From a candidate division WOR-3 bacterium (GTDB lineage Bacteria > Hydrothermota > UBA3072), in contig JBDRZZ010000008.1 in the NCBI GenBank assembly GCA_039804165.1, positions 1-64,000 on the forward strand: a stretch of 64,000 bases of DNA, read 5' to 3'. Position numbers and translations under genes: made by a program. Below, one piece after another: positions 1 through 64,000 of this stretch; the stretch's first letter is position 1, and every line of letters begins with the position of its first letter. Below the pieces are notes generated by a model, which worked only from the letters and a program-made list of their open reading frames with translations, was not told the DNA's origin and searched no databases.

Positions 1-1
1 C

Positions 2-562
2 ATCATTCACTCGGCGCCCAATTACACACTCAATATTCTTAAGCCAGAAGAAAATGCCCTTTTTTATCATCTTCCCGGAGCTCCTGAATCGGAGCAGTTA
101 TATGAAAGGATAAAAGATAGTATTGATTTAACCGTAGATACCGACACAAATAATTATGATTTGGACAGGGTTTTTGTTTATTTGTTTGACGATGAGGAGT
201 CTCGTACTTTTGATAATGCTCATTTGTATGCAAAGATTGTCTATGGAGGGTTGCCTCCAGGTGAGGAATATTCGGAACCGTTTCCTCTTGAAAGAATGGT
301 TGTAAGGAGAAACGAGAATGGTAGAGGTTCCTTAACCCGAACTGGTGTTGACCCAATGCCTCATGCAACGCCTTCTCCTCCAGGTGTTGATAATTTTTAT
401 TACATCGGTGGTTTTTCTGAAGGTAATTTTCAATTTAATTCCAAAATAAATAAAGCAGGGACAGGGGATGCTCTTTTAAATGAGAGGGCTTCTTCCAATT
501 ATGTGGTAAATTTGGAATTGGGCGAAAGAGAAAATTCAGATGAAAGGGATAATAATAGTTGA
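2..562 (+). CDS. C-terminal part of an unknown protein, cut by the window edge
   Basis: The reading frame is open from base 2 to the TGA at 560-562, so the start lies upstream of the window. No start codon in the visible part is convincing: the first candidate, a TTG at 161, lies in the middle of continuous coding sequence. The visible 186 residues are hydrophilic and rich in Asp, Glu, Asn and Pro, with no membrane segment, cysteine motif or sorting domain that I recognise. The stop codon overlaps the -35 box of the promoter for the next gene, so the two genes are probably transcribed separately. Function unknown; a secreted or surface protein is a guess from composition and neighbours. Confidence 0.6.
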   Translation: MIHSAPNYTLNILKPEENALFYHLPGAPESEQLYERIKDSIDLTVDTDTNNYDLDRVFVYLFDDEESRTFDNAHLYAKIVYGGLPPGEEYSEPFPLERMVVRRNENGRGSLTRTGVDPMPHATPSPPGVDNFYYIGGFSEGNFQFNSKINKAGTGDALLNERASSNYVVNLELGERENSDERDNNS

Positions 563-586
563 CAAGCAGATAGAATTTCATAAAAT
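559..586 (+). promoter_or_regulatory. sigma70-type promoter for the propeller/giant operon
   Basis: TTGACA at 559-564, 16 bp, then TAAAAT at 581-586. The -35 box overlaps the stop codon of the upstream gene. Transcription would begin near 593, exactly where the heptanucleotide repeat starts, so the repeat would form most of the 5' leader. Confidence 0.55.
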
Positions 587-592
587 AATAAT

Positions 593-627
593 CAGCCTAC
601 AGCCGACGGCTTACAGCTTACGGCATA
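593..627 (+). repeat. heptanucleotide tandem repeat, 5 units, in a 5' leader
   Basis: Five head-to-tail 7-mers: cagccta, cagccga, cggctta, cagctta, cggcata. The units differ by one to three bases around a YAGCYTA-like core and stand out from the AT-rich surroundings. The same type of heptad occurs inside the giant gene at 9124-9158 and 10930-11000. The array lies between the promoter at 559-586 and the ribosome binding site (aaaggagg, from about 630). Confidence 0.75.
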
Positions 628-643
628 ACAAAAGGAGGAATAG

Positions 644-2029
644 ATGTTTAAAAAAGTTTTTATTCTCGTAACTGTTTATGTATTCTTAGTTGGAATGGTT
701 ACGCGAAAGGAACTGGAAAGCGTAAAAGAGAAAGTAGATTCTCCAGCAACTGAATCTACCGCAACTTCTGAAACGTCTCAGATAAAATTAACTACTGTTT
801 ATGAGAAGACCTTTGATGAGGAGATAGTGGATGTGATATTTGATACTGCGACGGTGACGGTGGCAGAGGCGATTAATATGGGATGGAAGGAGTCAGAATT
901 TGAAGGGGTGGAAAAAACGAGAGGAAAGGCTAAAATCACTTATCCGAAGGTAGTTTTTTACGGAAAGGAAGAGTGGAGACGAACGAGAGCTATTGAGGGA
1001 TATATAATTGCTTCAAAGATTGTTTTTTATGATAAGGATGGGAAAGTGAAAAGGGAATTACGACTTGGCGGAGAAAGTGATTATTATATAAATGTATCTC
1101 CGAATGAAAAATATATTGGAGTCTCGAAACAATTCCAGAAAGAAGGGGAGAAGGGTAAAGCAGCTATGTTGTTCGATTCTGAAGGTAATGAATTGCTGTC
1201 TTTTGAAAAGGGACAGATAGTCTCTCCGATATCGGATATGGGGTTTGTAAAATATACCCCTACTTCATGGGATTACGATGGTTTTCTTATACCTATTTGT
1301 ATTTATGATTTGAATAAAAGAAAAGTTGTTGATTATGAGACTCTAAATCCCGAAATTCCCAATGCAGAGGTAGGAGGTGATGTTTTTCTGGAAGAAGGAA
1401 AATATATCTTTTCCTGGGTTTCTGGAGTGAAGAAAAGTGTTGGGAAATTGATAGATGTTCAAGCAGGTAAAATTCTCTGGAAGAAGGAGTATGATTTTGA
1501 AATAACTGGGGATTGGAGAACTGTTGCAGGAAAAGAAGATCTAGAGTTGTTTTGTATGTGTCGTAAGGAGGATTATGTTTACGATATAGTAGCTCTTCAT
1601 TGGAATACAGGAGAGGTTTTGTGGTCGTCGAGATTAGGCGCTCCTTTCTCTAATATTCTGATTGACGAGTATAATAATATTTACATTGCTGGATTTGGTT
1701 ATATAAATTCTTTTACTCCTAAGGGCAAAATGCGGTGGTATTATGAAGAACAGGAAAAACCAGTGAAGCAATTTTATCCCTATAGAGGTACACAATTGAC
1801 CTATTATATCACGCTAAAACTTTCAGGAGATCAAATCTTAAGTAGAGGTATAATTCCCGAGATGATAAAAGGTGTCTGGAATTGGAAATCATCGGAGATT
1901 TTAAGTCTCTCGAAGAAAGATGGGAAAGTAATCAAAAAAGAGAGATTTACGGGAAAAGTGATGATGAGTTCTAAAGGTGGAAAGTTGGGTATAGTTACCA
2001 ATGATAAAGTGATAAAAATCTTAAAGTGA
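644..2029 (+). CDS. Membrane-anchored or secreted PQQ-like beta-propeller protein
   Basis: 461 residues, starting 6-7 bases after a clear aaaggagg ribosome binding site. Residues 1-20 are hydrophobic (signal peptide or N-terminal anchor; no good cleavage site or lipobox is visible). Residues 25-45 form a Ser/Thr/Glu-rich linker. From about residue 60 on, beta-rich repeats include PQQ-type blade ends such as GKILW (about 274), GEVLW (about 321) and GKMRW (about 359), so the fold is probably a propeller. No catalytic motif is recognised. It overlaps the presumed GTG of the next frame but sits 14 bp ahead of the better ATG start of the giant protein, so the two are probably co-transcribed. It may be a surface or envelope accessory of the giant protein; that link is inference from position. 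Confidence 0.75.
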   Translation: MFKKVFILVTVYVFLVGMVTRKELESVKEKVDSPATESTATSETSQIKLTTVYEKTFDEEIVDVIFDTATVTVAEAINMGWKESEFEGVEKTRGKAKITYPKVVFYGKEEWRRTRAIEGYIIASKIVFYDKDGKVKRELRLGGESDYYINVSPNEKYIGVSKQFQKEGEKGKAAMLFDSEGNELLSFEKGQIVSPISDMGFVKYTPTSWDYDGFLIPICIYDLNKRKVVDYETLNPEIPNAEVGGDVFLEEGKYIFSWVSGVKKSVGKLIDVQAGKILWKKEYDFEITGDWRTVAGKEDLELFCMCRKEDYVYDIVALHWNTGEVLWSSRLGAPFSNILIDEYNNIYIAGFGYINSFTPKGKMRWYYEEQEKPVKQFYPYRGTQLTYYITLKLSGDQILSRGIIPEMIKGVWNWKSSEILSLSKKDGKVIKKERFTGKVMMSSKGGKLGIVTNDKVIKILK

Positions 2030-2043
2030 TGGAGGGTGGGAAT

Positions 2044-5000
2044 ATGAAAAACAAGATATTTTTGATGTTATTTATTATTGCTGGAAGTCTGTATTCCTAT
2101 CCCTGGCCAATAAGACCTTTTAATCAAGTCCACAATGTAATCGCAACATTGGGGGATTACAGAAAAGGTATAACAGAAGACCCTCATTATCCAAGGTTCC
2201 ACAATGGTGCAGATATACAAGCTTCCGAAAATACTGATATCTTTTCAATTGAAAGTGGAGAGTGTAAATGGAGTGGTACAAAGGAAAATGAGGGAGTGAG
2301 AGTAAGTGATTATGCCTATATTCATCTAAAAAATAGGTATCCAAAAGGGCTACCAGTGGTTGGTATCGCAGATACTTCCACGACAGATGAAGACCCGAAT
2401 AATGACCATCCCACCAAGATTGGAGAGACGAATGATCTTAATCATCTCCATTTTGCGGAAGGACCTGCAGGTGGTCCATATCAAAATCCTTTGCGAGAAG
2501 ATGAAGGTCTTGATGGGTATTCGGATAATAATTTGCCTGTTGTTTTGAAACCTGCTTTTTTCCCCTGGGGGATTGAACTACAAAGAGAACGCATAGAGCG
2601 TTCTCCTGATGCTTTATGGGGTAAAGTTGAAATAAGAGCAAAGATGCGGGATATTACGAATTGTGGAGATAATTCTGGAGTCTATATGTTCGCATACAGT
2701 GTTGTTAAAAAGCAGGGTTCTGTTGTTCATAGTGAAATATCAGGAATTTTTGACCAGGTAACTCCTCCAAATGATGGTAATCCGGTTCCACATATCTATG
2801 ATACGACACTCAGCAGACACGCTCAATCAGTGACATTTCACTACTGGCTTACTAATCCCATAATAGACCATCAGGTTAATAATCGTTACTGGAATACAAA
2901 ATTAAAACAAGGGCAAGCATGGAATGGAAGTGAGGCATTGATTGACAGGGAAGCAGCATACAAGGATGGATGGTATCGAGTATGGGCGTTGGGATACGAT
3001 ATTAGGCTGAATGGAGGTGATACCCTAAATCGCAAAGGTGCTGATTTTACAGATGTTCTTCTTGATAATTTCGTTCCTTATGTTTATGCTGTTATGGTTA
3101 CAAGGAAGGGAGAGTTGGTTTACAATGCAATGTGGCTACTTAATGATACTCAGGATGGTCTTGTCCTTGATAAAAGGAATGATGAGAATGTTTCTCCAGG
3201 TGATAGACTGACATTTAAGATATATTTTTCGGAGGAAATGGATACCCACCTGAATGCCATAAAAGTGACACTCAAAAAATCTTCCAATGAACTGGATATT
3301 GATGATGGTGCAAGATGGATTGATAAGAAGACATGGGAAGGTTCTGTAACTATCCCTAAGGATTTTGGAAAAGGGAAGGCGGTTATAAATATCTCCTGTA
3401 GGGATCTTGCAGGACACTTATTAGACAAACACCCTGGGACTATTGCTACCCGTGATGGGAATGGCAACTGGCAAAGATACGAAGAAGGAATAGATGTGAA
3501 TCATAAATTGTATATAGGAGAAGCACCAATTGTGACTAATACCGACCCATCCGATAATGCAACTGATGTTCCGATTGATAAGAACATCACTATTGTGTTT
3601 TCTAAGAGGATGGACTCAATTGCAACAGAGAGAGCAGTTTTGGTTGTTTCGGAGGATGGAAGTGATTCTGTGGATTTTACTCCTTTCTGGAGTAAGAACT
3701 ATGATACCCTTGAGCTTAGACTTAGAGATGAACTTAAATATTGTATAAGATATATAGGAACAGTTTCCGATACAGCAATCAGTAAGGAGGATAGTATTCA
3801 ACTTGATGGAGATGAGGACGGACTCCCCGGGGGAAATTACGAATTTACATTTATGACTGAAGAACCCGAGGTTTTGGTGTTTAAGGATTCAATGGTAGCG
3901 CATTTAAGAGACGGGGAGAGTGTGAATTCTAAAGTGATTACAGCGGGATGGAAGTTAAAAGACACTGTAGAGTGCGAAATTCAATTTTTTGTGAATAATC
4001 CTGGAGGGTGGTCGGTAATTAATGCTAATAATGAAGGATTTTTATTACCTCCTAAAAATATTCATAAAAATTCTTATACTGTTTTGAATAATAATGGAAA
4101 GAGACCTCTGAATGTCCTTTATGATATCAGAATAGAATGTGTAAATGAGAGTGGGGAGGGCTACTATTGGACTTCCGAAAGTCATGAGTATGATCATTCG
4201 GATGAGAACCAGTCCCCAGGTGTCACAGAATACCCAACTCCATGGATAATTAGCACATCTACAAGCGGGGCTACACTTGGTGGAGGCACAGGGGCTTCAC
4301 CTTCAGGTCTCCCGGATATCGGCATCCTCCTTTCAGGTTGGGCTGATGGATATGGACATATTTTGGGGAGGTATGGGATTTCGACATTACCTGTTAAACC
4401 AGATTTAAAAATTATTAATCATCCTGAAATTGATATTAAGGATTCTGTGAAACTATTGGTTATCGGTTCTGCTGGACTTGCAGGGCTCAATACACCAACA
4501 TTTAAACAGAAATTGGAAGAATATGTTAGAAATGGTGGAAATTTACTTGTGTTTACTCCACGCTATGGCTCGGAATTAGAGGTATTGCCCGGGAATGTTG
4601 GAGGATATGGATGGAATGAGGATCAGTCATGTTTTTGGAGGGGAGCGTATTTAAATAAGTGGCATCCAATTTTCGCTGGGCAGAAAAGTCCAGTTATGGA
4701 TTGTAATATTGATGGATATTTTTACGAAGTTCCAGAAAATTCAGAGTTTCTTCTTTGTAGAGTGAGGAATGCTCTGCCTGCGCTTTTTACATATAAATAT
4801 GGAGCTGGAACTATAATTCTTTCTTCCTTGTATTCTGATTGGAGTTATGGGCATAATCAATGTTCGCAAGGGGAGTTAAATTTACTCCGAGATTTGACAA
4901 CCTGGGCGGTTAATCCTGATATGGAAATTCCAGAGTTTTATAAAGATTCAGCGGTAGCTGTTCCTGTATCAATTAAATATACTGCAAATGATACTGTAAG

Positions 5001-8000
5001 GGCAAGAGCTGCAATAATTAAGGTTTATACTCCTGATAGAGTTTTGTATGATTCTATAGTTATTCCTATTTCTCTTGAAAGAGGAGAGGAGACAGAATGG
5101 ACGTGGAGTAAATCCTCTATTCCAGAGAATCTTGGTTTATGGGTAATTGATTATGCATTAAAGGATGAAAATGGGAACTGGATTCAAGGATATAATCGTG
5201 GGGCAGTTTTTGCTCAGAAGATAGATATTCCTATAGGTAGTATTTACACTTCTAGAATTTTTGAGATGGAGGTTATTTCTGATAAGAGAGAAGTTCTCAT
5301 TGGAGATACCGTGAACTTTCAAATAAAAATAAAAAATAAAGGAGAATATCCATTTCCAGGTAAGCTCATAATAGGTGTAGATGAAGTTGAGGGAGGGTGG
5401 AAAGTTATTGATTCAATTCTTGGCGTAACGATTCCTTCTGATTCAGAAATTATAGTTGAATATACGCGTTCTTTTTATATTAGTTCTGATGTTTACTTTG
5501 GATTGTATCAAAATCAGCAGGTCTTTTTTAGTAGATTTTTTAGGAATACTGCACTTCGTCGTTCGAAAAGTGTAGGTGTAATTTCTAAGCCCTTTAGTTT
5601 ATTTATTTATACTGATAAATCTAATTATGTTCTTGGAGTTGATTCGGTGAATTATAAGATTGAAGTGGAAAATAGGCTACCTAAGGCTTCTTACCCTTTT
5701 GTTAATCTTTATATTCTCCAAGATTATTTTAAACATATTATCTGGAGCGATACTCTGGAGCTTTTGGCAAAAGAGAAGAAGGAAATAAAAGGTGCTTTTT
5801 CCCTTTTGGATTTTGATATAATAGAGGGGAAAAAGAAATTATGTTGTGAGTTATTTTTTAGAGATAGTTTATGGAATTTTGCAAGTAGGAGTTTTGAGGT
5901 GACCTATCCTCAAGTTAAATGTTCATTTATTCTTCCTGATTCTTTTCAATATGGAGGGTCTAATCTTTTTTCTGTGAGGTTGTCTGCTTCAGGGTGGTTA
6001 CCACCCGGAAAACTTTTGGTGAGAGGGGTGAGTTTTTCGGATTCAATAATATATTTAGATTCAATAATGATTGAGAATACGATAGATACAGATACAACAT
6101 TGATTTTCAATTACCAACCGGAGTTATGGTCCACAAGGAGTGCGTTAAAAGCTCAATACAGATATATTAACAGATATATTAAACGAACAGCATTTTTGGA
6201 GTTCTACCCACCAATTGTTTCGAGTTTTAGACCTGTTTATTCTGATTACCAAGAGGGTTTTATACCTGAAGATACCGCGGTGTTTAAGGCTTGGGTTTCT
6301 CTTAAGGGGGATTTATACGGAGTGCCACTGGAATTTTCCTTATGGAGCGATTATCTTGGGAAAGATACCTTAAGAGACACCATCATTTTGAATCCGACAA
6401 CCGGGAGGACAATCACTTTGAAGGACTTTGTGGGTTTGGAAATCCCTGCAGATACAATGATTCCCTATAGTTACAGATGGAAATATCTCGATAGGAAGGG
6501 GGAATCTATCGGCAAGCTTCAGTATTTTGTGCAATCACCTGAAGCGGTTCTACACTGGCCTTTGAATGATACTTTTTCGATTGGTGCGAGTATCCCGATT
6601 ACATTTACAAACAGTATAAAATCTCCTTCGAGGGTGGACATTAAGTCTGTTTCCCTTTATGGTGGTGATGCGGTTGGCAATATTGTAGAAAATTTTGATG
6701 GTCCCGGGGTGGTGGAAATTCCAGGAGAGGGTTCTTACACTTTCAACATCACGGTCCCCCAGTGGAAAAGTGGTCAATATTACCTATCGGTAGAGGCAAG
6801 TATTGTAGAGGGCAGGGGCGTTAATTTGAATTCATATCCTTATGGTTGTCCGATATATATTGATGGTCTTACTGCGAATATTCAGGTCTCGACTTCCAAG
6901 AAGTATTATGGTCAGGGTGATGAGATTCCATTTTCTTCTGTGCTTGAGAACGGAGGATATGGATGGAATGGTGCGGAGACTTTGAAAGTGGCGAGGATGA
7001 AAGATACTTTAGAGAGTTTTTCGATATGGGATTTAACGGACACAGGTAGTGTTGAGACCTTTGGGCTTATACCGGATAGTAGCGGAGGGTATATTCTTGC
7101 TCCAGAGTATACATTGGAATGTGTTGCCAATCTTCCATATATGCCGGCTGAAGATTCGTTTTTAGTTGTTGCACTTGCTGTGGACGAATACGATAATTTA
7201 TGGGTGATGTCCGCAAGTTGTAACGGTAATAAAATATTTTTGAGAAAATGGGATAGACCTTTTGGCAATCTCCTTGCCGAATTTTCAGTTTCGATTCCAA
7301 TGATAGGATGGAATATTGATATGGAGGTGCATCAAGGCGTGATATATATCTCATCTCCTTCTAGTGGTGTAGTATACAGGTTAAATGCAAATTCAGGAGA
7401 GATTATTGGATATATTCACCCTCCCGGAGGTGGATTTTTTATGGCAATCGGTGGTATCGAAGTTAAAGATAATGGTAACATTCTTGTTTTAGATAAATGG
7501 ACTAGAATCCTCTGGGAATTTTCAAGTTCAGGAGATAGTATTTCCACCTTTGTTTTGCCGGTAGAATTTGAGGATCCATATGGGTATGGATTCGGGTTAG
7601 AGTATAAAGACGGAGTAATCTATCTTGCTGATAGAAAAAAAATTATAACTATCGAAGGGACATCAGTTGATTCGTTTGGATTAGCAAATTATGCAAATTA
7701 TATGCGTATTTCTCTATCTGATAATGGAAAACTTGCAGCTACTTTATGTGGCGAAGGATGTGGTTTAAATATTTTTTCTCCCCAGAGAGAGTTCGAAGTA
7801 GGAGGGGGAGTTTTTGTGCAAGATTTTTGTGGAGATATAACTTTTTACAAAAATTATATTGTTAGAGAAGAAACGGACGAGGAGCATGTAGTAGTTAATG
7901 ATACAATAGTAAATATTATTTATTATAACAATCTTTACCTCTACAGAGAATTTGGTAAAGATAATGGAATGCTTAAGGTTTCGGAGTTTCCTGACGCACC

Positions 8001-11000
8001 TTGGAAATATAAATTTCATAACTACAGGAATATAGATATTCCTAACTCTGGTTCCATTTCCTATCAGGTTTTAGACCAGAATGCAACATATCCGAGTGAT
8101 GATAATCTTCTACCTCTTTCGAGTATGATTGGTTCAGATTGTCTTTTACCTATTTATATAACTATGGAGGGCAATTACGAGAATTCACCTGTTTTCTATG
8201 ATTTACTCTTGAATTTGAAAACTTTTGTTTCTGATTCGGTTATTGTGAAAAATACCTATCCTTTAAGTCTCTCGCCTTATGAGAGTGTTTCATTTGCTGA
8301 TACGATAAGAGATACTGTTCCTCCTGGAGATTATATTGTATCTGGAGATGCTTATTCTAATTATCCTCAGCACATTACTTCCGATTGGAAATCATTCACA
8401 GTTATTGGAGATAATGTTGCTTTACTTTTGAATTCTAATAAGGAAGAAGGTTTTGTTGGAGAGGAGTTCAGAATTAATCCTCTTACGATAAATCCACTTC
8501 CAGAGATAAAAGAGCCTTTACATTTAATCGTAAAAGGATATTTTGGAAGCCTTGATACAACTTATCTTGATACGACTTTTATGCTTAACCCACAGTCCTT
8601 AGATTCATTCCCATTTGTGATTAGGCCGCAGGAACCTATAGTTATTCGGGCGGAACTTGCTCTTCCTTCTGGTGATACGCTTAGAAGGGAATTTATCCCT
8701 GTTGTGAAGAATACAAGACTTTTGTCTTTGCAGATTTTTGCTCCTGATGTTGTTGATTTATCACCTTTTACTGCCAAAACAGAAATTTACAATTATTCCT
8801 TTAGTCCTCTTTCTTTAGAGGTTAAAAGGATATTTGGTGCTGATACTTTAATTAATTCATTAACTCTTGGGCCCAAAGAGACTTATACTTTTGTTGATTC
8901 TTTCTCTACGGTGAGGTCTGATACTTTAAAGGTTATTGCGATAACTGGAGGAGAGAGTTTCACAAAGAAGAAATTCATTGATTGTGGAATAAAGGGTATA
9001 GTTCTTCTTGATTCTCTATTTGAGGTTTCTCCGGATTCTGTGAGGATGAACGGGATTGTGAGAAATGAGGGTTTGTATCCTTTAAGCGGGAAGGTGCTTT
9101 TCTGTCTAATTGAAAGAACAAAAGGGCTTATAGCTCACAGCTTACAGCTCTCGGCAACAGGGTTCTCAGCCGAGAGACAACAGGTGAGGGCTGAGCCTTT
9201 CCCCACCACTCTATCAGCTCAACAGGTTGCGATTTCTTCGGTTGCACGAGTTGGGAAGGATTTGAGTCTCTCTGCGTTTATAAGCCAGCTCCAGAGAGCA
9301 GGTGTGGATACTTCTCTAACCACGATTTACTTACCTATGGGTAAAAGTGATACAGTTCCAATTGCTTTTAATAGACACAACCCAGGAAATTACGAATTGC
9401 TTGGTTTTCTCTTTGCGGAAACGACGCCGGAGAAATCTGTGATGTTGGATTCAAGTTCCTCAATTGTTAATATTGTTGGTAATAATCAAGTTTTTGTTGA
9501 TTCTATCTTCGTTTCTCCAACCTGTGATTCAACTGGTTCTGTGCTATTATGGGTTACTTTAAGTAATCGTTCTTATGCTCCATTTTCTGGGAATCTTATT
9601 GTAAGTTCTCCAATATGTTATTTTGATTCTCTTATTACTCTACCTATAAAGATGCAAGATACCATTGTATTTTTCTTAAAAGAGCCAATTGATGAAGGAA
9701 GATATTACTTTACTGGGGCTCTATTAGAAGGGGGATTTTCTGTTAATTTAAAATCGCAAGTTCTTGAATTTCATCCGATATATCACTTTGATTCTTTACC
9801 TAATTTAGAGTTCTCTGTTCCTGATTCCGGGATGGTTGAGATTTCTATTAGTAATATTGGTAATGGGAAAGGAGAAAGAACTGTTGCAGTTAATTTTGTA
9901 GATGTTTTAAACATAAATAGAGATGCGGAGATTAAACCGGGTTCTTCTGAGAAGTTTTCTGGGAGTTTCTATATTCCTGAAGATTTCCCTGGAGGAAAAT
10001 ACTGGGCGAGTGCTGAAATTTTGAAGAACTCCTATCCCGAAGTAGACACTTTATTCCCTGTTCAAGTAAATGGCATCCGAATTGAAGCAAGAGATTCTCT
10101 TGATAAGCCTGTTTATTCTCCAGAGGATACCGCAAAACTTTCTATAATTGTCAAAAATAACTCTCTATTTAGCGGAGAACTTCTTTCAATTGTTAGATAT
10201 GGAGAACTTGAGCTTGATACAACTTTTATCCTTGGGGGGATGGAAAAAGGAGTTCTAAATAAAACGAATAGGGACACTCTATATCTTGATGCCTCTGGCG
10301 TTTACTTAACTGACCCGATTGAACTTATCGGTTATGACAGTGTGACAATAACAAGGGATGGTTCAGACTCTCTCGTTGTTCAAATACGAACAGACTCGCT
10401 AATAGGAAAAGGAATATGGACAACTATTACAGATAGCATAACTTATCCCATTTCGAAGTGGTTGCAATTGAAAATTGAGAATAGGGAAGAAGAAACTCTA
10501 TTTTTAAACTCTATAAATCTTGATTTTAAGCCTTCCGGTTCTTTAATTCTGGATTCATTCCCATCCACAAGAAAAGTCCTTAGTTTTAATTTACCTGTTA
10601 ACCGGAATGAGAAGAAACTTGGATGGGGGATTTACAATCCTTCTGGAAGGTCTCTTGTTCTTGATGAGAGGTATGTGTATATTGCAGATTCACTTCTTAC
10701 GATATACACGGATAAAAGTAGATACGAGATGCTTGACACTGTTCGGGCAACTCTTATAAAACACTTCGCAGATACTTCTTACCTCTTTAATTATCGTGTT
10801 TACTTCTCACCAAAAGAGGAAATAAAAGATAGTTTCAAACTCAGAGATGATACAATGAGGTTTGAGTTTGTGATTCCAAATTGGACTCGGTCGGGGACAT
10901 ATACGATTGATTATCTGGTTTATAAGAATGGGCTCAAAGCTCAGAGCTTGCAGCTTTCGGGGAGAGGTCTTTCAGTTGACAGCTCACAGCTCTCAGCTTT

Positions 11001-13041
11001 AGGAGGTGGTAGATTCGAGACTCCTCTTGCGAAGCAATGGGTTTTAGGTAAGCCTCTTTTAAGTTCAAATGGCAAAGATGTTTTCCTCTCTGGAGAGCAT
11101 CCATTCGATGTCAATGGGATAACGGTTTATTTCAAGAATGCAAAAATGGATACGAACTTCTATCACAATGGAGAGATTGCTAAAGTCTGGATGGATATTT
11201 TCTCGGATATAGACCTTGCTGTCCATCTCAATATTTCCTCGACAGGTTCTTCTAAGATGGATATTTCTCTATCTCTTAAGAAGGATATTCCGAACCATTT
11301 TGAATTCACCTATCCGATTGAGGGTTGTAAGAGAGGAACAAATGAATTGTATTTACATCTTGAGAAGGATTCGGTGAGTCTTGCAGGGACTGTTCTCCGT
11401 TTTGATGTTTATGTTGCGGACACGACTGCTCCAGTGATTTCTGTTCTAAAAGAGCCGAGCAACACATATTCGAGTAATCGTTTCTATGAATTAATTGCCC
11501 GTATTTACGAACCTGAATTAACTGGAACTCCATTTACAGACACTCTCTACTATAGAATTGCTTCAAGTGGAGGAAGTTCCTGGAATGCGCTCTCTGCTCA
11601 TTCAGTTAAGGGAGATACGAATAGATATCTAATTCCATCACATCCAAACGGGACTCACATTGAGTATCACTTGATTGCTCGGGATGAATTTGGGAATATT
11701 GCAAGATATCCTAAAGAAGGGGAGAGAGATTTCTGGGTTTTGTCTGCTCTAAAGCCGAGCTGGCAGAGTTTAACTTATTCCAATAAGCCTTCTGTTATTC
11801 TAAATTGGGATCTTCCAAGAGATCTTATTTATTATCATTGTGGATTACATTCTGATACGGTAAGCTTAAGCGATATAGAGTTTGCAACGAGATTCACTCC
11901 TCAATTTATACCTGCCAAGCTAAATCGGATTGGGATTGAGTTTATAGATGAAGGGTCCTTCATTATTGATACTTTGAAAATTTCCCTCTATTATATTGGA
12001 GCTGATTTATTACCCGGTGTAAAAATAGATTCTTTTGTTTTTGTTGACTCTTTCTATAATGGTTATAAGGAGATAGAGCTTCCCGGAATAGAGGTTCCAA
12101 AAGAAGGAATTTTTGTTGGGATAAAAGGTTCAAAGGATCTATATGGGATTTTTGATGGTTTTGGGGAAGGAAGTCATACGGTTAAAAGAAGTGAAAATTC
12201 GTGGGAGTTTAGAACGCCAGGAGAGCTTCTTATTAATGGAATGTTTTCTCATCCTGTTGGGAGTGAAGAGGAGAAAGTTGCTTCTCTTGTTTCTTTTGGT
12301 GTTTACCGTTCATCTGGCGGAATTTGGGAGAGAATAGCTTACAACTTAAAAGAGACTTCTTACACGGATACAACTATCCAGGCTGATTCCAGATATTCAT
12401 ATAAAATAATGGGTTTATTCATAAATCCAGTTGATTCCTTCTTTTCCATAAGTGATGAGGTTTTTGTTGATCTTACTCCTCCTGAGCTTGATACTGTTTT
12501 AATCAATAAGGTTGGTGATGAGATATTAATTAAGGTATTTTTAGAGGATCCATCTGGGGTTGTTTTAGATTGTCTTGGTTATTTAGAAGGAGGTGTAGAG
12601 AAATTTGTTTTTGATACTCTTGATGATGGAGAGTATTTCTTTACTCTTAGCCTTACAGAAGATACTTTGAGGTATTTCTTCTTTGCTGAAGATAAATCTT
12701 TATTGAGGAACAAGAAGAGGTTTCCTGAGATTGGTTATTATAAGTGGTGGGAGGGCTTATCTGGGATTACGGAAATTCCTGATTCCACCTATTTATTCAG
12801 GGTTAATACTGTTATAATGGGTGATTTAGATTTAAGGTATGCTCTTTCTAAGAAAGAAAGAGTTAGTATTTGTCTCTTTGACATCGCTGGTAGGAAAGCA
12901 AAAATTCTTGTGGATAGAGTGGAAGATCCTGGATATTATTCTATTCCCCTTAAGGCGTCTACACTTCCTTCTGGGATTTATTTCCTTAAAATGGAAACAG
13001 AAGACTATAGAAAAACAGTGAAATTGGTAAGGATAAGATAA
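2044..13041 (+). CDS. Giant secreted multidomain protein: M23-like peptidase head, Ig-like modules, sorting tail
   Basis: 3,665 residues. I prefer the ATG at 2044 over the GTG at 2026 because ggaggg lies 7 bases upstream and a signal peptide follows directly (MKNKIFLMLF..., to about residue 19). Residues 20-150 resemble a LytM/M23 metallopeptidase: HNGAD (His53, Asp57) and HLH (134-136) fit the zinc ligands HxxxD and HxH. Big_5/SbsA-like Ig domains follow (about 370-610), then a glutamine-amidotransferase-like segment (about 808-960) and a long series of Ig/CARDB-like modules marked by 'YTDKS.Y' strands. An NHL/propeller-like stretch lies at about 1706-1910. The last ~85 residues are a type-IX-like C-terminal sorting domain ending in VKLVRIR. 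Two in-frame low-complexity inserts carry heptanucleotide repeats. Probably an exported cell-surface protein; whether the M23 head is active is unknown. Confidence 0.8.
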   Translation: MKNKIFLMLFIIAGSLYSYPWPIRPFNQVHNVIATLGDYRKGITEDPHYPRFHNGADIQASENTDIFSIESGECKWSGTKENEGVRVSDYAYIHLKNRYPKGLPVVGIADTSTTDEDPNNDHPTKIGETNDLNHLHFAEGPAGGPYQNPLREDEGLDGYSDNNLPVVLKPAFFPWGIELQRERIERSPDALWGKVEIRAKMRDITNCGDNSGVYMFAYSVVKKQGSVVHSEISGIFDQVTPPNDGNPVPHIYDTTLSRHAQSVTFHYWLTNPIIDHQVNNRYWNTKLKQGQAWNGSEALIDREAAYKDGWYRVWALGYDIRLNGGDTLNRKGADFTDVLLDNFVPYVYAVMVTRKGELVYNAMWLLNDTQDGLVLDKRNDENVSPGDRLTFKIYFSEEMDTHLNAIKVTLKKSSNELDIDDGARWIDKKTWEGSVTIPKDFGKGKAVINISCRDLAGHLLDKHPGTIATRDGNGNWQRYEEGIDVNHKLYIGEAPIVTNTDPSDNATDVPIDKNITIVFSKRMDSIATERAVLVVSEDGSDSVDFTPFWSKNYDTLELRLRDELKYCIRYIGTVSDTAISKEDSIQLDGDEDGLPGGNYEFTFMTEEPEVLVFKDSMVAHLRDGESVNSKVITAGWKLKDTVECEIQFFVNNPGGWSVINANNEGFLLPPKNIHKNSYTVLNNNGKRPLNVLYDIRIECVNESGEGYYWTSESHEYDHSDENQSPGVTEYPTPWIISTSTSGATLGGGTGASPSGLPDIGILLSGWADGYGHILGRYGISTLPVKPDLKIINHPEIDIKDSVKLLVIGSAGLAGLNTPTFKQKLEEYVRNGGNLLVFTPRYGSELEVLPGNVGGYGWNEDQSCFWRGAYLNKWHPIFAGQKSPVMDCNIDGYFYEVPENSEFLLCRVRNALPALFTYKYGAGTIILSSLYSDWSYGHNQCSQGELNLLRDLTTWAVNPDMEIPEFYKDSAVAVPVSIKYTANDTVRARAAIIKVYTPDRVLYDSIVIPISLERGEETEWTWSKSSIPENLGLWVIDYALKDENGNWIQGYNRGAVFAQKIDIPIGSIYTSRIFEMEVISDKREVLIGDTVNFQIKIKNKGEYPFPGKLIIGVDEVEGGWKVIDSILGVTIPSDSEIIVEYTRSFYISSDVYFGLYQNQQVFFSRFFRNTALRRSKSVGVISKPFSLFIYTDKSNYVLGVDSVNYKIEVENRLPKASYPFVNLYILQDYFKHIIWSDTLELLAKEKKEIKGAFSLLDFDIIEGKKKLCCELFFRDSLWNFASRSFEVTYPQVKCSFILPDSFQYGGSNLFSVRLSASGWLPPGKLLVRGVSFSDSIIYLDSIMIENTIDTDTTLIFNYQPELWSTRSALKAQYRYINRYIKRTAFLEFYPPIVSSFRPVYSDYQEGFIPEDTAVFKAWVSLKGDLYGVPLEFSLWSDYLGKDTLRDTIILNPTTGRTITLKDFVGLEIPADTMIPYSYRWKYLDRKGESIGKLQYFVQSPEAVLHWPLNDTFSIGASIPITFTNSIKSPSRVDIKSVSLYGGDAVGNIVENFDGPGVVEIPGEGSYTFNITVPQWKSGQYYLSVEASIVEGRGVNLNSYPYGCPIYIDGLTANIQVSTSKKYYGQGDEIPFSSVLENGGYGWNGAETLKVARMKDTLESFSIWDLTDTGSVETFGLIPDSSGGYILAPEYTLECVANLPYMPAEDSFLVVALAVDEYDNLWVMSASCNGNKIFLRKWDRPFGNLLAEFSVSIPMIGWNIDMEVHQGVIYISSPSSGVVYRLNANSGEIIGYIHPPGGGFFMAIGGIEVKDNGNILVLDKWTRILWEFSSSGDSISTFVLPVEFEDPYGYGFGLEYKDGVIYLADRKKIITIEGTSVDSFGLANYANYMRISLSDNGKLAATLCGEGCGLNIFSPQREFEVGGGVFVQDFCGDITFYKNYIVREETDEEHVVVNDTIVNIIYYNNLYLYREFGKDNGMLKVSEFPDAPWKYKFHNYRNIDIPNSGSISYQVLDQNATYPSDDNLLPLSSMIGSDCLLPIYITMEGNYENSPVFYDLLLNLKTFVSDSVIVKNTYPLSLSPYESVSFADTIRDTVPPGDYIVSGDAYSNYPQHITSDWKSFTVIGDNVALLLNSNKEEGFVGEEFRINPLTINPLPEIKEPLHLIVKGYFGSLDTTYLDTTFMLNPQSLDSFPFVIRPQEPIVIRAELALPSGDTLRREFIPVVKNTRLLSLQIFAPDVVDLSPFTAKTEIYNYSFSPLSLEVKRIFGADTLINSLTLGPKETYTFVDSFSTVRSDTLKVIAITGGESFTKKKFIDCGIKGIVLLDSLFEVSPDSVRMNGIVRNEGLYPLSGKVLFCLIERTKGLIAHSLQLSATGFSAERQQVRAEPFPTTLSAQQVAISSVARVGKDLSLSAFISQLQRAGVDTSLTTIYLPMGKSDTVPIAFNRHNPGNYELLGFLFAETTPEKSVMLDSSSSIVNIVGNNQVFVDSIFVSPTCDSTGSVLLWVTLSNRSYAPFSGNLIVSSPICYFDSLITLPIKMQDTIVFFLKEPIDEGRYYFTGALLEGGFSVNLKSQVLEFHPIYHFDSLPNLEFSVPDSGMVEISISNIGNGKGERTVAVNFVDVLNINRDAEIKPGSSEKFSGSFYIPEDFPGGKYWASAEILKNSYPEVDTLFPVQVNGIRIEARDSLDKPVYSPEDTAKLSIIVKNNSLFSGELLSIVRYGELELDTTFILGGMEKGVLNKTNRDTLYLDASGVYLTDPIELIGYDSVTITRDGSDSLVVQIRTDSLIGKGIWTTITDSITYPISKWLQLKIENREEETLFLNSINLDFKPSGSLILDSFPSTRKVLSFNLPVNRNEKKLGWGIYNPSGRSLVLDERYVYIADSLLTIYTDKSRYEMLDTVRATLIKHFADTSYLFNYRVYFSPKEEIKDSFKLRDDTMRFEFVIPNWTRSGTYTIDYLVYKNGLKAQSLQLSGRGLSVDSSQLSALGGGRFETPLAKQWVLGKPLLSSNGKDVFLSGEHPFDVNGITVYFKNAKMDTNFYHNGEIAKVWMDIFSDIDLAVHLNISSTGSSKMDISLSLKKDIPNHFEFTYPIEGCKRGTNELYLHLEKDSVSLAGTVLRFDVYVADTTAPVISVLKEPSNTYSSNRFYELIARIYEPELTGTPFTDTLYYRIASSGGSSWNALSAHSVKGDTNRYLIPSHPNGTHIEYHLIARDEFGNIARYPKEGERDFWVLSALKPSWQSLTYSNKPSVILNWDLPRDLIYYHCGLHSDTVSLSDIEFATRFTPQFIPAKLNRIGIEFIDEGSFIIDTLKISLYYIGADLLPGVKIDSFVFVDSFYNGYKEIELPGIEVPKEGIFVGIKGSKDLYGIFDGFGEGSHTVKRSENSWEFRTPGELLINGMFSHPVGSEEEKVASLVSFGVYRSSGGIWERIAYNLKETSYTDTTIQADSRYSYKIMGLFINPVDSFFSISDEVFVDLTPPELDTVLINKVGDEILIKVFLEDPSGVVLDCLGYLEGGVEKFVFDTLDDGEYFFTLSLTEDTLRYFFFAEDKSLLRNKKRFPEIGYYKWWEGLSGITEIPDSTYLFRVNTVIMGDLDLRYALSKKERVSICLFDIAGRKAKILVDRVEDPGYYSIPLKASTLPSGIYFLKMETEDYRKTVKLVRIR
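9124..9158 (+). repeat. heptanucleotide repeat inside the giant gene, copy 1
   Basis: Successive 7-mers gggctta, tagctca, cagctta, cagctct and cggcaac match the leader repeat at 593-627. They encode a GL-x-A-x-SLQLS peptide. The unusual, less AT-rich stretch runs on to about 9310 and contains a ctcagcc / ggctgag inverted pair (9165-9171 and 9189-9195). The encoded insert looks unlike the flanking Ig-like strands. Confidence 0.7.
10930..11000 (+). repeat. heptanucleotide repeats inside the giant gene, copy 2
   Basis: Two runs of 7-mers: gggctca, aagctca, gagcttg, cagcttt at 10930-10957, and cagttga, cagctca, cagctct, cagcttt at 10973-11000. The first 38 bases match copy 1 (9124-9161) at about 30 positions by eye. 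Both copies are read in the same frame and give the same peptide pattern, GL-x-A-x-SLQLS. Confidence 0.7.
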
Positions 13042-13083
13042 AAAACCTTTAAATTTCATTTGGCTTTTGTTTTCTAATTAGTG

Positions 13084-13112
13084 GGAACTAAATTAGAGTT
13101 AAATAGGTCTAA
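13084..13112 (+). promoter_or_regulatory. candidate ECF-sigma promoter for the Spy-like/ECF operon
   Basis: GGAACT at 13084-13089 is followed after 18 bases by TCTAA (13108-13112). This fits the GGAAC ... TCTA pattern typical of ECF sigma promoters. A near-identical block lies on the minus strand at 25132-25159 before the second ECF gene, and a related one at 14470-14498. It suggests autoregulation of the sigma factor gene downstream. Confidence 0.5.
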
Positions 13113-13129
13113 TCCCAAAAGGAGGAAAA

Positions 13130-13639
13130 ATGATAAGACGATTAATTTTTTTATTCTTTTCTTCTTTGATTATATTTTTGGGATGTAAAAAACAATCACA
13201 AGAGAAACCACCATTTCCCCATTTTGAAGGGAAAAGAGAGGCTCCATACCTATTTAAATATCCAAGAATTGACAGGATGGTAGAATGGCTTAATTTATCA
13301 AAAGAACAGATTGATTCTTTGGAAAAGATAAGAAGGGAATTCTTTGAAAAAAGTTTTGAAAGAATAAAAGAGGATAGAGAAAGAGAAGAAATTATCAAGA
13401 AAAAAATTGTAGAGATGGTGAAAAAGGAGAAATTATCAAAAGAGGAAATTCTTAATTTTATGAATGAATTAAATTCAATAAGAGAAAAGACAAGAATGAG
13501 GTGCGATAGTTTGGCTGCCGAGAAAATAGCTCGAGCGCATTCAATCTTGACAAAAGAACAAAAGGAAGAATTGGCAAAAAGAATAGAGGAATTCAAGCCT
13601 AAAAGAGCGTTTCGAAGATTCCAACCAGAGAAAGAGTAG
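13130..13639 (+). CDS. Spy/CpxP-like periplasmic lipoprotein
   Basis: 169 residues after a strong aaaaggaggaaa ribosome binding site. The N-terminus is a lipoprotein signal with lipobox IFLGC (Cys19). The mature part is charged and helical, with two LTxxQ-type motifs, LSKEQ (56-60) and LTKEQ (140-144), separated by long helices rich in Lys and Glu. This is the signature of the CpxP/Spy/ZraP group, whose members act as periplasmic chaperones or stress and metal sensors. It is the first gene of a unit with an ECF sigma factor 3 bp downstream and a second Spy-like protein at 14521, so a role in sensing envelope stress for that sigma factor is likely but not shown. Confidence 0.7.
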   Translation: MIRRLIFLFFSSLIIFLGCKKQSQEKPPFPHFEGKREAPYLFKYPRIDRMVEWLNLSKEQIDSLEKIRREFFEKSFERIKEDREREEIIKKKIVEMVKKEKLSKEEILNFMNELNSIREKTRMRCDSLAAEKIARAHSILTKEQKEELAKRIEEFKPKRAFRRFQPEKE

Positions 13640-13642
13640 GTT

Positions 13643-14155
13643 ATGGATCCAGAGGCTTTTGCCTCTATTGTTGAAGAGACAAAGAGTTTTGTTTTAAAAG
13701 CAATTAGAGAAAATTTGTTTTCGGAATATTATTACGCTATAGACGACGTTGTTCAAGAAACATATATTAGGGCTTATAAAAGCCTTATAAAAAATAAATT
13801 TAGGAAAGAGTCAAAGCTCTCTTCTTGGTTATATACAATAGCTAAAAACGAATCTATAAGAATGAATAGGAAACTTTCGTCTACGGAAAGGAGAAGAGAA
13901 AAGTATGCCGAGAGGACTCTTTTGAATTTTGAGAGTAGTGTGGAAGAGAAAATTGAGAAAAAAGAGTTATTTGAAATACTTAATAAGGCAATTGGGGAAC
14001 TTCCCGGAGATTTTAAAGAAGTAATGAATTTGTATATAAGAGGTTTTACAGAAAAGGAAATGGTAAAAATTCTTTCTCTTCCAAAAGGGACAATAAAGTC
14101 AAGAATACATAGAGGAAAGGCTAAATTGAAAGAATTACTTAAGGAGGAGTTGTAA
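13643..14155 (+). CDS. RNA polymerase ECF sigma factor
   Basis: 170 residues. Region 2 is at about 15-85, with the DDVVQETYIRAYKSL core-binding segment and a SWLYTIAKN stretch in region 2.3-2.4. Region 4 is at about 115-165, with LPGDFKEVMNLYI and the helix-turn-helix LSLPKGTIKSRIHRGKAKL. The length is normal for the family. It has little ribosome binding sequence and follows the lipoprotein gene by 3 bp, so it is probably translationally coupled. Its stop overlaps the next gene's ATG (TAATG). A candidate ECF-type promoter (13084-13112) lies before the operon and another (14470-14498) before the next Spy-like gene, both plausible targets. Confidence 0.9.
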   Translation: MDPEAFASIVEETKSFVLKAIRENLFSEYYYAIDDVVQETYIRAYKSLIKNKFRKESKLSSWLYTIAKNESIRMNRKLSSTERRREKYAERTLLNFESSVEEKIEKKELFEILNKAIGELPGDFKEVMNLYIRGFTEKEMVKILSLPKGTIKSRIHRGKAKLKELLKEEL

Positions 14156-14451
14156 TGTATAAATTGGATGAGGAAATAGAGAAAAGATTAAAAAGCAATT
14201 CTTGGAGTAAAGAGATTGCTGGAGGGGTTCTTTCTCTTATTGCTAAAAGGAGAAAGAAAAAAATTGCTTTTACAGGTTCTTTATTTCTATGGTTTTTTCT
14301 CTTTTTCGTTATTGGATTGAATATTTCTAAGGAGAGAATTAGAAAAGAAAGTTTTGGTAATTTTATCTCAACCGTGACCGAAAGCATCTATCCAGATTTA
14401 ATTCCAGAAGATATAGAAGAATTTATCTCATATTCTTTTAGCGAAGAATAA
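14155..14451 (+). CDS. Small single-pass membrane protein, candidate anti-sigma factor
   Basis: 98 residues. A charged cytoplasmic N-terminus of about 36 residues ends in the basic run KRRKKK. One membrane helix follows (about 37-57, FTGSLFLWFFLFFVIGL), then an acidic C-terminal part of about 40 residues that would be periplasmic. It begins inside the stop codon of the ECF sigma gene (TAATG overlap), the usual place for an anti-sigma factor. It has no HxxxCxxC zinc-binding anti-sigma motif, unlike the anti-sigma gene at 23857-24594. The assignment as anti-sigma rests on position and topology only. Confidence 0.55.
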   Translation: MYKLDEEIEKRLKSNSWSKEIAGGVLSLIAKRRKKKIAFTGSLFLWFFLFFVIGLNISKERIRKESFGNFISTVTESIYPDLIPEDIEEFISYSFSEE

Positions 14452-14469
14452 GAAAATTGCTTTTAAAAT

Positions 14470-14498
14470 GCAACCTTTTTGGGTCTTAGAGGGTCATA
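14470..14498 (+). promoter_or_regulatory. candidate ECF-sigma promoter for the second Spy-like gene
   Basis: GCAACC at 14470-14475, then TCATA at 14494-14498. The spacing is the same as in the candidate ECF promoter at 13084-13112. The start codon follows 22 bases after the -10 element, behind a ggagg ribosome binding site. Confidence 0.4.
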
Positions 14499-14520
14499 TT
14501 AAGTAAAATGGAGGTAAATA

Positions 14521-14943
14521 ATGAAAAGAATATTGAAGTTTTTTTCAGTTCTGGTTTGTTTTTTACTACCTTTCCAAGCAAAATCTGAAGGGAAAATAGA
14601 GGAGTTTTCTTCTCTTAAGCTGAGCGAAGATGTTATTCAAAAGATAAAGGAAGTGAAAGTAAAATATAAAGAGAAAATACTTGAATTAAAAAATGAAATT
14701 GAAAAGAAAATTTTAGAAATTGAAAAGCTCCTACTTGAAAAAAATCCAAATTTTGATAAAATATTATCGCTTGAAGATGAAATAGGAGAATTGAGGCAGA
14801 AAGTAAGAAGAAAATTGTTGGAAGAGAAGATTGAGATATATAAAATTATTCCGGATGAGAAAAAAGAAGAGGCAAAAAATTTTCTTTTCCGATTTTTAAG
14901 GGAAAGGCAAATGGGCAAAGAAGAATGCCCAAAAAAGCGATAA
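14521..14943 (+). CDS. Small periplasmic coiled-coil protein, Spy/CpxP-like
   Basis: 140 residues after a ggaggtaaat ribosome binding site. A signal peptide covers about residues 1-22 (hydrophobic core FFSVLVCFLLPFQA, then KSEG). The rest is almost entirely helical and strongly charged: LSEDVIQKIKEVKVKYKEKI from about 33, a long Glu/Lys heptad stretch to about 115, and a basic Cys-containing tail. The layout resembles periplasmic heavy-metal-sensor or Spy chaperones, although the LTxxQ motif is degenerate. It has its own candidate ECF promoter and is followed by a strong hairpin, so it could be expressed alone as a target of the neighbouring sigma factor. Confidence 0.55.
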   Translation: MKRILKFFSVLVCFLLPFQAKSEGKIEEFSSLKLSEDVIQKIKEVKVKYKEKILELKNEIEKKILEIEKLLLEKNPNFDKILSLEDEIGELRQKVRRKLLEEKIEIYKIIPDEKKEEAKNFLFRFLRERQMGKEECPKKR

Positions 14944-14969
14944 AGTATTTTCATATTTCACCCTCCTTG

Positions 14970-15017
14970 ACTCCTAAGGGGTGGTTATTCAGAGATTTAA
15001 AACCACCCCTTAGGAGT
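14970..15017 (+). terminator. long perfect hairpin between the Spy-like gene and the efflux operon
   Basis: A perfect 17-bp stem (14970-14986 paired with 15001-15017) with a 14-base loop. Only a short T-run follows (tttata), so termination may be partial. The 3' arm contains aggag (15012-15016), 14 bases before the ATG of the TolC-like gene. The fold would therefore also hide the only Shine-Dalgarno-like sequence near that start. Confidence 0.65.
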
Positions 15018-15030
15018 TTATAAGTTAACA

Positions 15031-16320
15031 ATGAATATAATAATTTTATTCATAGTTTTTTCTATAAATACCTCTCGAGAAGGAGATACTCTTTCTATAG
15101 ATGATTGTATTGAAATTGCTCTTAAAAACTCTCCTTTAATGGAAGTTGCGAAAGGGAGTTTGAAAAAAAGTGAACTTGGAATAGGTGATGCAAGGGCTAC
15201 ACTTCTTCCAGATGTTGAACTTAAGGGTGGATATTATCTAAATAAAACTTTTAATAAAATTGAATGGAACGAAAACCATTATGATCTTAAAATTTTGGCT
15301 TCTATTCAACCTTTTAATAGTGGAAGAACTTATCTTGGAATAGAAAGGGCGGTTTCTAATTTTCATTCTGCAGAGGAAAGCTTCCGAGATATAAAGATGA
15401 GCCTTATTTTAGAAGTTATAAGAAGATATTATGCTCTTCTTAGAGCTCTAAGAATCTTAGATCTTAGAGAAAGAGCTTTGGAACAGAAGCAGAAACAACT
15501 TGATTTCTCGAAGGCTCAGTTTAGACTTGGTTTGGTTCCGAGAGCGGATACTTTAAAGGCAAGGGTTTCTTTGGAAGGAGCGAAGCTTAACTTGCAAGAG
15601 GCAAGTGGGGAACTTTTAATAAGAAAAATAGAGCTTAATGAAATAATGGGTCTAAAGTTGGATTCTTCTATTATAATTGAGGATGTTGAAATAAAGGAAC
15701 CTGAAATTCCAGATTTTGATAGCATTTTGGAAGTTGCTTATAGGAAAAGACCTGATTTGAAAAGGCAAGAATTTTTAATTTCTGCAAGTAAATGTGATCT
15801 TTTGGTTTCAAAAATTAATATGACACCCACTTTAACTGTAATTGGTGGGTATAATATTTATGCAGAAAAATTTTTGTTCCAGGGGGTTCCTTTAAATAAA
15901 GATAATTTGGAAGATAATTCGGATTGGAGTGTGGGATTAAATTTAAGTTTCCCAATATTTGATGGAGGCAAAAACTATAGGGCTATTAGTAGAGCGAGTA
16001 TTGAATTTAACAATGCAAAGCTTGAGTATGAAAATTTGAAAAGAGAGGTAGAACTGGAGGTAAAAAGAGCTTATATTAATTTGGAGAATACAAAAAAGAA
16101 GATAGAGTTATCCCAAAGGGAAGTTATAAGTGCGAGAGAAAGTTATGAGGCTGCTATTGGGAGATATAAAAATGGACTTGCTCCAATAACTGAAGTGATT
16201 GATGCTGAAGTTCTCCTTACAGAGGCAGAAGTAAATCTCGTTGAGTCGAAATACGAATTTCTTGAAGCTAACGCTTTGCTTAAAAAAGCTATGGGAGTTC
16301 TTTATGAGGAGGAAGAATGA
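15031..16320 (+). CDS. TolC-family outer-membrane efflux protein
   Basis: 429 residues. A short signal-like N-terminus (MNIIILFIVFSINTS) is followed by the typical opening of the family, LSIDDCIEIALKNSPLM. Two homologous halves of long alpha-helices and short strands follow, with a second-half marker AYRKRPDLKRQEFLI (about 236) and PIFDGGKN with an RAY-x-NLENTKK helix. The protein would form the trimeric outer-membrane and periplasmic channel of a tripartite efflux pump. Its stop overlaps the MacA-like gene (ATGA), and the MacB-like gene follows. No good ribosome binding site lies close to the ATG; the nearest aggag is locked in the hairpin at 14970-15017. Confidence 0.9.
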   Translation: MNIIILFIVFSINTSREGDTLSIDDCIEIALKNSPLMEVAKGSLKKSELGIGDARATLLPDVELKGGYYLNKTFNKIEWNENHYDLKILASIQPFNSGRTYLGIERAVSNFHSAEESFRDIKMSLILEVIRRYYALLRALRILDLRERALEQKQKQLDFSKAQFRLGLVPRADTLKARVSLEGAKLNLQEASGELLIRKIELNEIMGLKLDSSIIIEDVEIKEPEIPDFDSILEVAYRKRPDLKRQEFLISASKCDLLVSKINMTPTLTVIGGYNIYAEKFLFQGVPLNKDNLEDNSDWSVGLNLSFPIFDGGKNYRAISRASIEFNNAKLEYENLKREVELEVKRAYINLENTKKKIELSQREVISARESYEAAIGRYKNGLAPITEVIDAEVLLTEAEVNLVESKYEFLEANALLKKAMGVLYEEEE

Positions 16321-17489
16321 TAAAAAAGAAGAAAAAATACATTTTTATTAGTGGGGCTATTGTTTTACTATTGGTTATTGGGATTTTTTTTAGGACTGTT
16401 AAAGGAAAGAAGAAGAATCCATTTGCCGAAAGAATTGTTCAAGTTAGAAAAGATAATATTGTTAAAAAGGTTACAGAGAGTGGGAAGGTAGAGCCTGTGA
16501 CTTCTGTAAATGTAAAATCTGCTCTTGCTGGGGAGGTGATAAGATTATTTGTGGAGGAAGGCGATAAGGTAAAAATAGGACAGAAATTAGCTTTGATTCG
16601 ACCTCAACCGGAAGAAGCTCAAAAGGTAGCTCAGATAAAAGCATCTATAAAGAGTAAAAAATTAGATTTGGAAGAAGCTGAAAGAAATTTAAAAAGAAAA
16701 GAAACTCTTTATGAAGAAGGTTTTATCGCTGCTTGGGATGTTGAAGATGCAAAGAAACAATACGAAAACTGTAAAATTCAGCTTGAACTTGCTATAAGAC
16801 AACTTTGGGTTGTTCTTGGGGGAAATATAGAAGTTGGAGATGTGGAGTCTCTTGAGGTTGATAATATTACTCTTACCTCCTCAATTAATGGGACTGTTAC
16901 AAGTATAAATGTGGAAGAAGGAGAGATGATAACCTCGGGAACTCAAGCAATTGGAGGTGGAGGGACTACTATTATGACAATTTCCGATTTAAGTGAAATG
17001 ATTGTAAAAGTTAATATAAATGAAGTGGATATAGGATATCTTGCAAAGGGACAAAATGTTAGGATAGGATTTGACGCTATTAAAGGTGTAATTTATAAGG
17101 GTAAGGTAAAAAAGATTTCACCTTCAGGGATTGAAAGCCAAAATCTTGTTGTTTATCCCGTTGAGGTGGAGATTTTAAATCCTGATGGAAGAATTCGCCC
17201 TGGAATGACGGCAGATCTTGATATAATTGTTGGAGAGGCTAAGAGCGTTCTTTGTATTCCTAAAGAGGCTATTTTAAAAGACAATGGGAGAACAATGGTT
17301 CTTTTACGGAGAGGAGGAAAGATTACACCAAAACCGGTTGTTACAGGTTTAAGTGATGAGATTAGGATAGAAATAAAGGGTGGCCTTAAGGAAGGAGATA
17401 CATTATTAGTTCCGTTAGAAAAGGAGCCTTTTGGAAAAGAAGGTAGGCCTCAAATTGGTGGCGGAAGAATGATGCCTCCAAGATTATAA
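16317..17489 (+). CDS. macA: MacA-like periplasmic adaptor (HlyD family)
   Basis: 390 residues. One N-terminal membrane helix (about 7-25) anchors it in the inner membrane. Then come the split biotinyl-lipoyl-like domain (VNVKSALAGEVIRLFVEEGDKV, and NGTVTSINVEEGEMI after the hairpin), a helical hairpin with coiled-coil character (about 95-155), and beta-barrel and membrane-proximal domains (VVYPVEVEILNPDGRIRPGMTADL). This is the order seen in MacA. It bridges the TolC-like and MacB-like proteins encoded on either side. The start codon overlaps the TolC stop by 4 bp and the MacB gene follows after 4 bp. Substrate unknown: macrolides, peptides and lipoproteins are all known for the family. Confidence 0.88.
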   Translation: MIKKKKKYIFISGAIVLLLVIGIFFRTVKGKKKNPFAERIVQVRKDNIVKKVTESGKVEPVTSVNVKSALAGEVIRLFVEEGDKVKIGQKLALIRPQPEEAQKVAQIKASIKSKKLDLEEAERNLKRKETLYEEGFIAAWDVEDAKKQYENCKIQLELAIRQLWVVLGGNIEVGDVESLEVDNITLTSSINGTVTSINVEEGEMITSGTQAIGGGGTTIMTISDLSEMIVKVNINEVDIGYLAKGQNVRIGFDAIKGVIYKGKVKKISPSGIESQNLVVYPVEVEILNPDGRIRPGMTADLDIIVGEAKSVLCIPKEAILKDNGRTMVLLRRGGKITPKPVVTGLSDEIRIEIKGGLKEGDTLLVPLEKEPFGKEGRPQIGGGRMMPPRL

Positions 17490-17493
17490 AAAT

Positions 17494-19491
17494 ATGGAGT
17501 TGATTAAATTATTAGATATTACTAAGGTATATAATATAGGAAACTTAGAAGTTCCTGTTCTTTTAGGTATTTCTCTTGAGGTGCATAACGGAGAGTTTTT
17601 AGCTATTCTTGGCCCATCTGGTTCTGGGAAGACAACCCTTATGGATATAATTGGATGTTTATCTAAACCAACTTCTGGATGTTATTTTTTGGAAGGGGAG
17701 GATGTTAGTGAATTAAGCGAGGTTGATCTATCTATTATAAGGAAGAAGAAGATAGGATTTGTTTTCCAAAGTTTTAATCTTATCCCAAGAATGAGCGCAA
17801 TAGACAATGTGGAACTGCCTCTTTTATATTCAGGAGTAGAGGAAGAAGAGAGGAAAGAAAGAGCGATGAATGCTCTTATTAAGGTGGGTCTTTCACATCG
17901 TGCATATCATTATCCCAATGAACTTTCAGGAGGAGAACAACAAAGAGTTGCTATTGCAAGGGCTATAGTAAATAATCCTTCAATAATACTTGCAGATGAG
18001 CCTACAGGAAATCTTGATTCTAAAACAGGAAAAGAAATTATGGCTCTTTTTGAAGAACTTCACAAAGAGGGCGGGACTATCATAATGGTTACTCACGATT
18101 CAACAGTTGCCAAATATGCAGAAAGAAATCTTAAGATAAAAGATGGAAAGATTGAAAAAGAAGAGATAAAAAAGAGGGTAAGAAAAAGAGAAAATCCTAA
18201 GAAGATAGAGGAAAAAAGGGGAGATAGGAGCATTCTTGGAAGCATTATCTCAGGTTTTGTTGCAGGGTATAGAGGACTTTTGGCTAATAAACTCCGTTCT
18301 TTTCTTACAGTTCTCGGGATAATTATAGGGGTTGGAGCGGTTATTGGGGTTATGGGCATTGGAGAAGGAGCAAAAAGAAGTATTACTACTCAAATAGAAA
18401 AATTAGGGTCAAACATTATAAGCATCCATTACCGGAGACCACAAACTAAAGAGGAAGCTCTCTTGTGGCAAGGAAGATCTAAAGGTCTTACTTATCAAGA
18501 TGCTCTTGCTCTTAAAGAGGAATTAGACTTCATTTACGATGTTGAGCCTGAGGTTAGAGCTACTATTACGGCTAAATATAAGGATAAAGATTGGGAGACA
18601 AATATTGTTGGAACTCTTCCCTCTTATCAATCCATAAATAATCACTATGTTAAAGAGGGTCGTTTTTTTACAGAAGATGAATTAAGGTCTTGGACAAAGG
18701 TTTGTGTTATAGGGAAGACAATTAAAGATGAATTATTTGAGGAGGAAGATCCAATTGGTAAGGAGATAAAGATAAGTAATATGCGTTTCACAGTGATTGG
18801 GGTTTTAGAAGAAAAAGGCTCTATTGGATGGAATAATTTTGATGATAGGATAATTATTCCCCTTTTTACTGCCCAAAAAAGAATTACAGGGGAAGATGAT
18901 ATTGTGAGGGAGATTCAAGTCCAGACGAAAGGGAGCATCCCTTCAAAAGACTACGAAGAAAAAGTTAAGGATTTTCTTCTTAAAAGGCACAATCAGGTTG
19001 AGGACTTTAGAATAATGAATAGAGAAGAATTCAAACAGACAATAGAACAAACCGCAAAGACTTTTAAAATTATGCTTTCTGGGATTGCTGCAATATCTCT
19101 TATCGTTGGAGGAATTGGTATAATGAACATAATGCTTGTTTCTGTTACAGAAAGAACAAGGGAAATTGGAATAAGAAAGGCAATAGGAGCAAAGAGATTA
19201 GATATTTTAATTCAGTTCTTAATTGAATCAGTAATAGTATCTTTAAGTGGGGGAATTATTGGAATTATTTTGGGGATTATTTTCGCCACCACTTTAGGGA
19301 ATATGATAGTTGGAGCTGGACCAATCACTCCTGGTCCGAGGTTTCTAAGTGAAGGTGGTAAGTCAGTTGTTACTCCCGGTTCTATTTTGCTTGCATTCTT
19401 TTTCGCAATTGTTGTGGGAATTTTTTTTGGAATATATCCTGCAAATAAAGCCTCAAAGATGGATCCAGCTCAGGCTCTTAGATATGAGTGA
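17494..19491 (+). CDS. macB: MacB-like ABC transporter, ATPase fused to permease
   Basis: 665 residues. The N-terminal nucleotide-binding domain (about 1-225) has Walker A GPSGSGKTT (40-48), signature LSGGEQQR (about 144) and Walker B IILADEP (about 164). A charged linker (about 226-250) leads to the MacB permease: first membrane helix about 268-290, a large periplasmic MacB_PCD domain, then three C-terminal helices with the FtsX-type motif ERTREIGIRKAIGA. This is the standard MacB architecture and length. It is the last gene of the TolC-MacA-MacB unit and ends 3 bp from the convergent gene, with no visible terminator between them. Substrate cannot be read from sequence. Confidence 0.93.
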   Translation: MELIKLLDITKVYNIGNLEVPVLLGISLEVHNGEFLAILGPSGSGKTTLMDIIGCLSKPTSGCYFLEGEDVSELSEVDLSIIRKKKIGFVFQSFNLIPRMSAIDNVELPLLYSGVEEEERKERAMNALIKVGLSHRAYHYPNELSGGEQQRVAIARAIVNNPSIILADEPTGNLDSKTGKEIMALFEELHKEGGTIIMVTHDSTVAKYAERNLKIKDGKIEKEEIKKRVRKRENPKKIEEKRGDRSILGSIISGFVAGYRGLLANKLRSFLTVLGIIIGVGAVIGVMGIGEGAKRSITTQIEKLGSNIISIHYRRPQTKEEALLWQGRSKGLTYQDALALKEELDFIYDVEPEVRATITAKYKDKDWETNIVGTLPSYQSINNHYVKEGRFFTEDELRSWTKVCVIGKTIKDELFEEEDPIGKEIKISNMRFTVIGVLEEKGSIGWNNFDDRIIIPLFTAQKRITGEDDIVREIQVQTKGSIPSKDYEEKVKDFLLKRHNQVEDFRIMNREEFKQTIEQTAKTFKIMLSGIAAISLIVGGIGIMNIMLVSVTERTREIGIRKAIGAKRLDILIQFLIESVIVSLSGGIIGIILGIIFATTLGNMIVGAGPITPGPRFLSEGGKSVVTPGSILLAFFFAIVVGIFFGIYPANKASKMDPAQALRYE

Positions 19492-19494
19492 TTT

Positions 19495-20238
19495 TTATTT
19501 AATCCTTAAATCTATTTTTTCATCCTTTAGTAAATTTGAAATTTCAGGGATGAATTTGTCATCTCGATGATATAAATATAATACCTTTGGTTTAAAAGAT
19601 TTTACTGCATCGGCGACCATTTGAGGACTCATTGTATATGGCAGATTCATTGGAAGGATTGCAGCATATATATCCTTTAAAGCTTTCATTTCTGGTGTGT
19701 TTTCTGTATCTCCTGCAACATATATTTTTTTATCTCCAAAGGTGATTACATATCCATTACCAATTCCTTTTGGGTGAAATGGTTCTCCATTTTCTCTTTT
19801 GTTTATGATGTTGTAAGCTGGAAGAACTTCTATTGGGAATCCATTTAAGGTATCTATATCCCCATTTTTCATAACAGTTCCATCTTTAATTTTTTCTTGG
19901 CATCTCTCTGTTAATATGAGCACTGTTTCCTTTGTCCTTATCGCTTTTATAGCCTCTGGGTCAAAATGGTCCCAATGTTCATGAGTGATTAAGATTAAGT
20001 CTCCTTTAGGCAATTTGGTGTAATCTGCCTCTTTTAGTGTTGGATCAATATGGATGACTTTTTTGTTGAATTCAAAAAATAAAGATGCATGACCCACAAA
20101 AGTAATTTTTACTTCCCCTTCTTTTGTTTTAATTGTATCTGTGGAAAATTTTTTTAATGGCTTTTCTTCGGCCAGAAGAGATACTCCAATAAAAATAAGA
20201 AAAGAAAGTATTTTTAAGAATTTTATAACCATTATCAT
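19495..20238 (-). CDS. Exported metallo-beta-lactamase-fold hydrolase (UlaG/UPF0173-like)
   Basis: 247 residues with the ATG at 20238. I chose this start because aaaggaggg lies just upstream and a signal peptide follows (MVIKFLKILSFLIFIGVSLLA); an upstream ATG at 20262 lies inside the previous gene. The metal-binding motif HEHWDH fits HxHxDH, and later ligands include the Asp in AGDTEN and His in YLYHRDD. GHASLFFEF near the start is typical of the UlaG/UPF0173 branch, which includes L-ascorbate-6-phosphate lactonase and many enzymes of unknown substrate. It lies 10 bp after the radical SAM gene in the same unit. The signal peptide suggests a periplasmic location. Substrate unknown. Confidence 0.75.
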   Translation of the reverse strand: MIMVIKFLKILSFLIFIGVSLLAEEKPLKKFSTDTIKTKEGEVKITFVGHASLFFEFNKKVIHIDPTLKEADYTKLPKGDLILITHEHWDHFDPEAIKAIRTKETVLILTERCQEKIKDGTVMKNGDIDTLNGFPIEVLPAYNIINKRENGEPFHPKGIGNGYVITFGDKKIYVAGDTENTPEMKALKDIYAAILPMNLPYTMSPQMVADAVKSFKPKVLYLYHRDDKFIPEISNLLKDEKIDLRIK

Positions 20239-20248
20239 TTTCCCTCCT

Positions 20249-21703
20249 TTAAATTTCAACACTAACTTTAGATTTATCTTTTAATTTTTCAGAAAGCTCT
20301 TTAAGAAGTCCTTTATTATAAATGCATCCCGGATCAGGAGCTTTTAAGTCTCCAAAATACTGAAACGCTCTTGCTCTACAACCTCCACAAACGGTGGCTT
20401 CTTCTTCAGAACAATTTGCACAATTTACGTCTTCCCTTTTCTTTAATACTTTCATTAGTGGATGCTCATTCCATAATTCTTCAATTGTTTGATTTTTTAA
20501 ATTCCCAATGGTAAGATCGGGCATATAAACACAAGGGGTAAATCTTCCATCAGGCTGTATTGCAGCGTAGGCTCTTCCTGCTCCGCATCCACCTACTACA
20601 TCAGCAATGGCGCCTAACTCTTTAGATTTCAAATCTGCATAATGAGCAAGAATTAAGGAACAGGATTCGTTTCTCCTACAGAAAGCTCCAAAAGTAGGAT
20701 CTGTTGTGGCAACTATGTGTTTTCCTCTATCAAGTTGTTCATACATTAATTTATGAAGTTCTTCTCTTTCCTCTGGAGTTGGATCGTTTTTAAAATCACC
20801 TCTACCCACTGGGATGTAATTATAAACTACGACCTTATAAGCACCAAGCTCCTCCCTTAGTTTGAATATCCCTTTAATCTCATTATGATTCTCTTTCATG
20901 TGGGTGTAGGCAATACAAGTTGTAACTCCTGCATCTATAAGATTCTTAATCCCTTTTATTGCTCTTTCCCACATTCCAGGGATTCCTCTTATTTTGTCGT
21001 GTTTTTCTGGAGAGGCTCCATCAATGGAGACTTGAACGTAACCTATTTCAAGTTCTGCTATCTTCTTTGCCATATTTCTGTCTATAAGGGTTCCATTTGT
21101 TGCAATAGATAAATAGAGTCCTTTTTCTTTCGCCTTTTTAGCAACCTCCCAGAAATCTTTATCTATAAGAGGTTCTCCCCCAGAGAAGAAAAGGGATGGA
21201 ATATTTCTTTCTCCAATCTTTTCAACTATTTCTAAACGTTCCGAAAGGGTGAGCTCTTCTTTCTTGTTTTTTTCTCTTAAATGAATTGCACTCTGATAAC
21301 AATGCTTACAAAGTAGATTACATTTATTTGTAAAGTTCCATACTAACATAACTGGATCGGCAAATGGCTGAGGAGTTTTAAATCCATATTTGTCAAGGGA
21401 TTCTAAGGCATTGGCAAATATTTTCCTAATGGTTATTTGTTGAAGACTTTTCTTGAATTCCTCTTCAGAAGTTCCAAAAGATCTTCTTACAACATCCAGT
21501 AATTTAATAAGAGGAAAATATTTAATTTTCTCTGAGTTGCTTAAAGAGTTATTACAGTATTTGTCTATTATAACCTCAAATAAATATTTTCCATTTTCTT
21601 TTTTTAAAGCAGTTGAAATAATTCTTCTTGAAACCCTTGAGTTAAGGGTTTTATTTAATCTTATAATATCAAACTGCCTTTTTGAAATAACCCAAAGACT
21701 CAT
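20249..21703 (-). CDS. Radical SAM/SPASM-domain enzyme of unknown substrate
   Basis: 484 residues after a strong aaaggaggg ribosome binding site. The radical SAM core has Cys128, Cys132 and Cys135 in the CNLLCKHC motif that holds the 4Fe-4S cluster, and the SAM-binding FSGGEPL. The C-terminal third is a SPASM domain with Cys-rich CGAGRAY, FTPCVY, NCANC and CGGCRARA, which should hold one or two extra clusters. An unusual 120-residue N-terminal part precedes the core and may be a partner-binding domain. Family members include peptide maturases and the heme-pathway enzymes AhbC/AhbD and NirJ; the arrangement is similar but I cannot choose among them. The metallo-beta-lactamase gene follows in the operon. 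Confidence 0.8.
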   Translation of the reverse strand: MSLWVISKRQFDIIRLNKTLNSRVSRRIISTALKKENGKYLFEVIIDKYCNNSLSNSEKIKYFPLIKLLDVVRRSFGTSEEEFKKSLQQITIRKIFANALESLDKYGFKTPQPFADPVMLVWNFTNKCNLLCKHCYQSAIHLREKNKKEELTLSERLEIVEKIGERNIPSLFFSGGEPLIDKDFWEVAKKAKEKGLYLSIATNGTLIDRNMAKKIAELEIGYVQVSIDGASPEKHDKIRGIPGMWERAIKGIKNLIDAGVTTCIAYTHMKENHNEIKGIFKLREELGAYKVVVYNYIPVGRGDFKNDPTPEEREELHKLMYEQLDRGKHIVATTDPTFGAFCRRNESCSLILAHYADLKSKELGAIADVVGGCGAGRAYAAIQPDGRFTPCVYMPDLTIGNLKNQTIEELWNEHPLMKVLKKREDVNCANCSEEEATVCGGCRARAFQYFGDLKAPDPGCIYNKGLLKELSEKLKDKSKVSVEI

Positions 21704-21733
21704 TATCTCCCTCCTTTTGCGAAAAAACTATAT

Positions 21734-21749
21734 ATAGATGGCTATCTAT
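21734..21749. promoter_or_regulatory. small palindrome in the leader of the radical SAM operon
   Basis: atagat (21734-21739) and atctat (21744-21749) are perfect inverted copies around four bases, ggct. They lie between the -10 box at 21760-21765 and the start codon at 21703, so they could be an operator or a weak mRNA hairpin. Confidence 0.25.
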
Positions 21750-21759
21750 TTGAATATAT

Positions 21760-21787
21760 ATAATAATAGAGAAAATAGACTTGTCAA
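21760..21787 (-). promoter_or_regulatory. sigma70-type promoter for the radical SAM operon
   Basis: On the minus strand: TTGACA (21787-21782), 16 bp, TATTAT (21765-21760). The leader to the ATG at 21703 is about 50 bases and carries the small palindrome at 21734-21749. Confidence 0.65.
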
Positions 21788-21789
21788 GA

Positions 21790-22312
21790 GGTGTCTTTGG
21801 AGATTGTTGAACTTAAAGAATAGGATGATACGAAGAAGATTCTTATTGTAATTTTATGAAACGAAATTATGGAATAAAATGAGTATTTTTTAAGTCTTTT
21901 TGTAAATATTTTAAACACGAGATTTACGGAGAAATAGAAGTAACCTGGTTTTCAGAAGTTATGGCAAGTACCCAATCCGCATACAAGAGATATTCTTTAT
22001 TTTGCTTTGAGAAGATTCTTGAAGTTCATGTTTATAACTATGCTATATTTAGACGGTATTATGGGGTCTATAATTTATAGAGGTGAGTTCTTAAAAGTTA
22101 CACTTGGAGAGATCCAGACGAAAGAAGACTCGGAGATGATGATTGGGTAAAGTTTTTTTATTGATTCTATTAGAATTAAGCCTTTATTCAATTCTATATG
22201 TCTATCTATACTAGTAATTTGGAGGGTGGAGAAGTTGGAAATTATATCCAACACTGGGTGTTTCCTTACAGAATTAATAAAAAATTTGGTTTTTAAAAAG
22301 AAAGATTTTTTA
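21790..22312. other. about 520 bp without a clear gene; possible decayed coding fragments
   Basis: No complete gene is visible. On the plus strand some short frames look protein-like: 21883-22080 (VTWFSEVMAS..., 65 codons without a good start), a piece around 22100-22160 reading WRDPDERRLGDDDWVKFFY, and 22180-22294 reading YMSIYTSNLEGGEVGNYIQ and ending in KKFGF. They lie in different frames broken by stops, as expected for a decayed gene, but could also be chance. A weak AT hairpin (aaagat / atcttt, 22301-22320) sits at the end of the convergent Ig-repeat gene and could end its transcript. Confidence 0.3.
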
Positions 22313-23860
22313 TTATCTTTTTACAATCGCAATATCCTTTGTTACCACGGCTAATATTTCTCTTCCCCGGTATAAAATTGCAATTATTTTTACTTTTAAC
22401 TCTCCAACTCCCTCCGGGAGATTATTTGCTTCAAATTCTCTATTTAGAATTATTCTTCCTGCATCTTCTGGAATGACTTTCCAAATTATTTGGTAGTCGG
22501 TAAAATCCGTGTTTATTAAAAGAGGTGTTGTAGAACCTTCTACAATTTTTTCTATAGCTGTAAGAGAAGTGTTGTAATCCTTGTCTTTAGAGAATAACTC
22601 CGTGGTTGGACTATCTATATTATTTCTTTCCCCTATTACAATTAATGATCTTCCAGGTTTAACGTTAATTCCCAGGCCGGCTTCAGCAACCAAGAAGCCT
22701 GCTCCTACCCTTTTTGGAATGAAGACCCCATTATTGTTTACATACCCGAGATCCTCAGGGATTACCTTCCATTTTACTAAGATTCCTTCTGCATTTTCTA
22801 CAGTGAAAGAATATTCTCGCCCAATTTCTTGAGAATCAAAATATTTAAAAGAAGGTGTTATTGATAAAGCTTTTATTTCGGTGGATTTTATAGATACTTC
22901 TGCAGAGACAATTCCTTTTCCAAATCTTTGAGGTAAAATTGCAACAACTCTACCTTTTGTTGGAATTTTACCTGCGATAAATGTGCCATCCTTTTTAATT
23001 GTCCCACATCTTCTCGGTATTACTTCCCACCGAATAGGAAGATTTATATCTCTAAATCCTTCTCCAATAAGTTTGAACCGAACGGTTTCTCCAGGTTTAA
23101 GCTCTACTTTCTCTGGAATTATTCTTATTCCCATTTCTCCACTTATCACCACAATTGCACGCTCTTGAAATCCATTTTTCTCTGCCACTATTACTGTTTT
23201 TCCAGGAAGGTTTGCGGTGAATAAACCTGTAGGTGTTAATTCACCTAATTTTTCACCTTCAATTTTCCAAGAGACTCCTTCTTCAGCTACAAACTGAACT
23301 GTTTCCCCTATTTTTAACTTCTTAAATTTTGGTGTTATTTTAAGAGAACTAACTTTTCCTTTTACTCTAATAAATGCTGTTTCTACTTCTCCGTTTTCCA
23401 AAATAGCAATGACTCTGCCTTTTCCTGGGTTTTTTGCGATGAAGGAGCTATTTTCTATATCTCCTATATTAGGAGGGAAACATTTCCAGGTTTTTGCTTT
23501 ACTCCCAGAAATTGTGAAGGTTATTTTCTCCCCCTTTTCTAAAATCGCAAATGATGGGAATATTTTTGCCTTTTCTTCTTCCTTACTTATCCTTATATAA
23601 GCAAACCCTTGCACAGTTTCTCCTTTTAATTCAGCTTTGCATCGAAGGACCCCTCTACCTTCTTCTTTGGCTATAAAAATTTCATTATAAACTTCTCCGA
23701 GGGAATTAGGAGTTACATCAAAACTTAATTTTCCTGAAAGAGGGTTACCTTCTTCATCTAATAATTTAACAGTGAAAGGAATTTTTTCTCCCACTTTGCC
23801 CTTAATAGGATTTGGGAATATATAAACTTCTAAAGATAATAATAAAAATATAAACATCAT
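22313..23860 (-). CDS. Secreted protein of tandem bacterial Ig-like (BIG2-type) repeats
   Basis: 515 residues. A short signal-like N-terminus (MMFIFLLLSLEVYIFP) is followed by about five to six Ig-like modules of 70-90 residues. Each has the pattern 'P...L..GE...F..., W.V.P...G.I...G.F.A...G...V.A', for example WKIEGEKLGELTPTGLFTA and WEVIPRRCGTIKKDGTFIAG. This is the BIG2/invasin-like repeat found in surface proteins. No catalytic domain or sorting tail is seen. It is the last gene of the ECF-sigma operon and overlaps the anti-sigma gene by 4 bp (ATGA), so its production is probably tied to that stress regulon. Confidence 0.7.
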   Translation of the reverse strand: MMFIFLLLSLEVYIFPNPIKGKVGEKIPFTVKLLDEEGNPLSGKLSFDVTPNSLGEVYNEIFIAKEEGRGVLRCKAELKGETVQGFAYIRISKEEEKAKIFPSFAILEKGEKITFTISGSKAKTWKCFPPNIGDIENSSFIAKNPGKGRVIAILENGEVETAFIRVKGKVSSLKITPKFKKLKIGETVQFVAEEGVSWKIEGEKLGELTPTGLFTANLPGKTVIVAEKNGFQERAIVVISGEMGIRIIPEKVELKPGETVRFKLIGEGFRDINLPIRWEVIPRRCGTIKKDGTFIAGKIPTKGRVVAILPQRFGKGIVSAEVSIKSTEIKALSITPSFKYFDSQEIGREYSFTVENAEGILVKWKVIPEDLGYVNNNGVFIPKRVGAGFLVAEAGLGINVKPGRSLIVIGERNNIDSPTTELFSKDKDYNTSLTAIEKIVEGSTTPLLINTDFTDYQIIWKVIPEDAGRIILNREFEANNLPEGVGELKVKIIAILYRGREILAVVTKDIAIVKR

Positions 23861-24594
23861 CCCTCCTTATAGAAGGTTATTGCTTTCTCCTCCAGGGTCT
23901 TAATAGAAAGGTAGTGAAGCCCTTCTTCCAGAGGAGGTAAGAACTCTTTATCTAAATACAAAACATTAGAAATTATCTTATAATTTTTTATTTCTTCTCC
24001 ATCGATCTTAATTTCTATTCTTTCTACTGGTTTTTCTAAAACAAGAACAATTTCAAAGTTTTCTCCTACCACTGCTCCTTCCTCTGGAAAGACAAAATGA
24101 ATTTCTTCGGAAGAGGGTGTTTCTAAAGGTTCATTCATAATGTTTATTTTCGTTTCTTTCTTTACAATTTCTTTTATTTCGGATTTTGGAATGCTTTCTT
24201 TTGTTTTTATCTCTTCTTGTGATTTTTCTTGGATTTTTTGGGTTTCTGCTAAAGATGTTGTAGGCTTATATCTTAGGTAGAAAACTGTGAAAAACAATAT
24301 AAAAATGGCTGCAGCACTTAATACTATGTAATTCCATCTAAGGATTGGTCTTACTCCTTGTAAGGATTCTTTTTTAATAGTATTTTTAAGGATTATATCG
24401 ATTAATCCAGAAGGACATTGGACTTCCTCTATTTGAGATTGGAAAATTCTTAAAAGTTTTTTTCTCTCTCTTATTTTTCCCTTACATAAATTGCAGATTT
24501 TTAAATGAGTTTCCAATTCTTTTTTCTCTTTTTCGGTAAGCTCATTATCTAAATAACCTTGTATTAATTCCTCATATTTTTGATGTTTTCTCAT
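23857..24594 (-). CDS. Anti-sigma factor with zinc-binding N-terminal domain
   Basis: 245 residues. The N-terminal ~60 residues form an anti-sigma (ZAS) domain: an EELIQGYLDNELTEKEKKE helix, then HLKICNLC matching HxxxCxxC. One membrane helix lies at about 85-105 (YIVLSAAAIFILFFTVFYL). The periplasmic part has a Lys/Glu/Ser-rich linker and an Ig-like end (VFPEEGAVVGENFEIVLVL). The gene overlaps the ECF sigma gene upstream (4 bp) and the Ig-repeat gene downstream (4 bp), the classic sigma/anti-sigma pairing. It would hold the sigma factor at the inner membrane until a signal triggers release. Confidence 0.85.
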   Translation of the reverse strand: MRKHQKYEELIQGYLDNELTEKEKKELETHLKICNLCKGKIRERKKLLRIFQSQIEEVQCPSGLIDIILKNTIKKESLQGVRPILRWNYIVLSAAAIFILFFTVFYLRYKPTTSLAETQKIQEKSQEEIKTKESIPKSEIKEIVKKETKINIMNEPLETPSSEEIHFVFPEEGAVVGENFEIVLVLEKPVERIEIKIDGEEIKNYKIISNVLYLDKEFLPPLEEGLHYLSIKTLEEKAITFYKEG

Positions 24595-25124
24595 ATTTTT
24601 TCCTTTAATAATTTTTCAAGTTTTGAAATTGTTCTATTTAACCTTGATCGCACAGTTCCTATTGGAATTTGGAGAATCTCTGATATTGTTGAGTAATCAC
24701 AATTCTCATAGTATCGAAGGATTAAAACTTCCTGGTGTTTTTTAGGGAGAGATTTAATTAGGTTTTTTATAAGGTTCTCATCTGAGCTCTTAAGAATGAA
24801 TTTTTCTGGGTTACTTTCATTAGTAGGATGTTTAACAACATCTTCGAGGGAAATTATATTTTTTTCATAAATTTTATCTTTGCGGTATTTAAAAACTGTG
24901 TTTAGAGCAATTCTATAAAGCCAGGTGTATATAGAAGATTCTCCTCTAAAAGCTTCAAATCCCTTCCAGGCTTTTGTGAAAACCTCTTGGGTTAATTCTT
25001 TTGCTATTTCATAATTATTAGTCATATTGTAAATCATTTTGTAAATCCTTGAAGTATTATTTCTAACAATTTTTTCAAATGTTTCTTTTCTTTCTTCATT
25101 TTTTATATTCCTCCTTAATTCCAT
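24591..25124 (-). CDS. RNA polymerase ECF sigma factor
   Basis: 177 residues. Region 2 at about 20-90 contains NYEIAKELTQEVFTKAW and IYTWLYRIALN. Region 4 at about 120-172 contains LPKKHQEVLILRYYENCDYSTI and the helix-turn-helix ILQIPIGTVRSRLNRTISKL. The ATG at 25124 has no ribosome binding site before it. Instead aaggagg lies inside codons 3-5 of this frame and points to an out-of-frame ATG that opens only 21 codons. With the candidate ECF promoter at 25132-25159, transcription would begin at or next to the ATG, so leaderless translation is plausible. An anti-sigma gene overlaps its end. Confidence 0.88.
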   Translation of the reverse strand: MELRRNIKNEERKETFEKIVRNNTSRIYKMIYNMTNNYEIAKELTQEVFTKAWKGFEAFRGESSIYTWLYRIALNTVFKYRKDKIYEKNIISLEDVVKHPTNESNPEKFILKSSDENLIKNLIKSLPKKHQEVLILRYYENCDYSTISEILQIPIGTVRSRLNRTISKLEKLLKEKI

Positions 25125-25131
25125 TTTTTAT

Positions 25132-25159
25132 TTAGATAAAAAATTCTCTATTTAGTTCC
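25132..25159 (-). promoter_or_regulatory. candidate ECF-sigma promoter before the sigma factor gene
   Basis: On the minus strand: GGAACT (25159-25154), then TCTAA (25136-25132) after 17 bases. The first ten bases, GGAACTAAAT, are identical to the element at 13084-13093, and AGAG follows at a similar place in both. The whole element sits in the 35-bp gap after the beta-barrel gene. Its -10 ends 7 bases before the ATG at 25124. Confidence 0.5.
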
Positions 25160-26659
25160 TTAAAATTCGTATTCATATATTATTCGAAGCAAGTGGTGTT
25201 TATACCCTTCTTCAAGATATGGATAATAATTTATATTAAGCCTTCCAAATTCTTCCAAGTTGAGCCTTCCATCTAAATTTAAGCTAAAACTTGTTTTTTC
25301 TCTACTCCTTACTGCAGAGAGACCAAAACTGAGAAGATGCCTTCTAAAATACCAAATGAAATTTGAAAGGAATCGGAGAGATTCGGTTTCTTTTATGGAA
25401 ATTGTTTTTTCTTGTCCAAATGTATTTTCTAAATGTAAAGTCTTAAAAGATGATTCAAAGCCAAGACCTATATAATAATATTTTTCTTCGTAAAATTCTG
25501 GGAACTTAGCCCACTGATATTCAAAGATAGGGGAGAAAAGGTCTTTTATATCCCACTTGAATATTTGAGAAATAGAGAATCCTATGGTTTTATTTTCTTC
25601 ATAGGCAAGATAATCAAAATTAGTAGATAAAAATTTGGATTGGTATACTCCATTTGTAAAAAAAGAGGTTCTCCCTGAATAAAGATATGAATTTCCGAGA
25701 GTTAAATAACCATCTTCAACTTTTCTAATACCTGCTTCAATCCTATTTTGATTTCGTTCGATGTTTATTTTTCCTTCAAAGGCTTTTCCTTTTAGAGTTG
25801 AATCTTCATAAAGATTTGGATTTCCAATTGAGAAGAAAGTCTTCACATTTAAAGAAAAATCCTCCATTATTTTCATTTCTAATTCTCCGCCTAATAGAAA
25901 AGACTCCTGTGGATCAACAATAATAAGACGATTTATATTTGAAGTATCATCTTTTCCGTAAAAGCTTGTAAGACCAAGGATAAAAGGATTTCTTTTTAAG
26001 CTCAATTTTCCTCCTAAAAGCCATCTTGGATATTCCGAGAATAAAGAGTCATAATTGCGTATATATAAAAATAAAGGGAGAATAAATAAATTGTCCACAC
26101 TTATTTCGCCTGAAAATCCAAGACCTTTAGGAGAGCAAATTGTTAATTCATCAAAGTATGGAGAGATGTATCCTGCCTCTAAGTAAGTTTTTTCTCTTGA
26201 ATAGCTTAAAAAAGGTGCCCAGACCCTTTGGAATTCGGGATCATAATATAGAGAAGCCCTTAGAGAGTTTTTGTCTTTATAAATAGAAAAATCTAAGCCA
26301 AAGATTTTCCCATTTGGTTTATAATAAGAAGAATCTGGGCAATAATAGTTTTGGGTTCCGATTGAGAAGCTTCCTGTGAAGATAAAAGGTATTTCTTCTT
26401 TTTTCATTACAAAAAAAGACCATTCTTGAGACTCTTTTTCGGTTTTTACTGTTATATTGTGATTCCCTTTAGGGAGATTATTAATTTCTGAAAAGAAATA
26501 GGTGGAGGTAATTTCACCTGGTAAAGCTTTTCCATCTAAATATATCAATATGGATTCTTCTTTAAGCGGAGGATCAAACAGAATGGTTATATCAAAAGGA
26601 AGATAAGTTGAATCCTTTGGAGAAATAAGAATAAGAGCAGAAATAATTATTTCTAACAT
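25160..26659 (-). CDS. Outer-membrane beta-barrel protein with N-terminal Ig-like domain
   Basis: 499 residues. A short hydrophobic N-terminus (MLEIIISALILIS) may be a signal peptide. Residues 15-85 look like an Ig-like domain (PFDITILFDPPLKEESILIY, with DGKALPG). The remainder is a series of amphipathic, aromatic-rich strands typical of an outer-membrane barrel and ends in Phe (IIYEYEF), as expected for barrel insertion. No family name can be given. No ribosome binding site precedes the ATG, and the promoter -10 ends 11 bases upstream, so a near-leaderless mRNA is likely. It is probably the first gene of the unit that runs through the ECF sigma and anti-sigma genes. Confidence 0.65.
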   Translation of the reverse strand: MLEIIISALILISPKDSTYLPFDITILFDPPLKEESILIYLDGKALPGEITSTYFFSEINNLPKGNHNITVKTEKESQEWSFFVMKKEEIPFIFTGSFSIGTQNYYCPDSSYYKPNGKIFGLDFSIYKDKNSLRASLYYDPEFQRVWAPFLSYSREKTYLEAGYISPYFDELTICSPKGLGFSGEISVDNLFILPLFLYIRNYDSLFSEYPRWLLGGKLSLKRNPFILGLTSFYGKDDTSNINRLIIVDPQESFLLGGELEMKIMEDFSLNVKTFFSIGNPNLYEDSTLKGKAFEGKINIERNQNRIEAGIRKVEDGYLTLGNSYLYSGRTSFFTNGVYQSKFLSTNFDYLAYEENKTIGFSISQIFKWDIKDLFSPIFEYQWAKFPEFYEEKYYYIGLGFESSFKTLHLENTFGQEKTISIKETESLRFLSNFIWYFRRHLLSFGLSAVRSREKTSFSLNLDGRLNLEEFGRLNINYYPYLEEGYKHHLLRIIYEYEF

Positions 26660-26670
26660 ATTTTAGAATA

Positions 26671-26699
26671 AATTTATCGCATTTTAATTGTCTCGTCAA
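26671..26699 (-). promoter_or_regulatory. sigma70-type promoter with almost no leader
   Basis: On the minus strand: TTGACG (26699-26694), 17 bp, TAAATT (26676-26671). The start codon of the barrel gene is at 26659, so the leader would be only a few bases long and holds no Shine-Dalgarno sequence. Confidence 0.5.
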
Positions 26700-26728
26700 G
26701 TTTATTTAATTTTTTAATTGGATTTTGG

Positions 26729-28570
26729 TTATGGCCCTCTTTTTCTTTCTCCAAGAAGTATTATATCTCTGAGATTTTCTATGCTTTTTGCTCTTATCCA
26801 TCTATCCATAAAATCAGATTCTCTTACAATCTGTGCAATAGAAGTAAGAACTCTCAAGTGAAAATTCCTTTCATCTTTTGTTCCTATGAGAACGAAAATG
26901 GCTTTCACCTTCGGAAATTCTTCTCCCCAATTTACACCTTCTTTAGCTCTGGCAAGAAGAATGTTAAATTGTTTTTCACCTTGGATTATTATATGGGGTA
27001 TTGCTATATCAGAGTTTATTGCAGTCGGACTTTCTTTTTCTCTTTCTATGAAAAGATGATAAAGCTTCTCTTTAGGTATACCAATGGATGGAGAAAGTTT
27101 TTCTGCTACGAGTTTGAAAAAATTATTTAAATCTATTTTTTCTTTGATATCCAAAATTGAGCATTTTTCAATTAGTTCATCTAAACGATCTTTTTGAATT
27201 TTATCTCTTTCTCTAATTATTTCTTTTAATTCATTTTCGAGAGAATGAGAAGTTAATTCTTTTGCTGTTATTCTTTCAATTAGATATAAAAGGGCAAATT
27301 CCTCTTTTCTTTTTGATCTCCCATAGATTAGGTAAGTGATAAGAGCTCCTGCTACAAGAAATATGACAATTAAAATGGCTTCTCTCCCCATTTCAAGAAT
27401 AAAAAATGCAGAGCCTATTAATCCAGTTATCTGTGGAAAAGGATAAATGGGACTTTTAAATCTTGGTCTATAGTTTCCTATCCCACTTTGCCTCATAACT
27501 ATCACAGCGCAAGAAGAGAGGAAATAAGTCATTATAAGGACAATCGAGGCAGCTTCTATAAGGATATCTAACGGAAAGAATAAAGAAATTATCATGACTG
27601 TTCCAGTTAGGAGAATGGCGAGATGTGGTGTGCAAAATTTCTTGTTTGTTTGCTGAAGAATCTTAGGGAGAAGATTATCTCGACTCATTGCAAGTGGATA
27701 TCTTGAGGCAGACATAATACTGGCATTTGCTGTAGAAATAAAGGCAAAAATTGCAGCAATACTTAAGAGAACTCTACCCCATTCTCCCATGAAGGTAGAG
27801 GCTCCATCAGAAATGGGAGTTAGAGAGTTATCTAAAGAATTTCCAAGGACTCCTCCTGTGACAAGAACCATAAGGATGTAAAGTGTTCCTATTGTTAGAA
27901 GAGAAAAAATCATTGCTAAAGGTATAATTCTTTCTGGCTCTTTTACTTCCTCTGCAATGCTTGCAATCTTTAAAATACCTCCGTAGGAGACAAAAACAAA
28001 ACCTGCAGTAGAAAAGATCGCGCGAAATCCCTTAGAAGCAAAACCTCTAAAATGCTCTACTTTAATATTTGGGATTCCTAAGGTAATATAAAGAATCATT
28101 ACTCCAAGGAGAAAAACGACCAAAACAACTTGTGCTCTTCCTGCCTCTTTAATTCCTATTATGTTAAGAACTATGAATATTATACAAAGGCTGATTGAGA
28201 TAAAATGGATGTTAAGATCAACTAAGATAGAGGTAAACTCAGCCATACCCACCAAAGCAAAAGCTCCCTTAAGAGATAAAGAAAACCAAGTTAAAAGTCC
28301 ATCGACAGTGCCTACTAAAGGTCCCATACTCCTTGTGACATAAAAATATGCTCCTCCAGCCTTTGGCATTGCAGATACAAGCTCTGCTTGAGATAGAATT
28401 CCTGTTAAAGCAAGGCATCCTGCAATAAAATAAGAGATTATTACAGCAGGGCCTGCTCTTAAATAAGCGATTCCTGGTAAAATAAAGATTCCAGAGCTTA
28501 TCATCGCTCCAGAAGCAACACAAAAGATCTCAATAAAATTAAGCTTTTTGGATAATTTTGAATTTCTCAT
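26729..28570 (-). CDS. APC-family amino-acid permease fused to a PTS EIIA domain
   Basis: 613 residues. Residues 1-430 form an APC-superfamily transporter with about 12 membrane helices; the family marker GAMISSGIFILPG is at about 20 and a helix-rich core follows. A linker (about 430-465) leads to a PtsN/mannitol-type EIIA domain (about 470-608). The AIPH motif puts the phosphorylatable histidine at residue 526, and LLARAKEGVNWG and FVLIGTKDERNFHLRVL follow. EIIA normally accepts phosphate from HPr, so the domain may let PTS phosphorylation state control amino-acid uptake. No PTS HPr or enzyme I is in this window. The start is leaderless or nearly so (see the promoter at 28576-28604). Neighbours do not suggest a substrate. 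Confidence 0.88.
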   Translation of the reverse strand: MRNSKLSKKLNFIEIFCVASGAMISSGIFILPGIAYLRAGPAVIISYFIAGCLALTGILSQAELVSAMPKAGGAYFYVTRSMGPLVGTVDGLLTWFSLSLKGAFALVGMAEFTSILVDLNIHFISISLCIIFIVLNIIGIKEAGRAQVVLVVFLLGVMILYITLGIPNIKVEHFRGFASKGFRAIFSTAGFVFVSYGGILKIASIAEEVKEPERIIPLAMIFSLLTIGTLYILMVLVTGGVLGNSLDNSLTPISDGASTFMGEWGRVLLSIAAIFAFISTANASIMSASRYPLAMSRDNLLPKILQQTNKKFCTPHLAILLTGTVMIISLFFPLDILIEAASIVLIMTYFLSSCAVIVMRQSGIGNYRPRFKSPIYPFPQITGLIGSAFFILEMGREAILIVIFLVAGALITYLIYGRSKRKEEFALLYLIERITAKELTSHSLENELKEIIRERDKIQKDRLDELIEKCSILDIKEKIDLNNFFKLVAEKLSPSIGIPKEKLYHLFIEREKESPTAINSDIAIPHIIIQGEKQFNILLARAKEGVNWGEEFPKVKAIFVLIGTKDERNFHLRVLTSIAQIVRESDFMDRWIRAKSIENLRDIILLGERKRGP

Positions 28571-28575
28571 AGCCC

Positions 28576-28604
28576 ATTATAGTGAGGGAAGGGGAATAAG
28601 TCAA
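28576..28604 (-). promoter_or_regulatory. sigma70-type promoter giving a leaderless mRNA
   Basis: On the minus strand: TTGACT (28604-28599), 17 bp, a perfect TATAAT (28581-28576). Only five bases, gggct, separate the -10 box from the ATG at 28570, so transcription should start at or inside the start codon. Confidence 0.75.
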
Positions 28605-28630
28605 GTAATTTTAACTAAAGATTCTAAAAC

Positions 28631-28659
28631 AAAAATAGGGGAAATAATCCCCTATTTTT
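28631..28659. terminator. bidirectional rho-independent terminator
   Basis: An 11-bp perfect stem, aaaaatagggg (28631-28641) with cccctattttt (28649-28659), and a 7-base loop. T-runs flank it in both directions. It lies just past the stop of the minus-strand secreted-protein gene at 28685. Confidence 0.8.
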
Positions 28660-28684
28660 GAGAAATTTTATAACATTTCTATGG

Positions 28685-29491
28685 TTATTTAAAAATTATG
28701 AGTTTGCTCTTTTTCGTCACTTTACCTGCAACAAGTTTTACTATGTAAATTCCTCCTGGAGCCTCTACTTTGAATTCGTGGGTCCCTTTAGTCATCACCC
28801 CTGGAGCTATTTCAGCTATTTTTGTACCTGTGAGATTGTAAACACTTATTAAGATAGGAGCAGACTCATCCAATGAAAACTTTATTTTATTTATTGAAGG
28901 TTCAAGAGTGATCTTTTCTGGGTCGCTAAATAGATTAACTCCAGAACCACCTTGCCGAGAGACACTGGAAACTAAATCTACGTAAACCGTGCATTCCGGA
29001 CTTTCTACAGCGCTTGTGAATTCAATTCCCGCTCTTATTATGGGAAGAGTTAATTCGGATATGTCACACCAATTACAATGCCATTCATCTTTTGGAAGGG
29101 AAGCCCAACTTTGATAGTGACCATGCCACCCCCAACTTTCGTTCTGGATAAAAGGTTGCATGCTACTCATTGCATCATCATATCCACTAGGCAAATACAC
29201 CCAAAAGAATACAGTATCTCCAAACTGAAGATCACTGGTTAAAGGAGTATTATCTGCACCAAAAGCCCATTTCATCTTCCCCGTTCCTTGAGGATCGTTA
29301 AAGACTACCTTTAAAGAATAGTTTCCCTCGTAAGCAATATCACTGGATCGTTCTATTAAACTTATTGGGCACCACGCTTGTTCATATAGATTTCCATTGA
29401 ATGGTTGTTCTTCGGTTTCAAAATCAAAAGTTCCTTTTCCAAATAATGTTAAAGAAAAAACTATAATACATACCCCTATTAATTTCTTCAT
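28685..29491 (-). CDS. Secreted carbohydrate-binding-like protein with type-IX-like sorting domain
   Basis: 268 residues from the ATG at 29491. This start follows aaggagg and begins a signal peptide (MKKLIGVCIIVFSLTLFG); the frame extends upstream to 29560 without a better start. Residues 20-180 form a jelly-roll-like module with the opening FDFETEEQPFNG and YEGNYSLKVVF, which resembles galactose-binding/CBM-type domains. The last ~75 residues are a type-IX-like C-terminal sorting domain (ILISVYNLTGTKIAEI, then GIYIVKLVAG, ending KLIIFK). No catalytic module is present. Likely a cell-surface or released binding protein. It has its own promoter and terminator. Confidence 0.75.
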   Translation of the reverse strand: MKKLIGVCIIVFSLTLFGKGTFDFETEEQPFNGNLYEQAWCPISLIERSSDIAYEGNYSLKVVFNDPQGTGKMKWAFGADNTPLTSDLQFGDTVFFWVYLPSGYDDAMSSMQPFIQNESWGWHGHYQSWASLPKDEWHCNWCDISELTLPIIRAGIEFTSAVESPECTVYVDLVSSVSRQGGSGVNLFSDPEKITLEPSINKIKFSLDESAPILISVYNLTGTKIAEIAPGVMTKGTHEFKVEAPGGIYIVKLVAGKVTKKSKLIIFK

Positions 29492-29520
29492 ATCCGCCTC
29501 CTTTTTAAGATTATATTTTA

Positions 29521-29548
29521 AATATATAAAAAATTTTATTTTTGTCAA
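29521..29548 (-). promoter_or_regulatory. sigma70-type promoter for the secreted binding protein
   Basis: On the minus strand: TTGACA (29548-29543), 16 bp, TATATT (29526-29521). It is divergent from the groESL promoter at 29585-29612, with 36 bp between the two -35 boxes. Confidence 0.6.
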
Positions 29549-29584
29549 GTGTATAACCATTTAAAACGGATTTTTATCCCCCCC

Positions 29585-29612
29585 TTGACAAATCTGATAA
29601 TTGATGTATTAT
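29585..29612 (+). promoter_or_regulatory. sigma70-type promoter for groESL
   Basis: TTGACA (29585-29590), 16 bp, TATTAT (29607-29612). A leader of about 70 bases follows. I looked for a CIRCE element (TTAGCACTC-N9-GAGTGCTAA) between here and the groES start and found none, so HrcA control is not supported by this sequence. Confidence 0.7.
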
Positions 29613-29688
29613 TATTAATAAACTTTAGGTGGTAATTTCCTTTTAGTTTCGTTTTGGTCAAACATAAAAAATAGAAAGGAGGTAATTT

Positions 29689-29961
29689 ATGATAGAACCA
29701 GTAGGGAGACGTGTGTTGGTTAAAAGGATTGAAGAGGAAGAAAAGAAAGGAGGAATTATAGTGCCTGATACAGCAAAGGAGAAGCCTCAGTGGGGTATTG
29801 TTGAAAATGTGGCAAAGGTTAAGAAAGATGATGATCCTCTACCTGTGAAGAAAGGGGATAAAGTTCTATTTGGAAAGTATAGTGGAACAGAAATAGAGTA
29901 TGAAGGGGAAGAATATCTAATATTGAATGAAGATGATATTCTTGCGAAAATAGAAAAGTAA
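29689..29961 (+). CDS. groES: GroES co-chaperonin
   Basis: 90 residues after aaaggaggtaattt. It opens with the family signature ([20 protein letters not shown]), has the mobile loop around [14 protein letters not shown], and ends [24 protein letters not shown]. Length and sequence are ordinary. It caps the GroEL ring encoded 15 bp downstream. The pair has its own promoter and terminator, the usual bicistronic groESL operon. Confidence 0.97.
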
Positions 29962-31605
<1,644 letters not shown>

Positions 31606-31624
31606 TGGAATAGGAAGAGTTTAT

Positions 31625-31657
31625 AAATGGGGCAGTTAATCTGCCCCATTTTTTTTG
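31625..31657. terminator. rho-independent terminator of groESL overlapping the convergent gene end
   Basis: Stem aaatggggcag (31625-31635) with ctgccccattt (31641-31651), a five-base loop ttaat, then a run of T to 31657. The loop and 3' arm contain the stop codon and last codons of the convergent methyltransferase gene (stop at 31636-31638). Confidence 0.9.
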
Positions 31658-32403
31658 GCAACGTATAAAATTCTTCGCGTAAATTTGTCCACTTTGTTGT
31701 GTTCAAAGCATTTAAATGTATTTATAACCTTAAAATTTGAAAGCTTTAAAGCGTATTTTACTTCCTCTTCTTCGTAACCTCTTTCTTTATGAATCTCATC
31801 TATTCTTCTCCATCTTCCGTTCTCTTTGACAAAAAGAGTCAAATGAAGAGTTAGGATTTTAGAATCTTTATCATATGAGTTTCTCCAAATACTTATAAAA
31901 TTTTGATTTTCTTCTCTAACTTCTCTTCCACTAGCACATCTTAAACCATAAGGGGTGTTTAAGTCGAAAATAAAATGTCCTTCTGGTTTGAGAGCCTCTT
32001 TTATAGAGTAAAAAGCTTGAATTAGCTTTTTTAATTCAAGAAGATAATTTAGAGAATCGAACATTGAAATTGCAAGATTGAAATAATTTAAAAAAGGTAT
32101 TCTAAGAGCATTTGCTTGAACAAGAAGGAGGTCTGGCTTTTTTTCTTTTGCCACTTTTAGCATTTCTATAGAATTATCCATCCCTAAAATTGGCGTTAAG
32201 TTTCTATTTAAAAAGGGAATGGTTGAATTTCCGGTTCCACAGGTTACATCCAAAAGAGGAGTTGTTTTTATATTGAAAAGATTAATAGTTTCTAATATGT
32301 ATTCAATCCACTCATCATATTTTACGTCTTTCATTAAAAGATCGTAGTATCTTGCAATATTAGTGTATGGTTTATTTGAATGGCTTAAAGACAACGGTTC
32401 CAT
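31636..32403 (-). CDS. Class I SAM-dependent methyltransferase
   Basis: 255 residues. YTNIARYYDLLMKDVKYDEW near the N-terminus is the usual opening of small-molecule methyltransferases. Motif I is LLDVTCGTGNS, followed by the acidic loop residue in LGMDNSIEML, and ISMFDSLNYLL as the post-II motif. A C-terminal beta-extension fits the methyltransferase-25 group. Substrate unknown. The ATG lies 32 bp inside the end of the upstream TPR gene, so expression is coupled to the five-gene operon running from 35922. The last codons share DNA with the groESL terminator. Confidence 0.8.
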   Translation of the reverse strand: MEPLSLSHSNKPYTNIARYYDLLMKDVKYDEWIEYILETINLFNIKTTPLLDVTCGTGNSTIPFLNRNLTPILGMDNSIEMLKVAKEKKPDLLLVQANALRIPFLNYFNLAISMFDSLNYLLELKKLIQAFYSIKEALKPEGHFIFDLNTPYGLRCASGREVREENQNFISIWRNSYDKDSKILTLHLTLFVKENGRWRRIDEIHKERGYEEEEVKYALKLSNFKVINTFKCFEHNKVDKFTRRILYVAKKNGAD

Positions 32404-33157
32404 TTTCTATTTTAAAAACACCCTCAGAGACTATAGGTATGAAGGGTAGATACCCTTCTTTATAAAGAGTAAAGAGGGAAGGGGCATAATATTTTTTATC
32501 CTTGTAGAAATTTTTATATTGAGTTGAGATGATTCTAATTATACCTTTAATTGCTTTTTCTTTTGAAACTTCATTTGTTGCCTTCTCGTAAAAGTGGAGA
32601 TATAGTCTGAGTCCCAACTCAACTCTCTTTTCTTTAAGAAGCGTCCAGCTTGCAAATCTAATAGCCAATTCTGGGGCGTTTTCTTTCTGAGACGCAAAGA
32701 GAAACCATTTTGAGGCGCTTTGATAATCTCTTTTATAGACATAGTATATAAATCCTTTCACAAAAGGAATTTCCCATCTTTCGGGATTATTCGCCATTCC
32801 CTTATTAAGTAATTTAGTGGCTAAGGGAATATTTTTTACATCATCTGCAAGAATCATTCCTCCAAATGTATAAGTAGAGATAAATTTTGGATCAAGTTCA
32901 GTAATTACATCATACATATGGAAAAGATATGGGTAACTTCTGTCAGTTTTTCTATGTTTACCAAAATAAAGATTGGCTTCAATCCATAATAAGTCGGATA
33001 AAAGAATGTCAAAACCTCCTGTGAGAGCTTTAATGAAATTACTTGATGGAAAATAGAGGATCTCTTCTCTTTCTTGTTTTGGAAACCATTTAAACCACCT
33101 TGTTTCTATTAAAGCAAGAAGGATTATTAGAAGAACTAAAAGAACCAATCTTTTCAT
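32372..33157 (-). CDS. Membrane-anchored TPR-like protein
   Basis: 261 residues. An N-terminal hydrophobic helix (MKRLVLLVLLIILLALIETRW) is likely an uncleaved anchor or signal. Helical repeats of TPR character follow: LLSDLLWIEANLYFGKH, MYDVITELDPKFISTYTFGG, ATKLLNKGMANNPERWEI and SASKWFLFASQKENAPELA. A Lys-rich C-terminus follows. It overlaps the ABC permease gene by 4 bp (ATGA) and the methyltransferase gene by 32 bp. The family resembles proteins found next to ABC-2 exporters in uncultivated lineages, but I cannot name it. A scaffold role for the transporter is possible. Confidence 0.55.
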   Translation of the reverse strand: MKRLVLLVLLIILLALIETRWFKWFPKQEREEILYFPSSNFIKALTGGFDILLSDLLWIEANLYFGKHRKTDRSYPYLFHMYDVITELDPKFISTYTFGGMILADDVKNIPLATKLLNKGMANNPERWEIPFVKGFIYYVYKRDYQSASKWFLFASQKENAPELAIRFASWTLLKEKRVELGLRLYLHFYEKATNEVSKEKAIKGIIRIISTQYKNFYKDKKYYAPSLFTLYKEGYLPFIPIVSEGVFKIENGTVVFKPFK

Positions 33158-33921
33158 AAAAATTCCTTTTTGTAGTATAAGAAAGAGGATAATATTATGA
33201 GAATTATAGAATATAAAAGAGAGTAGGAAAAAGCCAAAATATAAGCCCCTAAAGGTAAAGGTAGGTGATAAACTACTGTTGCTTTAATGTTAAATGGAGA
33301 GAAATTGGGCAAGATGTAAAATAAAAATTTGAAGAACCAAGATAATTCTGGAGCATTTATTACATAAGGAAAGGTGATAAGATAATAGCTAAGATGAGCG
33401 ATAAAGAAAAGAACCAAAGTTAAAATTCCAGAAGTTAAAGGAGAAGTAAAGGCTGAAAGAAAAATTGCAAGAGCATCCAGAAGAAAAAATTCAAAAAGGA
33501 AGAAATAGAGAATTTTGAGTAAATGTATCTCGAAGACTCCTAAATAGAGTTTATAGAAGAGGGAAAAGATAAAAAATAGTAAAACTTGAACCACAATTGT
33601 TAGATAATATAATCCTAAGAATTTACCTCCAACGAATTCCAGAGATTCTACAGGTTTAGACATAATAGAGTAAATTGTTTTTCTTTCTACTTCATCGTAA
33701 AGAATCCTTGTTCCAATGAGTATAACAACTAAAACACCAAAGATCTCAATTATACTAATTCCAAAGTCTTTTATTACCTTTGCTCCTTCTCCAACGGAGA
33801 TTGGAATGAAAATTTTTGAAAAGGCTAAAAGGAGAAATCCCACCACTCCGATAGAGATAATAGTTTTATCTCTTATTGCTTCTTTAAATGTGTTTAGAGC
33901 AATTGTCAATGTCTTACTCAT
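33154..33921 (-). CDS. ABC-2-type transporter permease
   Basis: 255 residues with six predicted membrane segments (about 20-40, 55-75, 105-130, 140-165, 170-195, 225-250). It opens with TIALNTFKEAIRDKTI, typical of ABC-2 permeases, and the cytoplasmic loop RILYDEVERKTIYSIMSKPV is a further hallmark of this group. It pairs with the ATP-binding protein whose gene overlaps its start by 8 bp. The substrate could be a lipid, polysaccharide or small molecule, and nothing in the sequence decides this. Confidence 0.85.
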   Translation of the reverse strand: MSKTLTIALNTFKEAIRDKTIISIGVVGFLLLAFSKIFIPISVGEGAKVIKDFGISIIEIFGVLVVILIGTRILYDEVERKTIYSIMSKPVESLEFVGGKFLGLYYLTIVVQVLLFFIFSLFYKLYLGVFEIHLLKILYFFLFEFFLLDALAIFLSAFTSPLTSGILTLVLFFIAHLSYYLITFPYVINAPELSWFFKFLFYILPNFSPFNIKATVVYHLPLPLGAYILAFSYSLLYSIILIILSSFLYYKKEFL

Positions 33922-34816
33922 TTATTATCTTGATGAAATATTCTTCAAGGTTCTTTTTAATAGGAGACACAGATAAGATTTTCCCCTTCTTTTTTATTAC
34001 TTCTTTTATCACTTTATCCCTTTCTTTCTCATTTTTAACTCTTAAAAATACAGTTCCTTTTTCTACTTTCATTTCTCCATATTTTTCGAACTTTTTTGGT
34101 TCCTTTATTCCTTCAAATTCTATTTCTATATAATTAATTTTTTCTTCTAAAATTTCTTTTATCGCACCCACTTTTTTCATTTTCCCGTTAAATATAATTC
34201 CTACTCTACTACAAATAGCTTCTACATCTGGAAGAATGTGGGAAGAAAATAAGATCGTTTTTCCTTGTTTATTAATTTCTACAATTAAATCTTTTAATTC
34301 TCTTCTCCCTATTGGATCAAGTGCACTAAGAGGTTCGTCAAGAATTACAAATTCAGGATCCCCAATAATAGCTTGAGCAAACCCAATTCTTTGAATCATC
34401 CCTTTTGAATACATATGAATTCTTTTTCCAATACTTTTTGAAAGTCCCACCATTTCCAATAAATTATCAATTTCTTTTTTGGAAACTTTTTTACCATAAA
34501 GCTTTGCATAAAATTCAAGAAGCTCTCTTCCTGTTAAGTGTGGATAAAAGGAAGGATTTTCTGGTAAAAATCCAATTTTTCTTCTTGCGTAAAGAGGTTC
34601 TAAGCTTTCAAATAGTTTTATCTTTCCCTTTGTTGGTCGAATAAGACCTGTGATTATTTTTAGAGTTGTTGTTTTACCTGCGCCATTTGGACCTAAAAGT
34701 CCAAATATTTCTCCCTCTTCAATTTCCATACTTAGATTGTTTACACCTATAATTTTTTTAAGCAAGAAAGGGGATCGATAAATTTTGACTATAGAATCAA
34801 TTTCCAAGACCTTCAT
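33914..34816 (-). CDS. ABC transporter ATP-binding protein
   Basis: 300 residues from the ATG at 34816, which forms an ATGA overlap with the upstream stop; a TTG two codons earlier is less likely. Walker A is GPNGAGKTT, followed by the signature MYSKGMIQRIGFAQAI (YSKGM in place of LSGGQ, common in the CcmA/DrrA-type group) and Walker B FVILDEPLSALDP. The H-loop lies in LFSSHIL. A ~90-residue C-terminal extension follows, as in ABC-2 exporter ATPases. It drives the permease encoded immediately downstream. Confidence 0.93.
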   Translation of the reverse strand: MKVLEIDSIVKIYRSPFLLKKIIGVNNLSMEIEEGEIFGLLGPNGAGKTTTLKIITGLIRPTKGKIKLFESLEPLYARRKIGFLPENPSFYPHLTGRELLEFYAKLYGKKVSKKEIDNLLEMVGLSKSIGKRIHMYSKGMIQRIGFAQAIIGDPEFVILDEPLSALDPIGRRELKDLIVEINKQGKTILFSSHILPDVEAICSRVGIIFNGKMKKVGAIKEILEEKINYIEIEFEGIKEPKKFEKYGEMKVEKGTVFLRVKNEKERDKVIKEVIKKKGKILSVSPIKKNLEEYFIKIINE

Positions 34817-35922
34817 TCCCAAATTCCACTTATTTTTTCACCACATTTTGGGCAACTATTGTTTTTTATTTTATTGGTAAGGACAAAAAATCCCCTTCTT
34901 CTTATTAAGATTTCTCCACATTTTGGGCAATAAGTGTTCTCTCCAGGGTCTCCCTGAGGGACATTTCCAACATAAGAGTGCTTAATCCCCATTTTTAGGG
35001 CGAGTTCTCTTGCCATTTGAACGCTTTCTAATGGAGTGGGGGGAAGATTCGTTAGTTTATAGGTTGGGTAAAACCTTGAGAAATGAATTGGAACTTCATC
35101 TCCTAAGTTATTTAAAACCCAACTTACCATTTCTTTTATCTCTTTTTTATCATCATTTATTGTAGGAATCACCAAATAAGTGATTTCGATCCAAACTCCT
35201 CCATCTTTAAGTTTTTTTAAAGTGCGGAGGACAGGTTGAAGAGTTCCAGATGAGATTTCTCTATAAGAGGTCTCTTTGAAAAACTTTAAATCAATATTTG
35301 CCCCATCAAGGAAGGGAATTAGGTCTATTAAGGGTTTCTCGTTTAAATAACCGTTAGAATGATAAATATTTTTTAGCCCTTTATTTTTTGCAAGCTTACA
35401 GGAATCAATCATATATTCAATAAAAATAGAAGGTTCTGTATAAGTGTAAGCAATAGAGCTTATATTGTATTTATCTTTGTAAGAGAGAACATCTTCTACA
35501 AGGGCCTCTGGAGGGAGTCTATAATTATTTGTTTCTTCTGGAGGGACCTGGGATATATGATAATTCTGACAATATTTACATCTCATATTACAACCAGCTG
35601 TGGCTATTGAATAAGCAGTTGTCCCCGGGAAAAAATGGTAAAGAGGTTTTTTCTCAATGGGGTCAATATGAACAGCACAGGGGTTACCATAACTTAGGGT
35701 GTATAATTTTCCTTTTCTGTTTTCTCTAACTCTGCAGAAGCCTCTTTGTTTATCATTTAAAATACATTTATGAGGGCAATTTTCGCACTGGACAGTGTTT
35801 CCTTCTTTTTTTACCCAATATGAAGCTAATTTTGGAGAGACATAATAACCTCTCTCCTCTTGCTTGGTTAAGCCTATTAAAGGTAAAACTGAAAGAGTTT
35901 TTAAGAACTCCCTTCTATTCAT
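34813..35922 (-). CDS. amrS: AmmeMemoRadiSam-type radical SAM protein with twin-arginine-like N-terminus
   Basis: 369 residues. The radical SAM cluster motif is Cys111, Cys115 and Cys118 (CNMRCKYC). An N-terminal Cys group (46, 49, 53, 63) and the FPGTTAYSIATAGC context are typical of AmrS/PflA-like proteins. Residues 1-18 (MNRREFLKTLSVLPLIGL) resemble a twin-arginine signal (RRxFLK plus hydrophobic core), which is odd for a radical SAM enzyme but known in this family. The C-terminus is a zinc-ribbon-like pair of CPKCG motifs. The Memo and AMMECR1 partner genes are not in this window. It is the first gene of a five-gene overlapping operon and has a leaderless-type promoter. Confidence 0.85.
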   Translation of the reverse strand: MNRREFLKTLSVLPLIGLTKQEERGYYVSPKLASYWVKKEGNTVQCENCPHKCILNDKQRGFCRVRENRKGKLYTLSYGNPCAVHIDPIEKKPLYHFFPGTTAYSIATAGCNMRCKYCQNYHISQVPPEETNNYRLPPEALVEDVLSYKDKYNISSIAYTYTEPSIFIEYMIDSCKLAKNKGLKNIYHSNGYLNEKPLIDLIPFLDGANIDLKFFKETSYREISSGTLQPVLRTLKKLKDGGVWIEITYLVIPTINDDKKEIKEMVSWVLNNLGDEVPIHFSRFYPTYKLTNLPPTPLESVQMARELALKMGIKHSYVGNVPQGDPGENTYCPKCGEILIRRRGFFVLTNKIKNNSCPKCGEKISGIWE

Positions 35923-35929
35923 TTAATAA

Positions 35930-35957
35930 ATTTTAATTCTTTTTTGTTCTTTGTCAA
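35930..35957 (-). promoter_or_regulatory. sigma70-type promoter giving a leaderless mRNA
   Basis: On the minus strand: TTGACA (35957-35952), 16 bp, TAAAAT (35935-35930). The ATG of the AmrS gene is at 35922, seven bases past the -10 box, and no Shine-Dalgarno sequence is present. Confidence 0.6.
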
Positions 35958-35968
35958 CTTAATTATGC

Positions 35969-35996
35969 TTGACTTTTAATTAAAAAAATTTATAAT
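35969..35996 (+). promoter_or_regulatory. sigma70-type promoter for the small barrel protein
   Basis: TTGACT (35969-35974), 16 bp, a perfect TATAAT (35991-35996). It is divergent from the AmrS promoter. The ATG at 36017 follows an aaaaggaggag ribosome binding site. Confidence 0.75.
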
Positions 35997-36016
35997 TCTT
36001 TTAAAAGGAGGAGATA

Positions 36017-36493
36017 ATGAAAAAATTCTTATTAGTTGTGGTGGGTTTATTTTTTGTCTTTTCTCTAAGCGGGCGGTCTAAACTTGAATTTTCTCCGAAA
36101 TTGACTGTTTATCTTGATGGTGGACAGAGTTTTGGAATTGGAGCAGATCTTACAGTGAATCCTAAGAAGTGGTTTGGATTAAGAATGAATTTGGCTGAAT
36201 TCCTTTTGGGAGATTTGGAAGGTTTTTCTTTAAATATTTCTAATGAGATTAATCGTACAACTTTTGATTTTCTTTACTATACAAATCTTACTATTATTTC
36301 TTATTTAGATTTTACTTTTGGTTTTCTTTCCCTAGAACATAGTGATTTCTTTGCAATTGGGTTTGGATTAGGTCTTGAGAAATATATGGGTAAGGGCAAC
36401 TATTTGTTTTTTGAACCAGGAATTTCCTATTTAGATATTGGAGATGGAGAAGTTGTTTTTAGGCTGCCAATTGGTTTTAAGATGGGAATTTAG
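36017..36493 (+). CDS. Small exported protein, probable outer-membrane beta-barrel
   Basis: 158 residues. The signal peptide is MKKFLLVVVGLFFVFSLSG. The mature part is a run of short amphipathic strands with Gly and aromatic residues (SPKLTVYLDGGQSFGIGADL, FAIGFGLGLEKYMG) ending VFRLPIGFKMGI, consistent with a small 8-stranded barrel. No family is recognised. It is a single-gene unit with its own promoter (35969) and terminator (36513), placed between the AmrS operon and the mtaCB pair. Confidence 0.6.
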   Translation: MKKFLLVVVGLFFVFSLSGRSKLEFSPKLTVYLDGGQSFGIGADLTVNPKKWFGLRMNLAEFLLGDLEGFSLNISNEINRTTFDFLYYTNLTIISYLDFTFGFLSLEHSDFFAIGFGLGLEKYMGKGNYLFFEPGISYLDIGDGEVVFRLPIGFKMGI

Positions 36494-36512
36494 AGAAATT
36501 TTAGGAGTTCCT

Positions 36513-36545
36513 AAAGGCTGTATAGATCACCTATACAGCCTTTTT
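36513..36545 (+). terminator. rho-independent terminator
   Basis: A 13-bp stem, aaaggctgtatag (36513-36525) with ctatacagccttt (36531-36543), a five-base loop atcac and a T-run to 36545. Confidence 0.9.
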
Positions 36546-36593
36546 ATATTTAATTAATTAAAGTATTTAAAATTTATTAGAGCAATCCAGTTA

Positions 36594-36622
36594 TTGACAA
36601 ATTGGAGAAAAGTAATAGTTTA
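36594..36622 (+). promoter_or_regulatory. possible promoter for mtaCB
   Basis: TTGACA at 36594-36599 is clear. The -10 is weak: TAGTTT at 36616-36621 after 16 bp is the best match. The weak -10 may mean that an activator is needed. Confidence 0.4.
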
Positions 36623-36648
36623 TTTTTATTTAAAGAGAGGAGGGTATA

Positions 36649-37287
36649 GTGGATATCCTTAATGGATTAAAAGAAAGTGTAATTTCAGGAAATGAAACAA
36701 AGGCATTGGAGTGGACCCAAAAGGCCTTAGAAGAAGGAGTGGATATTGAGAGGATGTTAAAGGAAGGGTTCATTCCTGCTATGGAGATTGTAGGAAGTAA
36801 GTTCCAGGCGAATGAGATTTATGTTCCAGAGATGTTAATGTCTGCAAGAGCAATGAAAGCAGGGATGAAGTTGCTTAAGCCTTTATTGACTCAAAGAGGG
36901 ATTGAGCCTATAGGGAAAGTTGTTATTGGAACCGTTAAAGGAGACCTCCATGATATTGGGAAGAATTTGGTCGCGATGATGTTGGAAGGAGGAGGTTTTG
37001 AAGTTTTTGATGTTGGAGTGGATGTTCCACCTGGAAAATTTTTGGATACGGTAAGGGAAAAGAAAGCAGATATTCTTGGCCTTTCTGCTTTACTCACAAC
37101 AACGATGGTGGAGATGAAGAATGTTATAGAAGTTTTTAAAGAAAGTGGTTTAAGGGAGAAGATTAAGATAATTGTGGGAGGCGCTCCTGTAAATGCGGAT
37201 TATGCTAAAGAAATTGGAGCTGATGGCTATGCGCCTGACGCCGCATCTGCTGTGAGGTTGGCTAAATCTCTATTAGATAAAAGATGA
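36649..37287 (+). CDS. mtaC: Methanol methyltransferase corrinoid protein (MtaC family)
   Basis: 212 residues, GTG start after gagaggaggg. Residues 1-85 are the helical cap domain (FIPAMEIVGSKFQANEIYVPEM). Residues 88-212 are the Rossmann-like B12-binding domain with GDLHDIGKN; His101 is the lower axial cobalt ligand in the DxHxxG motif. GLSALLTTTM and VGGAPVNADYA complete the binding site. It carries the methyl group from the MtaB substrate to a methyl acceptor. The mtaB gene overlaps its end by 4 bp. The acceptor enzyme MtaA is not in the window. A reductive activator for oxidised corrinoid lies at 55657. Confidence 0.9.
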   Translation: MDILNGLKESVISGNETKALEWTQKALEEGVDIERMLKEGFIPAMEIVGSKFQANEIYVPEMLMSARAMKAGMKLLKPLLTQRGIEPIGKVVIGTVKGDLHDIGKNLVAMMLEGGGFEVFDVGVDVPPGKFLDTVREKKADILGLSALLTTTMVEMKNVIEVFKESGLREKIKIIVGGAPVNADYAKEIGADGYAPDAASAVRLAKSLLDKR

Positions 37288-38657
37288 AAAAGTATAATTC
37301 TTTAGCTTATAAGAAAGCTCAGGATATTTGGTTTGGGAGATCTCTTCACCCTTTAGTTTGTGGTTTTGGTCTTAGAATTGGAGATGGGAAAGTTTTTCCA
37401 GAGATTAATTATACCTTACCTCCTATGAGTGTTTCTATGAATAACATTGAGGAAATAGAAAAACAATATGACTTTATGGTGAAAGGTATTCTTAAGAGAG
37501 CTGTAACTTTACAGGTTCCTGGAATAGTCCTTGAGTTTGAGCATCTCCCTCCTATGACAGATATTTTAGAGATTGGGGTTAGAATAACAAAAAAGACAAA
37601 GGAAATAATGAAAGATTTTTATGATAAATATGGTCTTAATTCAGCTTTAAGAGTTACAATTTGTGATACAAGGGAAGAAGAGCGTCCTCCTAAGATGAGA
37701 AGTGGACAAGCTATAAAAAGAATTTTTTCTTCTTTTCTTGAAAATGCTTATTCGGGAGGAGACTTACTCTCTATAGAATCTATAGGAGGAAAAGAGGTGA
37801 ACGATAGAGCTTTAATGGAGGGAAATGTTGCAGGGATTCTTTTTTCCTTAGGTGTTCTTGCTCCAAGAGATATGCATTTTTTGTGGAAGGAAATTAATGA
37901 GATTGCAAAAGAGACAAACACAGTCCCTGCAGGAGATTCTGCCTGTGGTCTTGCAAATACAGCTATGATGCTTGCCGATAGGGGTTATATTCCTGAGGTT
38001 CTTGCAGCTACAATTAGGGCAATGTCTTCTGTTCGCTCTCTTATTGCTTTTGAAGAAGGAGCAGTTGGACCTTCTAAGGATTGTGCTTATGAAGGTCCTA
38101 TAATTAAAGCGATCACAGGTTATCCAATATCTATGGAAGGAAAGTCTTCTGCTTGCGCACATTTGAGTCACTTGGGAAATATTGCTGGTGCGGTTTGCGA
38201 TCTTTGGAGCAATGAGTCTATTCAGAACATAAAGCTTTTAGCGGATTACGCTCCTATAGTCTTTACTGAAATTTTAGCTTATGATTGTCGAGTTATGAAT
38301 ACAGCAATAGAAAATGATCAAGATAAAGTTTTACAAGAACTTCTTATTAAAAGCGATGAGCTTAAAAATGTTCAAGCTTTTATTATTTCTCCAGAAAATT
38401 CTTTTGAAATTGCAAAGGTAATTGTTGAGGAAAAAGACGATTTCTTACGAACCAGACTGGCAGGATTAAAAGCTTGTGAGTTGATTAAAGAGGCGGTAAA
38501 AGATAGAAAGCTTACGCTTAGCGATAGAGAATTAAATTGGTTAAACAAAATTGAAGCAGAAATAGCTAAATATGAAAGGGAGGAAATTTTGATAAAAGAA
38601 ATGAGTTCATTATATGGAGAATTTTTCTTATTGGATGAATATGGAATTGGGTTTTGA
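37284..38657 (+). CDS. mtaB: Methanol:corrinoid methyltransferase (MtaB family)
   Basis: 457 residues, nearly the length of methanogen MtaB. The three zinc ligands of MtaB line up by eye: Glu165 in LLSIESIGGKE, Cys221 in GDSACGLANTAM and Cys267 in GPSKDCAYE. Other shared blocks are ITGYPISMEGKSSACAH and ILAYDCRVMNTA, and the C-terminus ends in GIGF as in the family. It should activate methanol on zinc and pass the methyl group to MtaC, whose gene overlaps it. A different short methylated substrate cannot be excluded. Methanol could come from methyl-ester or ether groups of plant polysaccharides, which fits the glycoside-hydrolase locus next door; that link is inference. Confidence 0.88.
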   Translation: MKKYNSLAYKKAQDIWFGRSLHPLVCGFGLRIGDGKVFPEINYTLPPMSVSMNNIEEIEKQYDFMVKGILKRAVTLQVPGIVLEFEHLPPMTDILEIGVRITKKTKEIMKDFYDKYGLNSALRVTICDTREEERPPKMRSGQAIKRIFSSFLENAYSGGDLLSIESIGGKEVNDRALMEGNVAGILFSLGVLAPRDMHFLWKEINEIAKETNTVPAGDSACGLANTAMMLADRGYIPEVLAATIRAMSSVRSLIAFEEGAVGPSKDCAYEGPIIKAITGYPISMEGKSSACAHLSHLGNIAGAVCDLWSNESIQNIKLLADYAPIVFTEILAYDCRVMNTAIENDQDKVLQELLIKSDELKNVQAFIISPENSFEIAKVIVEEKDDFLRTRLAGLKACELIKEAVKDRKLTLSDRELNWLNKIEAEIAKYEREEILIKEMSSLYGEFFLLDEYGIGF

Positions 38658-38675
38658 GAAGTTGGAGAAAACCCC

Positions 38676-38720
38676 TTGACAAAACTGGAAAAAATGTTAG
38701 AATATTTAACAAATTTGTTA
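38676..38720 (+). promoter_or_regulatory. promoter with overlapping TGTTA/TAACA operator cluster
   Basis: TTGACA (38676-38681), 16 bp, TAGAAT (38698-38703). Three half-sites overlap the -10 and start region: TGTTA (38695-38699), TAACA (38707-38711) and TGTTA (38715-38719). The last two form a perfect 14-bp palindrome, TAACAAATTTGTTA (38707-38720), lying on the expected start point. This is the geometry of a repressor operator. The leader to the TonB-receptor ATG at 38857 is about 147 bases. Confidence 0.65.
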
Positions 38721-38856
38721 GAAAAATGTTTTTCAAGGTTACTAAAGGTATGGGGAAAATAATGAGTATTTGTGTGAGGAATAAGATTTCCAATGTTTTT
38801 TTAACTCCAAGAAAGTTTTTTCTTAACTTTTCTTTAATCCCAAAAAGGAGGTTATA

Positions 38857-41800
38857 ATGAGAGGGAGAACTATCTTTATAAAGTTTTTTTCTTTTAAGCT
38901 CATAGGTGTTTTTCTATTGTTTTTACTTATTATTCCAACCAATTTAAGTGGAGCTGTTACTGGTAAAATTGCGGGTATAGTAATAGATGCTCGGACTGGA
39001 GAACCTCTTGTTGGAGCTAATGTTGTAATTTTGGGGACTGATAGAGGAGCAGCCTGTGATGTAGATGGTTATTACTACATACTAAGGTTGGATCCAGGAA
39101 TTTATGATGTTCAGGCAAGGATGATTGGATATAAGACCGTTACCAAAGTAGGGGTCAGAGTTGAGTCTGGTCATACGACGCCTCTTAATTTTGAGCTTGA
39201 GCCCACCGTTATTCCTGGAGAAGGTGTTACCGTGAAGGCCGAAAGGGAAATTATAAAACTTGACCTTTCTGGAAGTTCTATTACTGTAGATAAAAGTGAG
39301 ATTGAAGCAGTTCCTCTTATTTCAGGGGTAACTCAATATTTAAATCTTCAGGCAGGAATAGAAGGTTGGAGTATTAGAGGGAGTGGGCTGGAGAATACAA
39401 AATTGATGGCTGATGGTTTATTACTTGTTGATAATAGAATTAATGAACCAATTATGATGCCAAACTTGAGTGAGATAAAAGAGGTTAGTTTGCTTAAAGG
39501 TGGGTTTAATGCTGAGTTTTCAAACGTTCGTGCAGGTGTAGTTAATGTAGTTACAAGAGAAGGGTCTCCCAAAAAGTATGAGGGAACTTTTGAATATAGG
39601 TATACTCTAGGGCATCTCAAACATAATAAACCTTCCATCTTTGACCCTGAGAATTATTATAACAAGATATACTTATGGAATAAACTGGATACAGGATATG
39701 TATATACAACAGATCCTAATACAGGCGAGACTCTTTCCTGTGATACAGTTATCAAATATGATAGTGTTTGTTGGAAGGGTCCTATGAATGTATGGGGAGA
39801 TAAGAAGAGTCCTTTCTATGATACGGTTAAACAAAAGAGTTGTGCTAATCCTTCTTGGAAAGGGTGGATTGGAGAAGCTACAGGAAAGCCAATAACTCCT
39901 GAAGCAGCCCGTGATTTGTGGCTCTGGAGGCATCGTATTGATATACCAAGAACAGATTCACTTTTCTCTATTTATAGTCATGACTCAGCATACATTCCTA
40001 TATGGGATATTACTGTTGAAGAAGATGGTGATACGACTTATGAACTTACAGGATTTAGAAGAGAGCCTTATAAAATTCCAGAAGATCAACCCAGAAGAGG
40101 AAAATATGGCGACAAACCTGATATTTCTTTAGATGCAGGATTTGGGGGACCTGTTCCCTTAGTTGGTAAATATTTAGGAGATTTGAGCTTTTATGCTTCT
40201 TATCGCGACTTTAAGGAAGCTTTTCCTCTTCCGGATAGTAGGGAGTATTACAGGGAAACTCAAACAAGCTTGAAACTCACCTCGAGGGTTAGAGATAATA
40301 TGAAAGTGAATTTAAGAGGGGCTTACTCTGTGATTAATTCTCTTTCTCCATGGGCTACAGGAGAGCAAGTTGGAGCACCTACTAAGGGTTTTATTGGGCA
40401 AGTCTATCTTAGGGGAGCTATGGATATGATTATGCCCACCGGAGAATGGGGTGGAATTCACCATGGAGGTGATAAGATTAGAAGTAATCCTGTAAACTTA
40501 TTCAGTTTAACTTCTTTAACACCTTTTGATGTTATTTCAAGAATGTATGGGGTTAGTTTCCAACACGTTCTCACAGAGAACACTTTTTATGATATAAGAT
40601 TAACTTATGTTCGTTCTAATAATGATGCTGAGTTTTGGTATGATCTTCCAAAAAGGATGAACGATACGGTTCTTGTTTGGTTTGGAGATAAGTTTGATAA
40701 AAATGGTGATTGGATTACAGATAGAAACCATTTAGCTCTATATACAGCGAATAACATACCATATGGATTCCCAGATCCAGATTTTACAATTGACCGTATT
40801 GTGGGTGTTGGCTCCACGGTTTGGGGTCCAGCTCAAAACTGTGGAACATACAATAAATCTTGGTCACAGACTTTTAATGGGAAGCTTGATTTTACCTCTC
40901 AAGTGAATAAATACAACGAGATAAAATTTGGGTTTGAAGCAAATTATGATAAAATTCACGAGTTTTATATAATACATGAAGGATATGGATGGCCCGAAAG
41001 AGGAGAGGAAGAAAAATCAAGGGGTTCTTATGTTGTCAGATATGATGCCTATCCAATCTTAGGAGGAGCTTATATTCAGGATAAAATTGAATTTGAAGGA
41101 ATGTTTGCAAATATAGGTGTAAGAATTGATGTTGCAGATGCAAATACAGAATGGCCTTCAAGGAAGGATAGCGCTTCTATTTATTCTAATTATTACAGTG
41201 GTTTTCTAAAAAAGGAACTTTTTGAGCAAGAAGATCTTCTTGTTGATGTGCCAGCTTTATGGAAGATTAGTCCTCGAATGGGAATTTCTTTCCCATTCCT
41301 TGAGAATAGTAAGTTATTCTTTAACTATGGACATTTCTATTCTCTTGCTCCAAATGCACAGAGGTTTATGATCTCTTGGGGTAGAGGGACGGAACCTCTT
41401 CCGTATATTGGTAACCCCTTCCTTGATATGGCAAGGACAATTTCTTATGAAGTTGGTTTTGAGAGTAACATAGCAAATCAGATTCTTGCAAGAGTTACAG
41501 GTTATTATAAAGACACTGATAATGAAACAGCACTGGCAAGTTATACACTCTCTACCGAAGATCCAAGTATTTCTTATACTACTTTTGAGAATTTGAAATA
41601 TAGTGATATTAGAGGTTTTGAAGTAGAATTTAGAAAGCCAGCTGGTAGATTCTTCACAGGTTGGGTTATTTATGATTATCAGGTCCGAAGTGAAGGGAAA
41701 ATTGGAAGGGAAAAGAACTATGCCTGGGCTGCGGACCAAGCAAAAACAGGGCTATATGAACCTGAGCAAACAGAGCCTGTTCCTCAACCTGTTTTTAGAG

Positions 41801-42312
41801 CTCAGGTTAGTTTTAAAACCCCTAATGATTGGGGAATTCTCTTAGGAGGATACAATCTTTCTCTTCTTTACAGTTGGAGAGGCGGTAGATACGGGACCCT
41901 TAATCCGTTTGGGATTAGAGAGTTAGGTATTGTTTATCAATTGGAGAATAATATTCGCTGGGAGAATGAACGTAATTTGGATTTGAGTTTGAATAAAGTT
42001 CTTTCTGTTGGAGGAACAAATCTTACTTTGTTTATGGATGTTCATAATGTTTTTGATTGGCAAGAACTCAGTTCTCAGGGATTTTCAAGTGATTATGATG
42101 AGACCCAATACCTGAAGTCTCTTCATCTAGAGATATATAATTATGAGCCGTTTGCAAGTAGAGGATTCGTTGGTCCAAAAGAAGGAGAAAAACCGGATAG
42201 AATTGGAGAGCTTAGAAGTGATGAGAAGCCTTACATAAATAATCCTGATCGAGAATTTCTAATGTATCTTGATCCAAGGTTTGTTCAGTTTGGGATAAGA
42301 TTTAGTTTTTAG
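38857..42312 (+). CDS. TonB-dependent outer-membrane receptor with carboxypeptidase-regulatory-like domain
   Basis: 1,151 residues after aaaaaggaggttata. A signal sequence spans about 1-33. A carboxypeptidase-D-regulatory-like domain follows (about 36-115: GKIAGIVIDARTGEPLVGAN, then YDVQARMIGYKT). The plug domain (about 120-235) contains WSIRGSGLENTKLMADGLLL and FNAEFSNVRAGVVNVVTREG. The rest is the 22-stranded barrel, ending VQFGIRFSF. The N-terminal domain is shared with SusC-type importers, but no SusD gene follows; the next gene is a large secreted protein with a sorting tail. Likely substrate: oligosaccharides from the xylan-type locus downstream. Its promoter has a conspicuous operator-like palindrome. 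Confidence 0.88.
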   Translation: MRGRTIFIKFFSFKLIGVFLLFLLIIPTNLSGAVTGKIAGIVIDARTGEPLVGANVVILGTDRGAACDVDGYYYILRLDPGIYDVQARMIGYKTVTKVGVRVESGHTTPLNFELEPTVIPGEGVTVKAEREIIKLDLSGSSITVDKSEIEAVPLISGVTQYLNLQAGIEGWSIRGSGLENTKLMADGLLLVDNRINEPIMMPNLSEIKEVSLLKGGFNAEFSNVRAGVVNVVTREGSPKKYEGTFEYRYTLGHLKHNKPSIFDPENYYNKIYLWNKLDTGYVYTTDPNTGETLSCDTVIKYDSVCWKGPMNVWGDKKSPFYDTVKQKSCANPSWKGWIGEATGKPITPEAARDLWLWRHRIDIPRTDSLFSIYSHDSAYIPIWDITVEEDGDTTYELTGFRREPYKIPEDQPRRGKYGDKPDISLDAGFGGPVPLVGKYLGDLSFYASYRDFKEAFPLPDSREYYRETQTSLKLTSRVRDNMKVNLRGAYSVINSLSPWATGEQVGAPTKGFIGQVYLRGAMDMIMPTGEWGGIHHGGDKIRSNPVNLFSLTSLTPFDVISRMYGVSFQHVLTENTFYDIRLTYVRSNNDAEFWYDLPKRMNDTVLVWFGDKFDKNGDWITDRNHLALYTANNIPYGFPDPDFTIDRIVGVGSTVWGPAQNCGTYNKSWSQTFNGKLDFTSQVNKYNEIKFGFEANYDKIHEFYIIHEGYGWPERGEEEKSRGSYVVRYDAYPILGGAYIQDKIEFEGMFANIGVRIDVADANTEWPSRKDSASIYSNYYSGFLKKELFEQEDLLVDVPALWKISPRMGISFPFLENSKLFFNYGHFYSLAPNAQRFMISWGRGTEPLPYIGNPFLDMARTISYEVGFESNIANQILARVTGYYKDTDNETALASYTLSTEDPSISYTTFENLKYSDIRGFEVEFRKPAGRFFTGWVIYDYQVRSEGKIGREKNYAWAADQAKTGLYEPEQTEPVPQPVFRAQVSFKTPNDWGILLGGYNLSLLYSWRGGRYGTLNPFGIRELGIVYQLENNIRWENERNLDLSLNKVLSVGGTNLTLFMDVHNVFDWQELSSQGFSSDYDETQYLKSLHLEIYNYEPFASRGFVGPKEGEKPDRIGELRSDEKPYINNPDREFLMYLDPRFVQFGIRFSF

Positions 42313-42331
42313 AGGTAAAGGAGGTTAAAAA

Positions 42332-44683
42332 ATGAAGCGACTAATTTTTTTCTTTGGAGTTTTTCTTACTTTTTATAGTTATGCTCAGATGATGAAAAAA
42401 ATTAGTGTTGGTAAACTGGAGGCAAGGATTTTTGATGATGGAATTCAAAGCGCTACAAATTTACCAATGAGCCATTGTATTTACGTGAGAGGCTACTATA
42501 CAGATCCTTGGGATTGGCTTGAAACCACAACTTATTGGCCTGGTGGGATGCTTAGAAATGCCTCTATTTTGGTTGGTTGCCGAAACTGGATAGATACTCT
42601 TGGGAATAGAGTTCCTTATTATGTGACAGGACATTGTAATCGTGAATCTTATGGACCTGGAGATCCTTATCAATTTAATGTTCCTTTCGAGGATGGTCTT
42701 ACAATTCATCGTTACTCTCGCTATCCTCCACCAGTTGTAAAGGTGGATAAGGAACTGGTGAGTCCCCCCTGGGGTTTTCGTGGAGATGTGGTTGATTCTA
42801 CAAAGGTTTGGGGAACCGCTGATATGATGGTTGAGTGTCATTGGAGGCTTTCAATTGGAATGGATGTTTATCAAAGAAACCTTGCTTGGAGTCAGCCTGA
42901 TCACGATGATTATGTAATTTGGGATTTGACATTTGTAAATACAGGAAATACAGATAGGGATGAGGAGATTGAGCTACCTGGACAGCGCCTTGATTCTGTT
43001 GTAATTATGAGGCATTATGAAGCTTTGCCAAATGGTGGGCTTTATCCATTTGGAAGCTGGGCTGGAGTAACTGAGGATCATAATTCTCGTCTTTCCTATC
43101 CTTTTAAAGGGGATTCTTTAAGGATTAACTATGTTGCTCTTGCGAGGAAGGGAGGAATGAATTACGATACTTATGGTCATAAATGCAGTGTTGAGTGGGG
43201 TGGAAATCCAGAACTTTTGGATGGTTGTGGATGGACAGGGCATGTAATTCTATTTGCTCCTAAAAATCCAAAAGTTCCACAGACTTACCCAATCTCTAAT
43301 CCTCAAGCAAGTAATGACCCAGCTCAGCCGAGTATGCATAGCACAATAGAAGGTTTTTACGGAGTTGTTTATAATCTTCAGGAACTTACGGATTCAAGCG
43401 AGTTTCGTCAGGTTTATAGATGTATGAGAATGGGAATTCGCGGATATGATGATACGACGAAAGAGGAAGTTAAAAAGGTTCATCTTATGAATGAGGTTTA
43501 CGATGTCTATGATACAACCGCAACTGGAGCACCGACTTATTATTATCAACCTCAAGATAGGATGGGAGAAAAGTATATTAAGAGGGGTGCTGTATTTCCA
43601 AGGGATTGGGCTTATTATACTTTTTGCACCGCTCCAAAATTTTCAATAGGACCATACAATATGGAGTATGGAGACACCATAAGGTTTGTTTTTGCAGTTG
43701 TCGCTGGAGCTATTCATAGGAAAACTTCTTATGAGTTAAGTAGATATTGGATTAGTGGAAAAGCAAGAGAGTATGGTTGGCTTAAGGATATGGAAATGGA
43801 TTCAATAAAAGCGGAGTATTTGAGAAGAGATCCTGTCGCTGAGATATATACTCCAATATCAGCTTATAGAAAGATTATATGGCCTGGAATAAATGCTGGT
43901 GGAGTTTATACTTGGGAGAATGATTGCGCAAAAGATTATGTTGTTTCTACAGGGAAAGATTCTCTTTTCAAAAATGGGCTTGCAGCCCAAAGAAATTTCA
44001 ATATGAACTATAATATTCCTCCATCCCCTCCGCCTCCTAAGATTTTTAATGTTAACTCAAGCCCTGAAGGGATTAAATTAAGTTGGAGCTATGATACTGA
44101 TCCAAGTAATCTTGGTGGTTTCAAGATATATAGAGCGATGGGTGGAACTTTATATAAAGAGGAAGGAGGGGTTGCTACAGGAGATTGGCAATTAATTGAT
44201 TCTTTAGGGCCTGAGGTAAGAGAATATATAGATACAATTGGTATTGTTAGAGGTTATGATTATTATTATTCTATAACAGCAATAAGCACTTCTGGAGTTG
44301 AGAGTGGGAAGTGGTTAACAATGACCCAAGAACCATTTGCAGCAAGACTTTTGGATCCTCCTGGAATGAGCCTTGATGAAGTAAGAGTTGTCCCAAATCC
44401 TCTAAATACGAGACTAGGAATTGATAGAAGCCATTTTAGTGATGATCAATATAAGATAACTTTTCGTCACCTACCTCCTATCTGCACAATAAGGATTTTT
44501 ACAGAGTCAGGAGAGCTGGTAAAGACAATAGAACACACAAATGGTTCTGGCACTGAGTTCTGGCAAGAGTATTGGTATCTCACCACAATTAATAACCAGA
44601 GACCGGCAAGTGGTATTTATATAGCTCATATTCAAACCCCAGATGGTAAAAGCATAGTCCGTAAGTTTATCATAATTAGATAG
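42332..44683 (+). CDS. Large secreted protein with FnIII-like and type-IX-like sorting domains, receptor partner
   Basis: 783 residues after aaaggaggtt. The signal peptide is MKRLIFFFGVFLTFYSYA. The first ~560 residues form a large beta-rich module of unknown family with many Trp, Tyr, His and Cys. An FnIII-like domain follows at about 568-660 (IKLSWSYDTDPSNLGGFKIY). The C-terminal ~90 residues are a sorting domain that begins EVRVVPNPLN, contains IRIFTESGELVKTIEHTNG, and ends FIIIR. It sits 19 bp after the TonB receptor and 10 bp before a PorV-like gene. It may take the place that SusD holds in Bacteroidota loci and bind glycan at the surface. That role is inference. Confidence 0.7.
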   Translation: MKRLIFFFGVFLTFYSYAQMMKKISVGKLEARIFDDGIQSATNLPMSHCIYVRGYYTDPWDWLETTTYWPGGMLRNASILVGCRNWIDTLGNRVPYYVTGHCNRESYGPGDPYQFNVPFEDGLTIHRYSRYPPPVVKVDKELVSPPWGFRGDVVDSTKVWGTADMMVECHWRLSIGMDVYQRNLAWSQPDHDDYVIWDLTFVNTGNTDRDEEIELPGQRLDSVVIMRHYEALPNGGLYPFGSWAGVTEDHNSRLSYPFKGDSLRINYVALARKGGMNYDTYGHKCSVEWGGNPELLDGCGWTGHVILFAPKNPKVPQTYPISNPQASNDPAQPSMHSTIEGFYGVVYNLQELTDSSEFRQVYRCMRMGIRGYDDTTKEEVKKVHLMNEVYDVYDTTATGAPTYYYQPQDRMGEKYIKRGAVFPRDWAYYTFCTAPKFSIGPYNMEYGDTIRFVFAVVAGAIHRKTSYELSRYWISGKAREYGWLKDMEMDSIKAEYLRRDPVAEIYTPISAYRKIIWPGINAGGVYTWENDCAKDYVVSTGKDSLFKNGLAAQRNFNMNYNIPPSPPPPKIFNVNSSPEGIKLSWSYDTDPSNLGGFKIYRAMGGTLYKEEGGVATGDWQLIDSLGPEVREYIDTIGIVRGYDYYYSITAISTSGVESGKWLTMTQEPFAARLLDPPGMSLDEVRVVPNPLNTRLGIDRSHFSDDQYKITFRHLPPICTIRIFTESGELVKTIEHTNGSGTEFWQEYWYLTTINNQRPASGIYIAHIQTPDGKSIVRKFIIIR

Positions 44684-44693
44684 GGAGGGAAAG

Positions 44694-45665
44694 ATGAGAA
44701 AGTTTTTATTTTTATTGATTAGCTTAGCTATTACTTCTTACGCTGGGATAGAGATTGATAAAGTTGCTCAGACAGGATGTAAATTCTTGGATGTTGGTTT
44801 TGGAGCGAGGGCTTGCGGTATGGGAGAAGCTTATACTGTTGTAGGACATGATGCTGATGCTCTTTTTTATAATCCTTCCTGTATTGCTGAAATAGATAAT
44901 GATGTGGATATTTCAGGTGGTGTAACCTATTGGATTGCAGATATAAGACATAGCTATTTATCTATTGTTTATAACACAGGTAATTTTGGAAGTTTTGGCA
45001 TTAGTGTTGTCTCTCCAAATTATGGAGAAATTTTAGGGACAGAAATAGCTCCCGAAACTGAAGAAGGTTTTAAAGACACAGATACCTTGGGTGTTTCTGC
45101 ACTCTGTGTTGGAGTTGCTTATGCGAAAGAATTCACTGAGAAATTTACTGTTGGTGCTCAGATAAAATATGTGGCTCAGCATCTTGCAGAGACTTATTCC
45201 GAGAATCTTGGGGGGTATAAAGAGAATGAAATTTCTACGCTTTCGTATGATTTTGGACTTTTATTTTATCCAGGTTTTAAGAGCTTTGCTTTCGGAATGT
45301 TTGTAAGGAATTTCTCTCCAAGAGTCAAATACGAACAGATTGGATTTGAGCTTCCTTTGACTTTTTCTGTTGGAGTTGGTGTGGATAATCTACTTGATTT
45401 CTTTGGGAGTTATCCGGGGATGACCCTCACAGTTGGTGCAGAAATGCTTCATCCAAGAGATTGGAGAGAAGAATTTAATGTTGGAGGAGAATTTGGATAT
45501 AATGATATGATATTTTTCCGAGCAGGATATAAATTTAGATATTCTCAAGAAGGTTTGAATTTTGGAGTTGGTTTGAAAAGTTCTGGGATAAAAATAGATT
45601 GGTCTTATAGTGAATTTAAACTTTTTGATTGGATAAATAGATTTTCTGTAGGATTCTCGTTTTGA
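44694..45665 (+). CDS. PorV/PorQ-family outer-membrane barrel protein
   Basis: 323 residues. The signal peptide is MRKFLFLLISLAITSYA. GFGARACGMGEAYTVVGHDA and ALFYNPSCIAEI are the family hallmark (GARAxGMGxAxxAxxxDxxAxxxNPA). Repeated barrel strands follow, ending RFSVGFSF. PorV and PorQ are outer-membrane parts of the type IX secretion system that hand cargo to attachment machinery; related UPF0164 barrels have other roles. It directly follows a gene whose product carries a sorting tail, which supports a link to type-IX-like secretion. The core type IX genes (porK/L/M/N, sprA) are not in the window. Confidence 0.75.
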   Translation: MRKFLFLLISLAITSYAGIEIDKVAQTGCKFLDVGFGARACGMGEAYTVVGHDADALFYNPSCIAEIDNDVDISGGVTYWIADIRHSYLSIVYNTGNFGSFGISVVSPNYGEILGTEIAPETEEGFKDTDTLGVSALCVGVAYAKEFTEKFTVGAQIKYVAQHLAETYSENLGGYKENEISTLSYDFGLLFYPGFKSFAFGMFVRNFSPRVKYEQIGFELPLTFSVGVGVDNLLDFFGSYPGMTLTVGAEMLHPRDWREEFNVGGEFGYNDMIFFRAGYKFRYSQEGLNFGVGLKSSGIKIDWSYSEFKLFDWINRFSVGFSF

Positions 45666-45779
45666 GGATCCCTTAAAAAGAGGGAATTAAGAGAAGTTTT
45701 TAGGCAAGAGTTTTTCCTTATTTAATTGGAATTGAAAAAGGGGAGAGGTAGTTTTTGTTATTAGGTTTGAAGGAAAGTG

Positions 45780-45797
45780 TTTAAAAAACTTTTTAAA
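45780..45797. promoter_or_regulatory. inverted repeat upstream of the sugar symporter gene
   Basis: tttaaaaa (45780-45787) and tttttaaa (45790-45797) are perfect inverted copies around two bases. They lie 25 bases before the ATG of the symporter gene. The surrounding 156-bp gap also holds a weak tccct / aggga hairpin just after the PorV-like gene. A-T richness makes chance occurrence possible. Confidence 0.25.
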
Positions 45798-45821
45798 GAA
45801 GATTAAGAAAGGAGAGGTATT

Positions 45822-47249
45822 ATGAATCTTGAATCGCAGAGGATCCCTTTGAAAGAGAAGATTGGGTATAGCTTGGGAGACGCAGCTGCTAATTTCTATT
45901 TTCAGATGTACATTGTTTTTATGATGTATTTTTATACAGATGTGTTTGGCCTTGCTGCTGGAACAGTTGGCACGATTTTTCTCTTTTCAAGAATATGGGA
46001 TGCAGTGAACGATCCAATGATGGCTGCTATTGCTGATCGAACAAATACGAGGTGGGGAAAATACCGTCCTTGGGTTTTGTTTGCAGCTTTTCCTTTAGCT
46101 CTTTTTGGGGTTTTAACTTTTACTACACCAAATTTTGGTATAGTAGGTAAAATAATATGGGCTTGTTTTACCTACAATTTTCTTATGATGTCTTATACAG
46201 CAAATAATGTTCCTTATTCCGCGCTAATGGGTGTTATGACCGGAGATTCTATTGAGAGGACAGCTTTATCTTCTGCAAGATTTATTGCTGCAAATATGGC
46301 GATGTTGGCTATTCAAGGATTTGCCTTACCTCTTGTTGGGAAACTTGGTAAGGGTAATGATGCACTAGGTTTTATGCTTACAATGATTGTTTTTTCCTCA
46401 TTAGCACTTCTATTTTTAATTATAACTTTCCTTAGCTCTAAAGAAAGAATAAAACCTGCTCCTGGCCAGAAAACCTCAATAAAACAGGATCTTTTTGATC
46501 TTGCTAAAAACCGCCCATGGGTTGCAATGTTTATTATGACAGTTTTTGTCTTTATTTATTGGTCTATGAAAGGAAGTATTGGGATTTACTACACTAAATA
46601 TTTTGTAGATCATAATAGTCTTCGTAGATTTTTAGAATTTTTCCCATTTCTACGTAGGGGAGCAGCTTTAGATGTTGTAAAAACTGGTTTTACATTCTTT
46701 AGTGTTAGTGGAGTTTTAGCACAATTGATTGGAATTATGTGTTCTAAATTTCTTGCGGTGAGATTTGGGAAAAGGGATGTTTTCCGTGTTTGTCTATTTT
46801 TATCGGGTTGTTCAACTGTTGTTTTTATGTTTTTGTCAAAAGACGCAATACTTCTCCAGTTTGTTTTTTCTATCCTTATTCAGCTTTTCTATGGCCCAAC
46901 AGTTCCTTTGTTGTGGGCTATGGTTGCAGATATTGCTGATTTTACCGAGTGGAAAACAAATCGTAGAGCAACAGCGATGACTTTCGCTACGATATTGTTC
47001 GCTCTTAAATTGGGATTAAGTTTAGGAGGAGCTCTTGCAGGATGGCTCCTTTCTTTATATGGTTATGTTCCTGATGCTCAGCAAACCGCTACTGCACTTA
47101 AAGGGATTCGCTATTTGGTAAGTTTGTATCCTGCTATTATGTTCTTTATTGGGGTAGTAGCACTTTTGTTTTATGAGATTGATAGGAAGATAGAAATAAA
47201 AATGGAAGAAGAGCTTTTAGAAAGACGTAAACATTATAAATACGAATGA
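45822..47249 (+). CDS. GPH-family sugar:cation symporter (major facilitator)
   Basis: 475 residues with 12 predicted membrane helices. LKEKIGYSLGDAAANFYFQ and the loop SRIWDAVNDPMMAAIADRT followed by RWGKYRPW are the signature of the glycoside-pentoside-hexuronide:cation symporter family (XynB/XylP, MelB and relatives). It moves sugars or short oligosaccharides with Na+ or H+ through the inner membrane. The genes directly after it encode GH43 and GH10 enzymes, so xylo-oligosaccharides or arabino-xylo-oligosaccharides are the likely cargo. Start after aaaggagagg. Confidence 0.9.
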   Translation: MNLESQRIPLKEKIGYSLGDAAANFYFQMYIVFMMYFYTDVFGLAAGTVGTIFLFSRIWDAVNDPMMAAIADRTNTRWGKYRPWVLFAAFPLALFGVLTFTTPNFGIVGKIIWACFTYNFLMMSYTANNVPYSALMGVMTGDSIERTALSSARFIAANMAMLAIQGFALPLVGKLGKGNDALGFMLTMIVFSSLALLFLIITFLSSKERIKPAPGQKTSIKQDLFDLAKNRPWVAMFIMTVFVFIYWSMKGSIGIYYTKYFVDHNSLRRFLEFFPFLRRGAALDVVKTGFTFFSVSGVLAQLIGIMCSKFLAVRFGKRDVFRVCLFLSGCSTVVFMFLSKDAILLQFVFSILIQLFYGPTVPLLWAMVADIADFTEWKTNRRATAMTFATILFALKLGLSLGGALAGWLLSLYGYVPDAQQTATALKGIRYLVSLYPAIMFFIGVVALLFYEIDRKIEIKMEEELLERRKHYKYE

Positions 47250-47279
47250 GAAGAAGAATTTAGTAGAAAAAAGCAGATT

Positions 47280-48878
47280 ATGAATCAGTTGTGTTTTCTT
47301 TTTTCGCTCTTTTCAATATTTGTCTTTTTAGGCTGCCAGCAAATAAGGTATAACGAAATCTATACGAATCCTGTTATTCCAGGCTGTTATCCTGATCCTA
47401 GTATTTGTAGGGTTGGGGATGATTATTATACTGTTCATAGCTCTTTTGAGTATTTCCCAGGAGTTCCAATATTTCACAGTAGAGATTTGGTTCACTGGCG
47501 TCAAATTGGTTATTGTCTAACAAGAGAGAGCCAACTACCTCTTAAGAAAATGAGAACTTCTGGAGGAATATATGCTCCAACTCTCAGATATCACAATGGT
47601 TTATTCTATATGATTACCACCAATGTTGATGGAGGAGGTAATTTCTATGTGACAGCGAAGGATCCTCGTGGCCCTTGGTCCGATCCTGTATGGTTGGATA
47701 AAGGAGGATTTGATCCTTCTCTTTTCTTTGATGATGATGGGAAGGTTTATTATACTCGTCATGAAGGGGAAGCACACGGTTATATTGCTCAATGTTTGTT
47801 AGATTTAAAAGAGGGAAAACTTGAAGGAGAGATGAAAAAGATATGGGAAGGAACAGGAGATATTTGGCCAGAAGGTCCACATTTATATAAAATTAATGGA
47901 AAATATTATTTAATGATTGCTGAAGGGGGAACTAGTTACGGTCATATGATTACAATAGCTCGTTCTGAATCCCCTTGGGGCCCTTTTGAGCCAAATCCTA
48001 ATAATCCAATTTTGACACATAAACATTTGAAAGATCATCCCTTCCAGGCTCTTGGACATGGAGACCTTGTTGAAACTCCTGATGGATGGTGGATTGTTTT
48101 TCTTGGAATTAGACCAAAAGGAGGTTACTATAATCATCTTGGGAGAGAAACTTTTCTTGCCCCAGTTAAGTGGACTAAAGACGGTTGGCCTATTGTTAAT
48201 GAAGGAAAGCCAATTGAGGAGATAATGAAGGCACCAAGATTACCGAGATTTGAGGTTGAAGAAGAAGCGGTGAGGGATGACTTTGATAAAGAGGAATTTT
48301 CCCTTTGCTGGAACTTTTTAAGGAATCCTTATATAGAGAATTACTCTTTAACTGAAAGACCCGGTTATCTTCGTCTTTATGGATCAGAAATTACAATGGC
48401 AGATCAGGATTCTCCGACATTTCTTGGTCGCCGTCAAACAGCAATGGAATGTAAGGTGGTTACGAAACTTGAGTTTAATCCTCAAAAAGAAAATGAGGAG
48501 GCAGGGCTTGTTATTAGAGGTAATGAGGCAAACCGTTATGAATTAGGAATTACAAAAAGAGATGGGAAACGTTGTGTGTTTTTGAGGAAAACTGTAAAGG
48601 GGAAATTAGAAGAGCCTATTAAGTATGAGGGGATTGGAGAAGGAGAGGTTATTCTCTCTATTGAAGCAAAACCTCTTTCCTATGAATTTTTCTATCAAGT
48701 AGGAGATGAAGAACCTAAGAGTTTAGGAACTGCACTTACGAAATATCTTTCCTTTGAGGAAGTGGAAAGCTTTTTGTTTACAGGTGCATATATTGGGTTA
48801 TATGCAACTGGGAATGGTGTTAAATCTACAGCTCCAGCTGATTTTGATTGGTTTGATTTTATTGTGTATAAGAAATGA
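47280..48878 (+). CDS. GH43 beta-xylosidase / alpha-L-arabinofuranosidase lipoprotein
   Basis: 532 residues. The N-terminus is a lipoprotein signal with lipobox VFLGC (Cys19), so the enzyme is membrane-attached outside the cytoplasm. The five-bladed GH43 catalytic domain spans about 28-320: catalytic base Asp39 in YPDPS, pKa-tuning Asp145 in GGFDPSLF, general acid Glu198 in WPEGPHLY. The C-terminal ~200 residues form a beta-sandwich of the kind attached to GH43 xylosidases (RDDFDKEEFSLCWNFLRNP). It probably trims xylose or arabinose from xylan fragments before import by the adjacent symporter. The start has only a poor ribosome binding site (agaagaag). Confidence 0.9.
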   Translation: MNQLCFLFSLFSIFVFLGCQQIRYNEIYTNPVIPGCYPDPSICRVGDDYYTVHSSFEYFPGVPIFHSRDLVHWRQIGYCLTRESQLPLKKMRTSGGIYAPTLRYHNGLFYMITTNVDGGGNFYVTAKDPRGPWSDPVWLDKGGFDPSLFFDDDGKVYYTRHEGEAHGYIAQCLLDLKEGKLEGEMKKIWEGTGDIWPEGPHLYKINGKYYLMIAEGGTSYGHMITIARSESPWGPFEPNPNNPILTHKHLKDHPFQALGHGDLVETPDGWWIVFLGIRPKGGYYNHLGRETFLAPVKWTKDGWPIVNEGKPIEEIMKAPRLPRFEVEEEAVRDDFDKEEFSLCWNFLRNPYIENYSLTERPGYLRLYGSEITMADQDSPTFLGRRQTAMECKVVTKLEFNPQKENEEAGLVIRGNEANRYELGITKRDGKRCVFLRKTVKGKLEEPIKYEGIGEGEVILSIEAKPLSYEFFYQVGDEEPKSLGTALTKYLSFEEVESFLFTGAYIGLYATGNGVKSTAPADFDWFDFIVYKK

Positions 48879-49966
48879 TGGAGAAAATTAAGGATTTTAG
48901 AGAAGATTATCCTTTAAAAGAAATAATTAAGGATTTCCATATTGGAGTCGCTCTAAGTAAAGATCAGATTGAAGGAAAAGAGCCATTAACAACAGCTCTT
49001 GTGGAGAGACATTTCAATAGCATTACTCCTGAAAATATTCTTAAGTGGGAGGAAGTCCATCCTGAGCTTGATAAATATAATTTTTCTCCAGTTGACCTTT
49101 TTGTAGAATTTGGAGAAAAAAATAGAATGTTTATGGTTGGGCATACTCTTGTTTGGTTCTATCAAACTCCTTCCTGGGTTTTTGAGGATAAAGATGGGAA
49201 CCCTTTAGATAGAGAATCTTTACTAAGTAGAATGAAAGACCATATCTTTACTGTAATGGGTCGGTATAAAGGAAGGATTCAAGGATGGGATGTTGTTAAT
49301 GAAGCAATTGCAGAAGATGGGAGTTTTAGGAAATGTAAATGGTTGGAAATTATAGGAGAGGACTATATTCAAAAAGCTTTTGAATATGCTATGGAGGCTG
49401 ACCCATCTTGTGAACTTTATTATAATGAGTATGATCTTGAGAAGCCTCCTAAGTGTGAAGGAGTGATCCGTCTTTTGGAGAATCTTAAGAGGAAAGGGAT
49501 TAGAATAGATGGAGTTGGGGTTCAGGGGCATTGGTTTTTAGATTACCCTCATTTGGAAGAGATTGAGGCTTACATTTTAGCTATTTCTAAATTGGGGTTA
49601 AAAGTTATTATTTCAGAGTTGGATGTAAGTGTTCTTCCTTTTTATCCTGTGGATTCAAAGGCTGTGGATCTATCTTCTTTTCCAGTAGAATTCCAGAAAG
49701 TTCATAATCCTTATCCGGATGGTTTACCAGATTCTGTAGAGGAAAAACTTGCAGATCGGTATTCAGAATTATTTTCTTTGTTTAGGAAGCATAGAGACAA
49801 AATTAAAAGGGTGACTTTCTGGGGTGTCCATGATGGACAGTCCTGGAGAAGTTATTTACCAATAAGGGGAAGGGTCGATTATCCAACTTTGTTTAATAAG
49901 GATTGTAAACCAAAGTTGGCTTTTGAGGCAGTTATTAAGGTATTTCGAGAATGTAATGAGGGTTGA
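48875..49966 (+). CDS. GH10 endo-beta-1,4-xylanase, apparently cytoplasmic
   Basis: 363 residues forming one (beta/alpha)8 GH10 domain. Acid/base Glu143 lies in GWDVVNEA and nucleophile Glu248 in IISELDV; the substrate-side blocks FNSITPENILKWE, GHTLVW and WGVHDG are all present. There is no signal peptide, so the enzyme should act inside the cell on imported xylo-oligosaccharides, as intracellular GH10 xylanases of other bacteria do. It overlaps the GH43 gene by 4 bp (ATGA) and ends the symporter-GH43-GH10 unit. Its end is followed at once by the promoter of the kinase operon. Confidence 0.95.
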   Translation: MMEKIKDFREDYPLKEIIKDFHIGVALSKDQIEGKEPLTTALVERHFNSITPENILKWEEVHPELDKYNFSPVDLFVEFGEKNRMFMVGHTLVWFYQTPSWVFEDKDGNPLDRESLLSRMKDHIFTVMGRYKGRIQGWDVVNEAIAEDGSFRKCKWLEIIGEDYIQKAFEYAMEADPSCELYYNEYDLEKPPKCEGVIRLLENLKRKGIRIDGVGVQGHWFLDYPHLEEIEAYILAISKLGLKVIISELDVSVLPFYPVDSKAVDLSSFPVEFQKVHNPYPDGLPDSVEEKLADRYSELFSLFRKHRDKIKRVTFWGVHDGQSWRSYLPIRGRVDYPTLFNKDCKPKLAFEAVIKVFRECNEG

Positions 49967-49990
49967 CAGAAGGTTTAGATATATTATTAT
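49963..49990 (+). promoter_or_regulatory. sigma70-type promoter for the kinase-GH3-GH116 operon
   Basis: TTGACA (49963-49968), 16 bp, TATTAT (49985-49990). The -35 box contains the stop codon of the GH10 gene (49964-49966). An aaaaaggagg ribosome binding site and a GTG start (50016) follow. Confidence 0.7.
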
Positions 49991-50015
49991 AAAAGCGAAA
50001 AAGGAGGAGTAGAAA

Positions 50016-51242
50016 GTGGCTAAGAAAAAGGATATTGAAGTTGTGGCAGCCGGGCATATTTGTCTTGATTTGATTCCGGCTTTTACTATTAAGGATAAGG
50101 TTGATAAAATCACAGATGTCCTTATCCCTGGAAAGATGATTAATATGGGAAAGTGCGTTGTTGTAGGAGGTGGTCCTGTAACAAATGCAGGGGTTTCAAT
50201 TCGTAGACTCGGTGTGAAAACAGAACTGATTGGAAAAATTGGAGATGATGATTTTGGAGAGGATGTTTTAAGATGGTATGAGGAGCATGAAGGTCATTTC
50301 AAAGGGATTAAGATGGTAAAAGGAGAATCTACCTCCTATACTATTGCGATTTGTATCCCAGGGATTGACCGATTTTATCTTCACCATTGTGGTGCTAATG
50401 ACACTTTTTGTTACGACGATATGGACTTTGATCTTGTTGCAAGGGCTAAACTAATGCTTTTTGGCTATCCACCATGGATGAGGAAACTTTATGAAAATAA
50501 AGGAAGAGAACTAACAAGAATTCTTAAGAAAACAAAGGAATTAGACACAACAACTGTTCTGGATCTATCGCTTCCTGATGTAGATAGTTATGCTGGACAG
50601 CAAAACTGGAAGGCCATTCTTGAGGATTGGGTTCCTTTAACAGACATTATGGCTCCGAGTGCAGAAGAAATTTTTTATTTCCTTTATAAAGATGAATTTT
50701 TAAAGAAAAAAGCGAATCTTGGGCCAAGAGATAGTGTTCTTGATCATATAACAGTGAAGGAAATTTCTAATGTTGGGAGAGACTTAATAGAAATGGGAAC
50801 AGCAGTTGCTATGGTAAAATGTGGACATAGGGGCTTGTATATTAGAACTTCTGATAAAGATAGACTTAGTAAGATGGGTGCAGCAAAATGTTCAAATCTT
50901 GAGAATTGGGCTAATCGAGAGCTTTGGTTCCCTGTATATGAGGAAGAAAAATTTGTAGGGGCTTTGGGTTCCGGAGATTCAGCAATTGCAGGTTTTATTG
51001 CCGCATTTGTTTGGGGGCATTCTATTGAATCTTGTCTCCGTTATGCAAATGCGGCGGGGAGTATGAATGTTACTGTCCCGGATGGACTTACTTGGAACAA
51101 AGGATTTGATGATTTGACAAGAAGGATCAACTCGGGATGGAAGACGAAAAAGATGGAGATTAGAGAGGAAGGGTGGAGGTTTGAGAATGGTTTCTGGGTT
51201 GGTCCTTGTAATTTTGGCAAATGGGAAACAGAAATAAAATAA
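50016..51242 (+). CDS. PfkB-family carbohydrate kinase
   Basis: 408 residues, GTG start after aaaaaggaggag. The N-terminal sugar-binding signature is VVGGGPVTNAGVSIRRLGVKTELIGKIGDDDFG. The C-terminal ATP/catalytic signature is GALGSGDSAIAGFIAAF, with catalytic base Asp321. It is longer than the ~310 residues of ribokinase, with extra sequence around 210-260 and a ~50-residue C-terminal extension. It should phosphorylate a sugar or sugar acid released by the GH3/GH116 enzymes encoded downstream. Substrate not determinable from sequence. Confidence 0.85.
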   Translation: MAKKKDIEVVAAGHICLDLIPAFTIKDKVDKITDVLIPGKMINMGKCVVVGGGPVTNAGVSIRRLGVKTELIGKIGDDDFGEDVLRWYEEHEGHFKGIKMVKGESTSYTIAICIPGIDRFYLHHCGANDTFCYDDMDFDLVARAKLMLFGYPPWMRKLYENKGRELTRILKKTKELDTTTVLDLSLPDVDSYAGQQNWKAILEDWVPLTDIMAPSAEEIFYFLYKDEFLKKKANLGPRDSVLDHITVKEISNVGRDLIEMGTAVAMVKCGHRGLYIRTSDKDRLSKMGAAKCSNLENWANRELWFPVYEEEKFVGALGSGDSAIAGFIAAFVWGHSIESCLRYANAAGSMNVTVPDGLTWNKGFDDLTRRINSGWKTKKMEIREEGWRFENGFWVGPCNFGKWETEIK

Positions 51243-51261
51243 AAGGAAGGAGAGGTTATTT

Positions 51262-53091
51262 ATGTCTAAAGCAAGAGATCTTTTTGTTAGTAATAAACTT
51301 AAAGAAATGACCTTAGACGAAAAGATTGGGCAACTTTTGACGTTTACCTGGAGGGGAGCAATCTTGACACCCAGTGGGACTGAGCAGATTACAAAATTAC
51401 ATTGTGGGGGTCTTTGTCTTGAACCTTATGCTCTTGAAACTTGTAAAAACCTTTACTGGGGTAATTCTCAGATAGATCCAAATTTTAAAGAACCCAAGGG
51501 TTATTTTAAAATAGCAAATACTTATTTTTCTGGGAAAACTTATGGTATTAGTATAACTCCTTGGGAGTATACAGAGAGATTAAATACCCTTCAGAAAATA
51601 GCTCTTAACCGTCCTTCTGGGGTTCCTTTGCATATGACAATTGACTTTGAAGGTGATTTTAAGAATGATTATATGTCTGGCGGAATTAGGCAATTTATAC
51701 CTCCAATGGGAATGGCTGCCATTGGAGATACAAAACTTACTTATGAGATTGGTTTGACTATTTCAAGGATGCTTTCGGCAATGGGTGTAACTCAAATGTA
51801 TTCTCCTGTTTGCGATGTAAATGTAAATCCTGATAACCCCGAGATAGGAATAAGGGCTTTCAGTGATGATCCTCAAGTTTGTGCTAAGCATGCAGTCGCT
51901 TTAGTGAAGGGTTTACAGGATGGAGGTCTTGTTGCAACTGCAAAACATTTCCCCGGAAGAGGAGATTCTGCAACAGATGCTCATGATGTTTTAGATGTAA
52001 TAAGGTCTGATAAAAAGAGGATGCATGAAGTTGAGTTAGTTCCATTTAAAGCCGCAATAGATGCTGGGGTGAAAGCCATTATGACAGCCCATTCTGTTTA
52101 TCCTGCTTATGATGATAAATTCCCTGCTACTTTATCAGAGAAAGTTCTTAAAGGTTTATTGAGAGAAGAGTTAGGATTTGAAGGGGTTATCGTTTCTGAT
52201 GCTATTGGTATGGCAGCAATTTTGAAGAAATGGCCCTTACCAGTTGCTTGCGTTATGGCTATAAAGGCGGGTGTTGATACGATTCTTTTGAAGGCTGATG
52301 ATGAATCAAGATCTCAATGCTTCTTTGGGATTAAAAGAGCTGTTGAAGAAGGTGAAATTCCAATGGAGAGGATTGATGAGGCTGTGACTCGTCTTCTGCG
52401 AATGAAATATGACCAAGGCCTATTCAAAACGGCTGGGAAAAATGATCCAAATAGAGTCTATAAGATTACAACTGATAAAAAAGTTATTGATTTCTCTTGG
52501 GATGTTGCGAAAAAAGCCCTTATTATAATGAGAGATGATAAGAAATTGTTGCCATTAAAGAAAGAAGAGAAGATTCTTGTGATAGAACAGAGAATTCCTT
52601 ACGAATTTGTTGGTAAGGACCCATATCATCACACTCATATGTTCTCAGAGAGAATGGCTTACCACTCAACAAATCTGATTCTAACGGATACTGAATTTTC
52701 TGCATTTGAAGATGAAATTAAAGAATGTCTACAACTTGCTAAACAAGCAGATCTTGTTGTTATGACTAATTATTATGCAAGAATTGTTAAGTCTGGCAAT
52801 AATCAACTTCTTGTTAAGAAGTTAAAGAAAGCAGGTCATAAGGTTGTGGTTGTGACGAATACTCCTTATTTAATAGGAACTACAGAGGAAGCCGATGCTG
52901 TTGTCTGCAATTTTAGCGCTACCCCAGATTCTATTAGAGCCTCAGCAGATTTACTCTTTGGTAAAATTAAACCTTTCCCAAAAACAAAAGTTCCTGTAAA
53001 TCTTGAGGTAGAGAAAAAGAAAAAGAAGAAAAAGGTGAGTATGAAAGCTCCAAAGAAGAAAGGTTCTTCTTTAGACATCTCTTATTGCTAA
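51262..53091 (+). CDS. GH3 glycoside hydrolase, cytoplasmic, NagZ-like catalytic loop
   Basis: 609 residues without a signal peptide. The TIM-barrel domain has KHFPGRGDSATDAHD (His241 in the Asp-His loop typical of NagZ-type GH3 members) and nucleophile Asp313 in IVSDAIGM. A second alpha/beta sandwich domain follows (about 400-585). The last ~30 residues are extremely basic (a KKKKKKK run) and look disordered. GH3 includes beta-glucosidases, beta-xylosidases and N-acetylglucosaminidases. The His loop favours the N-acetylglucosaminidase/phosphorylase branch, whereas the locus favours plant sugars, so the specificity is open. Confidence 0.88.
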   Translation: MSKARDLFVSNKLKEMTLDEKIGQLLTFTWRGAILTPSGTEQITKLHCGGLCLEPYALETCKNLYWGNSQIDPNFKEPKGYFKIANTYFSGKTYGISITPWEYTERLNTLQKIALNRPSGVPLHMTIDFEGDFKNDYMSGGIRQFIPPMGMAAIGDTKLTYEIGLTISRMLSAMGVTQMYSPVCDVNVNPDNPEIGIRAFSDDPQVCAKHAVALVKGLQDGGLVATAKHFPGRGDSATDAHDVLDVIRSDKKRMHEVELVPFKAAIDAGVKAIMTAHSVYPAYDDKFPATLSEKVLKGLLREELGFEGVIVSDAIGMAAILKKWPLPVACVMAIKAGVDTILLKADDESRSQCFFGIKRAVEEGEIPMERIDEAVTRLLRMKYDQGLFKTAGKNDPNRVYKITTDKKVIDFSWDVAKKALIIMRDDKKLLPLKKEEKILVIEQRIPYEFVGKDPYHHTHMFSERMAYHSTNLILTDTEFSAFEDEIKECLQLAKQADLVVMTNYYARIVKSGNNQLLVKKLKKAGHKVVVVTNTPYLIGTTEEADAVVCNFSATPDSIRASADLLFGKIKPFPKTKVPVNLEVEKKKKKKKVSMKAPKKKGSSLDISYC

Positions 53092-53107
53092 AAGAATAAA
53101 GGAGGGG

Positions 53108-55636
53108 ATGATGCCAGGGATAAAAATAAAGGATGTTTTTACGATTTCCGGATCTGAAATAACACAGATTTATGAGAAGAACAGGATGAAGGTTCATTTC
53201 CAGGGGATGTCAAAAACCCTCCTTTTCCCTCAAACAATTGCCCTTCAAGGTGCTCCTACCTGTTCTATTGGAATTTCTCCCTATGGTTTGTATAATAGAC
53301 TTAATGATTCAGGGAGATTGATCCTTTTAAATCAAAATGCTATTCAGTTTGGTTCCGCTCCTTTTATAAGGATAGACGGAGAAGCTTGGATGCTTACAAG
53401 TAAGGATCCGGAATTGGTAGAGGGTCCTGATGATATTCCTGCTATGAAGAATTATTATCATCCACCTTTACCAGAAAAAAACATCACGATTTCTATTGCG
53501 ACTCCTTCTTTGGAGATTGTTTATAAGATAGGTAAAATTGTTGTTACAAGAAGATTTATTTCACCGTTTTTATATAAAAGAGAACACGCTCTAATGCCTA
53601 TTGGTGTTGAGGAATATGAGGTTAGAAATACAACCGATAAAGAAAAAGAAATTACCTTGGTTTTACCTCGTCCTTCTCTTGTGAATCTTCAAGAGAAAGA
53701 ATTAAAGCCTTTAGATCAGGATACTGTTTACATATGTTCAACACCTGTTAAAGGACACATTCATGAGGATTTTGATACAGAGACTATTAGAGGAGTTGTA
53801 ATGGGAAGCAAAGAATGCGAAGACAGAATGGTCATAGCTTGTCCAAAAACGAAAGGTGTAAAAATAGATACTCAGCCTTATTTTTGCCTGAATCGACTGA
53901 AACAAGATTTGTTGTTGAATGATGATGGAACCTTTTATGAAAAAAGACCCCCAAAGTTAAATCAGGATTATGGTGCAGCTATAAGTTTATCCTTTACTTT
54001 AGGACCAAAAGAAGAGAAGAAGATGCCATTTGCAGTTGCCTTGGATTTCCCTAAACAGCGTTTTATTGATGGTAAGACATTTGAGCGTAGATATGTTAGT
54101 AGTTTTAAGAATGAGAAGACAAGACCTATTGAGCTTGTTAAGATTGGATTGGATAATTATCCTCTTTGGTTCGAAAGGACAATGACGATTCAAGAGAGAA
54201 TATATAATTTGATAAGGAAGAGTCCTTCTTATAAGAATGATAATGAGGGAGCTTTAAGATTAGCAAGATTAATCTTCAATGAGTTTAGTTTCCCTCTATC
54301 AAATGCGGCTTGTTGGGTTATAGATGAAAAGGGGCAAGAAAGAGCAAGATTCTTAGAATGTTTTGATTATTCTTATATTGATCCTTCGGATGTAGAATGG
54401 TATTCGATGATGCTTCTTGTTCTATTCCCTGATATTGAAAAAGAAATCTGTCAGAGGTTTATTGACTCTATTAATAAGGAAAACAAAGAGAAACGCTATT
54501 ATCATCATCATGCTTCTTTTGTAGAAGCAAGGAAGCATTTTGAAGAACATCCTGAAGAGTACGAAGGTAAATCCTTGACTCAAATCTATGATATAACGAA
54601 GATTAAAGGGGCTGTTTCACATGATTTAGGACATTGGGTGAAAGGTCATCCTTTGCGGAATGTGAGTGAATATGCCTGGTATAACGATAACTACTGGATT
54701 GATCTTTTCCCGAAGCTTGCAACAAGAGTTTTACGTAATGTGAAATTTACTGGTGATATAGAGTTCTTAAAGAAGAATTGGGAGACACTAAAGTTCGGCT
54801 TTGAACATTTGAAAACGCACGATCATGATGGGGATGGTATTCCTGAAGGTTATCCTGGAGAAGTGAAGAATACTTTTGATAATTTACCTCTTTTTGGTGT
54901 AGATGCTTACGATGCTACAATTTTTATGGCAGGATGTAAGGCTATGAGTATAATGGCCGGTATGATGAAGGATGAAGAGGCTAAAAAGAAATATGAAGAA
55001 AGTTTTGAGAAAGCTTTCACTCAATTTGAGAAATTGTGGAGAGAAAAGAAAAACAAGAAAGGTAAAAAACTTCAATATTATGTAACTTGTTATGACCCAA
55101 AAACAAAAAAGATAAATACGGATGTCTGGTTAAATCAATTAGATGCGATTTGGGCTTTACTTTCAATGGGAGAAGAATCTTTTATCCCCGAGGATAAAGT
55201 AAAGAAAATTCTTAAGACAATCTATGAGAATAATGAGACTTTAATGGGTTGGGCTATGTGTCGAACAGAGAATGGGGGTAAAGTGGAATCTGAACAGGGA
55301 CAAGACGTTTATACAACTTCTAATTATGTTTTTGCTGAGCTTCTTGATTACTATGGGATGGTGAAGGAGAGTAAGGAAGTTTATAAGAAGATGGATAAAG
55401 TTATATTTGGTCATGGAAATTCTCTGATTTCTCCAGATAATATACGAGCTGAATTGGAAATAGAACATGGAGAGAAGACCCCAGGACCTCATTATATTGT
55501 GGCTGCTTACCCTCGTCCTGGCGCGATTTTAACACATATTGTTTTACAACATATAAAGGAGCTGAAAGAAAAGAAAAAGACTGAAAGAGTAGATTCTAAG
55601 GACTTACAAGCTTTTATTAGAGAGTTAATGAAATAG
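53108..55636 (+). CDS. GH116-family glycoside hydrolase (GBA2-like), cytoplasmic
   Basis: 842 residues, no signal peptide; ATG at 53108 or 53111 after aaaggagg. The N-terminal half (about 1-370) is the beta-sandwich domain of GH116. The C-terminal (alpha/alpha)6 barrel has FLECFDY with likely nucleophile Glu417, and HDHDGDGIPEG followed by NTFDNLPLFGVDAYDA with likely acid/base Asp591. These fit the Glu/Asp pair of archaeal SSO1353. Family activities are beta-glucosidase, beta-xylosidase and N-acetylglucosaminidase. It follows the GH3 gene by 16 bp and should complete cytoplasmic breakdown of imported oligosaccharides. Confidence 0.82.
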   Translation: MMPGIKIKDVFTISGSEITQIYEKNRMKVHFQGMSKTLLFPQTIALQGAPTCSIGISPYGLYNRLNDSGRLILLNQNAIQFGSAPFIRIDGEAWMLTSKDPELVEGPDDIPAMKNYYHPPLPEKNITISIATPSLEIVYKIGKIVVTRRFISPFLYKREHALMPIGVEEYEVRNTTDKEKEITLVLPRPSLVNLQEKELKPLDQDTVYICSTPVKGHIHEDFDTETIRGVVMGSKECEDRMVIACPKTKGVKIDTQPYFCLNRLKQDLLLNDDGTFYEKRPPKLNQDYGAAISLSFTLGPKEEKKMPFAVALDFPKQRFIDGKTFERRYVSSFKNEKTRPIELVKIGLDNYPLWFERTMTIQERIYNLIRKSPSYKNDNEGALRLARLIFNEFSFPLSNAACWVIDEKGQERARFLECFDYSYIDPSDVEWYSMMLLVLFPDIEKEICQRFIDSINKENKEKRYYHHHASFVEARKHFEEHPEEYEGKSLTQIYDITKIKGAVSHDLGHWVKGHPLRNVSEYAWYNDNYWIDLFPKLATRVLRNVKFTGDIEFLKKNWETLKFGFEHLKTHDHDGDGIPEGYPGEVKNTFDNLPLFGVDAYDATIFMAGCKAMSIMAGMMKDEEAKKKYEESFEKAFTQFEKLWREKKNKKGKKLQYYVTCYDPKTKKINTDVWLNQLDAIWALLSMGEESFIPEDKVKKILKTIYENNETLMGWAMCRTENGGKVESEQGQDVYTTSNYVFAELLDYYGMVKESKEVYKKMDKVIFGHGNSLISPDNIRAELEIEHGEKTPGPHYIVAAYPRPGAILTHIVLQHIKELKEKKKTERVDSKDLQAFIRELMK

Positions 55637-55656
55637 AAAAATTTGGGAGAAATTGA

Positions 55657-57264
55657 ATGCACAAACGAGGTCCAAAAGAGGAACCTCGGGTGGTTTTCCC
55701 TTTTTTTGGAAAATCTAAAGAAATAGAAATTGGAAAAACTCTTCTCCATTATGCCCAAGAATTAAATATTCCAATAAATGCAGGATGCGGTGGTTTAGGG
55801 ATTTGTAAGGAATGTAGAGTGAGAATAGAAAAAGGGGGAGAATCCTTAAGTAAAAAGACAAAGTTAGAAGAAGAGTTAGATGAGAAAGAGAGATTAGCTT
55901 GTCAGGCAATTGTTGAAAATAAAAAAAGCGATCTTTTTGTAGAGGTTCTTTTTCCTGGTTTTGTAGATAAAATTCTTACAGGAGGGAAAAGAAGAAAACT
56001 TCAAATAGATCCATTACCTAAAAGGAGAGGAAATAAAGTTTTTTTGGATGGAGAAGAAATTGGAAATTATCAGGATGGATTATTTGGGATAGCTGCAGAT
56101 ATTGGAACAACAACCGTTGTTTTACATTTAATAAATCTTGAGAAAGGAAATATTGTTTATACTTCTGCTTTTGAGAATCCGCAAAAGAAGATCGATGGGA
56201 ACAATGTTATAAGTAGAATAAAATTCGATTCAGAATATCCTGGAAAACTTCAGTTTGTTCTTATCTCAAAGATAAATGAAGAGATAAATAGAATGCCAGT
56301 CAGGAAAGAAAGTATTTATGATTTTGTTGTTGTGGGGAATAGCACAATGAGAGATTTGTTTTTTGGCCTGCAGGTTCAAAGTCTTGGAGTTAGCCCTTAT
56401 AAGTCTATTACAGAGAAAGAAGGGAAGAAAACTTCTATTAAAGTAAAAGGGGAAACCTTGAATCTTCATATTAATAAAAATGCTATAGTTTATTCTCCCC
56501 CTTTAATTGGCTCTCATCTTGGTTCTGATGCTCTTAGTGTTTGTCTTTCTTGTGGTTTATTTGAGGAAGATAAAAAAAATATAATGTGTATAGATATTGG
56601 AACCAATACGGAAATAATTTTGAAGACTGAGGAAGGTATTTTTGCAACTTCTTGTGCTGCAGGATCTGCTTTAGAGCCAATGCCTGCTCTTCCTGGTGCA
56701 ATTTACAGATTCGGAATGACTAATGGTGTTTTTACCTGGGAAACAATCGGAGAAGTAGAGCCGATAGGTATTTGTGGCTCTGGAATAATTGATATTTTAG
56801 GATGTTTGATTAAAAATGGACTGATGGATGAGAATGGGTATTTAACAAAAGGGAAGATTTTTAAAATAACAGATAAAATAAAGATTACCCAATCAGATAT
56901 AAAAGGAGAAAAAGGACTTCTTTGGAGTAAAGCAGCAATATCTCTTGGGATAAGAGTTCTTTTAGAAGAAGCAAGGATTTCTTTAGATGATTTGGATAAA
57001 GTGTATCTTGCAGGGTCCTTTGGGAGTTTTATTGATAAAGAAAATGCAAAGATTATTGGTCTTATTCCAGATATTTCTTCAAAGAAGATAGTTCAGGTAG
57101 GTAATGCAGCTGCCTTAGGTGCAGAGGAGATGTTGCTATCTTGTGAGAAAAGAGAAATAGTTGAGGATTGGGCGAGTAAAATAAAGAAAATATTTTTAGA
57201 GGAAATTCCTGATTATGGGGAGAGACTAATCTTATTCGAACAAAAATTTAAAAGATTGAGATGA
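55657..57264 (+). CDS. Corrinoid-protein reductive activator (RACo/COG3894 family)
   Basis: 535 residues. An N-terminal 2Fe-2S ferredoxin domain has Cys44, Cys50, Cys53 and Cys82 (CGGLGICKEC ... LACQA). The C-terminal ASKHA ATPase-like domain (DUF4445) has AADIGTTTVVLHL and CIDIGTNTEIIL. This is the RACo layout; methanogen RamA instead carries 4Fe-4S clusters at its C-terminus. The protein uses ATP to drive re-reduction of corrinoid proteins oxidised to the Co(II) state. MtaC at 36649 is the only corrinoid protein in the window and therefore the obvious client. The gene follows GH116 by 20 bp. Confidence 0.88.
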   Translation: MHKRGPKEEPRVVFPFFGKSKEIEIGKTLLHYAQELNIPINAGCGGLGICKECRVRIEKGGESLSKKTKLEEELDEKERLACQAIVENKKSDLFVEVLFPGFVDKILTGGKRRKLQIDPLPKRRGNKVFLDGEEIGNYQDGLFGIAADIGTTTVVLHLINLEKGNIVYTSAFENPQKKIDGNNVISRIKFDSEYPGKLQFVLISKINEEINRMPVRKESIYDFVVVGNSTMRDLFFGLQVQSLGVSPYKSITEKEGKKTSIKVKGETLNLHINKNAIVYSPPLIGSHLGSDALSVCLSCGLFEEDKKNIMCIDIGTNTEIILKTEEGIFATSCAAGSALEPMPALPGAIYRFGMTNGVFTWETIGEVEPIGICGSGIIDILGCLIKNGLMDENGYLTKGKIFKITDKIKITQSDIKGEKGLLWSKAAISLGIRVLLEEARISLDDLDKVYLAGSFGSFIDKENAKIIGLIPDISSKKIVQVGNAAALGAEEMLLSCEKREIVEDWASKIKKIFLEEIPDYGERLILFEQKFKRLR

Positions 57265-58181
57265 AAAAGGTAAAAGCTTCTGTTATTATTCCTACTTCTG
57301 ATAGACTTCCGGTTCTAAAGGCTTGCATTTTTGCTCTCTTGAATCAGACGGTAGAGGATTTTGAGATTATTCTTATTGATGATGCTTCAAGGGATGGGAC
57401 AAGAGAATTTATAGAAGACTCTAATTTCTCTAAAGTTAGATATTTCCGACTTGAGCAAAGGAAAGGACCTTATTATGCTCGAAATTTAGGAATAAAAGAA
57501 GCAAAAGGAGAGATAATAATTTTTATTGATTCGGATGTTGTTGTTTTCCCGGATTTTGTAGAAGATCATTTAGAAATTCATGATAGAAGGGAAGATCTTG
57601 TTGTTCAAGGGATGGTTAGACATATTGAAACATTAGATGAGGTCAATTTTAATAGATTTTATCTCCCTAATGCTCTTTGCCTTAGAACATTTATTACCCA
57701 AAATGTTTCTCTAAGAAGGAAATATCTTATAGCCGTAGGTGGTTTTGAATTATTTGGCCCTGAGTTAGGTTATAAAGATATAGATTTAGGATTTAGACTA
57801 ATGGACCTTAGACTTAAGTGGGTTTATGGGATAAGGAAATGCAAGGCTTTCCATATAGATGGGGAATTATCTTTGGAAAGTCTTAAGGGTATATTTTTGA
57901 AGTGGGAGAAGCAAGGAGCTTCTGCGTATTATTTTGTTAAGAAGTGGGGAAATAGAGGAGAAAAATACGCAAGAACAAAAAAAGCTATTTTATTTTCTAA
58001 GTTATTTAATACAAAAAGATGGATAGAGAATGAAAATGTTATTAGGCTTATTTTGGAAAGCGAAGATAATTTCGGTTTAGTTTCGGCTTTCCTTAGAGGA
58101 TTAGCTCGTTATCATTATAGGAATAAAGGGATTGAAGAGGCGAGAAAAAATGAAGGCTTCAGTTATAGTAGTGACATTTAA
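57261..58181 (+). CDS. GT2-family glycosyltransferase
   Basis: 306 residues. The GT-A fold opening is KASVIIPTSDRLPVLKAC, the nucleotide-binding Asp lies in LIDDASRDGT, and the DxD metal motif is in FIDSDVVV. The catalytic region around GPELGYKDIDLGFRL fits the ED/DD motif position. It overlaps the corrinoid activator gene by 4 bp (ATGA). It is a clear paralogue of the next gene along its whole length, including the unusual C-terminal block YHYRNKGIEEARKNEG. Acceptor and sugar are unknown. Confidence 0.85.
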   Translation: MKKVKASVIIPTSDRLPVLKACIFALLNQTVEDFEIILIDDASRDGTREFIEDSNFSKVRYFRLEQRKGPYYARNLGIKEAKGEIIIFIDSDVVVFPDFVEDHLEIHDRREDLVVQGMVRHIETLDEVNFNRFYLPNALCLRTFITQNVSLRRKYLIAVGGFELFGPELGYKDIDLGFRLMDLRLKWVYGIRKCKAFHIDGELSLESLKGIFLKWEKQGASAYYFVKKWGNRGEKYARTKKAILFSKLFNTKRWIENENVIRLILESEDNFGLVSAFLRGLARYHYRNKGIEEARKNEGFSYSSDI

Positions 58182-59049
58182 TAGGGCTCCTATTTTGGTT
58201 CATTGTATAGATAAACTATTGAACCAATCGGTGGATGATTATGAAGTTATAGTTGTTGATGATGGTTCTACAGATGGAACAGAAGATTTGATAAAGAAAA
58301 TTGATGATAAGAGAGTTTTATATCTTAAAAATGAAAAAAATATGGGGCAGCCCTTTTCCAGAAATAGAGGAATAAAAATTGCAAATGGAGAGGTAATTAT
58401 ATTTGTGGATTCGGATGTATTAGTTCATAAAAATTTTGTAGAGGACCATTTGAAAATTCATGAAAGAAACGATAAATTGATTGTTCAAGGTTTAGTTAGA
58501 CATATAAGAGATATAAAAGATTATAATAAAATGAATCTTAAAATTGATGGTCTTTGCCTTAGTGGACTTGTTACCCAAAATGTTTCTGTTAGAAGAAAAT
58601 GGCTTTTAGAAGTTGGAGGCCTTGACGAGTCTTTTGGAACCATTATGGGGTATGAGGATATAGAGTTGGGCAGGCGCCTTAAAGGGATTGGTCTTAAAAC
58701 TGTTTATTCTTGGAGAAGGTGTCTTGCTTGGCATATGGATGGCAGAGAAACAGATGAACGTTTAGAGAGCGTTTTTAATAAAGCTTTTATGTTTGGTAGA
58801 AATGCAGTTAAATTTTCAAGAATGTATGGTAAGAAAGTGGCAATGAGACATTTAAAGAAAAATTATGTTTTTTTTATAAATAAGATTCTTGGAACAGAAT
58901 ATTGGGTGGAGAAAAAGGGCCTTAATTATCTTAAGACGCACAAAAATGGTTTTTCTTATCCAATTCTAAAATGGATTATAAAATATTATTACAGAGGAAA
59001 AGGAATTAAAGAGGCTTTGAAAGAGGAAGGAAGTATTTATGATTATTAA
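58150..59049 (+). CDS. GT2-family glycosyltransferase, tandem paralogue
   Basis: 299 residues from the ATG at 58150, which directly precedes the family opening (MKASVIVVTFNRAPILVHC). A TTG at 58132 gives six extra codons but lies deeper in the upstream gene. Nucleotide-binding VVDDGSTDGT, DxD motif in FVDSDVLV, and MGYEDIELGRRL as the catalytic block. It overlaps the preceding paralogue by 32 bp and shares its C-terminal YYYRGKGIKEALKEEG. The pair probably arose by local duplication and may add two successive sugars to one glycan. Confidence 0.85.
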   Translation: MKASVIVVTFNRAPILVHCIDKLLNQSVDDYEVIVVDDGSTDGTEDLIKKIDDKRVLYLKNEKNMGQPFSRNRGIKIANGEVIIFVDSDVLVHKNFVEDHLKIHERNDKLIVQGLVRHIRDIKDYNKMNLKIDGLCLSGLVTQNVSVRRKWLLEVGGLDESFGTIMGYEDIELGRRLKGIGLKTVYSWRRCLAWHMDGRETDERLESVFNKAFMFGRNAVKFSRMYGKKVAMRHLKKNYVFFINKILGTEYWVEKKGLNYLKTHKNGFSYPILKWIIKYYYRGKGIKEALKEEGSIYDY

Positions 59050-61444
59050 AAAATTTCTTAGAATTTTTATTTCACCTAAAACCTCATTTCTTCTTGTATT
59101 TTTTCTTATTCTGAGTGTTATAATTGGCACATTAATTGATAGGAATTATGGAAAGTCTACTGCAGAAGTTCTTGTTTATAATTCTAAATGGTTTACAATT
59201 CTTTGGTCTTTCTTCGCTATTACTCTTTTGACAAATCTTATTTATTTTAGGTTATGGAAGAAAAAGGCTATCTTTTTTTTCCATCTTGCAATTTTGATTA
59301 TTCTATTAGGTTATGGAGTTACTCGGTTTTCAAGCGTGGAAGGTTTTCTTCATCTTAGGGAAGGAGAGGGGGGAAATGAGTTTTTCTCTCCCCATCCTTA
59401 TTTGTGGATTAAGGTGAGTGATGATAATTTTTCTATGAATAAAGAATGTCCGATTTATGATATTTTGGGGGAAGGATGGGAAAGAAAAATCGATGCTGGG
59501 GATTATCCTATTTATCTTAAGATTGAAAATTATATCCCAAATGCAAGAAAGGCAATTGTGGAAGATTCTACCGGAGAACCTCTCTTAGAAATTGTTGTTT
59601 TTACTCCTCATTTTTCTACTTCTTGGATTTTAGAGAAAGGAGAAAAGGATTCTTTATTTGGCATTAATTTTGGTTTTGAAGCTCAGTTTAAAGGAAAAGA
59701 TCCTTTTATTAATTTTGAAGAAAAAAAAGAAAGAATATGTTTTTTCGCAAATCGCCCTATTAAAATGGAAGATAAAGCTGGGCAGAGATATAATCCTTTT
59801 ATTTATGTGGAACTGGAAAGTTTAAAAATTTATACAATTGATACAGTTTCTTTTATGTTAACCAAATATCAGCCAAAAGGAAGAATTAAAGCCATTCCTA
59901 TGGAAATCTTTGAAGAAAATTTAAAACGCATTGAGGCAATTAATGTGATTGTAAAAAAGGGAATTTTCCATAGCTCATTTTCATTATTCTTGGAAGATAA
60001 AGACAAGTCTAACTCAAAAGTATTTGATTTTAATGGACTTAAGATGAATTTGAAATTTGGGCAGAAATCATTTTTTTTGCCTTTTACATTACGTTTGGTA
60101 GATTTTAAAATCAAGCGATACGAAGGTAGAGAGGAGCCATCTCAGTTTCAAAGCGAGCTGGTAATAGAGGAGCCTTATCTTAAAAAAGGGAAGTATTATT
60201 CAATTTGGTTGAATCATCCGCTTTTTTATAGGGGCTATCATGTATATCAACACTCTTTTGATAAGGATGAGAAAGGCTCTACTTTTTTTGTTGTAAAAGA
60301 TCCTGGAACTCCTATTGCATATTTCGGCTTTTTCCTACTTATTGTAACAATGATTTTTATAGCTTTTAGCCCTAAAGGAAGAATTAGGGAACTTAAAAGA
60401 GGACTTGAGAACTCTTTTTTATCCTTTTTATTTCTTAATTTTTGTTTTAATCTTTCTTCCTGGAATGTAAAAATTGAGAATTTTTATTATCGTATTAATA
60501 TTTTTGAAAAATTAGGGGAGTATTTTTTAGTTATTATAGGACTTTTTCTGTTAATGAATTTGTTTTTAAGGATTTTAAAGGTTCGCTTTAAAAAAACATT
60601 TTCTTTTGTAGATAAATTTCTTAATTTTGGAATATTTGTTGGATTTTTGGGATTAAGTTTTGGTTTAGCTATTAGGTGGTTTTTGTCTGGTTATCCGCCA
60701 TTGAGTAATAAATATGAAACTATGATTTTCGTCTCTTGGGCTATTCTTTTAGCTGGAATTTTACTCTCTTTTAATTCTCGTTTACCAATTCTTTTTGGAG
60801 GAACCTTCTCCGGGGTTTTGTTAATCCTTGCTCATTTATCCTCAAGCTATAAAATTAACCCTCTATCTCCTATTTTGAAGTCAAAGTGGTTAATTTTTCA
60901 TGTTGGCATTGCAATAACTAGTTATGGGTTCTTTTTTATAGGAACCGGAATGGCAATTTTTACTCTTTTAGTGTTGGGGCTTTCAATCTCTAAAAGAGAA
61001 AATCAACTTCTTTTTAAGACTTTGAAGTGGAGTAAAATTATAGAACAAGCGCTTTGGATTGGTCTTTTCCTTATTATTTTAGGAACAATATTTGGAGCAA
61101 TATGGGCAAATGAAAGTTGGGGGAAATATTGGGATTGGGACCCAAAAGAAGCTTGGACATTAGTTGTGATTCTTAGCTATACTCTTCTTCTTCATCTTCG
61201 TGTTATTTTCCCTTCTAATTGGAGATATTGGCTGATTGTAAGTTCAATACTTTGTTTTGGGAACTTGCTTATGACGTATTTTGGGGTAAATTTATTTTAC
61301 TCAGGGAAACATTCATACATAAATGGAGGGTTTACTAAATTTCCCATAGGAATAATTCTATTTTTAGGAATTTGGTTCTTATTATCAATTCTTGCGTATC
61401 GAAATAAAGATATATTAAATCCGGAGGGCAAAAGTCGCTTCTAA
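59039..61444 (+). CDS. ccsBA: Cytochrome c synthase, ResB-CcsA fusion (system II)
   Basis: 801 residues. The N-terminal ResB/Ccs1-like part (about 1-450) has three N-terminal membrane helices, a large periplasmic domain and a further helix near 430. The CcsA-like part (about 480-795) has about eight helices and the heme-handling WWD motif, ANESWGKYWDWDPKEAW (about 690). Conserved histidines include those in AHLSSS and YSGKHSY on either side. Such fusions are typical of Bacteroidota and epsilonproteobacteria. It moves heme across the membrane and attaches it to CxxCH proteins, one of which is encoded at the right edge. It overlaps the GT2 gene by 11 bp and the convergent gene by 30 bp. Confidence 0.92.
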   Translation: MIIKKFLRIFISPKTSFLLVFFLILSVIIGTLIDRNYGKSTAEVLVYNSKWFTILWSFFAITLLTNLIYFRLWKKKAIFFFHLAILIILLGYGVTRFSSVEGFLHLREGEGGNEFFSPHPYLWIKVSDDNFSMNKECPIYDILGEGWERKIDAGDYPIYLKIENYIPNARKAIVEDSTGEPLLEIVVFTPHFSTSWILEKGEKDSLFGINFGFEAQFKGKDPFINFEEKKERICFFANRPIKMEDKAGQRYNPFIYVELESLKIYTIDTVSFMLTKYQPKGRIKAIPMEIFEENLKRIEAINVIVKKGIFHSSFSLFLEDKDKSNSKVFDFNGLKMNLKFGQKSFFLPFTLRLVDFKIKRYEGREEPSQFQSELVIEEPYLKKGKYYSIWLNHPLFYRGYHVYQHSFDKDEKGSTFFVVKDPGTPIAYFGFFLLIVTMIFIAFSPKGRIRELKRGLENSFLSFLFLNFCFNLSSWNVKIENFYYRINIFEKLGEYFLVIIGLFLLMNLFLRILKVRFKKTFSFVDKFLNFGIFVGFLGLSFGLAIRWFLSGYPPLSNKYETMIFVSWAILLAGILLSFNSRLPILFGGTFSGVLLILAHLSSSYKINPLSPILKSKWLIFHVGIAITSYGFFFIGTGMAIFTLLVLGLSISKRENQLLFKTLKWSKIIEQALWIGLFLIILGTIFGAIWANESWGKYWDWDPKEAWTLVVILSYTLLLHLRVIFPSNWRYWLIVSSILCFGNLLMTYFGVNLFYSGKHSYINGGFTKFPIGIILFLGIWFLLSILAYRNKDILNPEGKSRF

Positions 61445-62602
61445 TTCAAATAGAAGTTCTTCCCTACATACATCAGCTATCAAATATAAAGCGGGAATAT
61501 CAGAAAGGCCTAAGGATTTTGAAATTTCTTGATAAATTGGGAAGTCACTTTCTCTCTTAATAAATATTGTAGCTTCGCAGAGGTCTTTTATGGAAGCTCC
61601 TTCTAAACTGATAAGAGATTTTACTACTTCTATTGTATGTTTTACTTGGGATGGGAAATCCCCAAGGTGAATACTTTCTCCTTTCTCGTTTATAGAAGCA
61701 GTTCCTGAGACAAAAATCCATTTTACTTCTGGCTCTACTACACAGGTAGCTCGCGCAAAAGCCGAACCGTATTTATAGGGCGGACATTGTAAAGTCCCTG
61801 GAAGTGGACGAATTTGAATTTTAGAACCGGCTTTCGGAGAGACTGCGAGGAGGTCCATAATTGTGGAAGCTCCTTTTGGATTTTTCCCACCAATTCCTGT
61901 ACTTGCAGGTAAGGGAAATTCTTCTATTATATTAAGTTTTTCTTCTTTTGGAATTAATCCAAACTCTTTATAACAAGTATTTCTTGCTAAATTGAATTCG
62001 TTATACCAGTCTAAGATTTTATCTACATAAATCCAAGTTCTAACCACATCTCGGTAAGAAGCTCCTTTAGATTTTAAAAGGGCTTCCGCTTTCCGAAACA
62101 TATTTTCTGCTTGCTTTTGATAAAATTTTTTGTTTTTTAGATTTTTCCCCTCTATACTTTGAAGCTGTATATAAATAGCTCCATTTCTATTCCAGATTCT
62201 ACCTATAGGAAGATTCCCCTTTTTAAATATTTCTATCTTTTCTTCCGGAATAGTTGGAGAAAAAGAACGAATTTGAATTCCTGAAAAGGGACTGTCAAAG
62301 CAAGATTTTCCTTCGATGTAAGTTATAATTCCTGCATCCAAAGGTTTTTTAATTTTCATTTTTTTATTTCGGATTTTAAGTATTTTTTTGTAAAATTCTA
62401 TATTTCCAAAAATTCTTTCATGAATAATCTCTGATTTTGAATTTGTTAGAATTTCTGCAATTTTATCGTAAATGGCAGAAGCTATTTTAAGAGGATCTGT
62501 ATTTTTTTCGGTTACAAGCCCAGTTATACATAAATAGGTATTTTGAATTTCGGTAAGGAAAATTTTAAATTCAGGGTATGAGTAAGAGCTTCTTTTGATC
62601 AT
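61415..62602 (-). CDS. Chorismatase/RidA-like two-domain protein
   Basis: 395 residues. The C-terminal ~130 residues are RidA/YjgF-like: WIFVSGTASINEKGESIHLGD, then QVKHTIEVVKSLI and CREELLFELEATFAL. The SGTAS...H.GD block and the terminal RExLxxE pattern also fit chorismatases of the FkbO/Hyg5 group, which are built from RidA-like folds and are about 340 residues long. The N-terminal part looks like a divergent second domain. It may act on chorismate (giving hydroxybenzoates) or be an unassigned RidA relative. No ribosome binding site precedes the ATG, which follows the PD40 gene by 8 bp. It overlaps the end of the cytochrome c synthase gene tail to tail. Confidence 0.6.
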   Translation of the reverse strand: MIKRSSYSYPEFKIFLTEIQNTYLCITGLVTEKNTDPLKIASAIYDKIAEILTNSKSEIIHERIFGNIEFYKKILKIRNKKMKIKKPLDAGIITYIEGKSCFDSPFSGIQIRSFSPTIPEEKIEIFKKGNLPIGRIWNRNGAIYIQLQSIEGKNLKNKKFYQKQAENMFRKAEALLKSKGASYRDVVRTWIYVDKILDWYNEFNLARNTCYKEFGLIPKEEKLNIIEEFPLPASTGIGGKNPKGASTIMDLLAVSPKAGSKIQIRPLPGTLQCPPYKYGSAFARATCVVEPEVKWIFVSGTASINEKGESIHLGDFPSQVKHTIEVVKSLISLEGASIKDLCEATIFIKRESDFPIYQEISKSLGLSDIPALYLIADVCREELLFELEATFALRI

Positions 62603-62610
62603 AAACTAAT

Positions 62611-64000
62611 CTATTGGGGATGTGGAACCCAGGTAGGTTTTTCTTCTTCTTTCTTTTGAGTTGGTGTTAATTTTGGATCTAAATTTGCCTGAATTGGCTT
62701 TTTATAAGCGGATTTTGCTAAATTCTTCGGTGAGAAACGGACTGGTTTTTTGATGAATTCAGGCACATTGAAATTTTCTAAACATGTTTCGTAATAAGAA
62801 GGATTTTTTTGAGGGAGAATAAATGGCTTTGATACATTTCCCTCTTTATCAATGTAGGCAAAATATGGCCTTGAGAATAAGTGGTCCATCCTTTTACTGG
62901 AAAAGACAATCCAACGGCTGTTACTTGACCAACTGTGAAAACTTTCTGTATATTCGGTGTTGAGTTCTAATTTTTTTGTTTCCCCGGAAGAAAGGTTCAA
63001 AAGATATAGATCAGAACTAGATAAATAAACAGGGAAATTTCCATATGCAGAAACTGTGAAAAGCACAAAATTTCCATCAGGGGAAACACGGGGTTGATTG
63101 ATACTCCCTCCAACTTTAGATGCGGAGAGGACAAGCTCTAATTTACCCCAAGTTTTTGTCTTTTCTTCGAAAGGAATCCGCATTAAATCGTATTGAATTT
63201 TATTATACGCTAGTTCTTTTTGGGATGGATCCTCGTAGGTTTCAAGTTTAGGAGCACTTGAAAAGTATAAATATTTTCCATCCGCTGACCAGGTAGGCCA
63301 GTTTTCCATTCTGTTTTGGTTTGCTATTTGAGAATCGGTTGTTATAGTGTTTGAAGGGATATCATATATTAGTAAATCTGAGGCTCGGTCTAATACGTCT
63401 CTTGGCTCCCCAATGGAGTGGTAAAACAAAAGAAGTTTATTTATTGAGAATGCAATGAGGTTTCCAGATGGGTGCCAGGCAGGATAGGCTACAGGAGCTT
63501 GATTAAATGCAGTTCTTGTATCAATTTTGTATACATCGTTTCCAAGCACTAATAACATTGCTGTGCCTGGACCTCTCCTTAAATGCAAAAGCCATTTTTC
63601 CGGATTATTACTAAAGAAATTGTGACAGTTAATACAATTTTCTTGAGTTAATCTATTGATAAGAATGGGAGACTCTTCAAAATTTTCAATACATCTCTGA
63701 TAGATCCCCATTTTTTTCCAGTAGGTATATAAAGGGCCAAGGCGACGATAAGCAATATAAGAGTCAATAGAGTCTAAAGCGATTTGATTTATAATAGGAG
63801 AGAAACGAAGCCAATTACCCAAAGAATCTTTTATTGCAATTTCTATTTTGTAGGAATTTCCTCTATTTAAAGATAGAAAATTCTTCCAGGCTTTCATAGG
63901 AATTTTGATAATAGGTGATTTCCTAAAAATTTTAATGGGAGCCCCATAAGAACCTTGTATTTCTACCTTATATTGAGTTCCCTTTTCTTCAATTCGGAAA
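62611..64000 (-). CDS. PD40/TolB-like propeller protein with CxxCH heme motif, cut by the window edge
   Basis: The frame is open to the right edge, so the gene starts outside the window; the ATG at 63897 is internal because coding sequence continues upstream without a stop. At least 463 residues are visible. CINCH at 63622-63636 is a c-type heme attachment motif, followed by NFFSNNPEKWLLHLRRG. Then come several PD40/TolB-type propeller blades (AYPAWHPSGNLIAFSI, ENWPTWSADGKYLYFSS, NQPRVSPDGNFVLFTV, SFHSWSSNSRWIVFSS). Comparable CxxCH-plus-PD40 proteins occur in Bacteroidota. A Pro/Lys-rich tail ends the protein. It fits as a client of the ResB-CcsA synthase nearby. Function unknown. Confidence 0.75.
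   Translation of the reverse strand, partial: FRIEEKGTQYKVEIQGSYGAPIKIFRKSPIIKIPMKAWKNFLSLNRGNSYKIEIAIKDSLGNWLRFSPIINQIALDSIDSYIAYRRLGPLYTYWKKMGIYQRCIENFEESPILINRLTQENCINCHNFFSNNPEKWLLHLRRGPGTAMLLVLGNDVYKIDTRTAFNQAPVAYPAWHPSGNLIAFSINKLLLFYHSIGEPRDVLDRASDLLIYDIPSNTITTDSQIANQNRMENWPTWSADGKYLYFSSAPKLETYEDPSQKELAYNKIQYDLMRIPFEEKTKTWGKLELVLSASKVGGSINQPRVSPDGNFVLFTVSAYGNFPVYLSSSDLYLLNLSSGETKKLELNTEYTESFHSWSSNSRWIVFSSKRMDHLFSRPYFAYIDKEGNVSKPFILPQKNPSYYETCLENFNVPEFIKKPVRFSPKNLAKSAYKKPIQANLDPKLTPTQKKEEEKPTWVPHPQ

Follow-up and report, generated by a model that had tools for sequence, protein, structure and literature searches.

Heptad arrays in and upstream of a giant gene

The window analysed here, 64 kb in length, is the first part of the 69 kb contig C8 in the 1.96-Mb, 49-contig draft genome of a WOR-3 bacterium (G000). 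It contains a giant gene, the start of which is overlapped by the end of ORF 644-2029, and several short arrays of a degenerate heptad, CAGCTNN, which lie upstream of that ORF and at two sites within the giant gene:

593-627, plus strand: leader heptad array of about five degenerate CAGCTNN units, heptad score 16-17 out of 20
2026-13041, plus strand: giant host gene encoding 3,671 aa; Ig-like modules (Big_5), and a resemblance to the Por secretion sorting domain in a C-terminal stretch
9124-9204, plus strand: site 1 insert, a heptad array (9124-9158) followed by sequence folding back on the array; right-hand boundary approximate
10930-10957, plus strand: first heptad array of site 2, GLKAQSLQL, score 16 out of 20, missing in G004a, G048, G088 and G061
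10966-11000, plus strand: second heptad array of site 2, GLSVDSSQLSA, score 19 out of 20, with exact CAGCTCACAGCTCTCAGC
10927-11072, plus strand: site 2 insert at its possible greatest length, 141 bp or 47 codons, bounded by the words AATGG at 10927-10931 and 11068-11072

The giant protein is likely exported, given the resemblance of its C-terminal stretch to the sorting domain of the Por secretion system (E 6.5e-5, a match below Pfam's cut-off). Shortly downstream lies a gene for an ECF-type sigma factor (13643-14155), followed by an export operon of the OEP/HlyD/MacB type (15031-19491). The leader array lies downstream of the preceding stop and ends a few bases short of the AGGAGG motif of ORF 644-2029.

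Heptad similarity was scored over four units (out of 20, with a threshold of at least 16) along the whole 64 kb, and 500 codon shuffles of the giant gene served as the null model for both scores and identities. Only 593-627, 9124-9158, 10930-10957 and 10966-11007 reached the threshold, together with a reverse-strand self-match at 10972-10999; the maximum among the shuffles was 15. An earlier, sequence-only reading of this DNA had held that the two copies inside the giant gene share about 30 of 38 bases and belong to the heptad family of the leader, and both statements were confirmed: 9124-9161 and 10930-10967 are identical, ungapped, at 30 of 38 bases, against a best 38-mer match to the first copy of 23 in the shuffles (mean best 20.1), and the leader agrees with the copy at 9124 in 24 of 35 bases, where the shuffle maximum is 22. 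The second copy, described there as one segment at 10930-11000, is real but consists of two separate arrays. Both sites are read in frame within the giant ORF, as GLIAHSLQLSA and GLKAQSLQLSG...VDSSQLSA, and the site 1 insert encodes GLIAHSLQLSATGFSAERQQVRAEPF.

Base composition supports the further claim that what follows the copies differs from the rest of the protein, since 72-bp intervals at 9136 and 10938 contain 60% and 54% G+C, respectively, against a mean of 38% (sd 6) for the giant gene. Within the gene, G+C is higher only at 4266-4337 (61%), and 6702-6773 ties with the interval at 10938. The stretch at 4266-4337 overlaps a 10-12-aa Ser/Gly/Thr segment, STSGATLGGGTG (4258-4300), which is devoid of heptads and missing from the orthologues in G004, a genome of the same family. 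Site 1 has a predicted RNA hairpin over 9122-9200 (-33.9 kcal/mol, z -4.1, 0 of 200 shuffles); the predicted folds of site 2 (z -0.7) and of the leader (z -1.9) are not clearly long hairpins.

Some properties of such arrays follow from arithmetic. A perfect tandem 7-mer CAGCTNN is translated into one and the same cyclic heptapeptide, S-x-Q-L-x-A-x, whichever of the three sense frames is read, because 7 mod 3 = 1. The two copies are indeed read in the same frame, as the sequence-only reading stated, but this is automatic for a 7-nt tandem and hence uninformative, and a shared reading frame was rejected as a sign of selection. With C or T at position 6, a unit is free of stops in every sense frame, and on the reverse strand many CAGCTNN units contain a stop; of 66 arrays with at least four units at WOR-3 loci, 19 are open in all sense frames versus one in all antisense frames. 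Thus, sense copies can survive in genes, and their peptides can look alike without selection on the peptide.

Loops in related and paralogous proteins

When a segment of the giant protein was used to search for orthologues, the matches in relatives broke at both sites. In a MAFFT alignment, four distant orthologues (G004a, G048, G088 and G061) have short segments or none at these positions, with G004a missing 36 aa at site 1 and 38 aa at site 2, the latter within the possible 47-codon insert. This alignment supports the proposal that the segments were inserted into loops of variable length without breaking the frame. Over 1,890 aligned residues, the orthologue from another species of the genus (G001) is 55% identical. 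From aa 1764 to aa 3671, the two proteins differ by indels of at least 6 aa at three places, namely aa 1947, site 1 and site 2 (the G001 contig is truncated, and the artefactual indels that this creates ahead of aa 1764 were left out), and two random sites would both land in the G001 indel zones with P of about 0.003. G001 carries heptad-coded peptide at both sites, longer than and largely different from that of G000; hence, the first insertion is probably older than the split between the two species, and the loops have probably been remodelled since. With G001 filled at both sites, a plain presence or absence of the insert was not found within the genus. The sequence-only reading had named orthologues that always carry the segment as an argument against insertion; G001 does have heptad-coded segments at both sites, but the distant orthologues lack them. 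In draft metagenome assemblies, repeats can cause misjoins, but sites 1 and 2 are seen again in several assemblies made independently. In G043, a genome from another family of the phylum, the giant protein (contig C20, L066) is 45-46% identical to that of G000, whereas that of the same-family G004 is only 38-39% identical, and from these identities a horizontal transfer of the giant gene appears possible.

At each of the two sites, the repeat found in one relative has many copies in that relative's genome and none in G000. At site 2 of G001, the heptads are followed by ACAAAGCCACAAAGAACACAGAGG, which has 18 copies in G001 (at most 3 mismatches), none in its reversed control and none in G000. 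Nine of the ten copies read in G001 are intergenic, and several have an extended flank, TCTCACACAAAGCCACAAAGAACACA, in common with the site 2 copy (TCCTCACACAAAG...). At site 1 of G004 (contig C497), a long segment is encoded by stem-loop units of the type ...CCCCTACA. One palindromic unit of this site, GGCAGGTGCAAGACCTGCCC, occurs in 19 copies in G004 (at most 3 mismatches; reversed control 0) and was not found at that stringency in G000, G001, G005 or G043. Fifteen of the 19 copies are intergenic, and three of the other four lie in possibly spurious ORFs of 103-203 aa. Strings of intergenic stem-loop units ending in CCCCTACAA (GGCAGGTGCAAGACCTGCCCCTACA, GGACTCGATAAATCGAGCCCCTACA and others) were also seen at the G004 loci L327-L345; these units look like a family of interchangeable hairpins, and several units of this type stand in a row within the in-frame insert at site 1 of G004. 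The ACTCAAC arrays at site 1 of G001, with 21 matches in that genome versus 12 for the reversed control, were not counted as a dispersed family.

Further heptad copies in G000 were sought by pattern searches, and their frames were checked, as the sequence-only reading had proposed. The strong copies beyond the window are four arrays, all sense and in frame, in a second giant gene on contig C33; likewise, all 10 places in G000 within two mismatches of a three-unit heptad fall in coding sense in the two giant ORFs (C8 and C33). This second gene, and a paralogue of part of it on contig C46, are as follows:

L182:3-12758, minus strand: second giant gene, contig C33, 4,252 aa, incomplete
L392:368-1324, minus strand: C46 paralogue of the C33 N-terminal domain, 318 aa, 47% aa identity

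In the C33 protein, an N-terminal SQHop/TED-like domain is accompanied by Big modules and five CARDB matches, and the heptads of this protein sit in variable-length loops of the tandem modules and in one loop of the N-terminal domain. CCGCTNN heptads (CCGCTATCCGCCTGCCG, CCGCTATCCGCTTGCCGC), a sister word of CAGCTNN, are also present in frame in this gene (L182, about 1520-1550 and 1640-1690, minus strand). C33 and C46 share a nearly identical DNA tract of about 330 bp, outside which the similarity falls away. At one and the same point of this tract, both in frame, C33 contains 33 bp of CAGCTNN and C46 contains 66 bp of GGGTATA, and the left flank of the insert is identical at 161 of 168 bases, the right flank at 84 of 100. 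GGGTATA arrays are found at two further places in G000, both intergenic. The shared tract looks like the outcome of gene conversion or of a recent partial duplication between paralogues, and the pair, in which both sites are filled and neither is empty, is the best single evidence for a putative cassette-like replacement.

Distribution of the heptad and comparison with known repeats

The exact word CAGCTNNCAGCTNNCAGC was found in 20 of 147 WOR-3 genomes, with a reversed control of zero in most genomes, though not in some larger ones. At the WOR-3 loci read, using simple ORF calls, 59 arrays are intergenic, 20 sense and 9 antisense. Very long CAGCTAA/CAGCTTA arrays of 24 to 28 units are located at or near contig ends in G030, a WOR-3 relative from the same phylum as G000 (L106:1-168 and L108:4-226). 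Four exact CAGCTNN units with C or T at position 6 occur, among the matches listed, in many phyla, including Pseudomonas, Halomonas, Acidobacteria, Planctomycetota and Bacteroidota; thus, the word is neither new nor confined to WOR-3. An apparent sense bias across phyla (27 sense versus 5 antisense) shrinks to about 8 versus 4 once ORFs that start or end near the array are removed, and we make no claim of it.

These arrays in many phyla, together with published heptamer repeats in leaders and ORFs (PMC4679880, PMC2700814, PMC4692102), leave the suggestion of a new repeat family without support; both heptad families and in-frame repeats, the latter in Rickettsia, are already known. A close comparison is offered by the TAACTGA heptamers of Beggiatoaceae, cyanobacteria and Bacteroidetes, which are mostly intergenic, often just upstream of starts (MacGregor 2015, PMC4679880), and which 25 ORFs of Beggiatoaceae contain or overlap, with the same stop-codon reasoning (PMC4679880). 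Both are tandem 7-nt direct repeats, and TCAGTTA, the TAACTGA word read on the other strand, is close to CAGCTNN. In both, the copies within ORFs stand in the stop-free orientation, all in-gene heptads of G000 being sense, and the TAACTGA peptide, LSVISYQ, may be compared with S-x-Q-L-x-A-x. However, CAGCTNN has two free positions whereas the TAACTGA word is fixed, and TAACTGA copies in ORFs are found mainly at protein ends, whereas those described here occupy internal module loops; exchange with other repeat families is not reported for TAACTGA (PMC4679880). In Geobacter metallireducens, four tandem heptanucleotides (GGGACCG) occupy 49 intergenic and intragenic places, sometimes several per gene (PMC2700814); the word is another one, and that report reads the elements as regulatory RNA and is not known to compare their in-gene copies among orthologues. 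The cyanobacterial STRR heptanucleotides and the GGGNATC repeats of Xanthomonas and Nostoc are likewise short arrays with a 7-nt period enriched between genes but, unlike CAGCTNN, which has no G-tracts, they are G-rich, quadruplex-capable and depleted in coding regions (PMC4692102).

The sequence-only reading had also pointed to the Rickettsia palindromic elements (RPE), palindromes of 105-146 bp present in 19 reading frames, many of them of conserved proteins (Ogata et al. 2000; PMC2229807); a guanylate kinase bearing an RPE is still active (PMC2229807). The analogy is apt in the sense of working alike, as both are dispersed intergenic repeats that also occur in frame inside protein genes, and the RPE is tolerated by the protein. 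Membership in the RPE was rejected: two of the three window copies are not clearly palindromic (site 2, z -0.7; leader, z -1.9), and the window arrays are 7-mer tandems of about 21-35 bp in giant exported proteins, against an RPE unit of 105-146 bp. Our search of the literature found nothing on WOR-3 intergenic repeats and, within the open-access literature, no published case in which the same orthologous loop is occupied by different dispersed repeats from one species to another.

Origin of the inserts

Other genomes of the phylum contain the heptad word at dispersed, mostly intergenic, positions; the segments of the giant gene are missing from distant orthologues, and two paralogues within G000 hold different in-frame arrays at the same point. 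We consider it probable that both segments are short dispersed repeats of the intergenic type that came to lie in permissive loops of a giant exported protein, where they persisted as the frame was kept. The DNA would have been copied in from another locus, be it by mobility, template switching or ectopic recombination, and the inserts would then have kept changing by recombination and slippage among copies. A purifying filter would leave only frame-preserving, stop-free copies in tolerant loops, a filter that the heptad should pass easily, given its identical peptide in every sense frame and the absence of sense stops with C or T at position 6. The predicted effect on the protein is a flexible linker rich in Ser, Gln and Ala, which is likely neutral or nearly so. 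The evidence from the palindrome (GGCAGGTGCAAGACCTGCCC) and from CACAAAG comes from repeat families other than the window heptad. The earlier wording, that the repeat "invades" genes, implies a mobility that is not supported. No transposase was found; of the terminal inverted repeats and target-site duplication that would mark a MITE-like mobile element, an unsystematic inspection showed only the 5-bp AATGG direct repeat at site 2, which may be due to chance. Nor did the comparison yield a pair of filled and empty sites with identical flanks, C33/C46 and G001 both being filled, differently, and the distant orthologues being empty.

Alternatively, 7-nt tandems might arise in place, by local slippage in tolerant low-complexity loops and with no transfer between loci. 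Heptad units that are degenerate and variable in number, a heptamer word that differs between loci (CAGCTNN, GGGTATA) and the fact that variable-length loops are normal indel hot spots all agree with such an origin, which nevertheless would have to produce the same CAGCTNN word at the leader, at the two window sites and in the four C33 arrays. Moreover, what G001 and G004 carry in these loops are 20-24-mers that are not tandem and that recur in 18-19 copies elsewhere in the respective genome, and we regard slippage as unlikely. Quite improbable, in our estimate, is that the exposed loops are adaptively hypervariable, with useful variation in contacts with phages, predators or substrates being kept up as they recombine with dispersed repeats. 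For a test of selection the inserts cannot be aligned, an unsystematic look identified no diversifying machinery, and the tolerance of a long modular protein gives the same pattern; on the other hand, species with different repeats make repeated use of the same two loops, G000 has its strong heptad copies concentrated in two giant proteins, and the C33/C46 pair points to exchange between paralogues.

A last candidate, in which SLQLS would be a normal strand of the Ig-like module and chance or convergence would account for the similarity of the DNA, is extremely improbable and was rejected. The orthologous modules of G004a, G048, G088 and G061 do without the segment, the DNA similarity is far above that of codon shuffles, and the tandem modules of C33 display heptad peptides in loops of variable length. 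Single-sequence AlphaFold models of the two modules place the peptides between predicted strands, but these models (mean pLDDT 44 and 32) are too poor for use.

Returning to dispersed repeats that entered permissive loops, we tentatively suggest an extension: a few loops of WOR-3 giant exported proteins may be landing sites that exchange in-frame cassettes of dispersed repeats copied from intergenic DNA. If so, each species would obtain its own loop sequences. The same orthologous loop can be compared across species that carry unrelated repeat families, and the C33/C46 paralogues have different arrays between near-identical flanks; the process is thus testable. That heptamer repeats are able to enter genes whatever the sense frame has a simple reason in 7 mod 3 = 1. 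Few routes by which existing proteins may gain new sequence are visible, and in-frame insertion of non-coding repeats is one of them.
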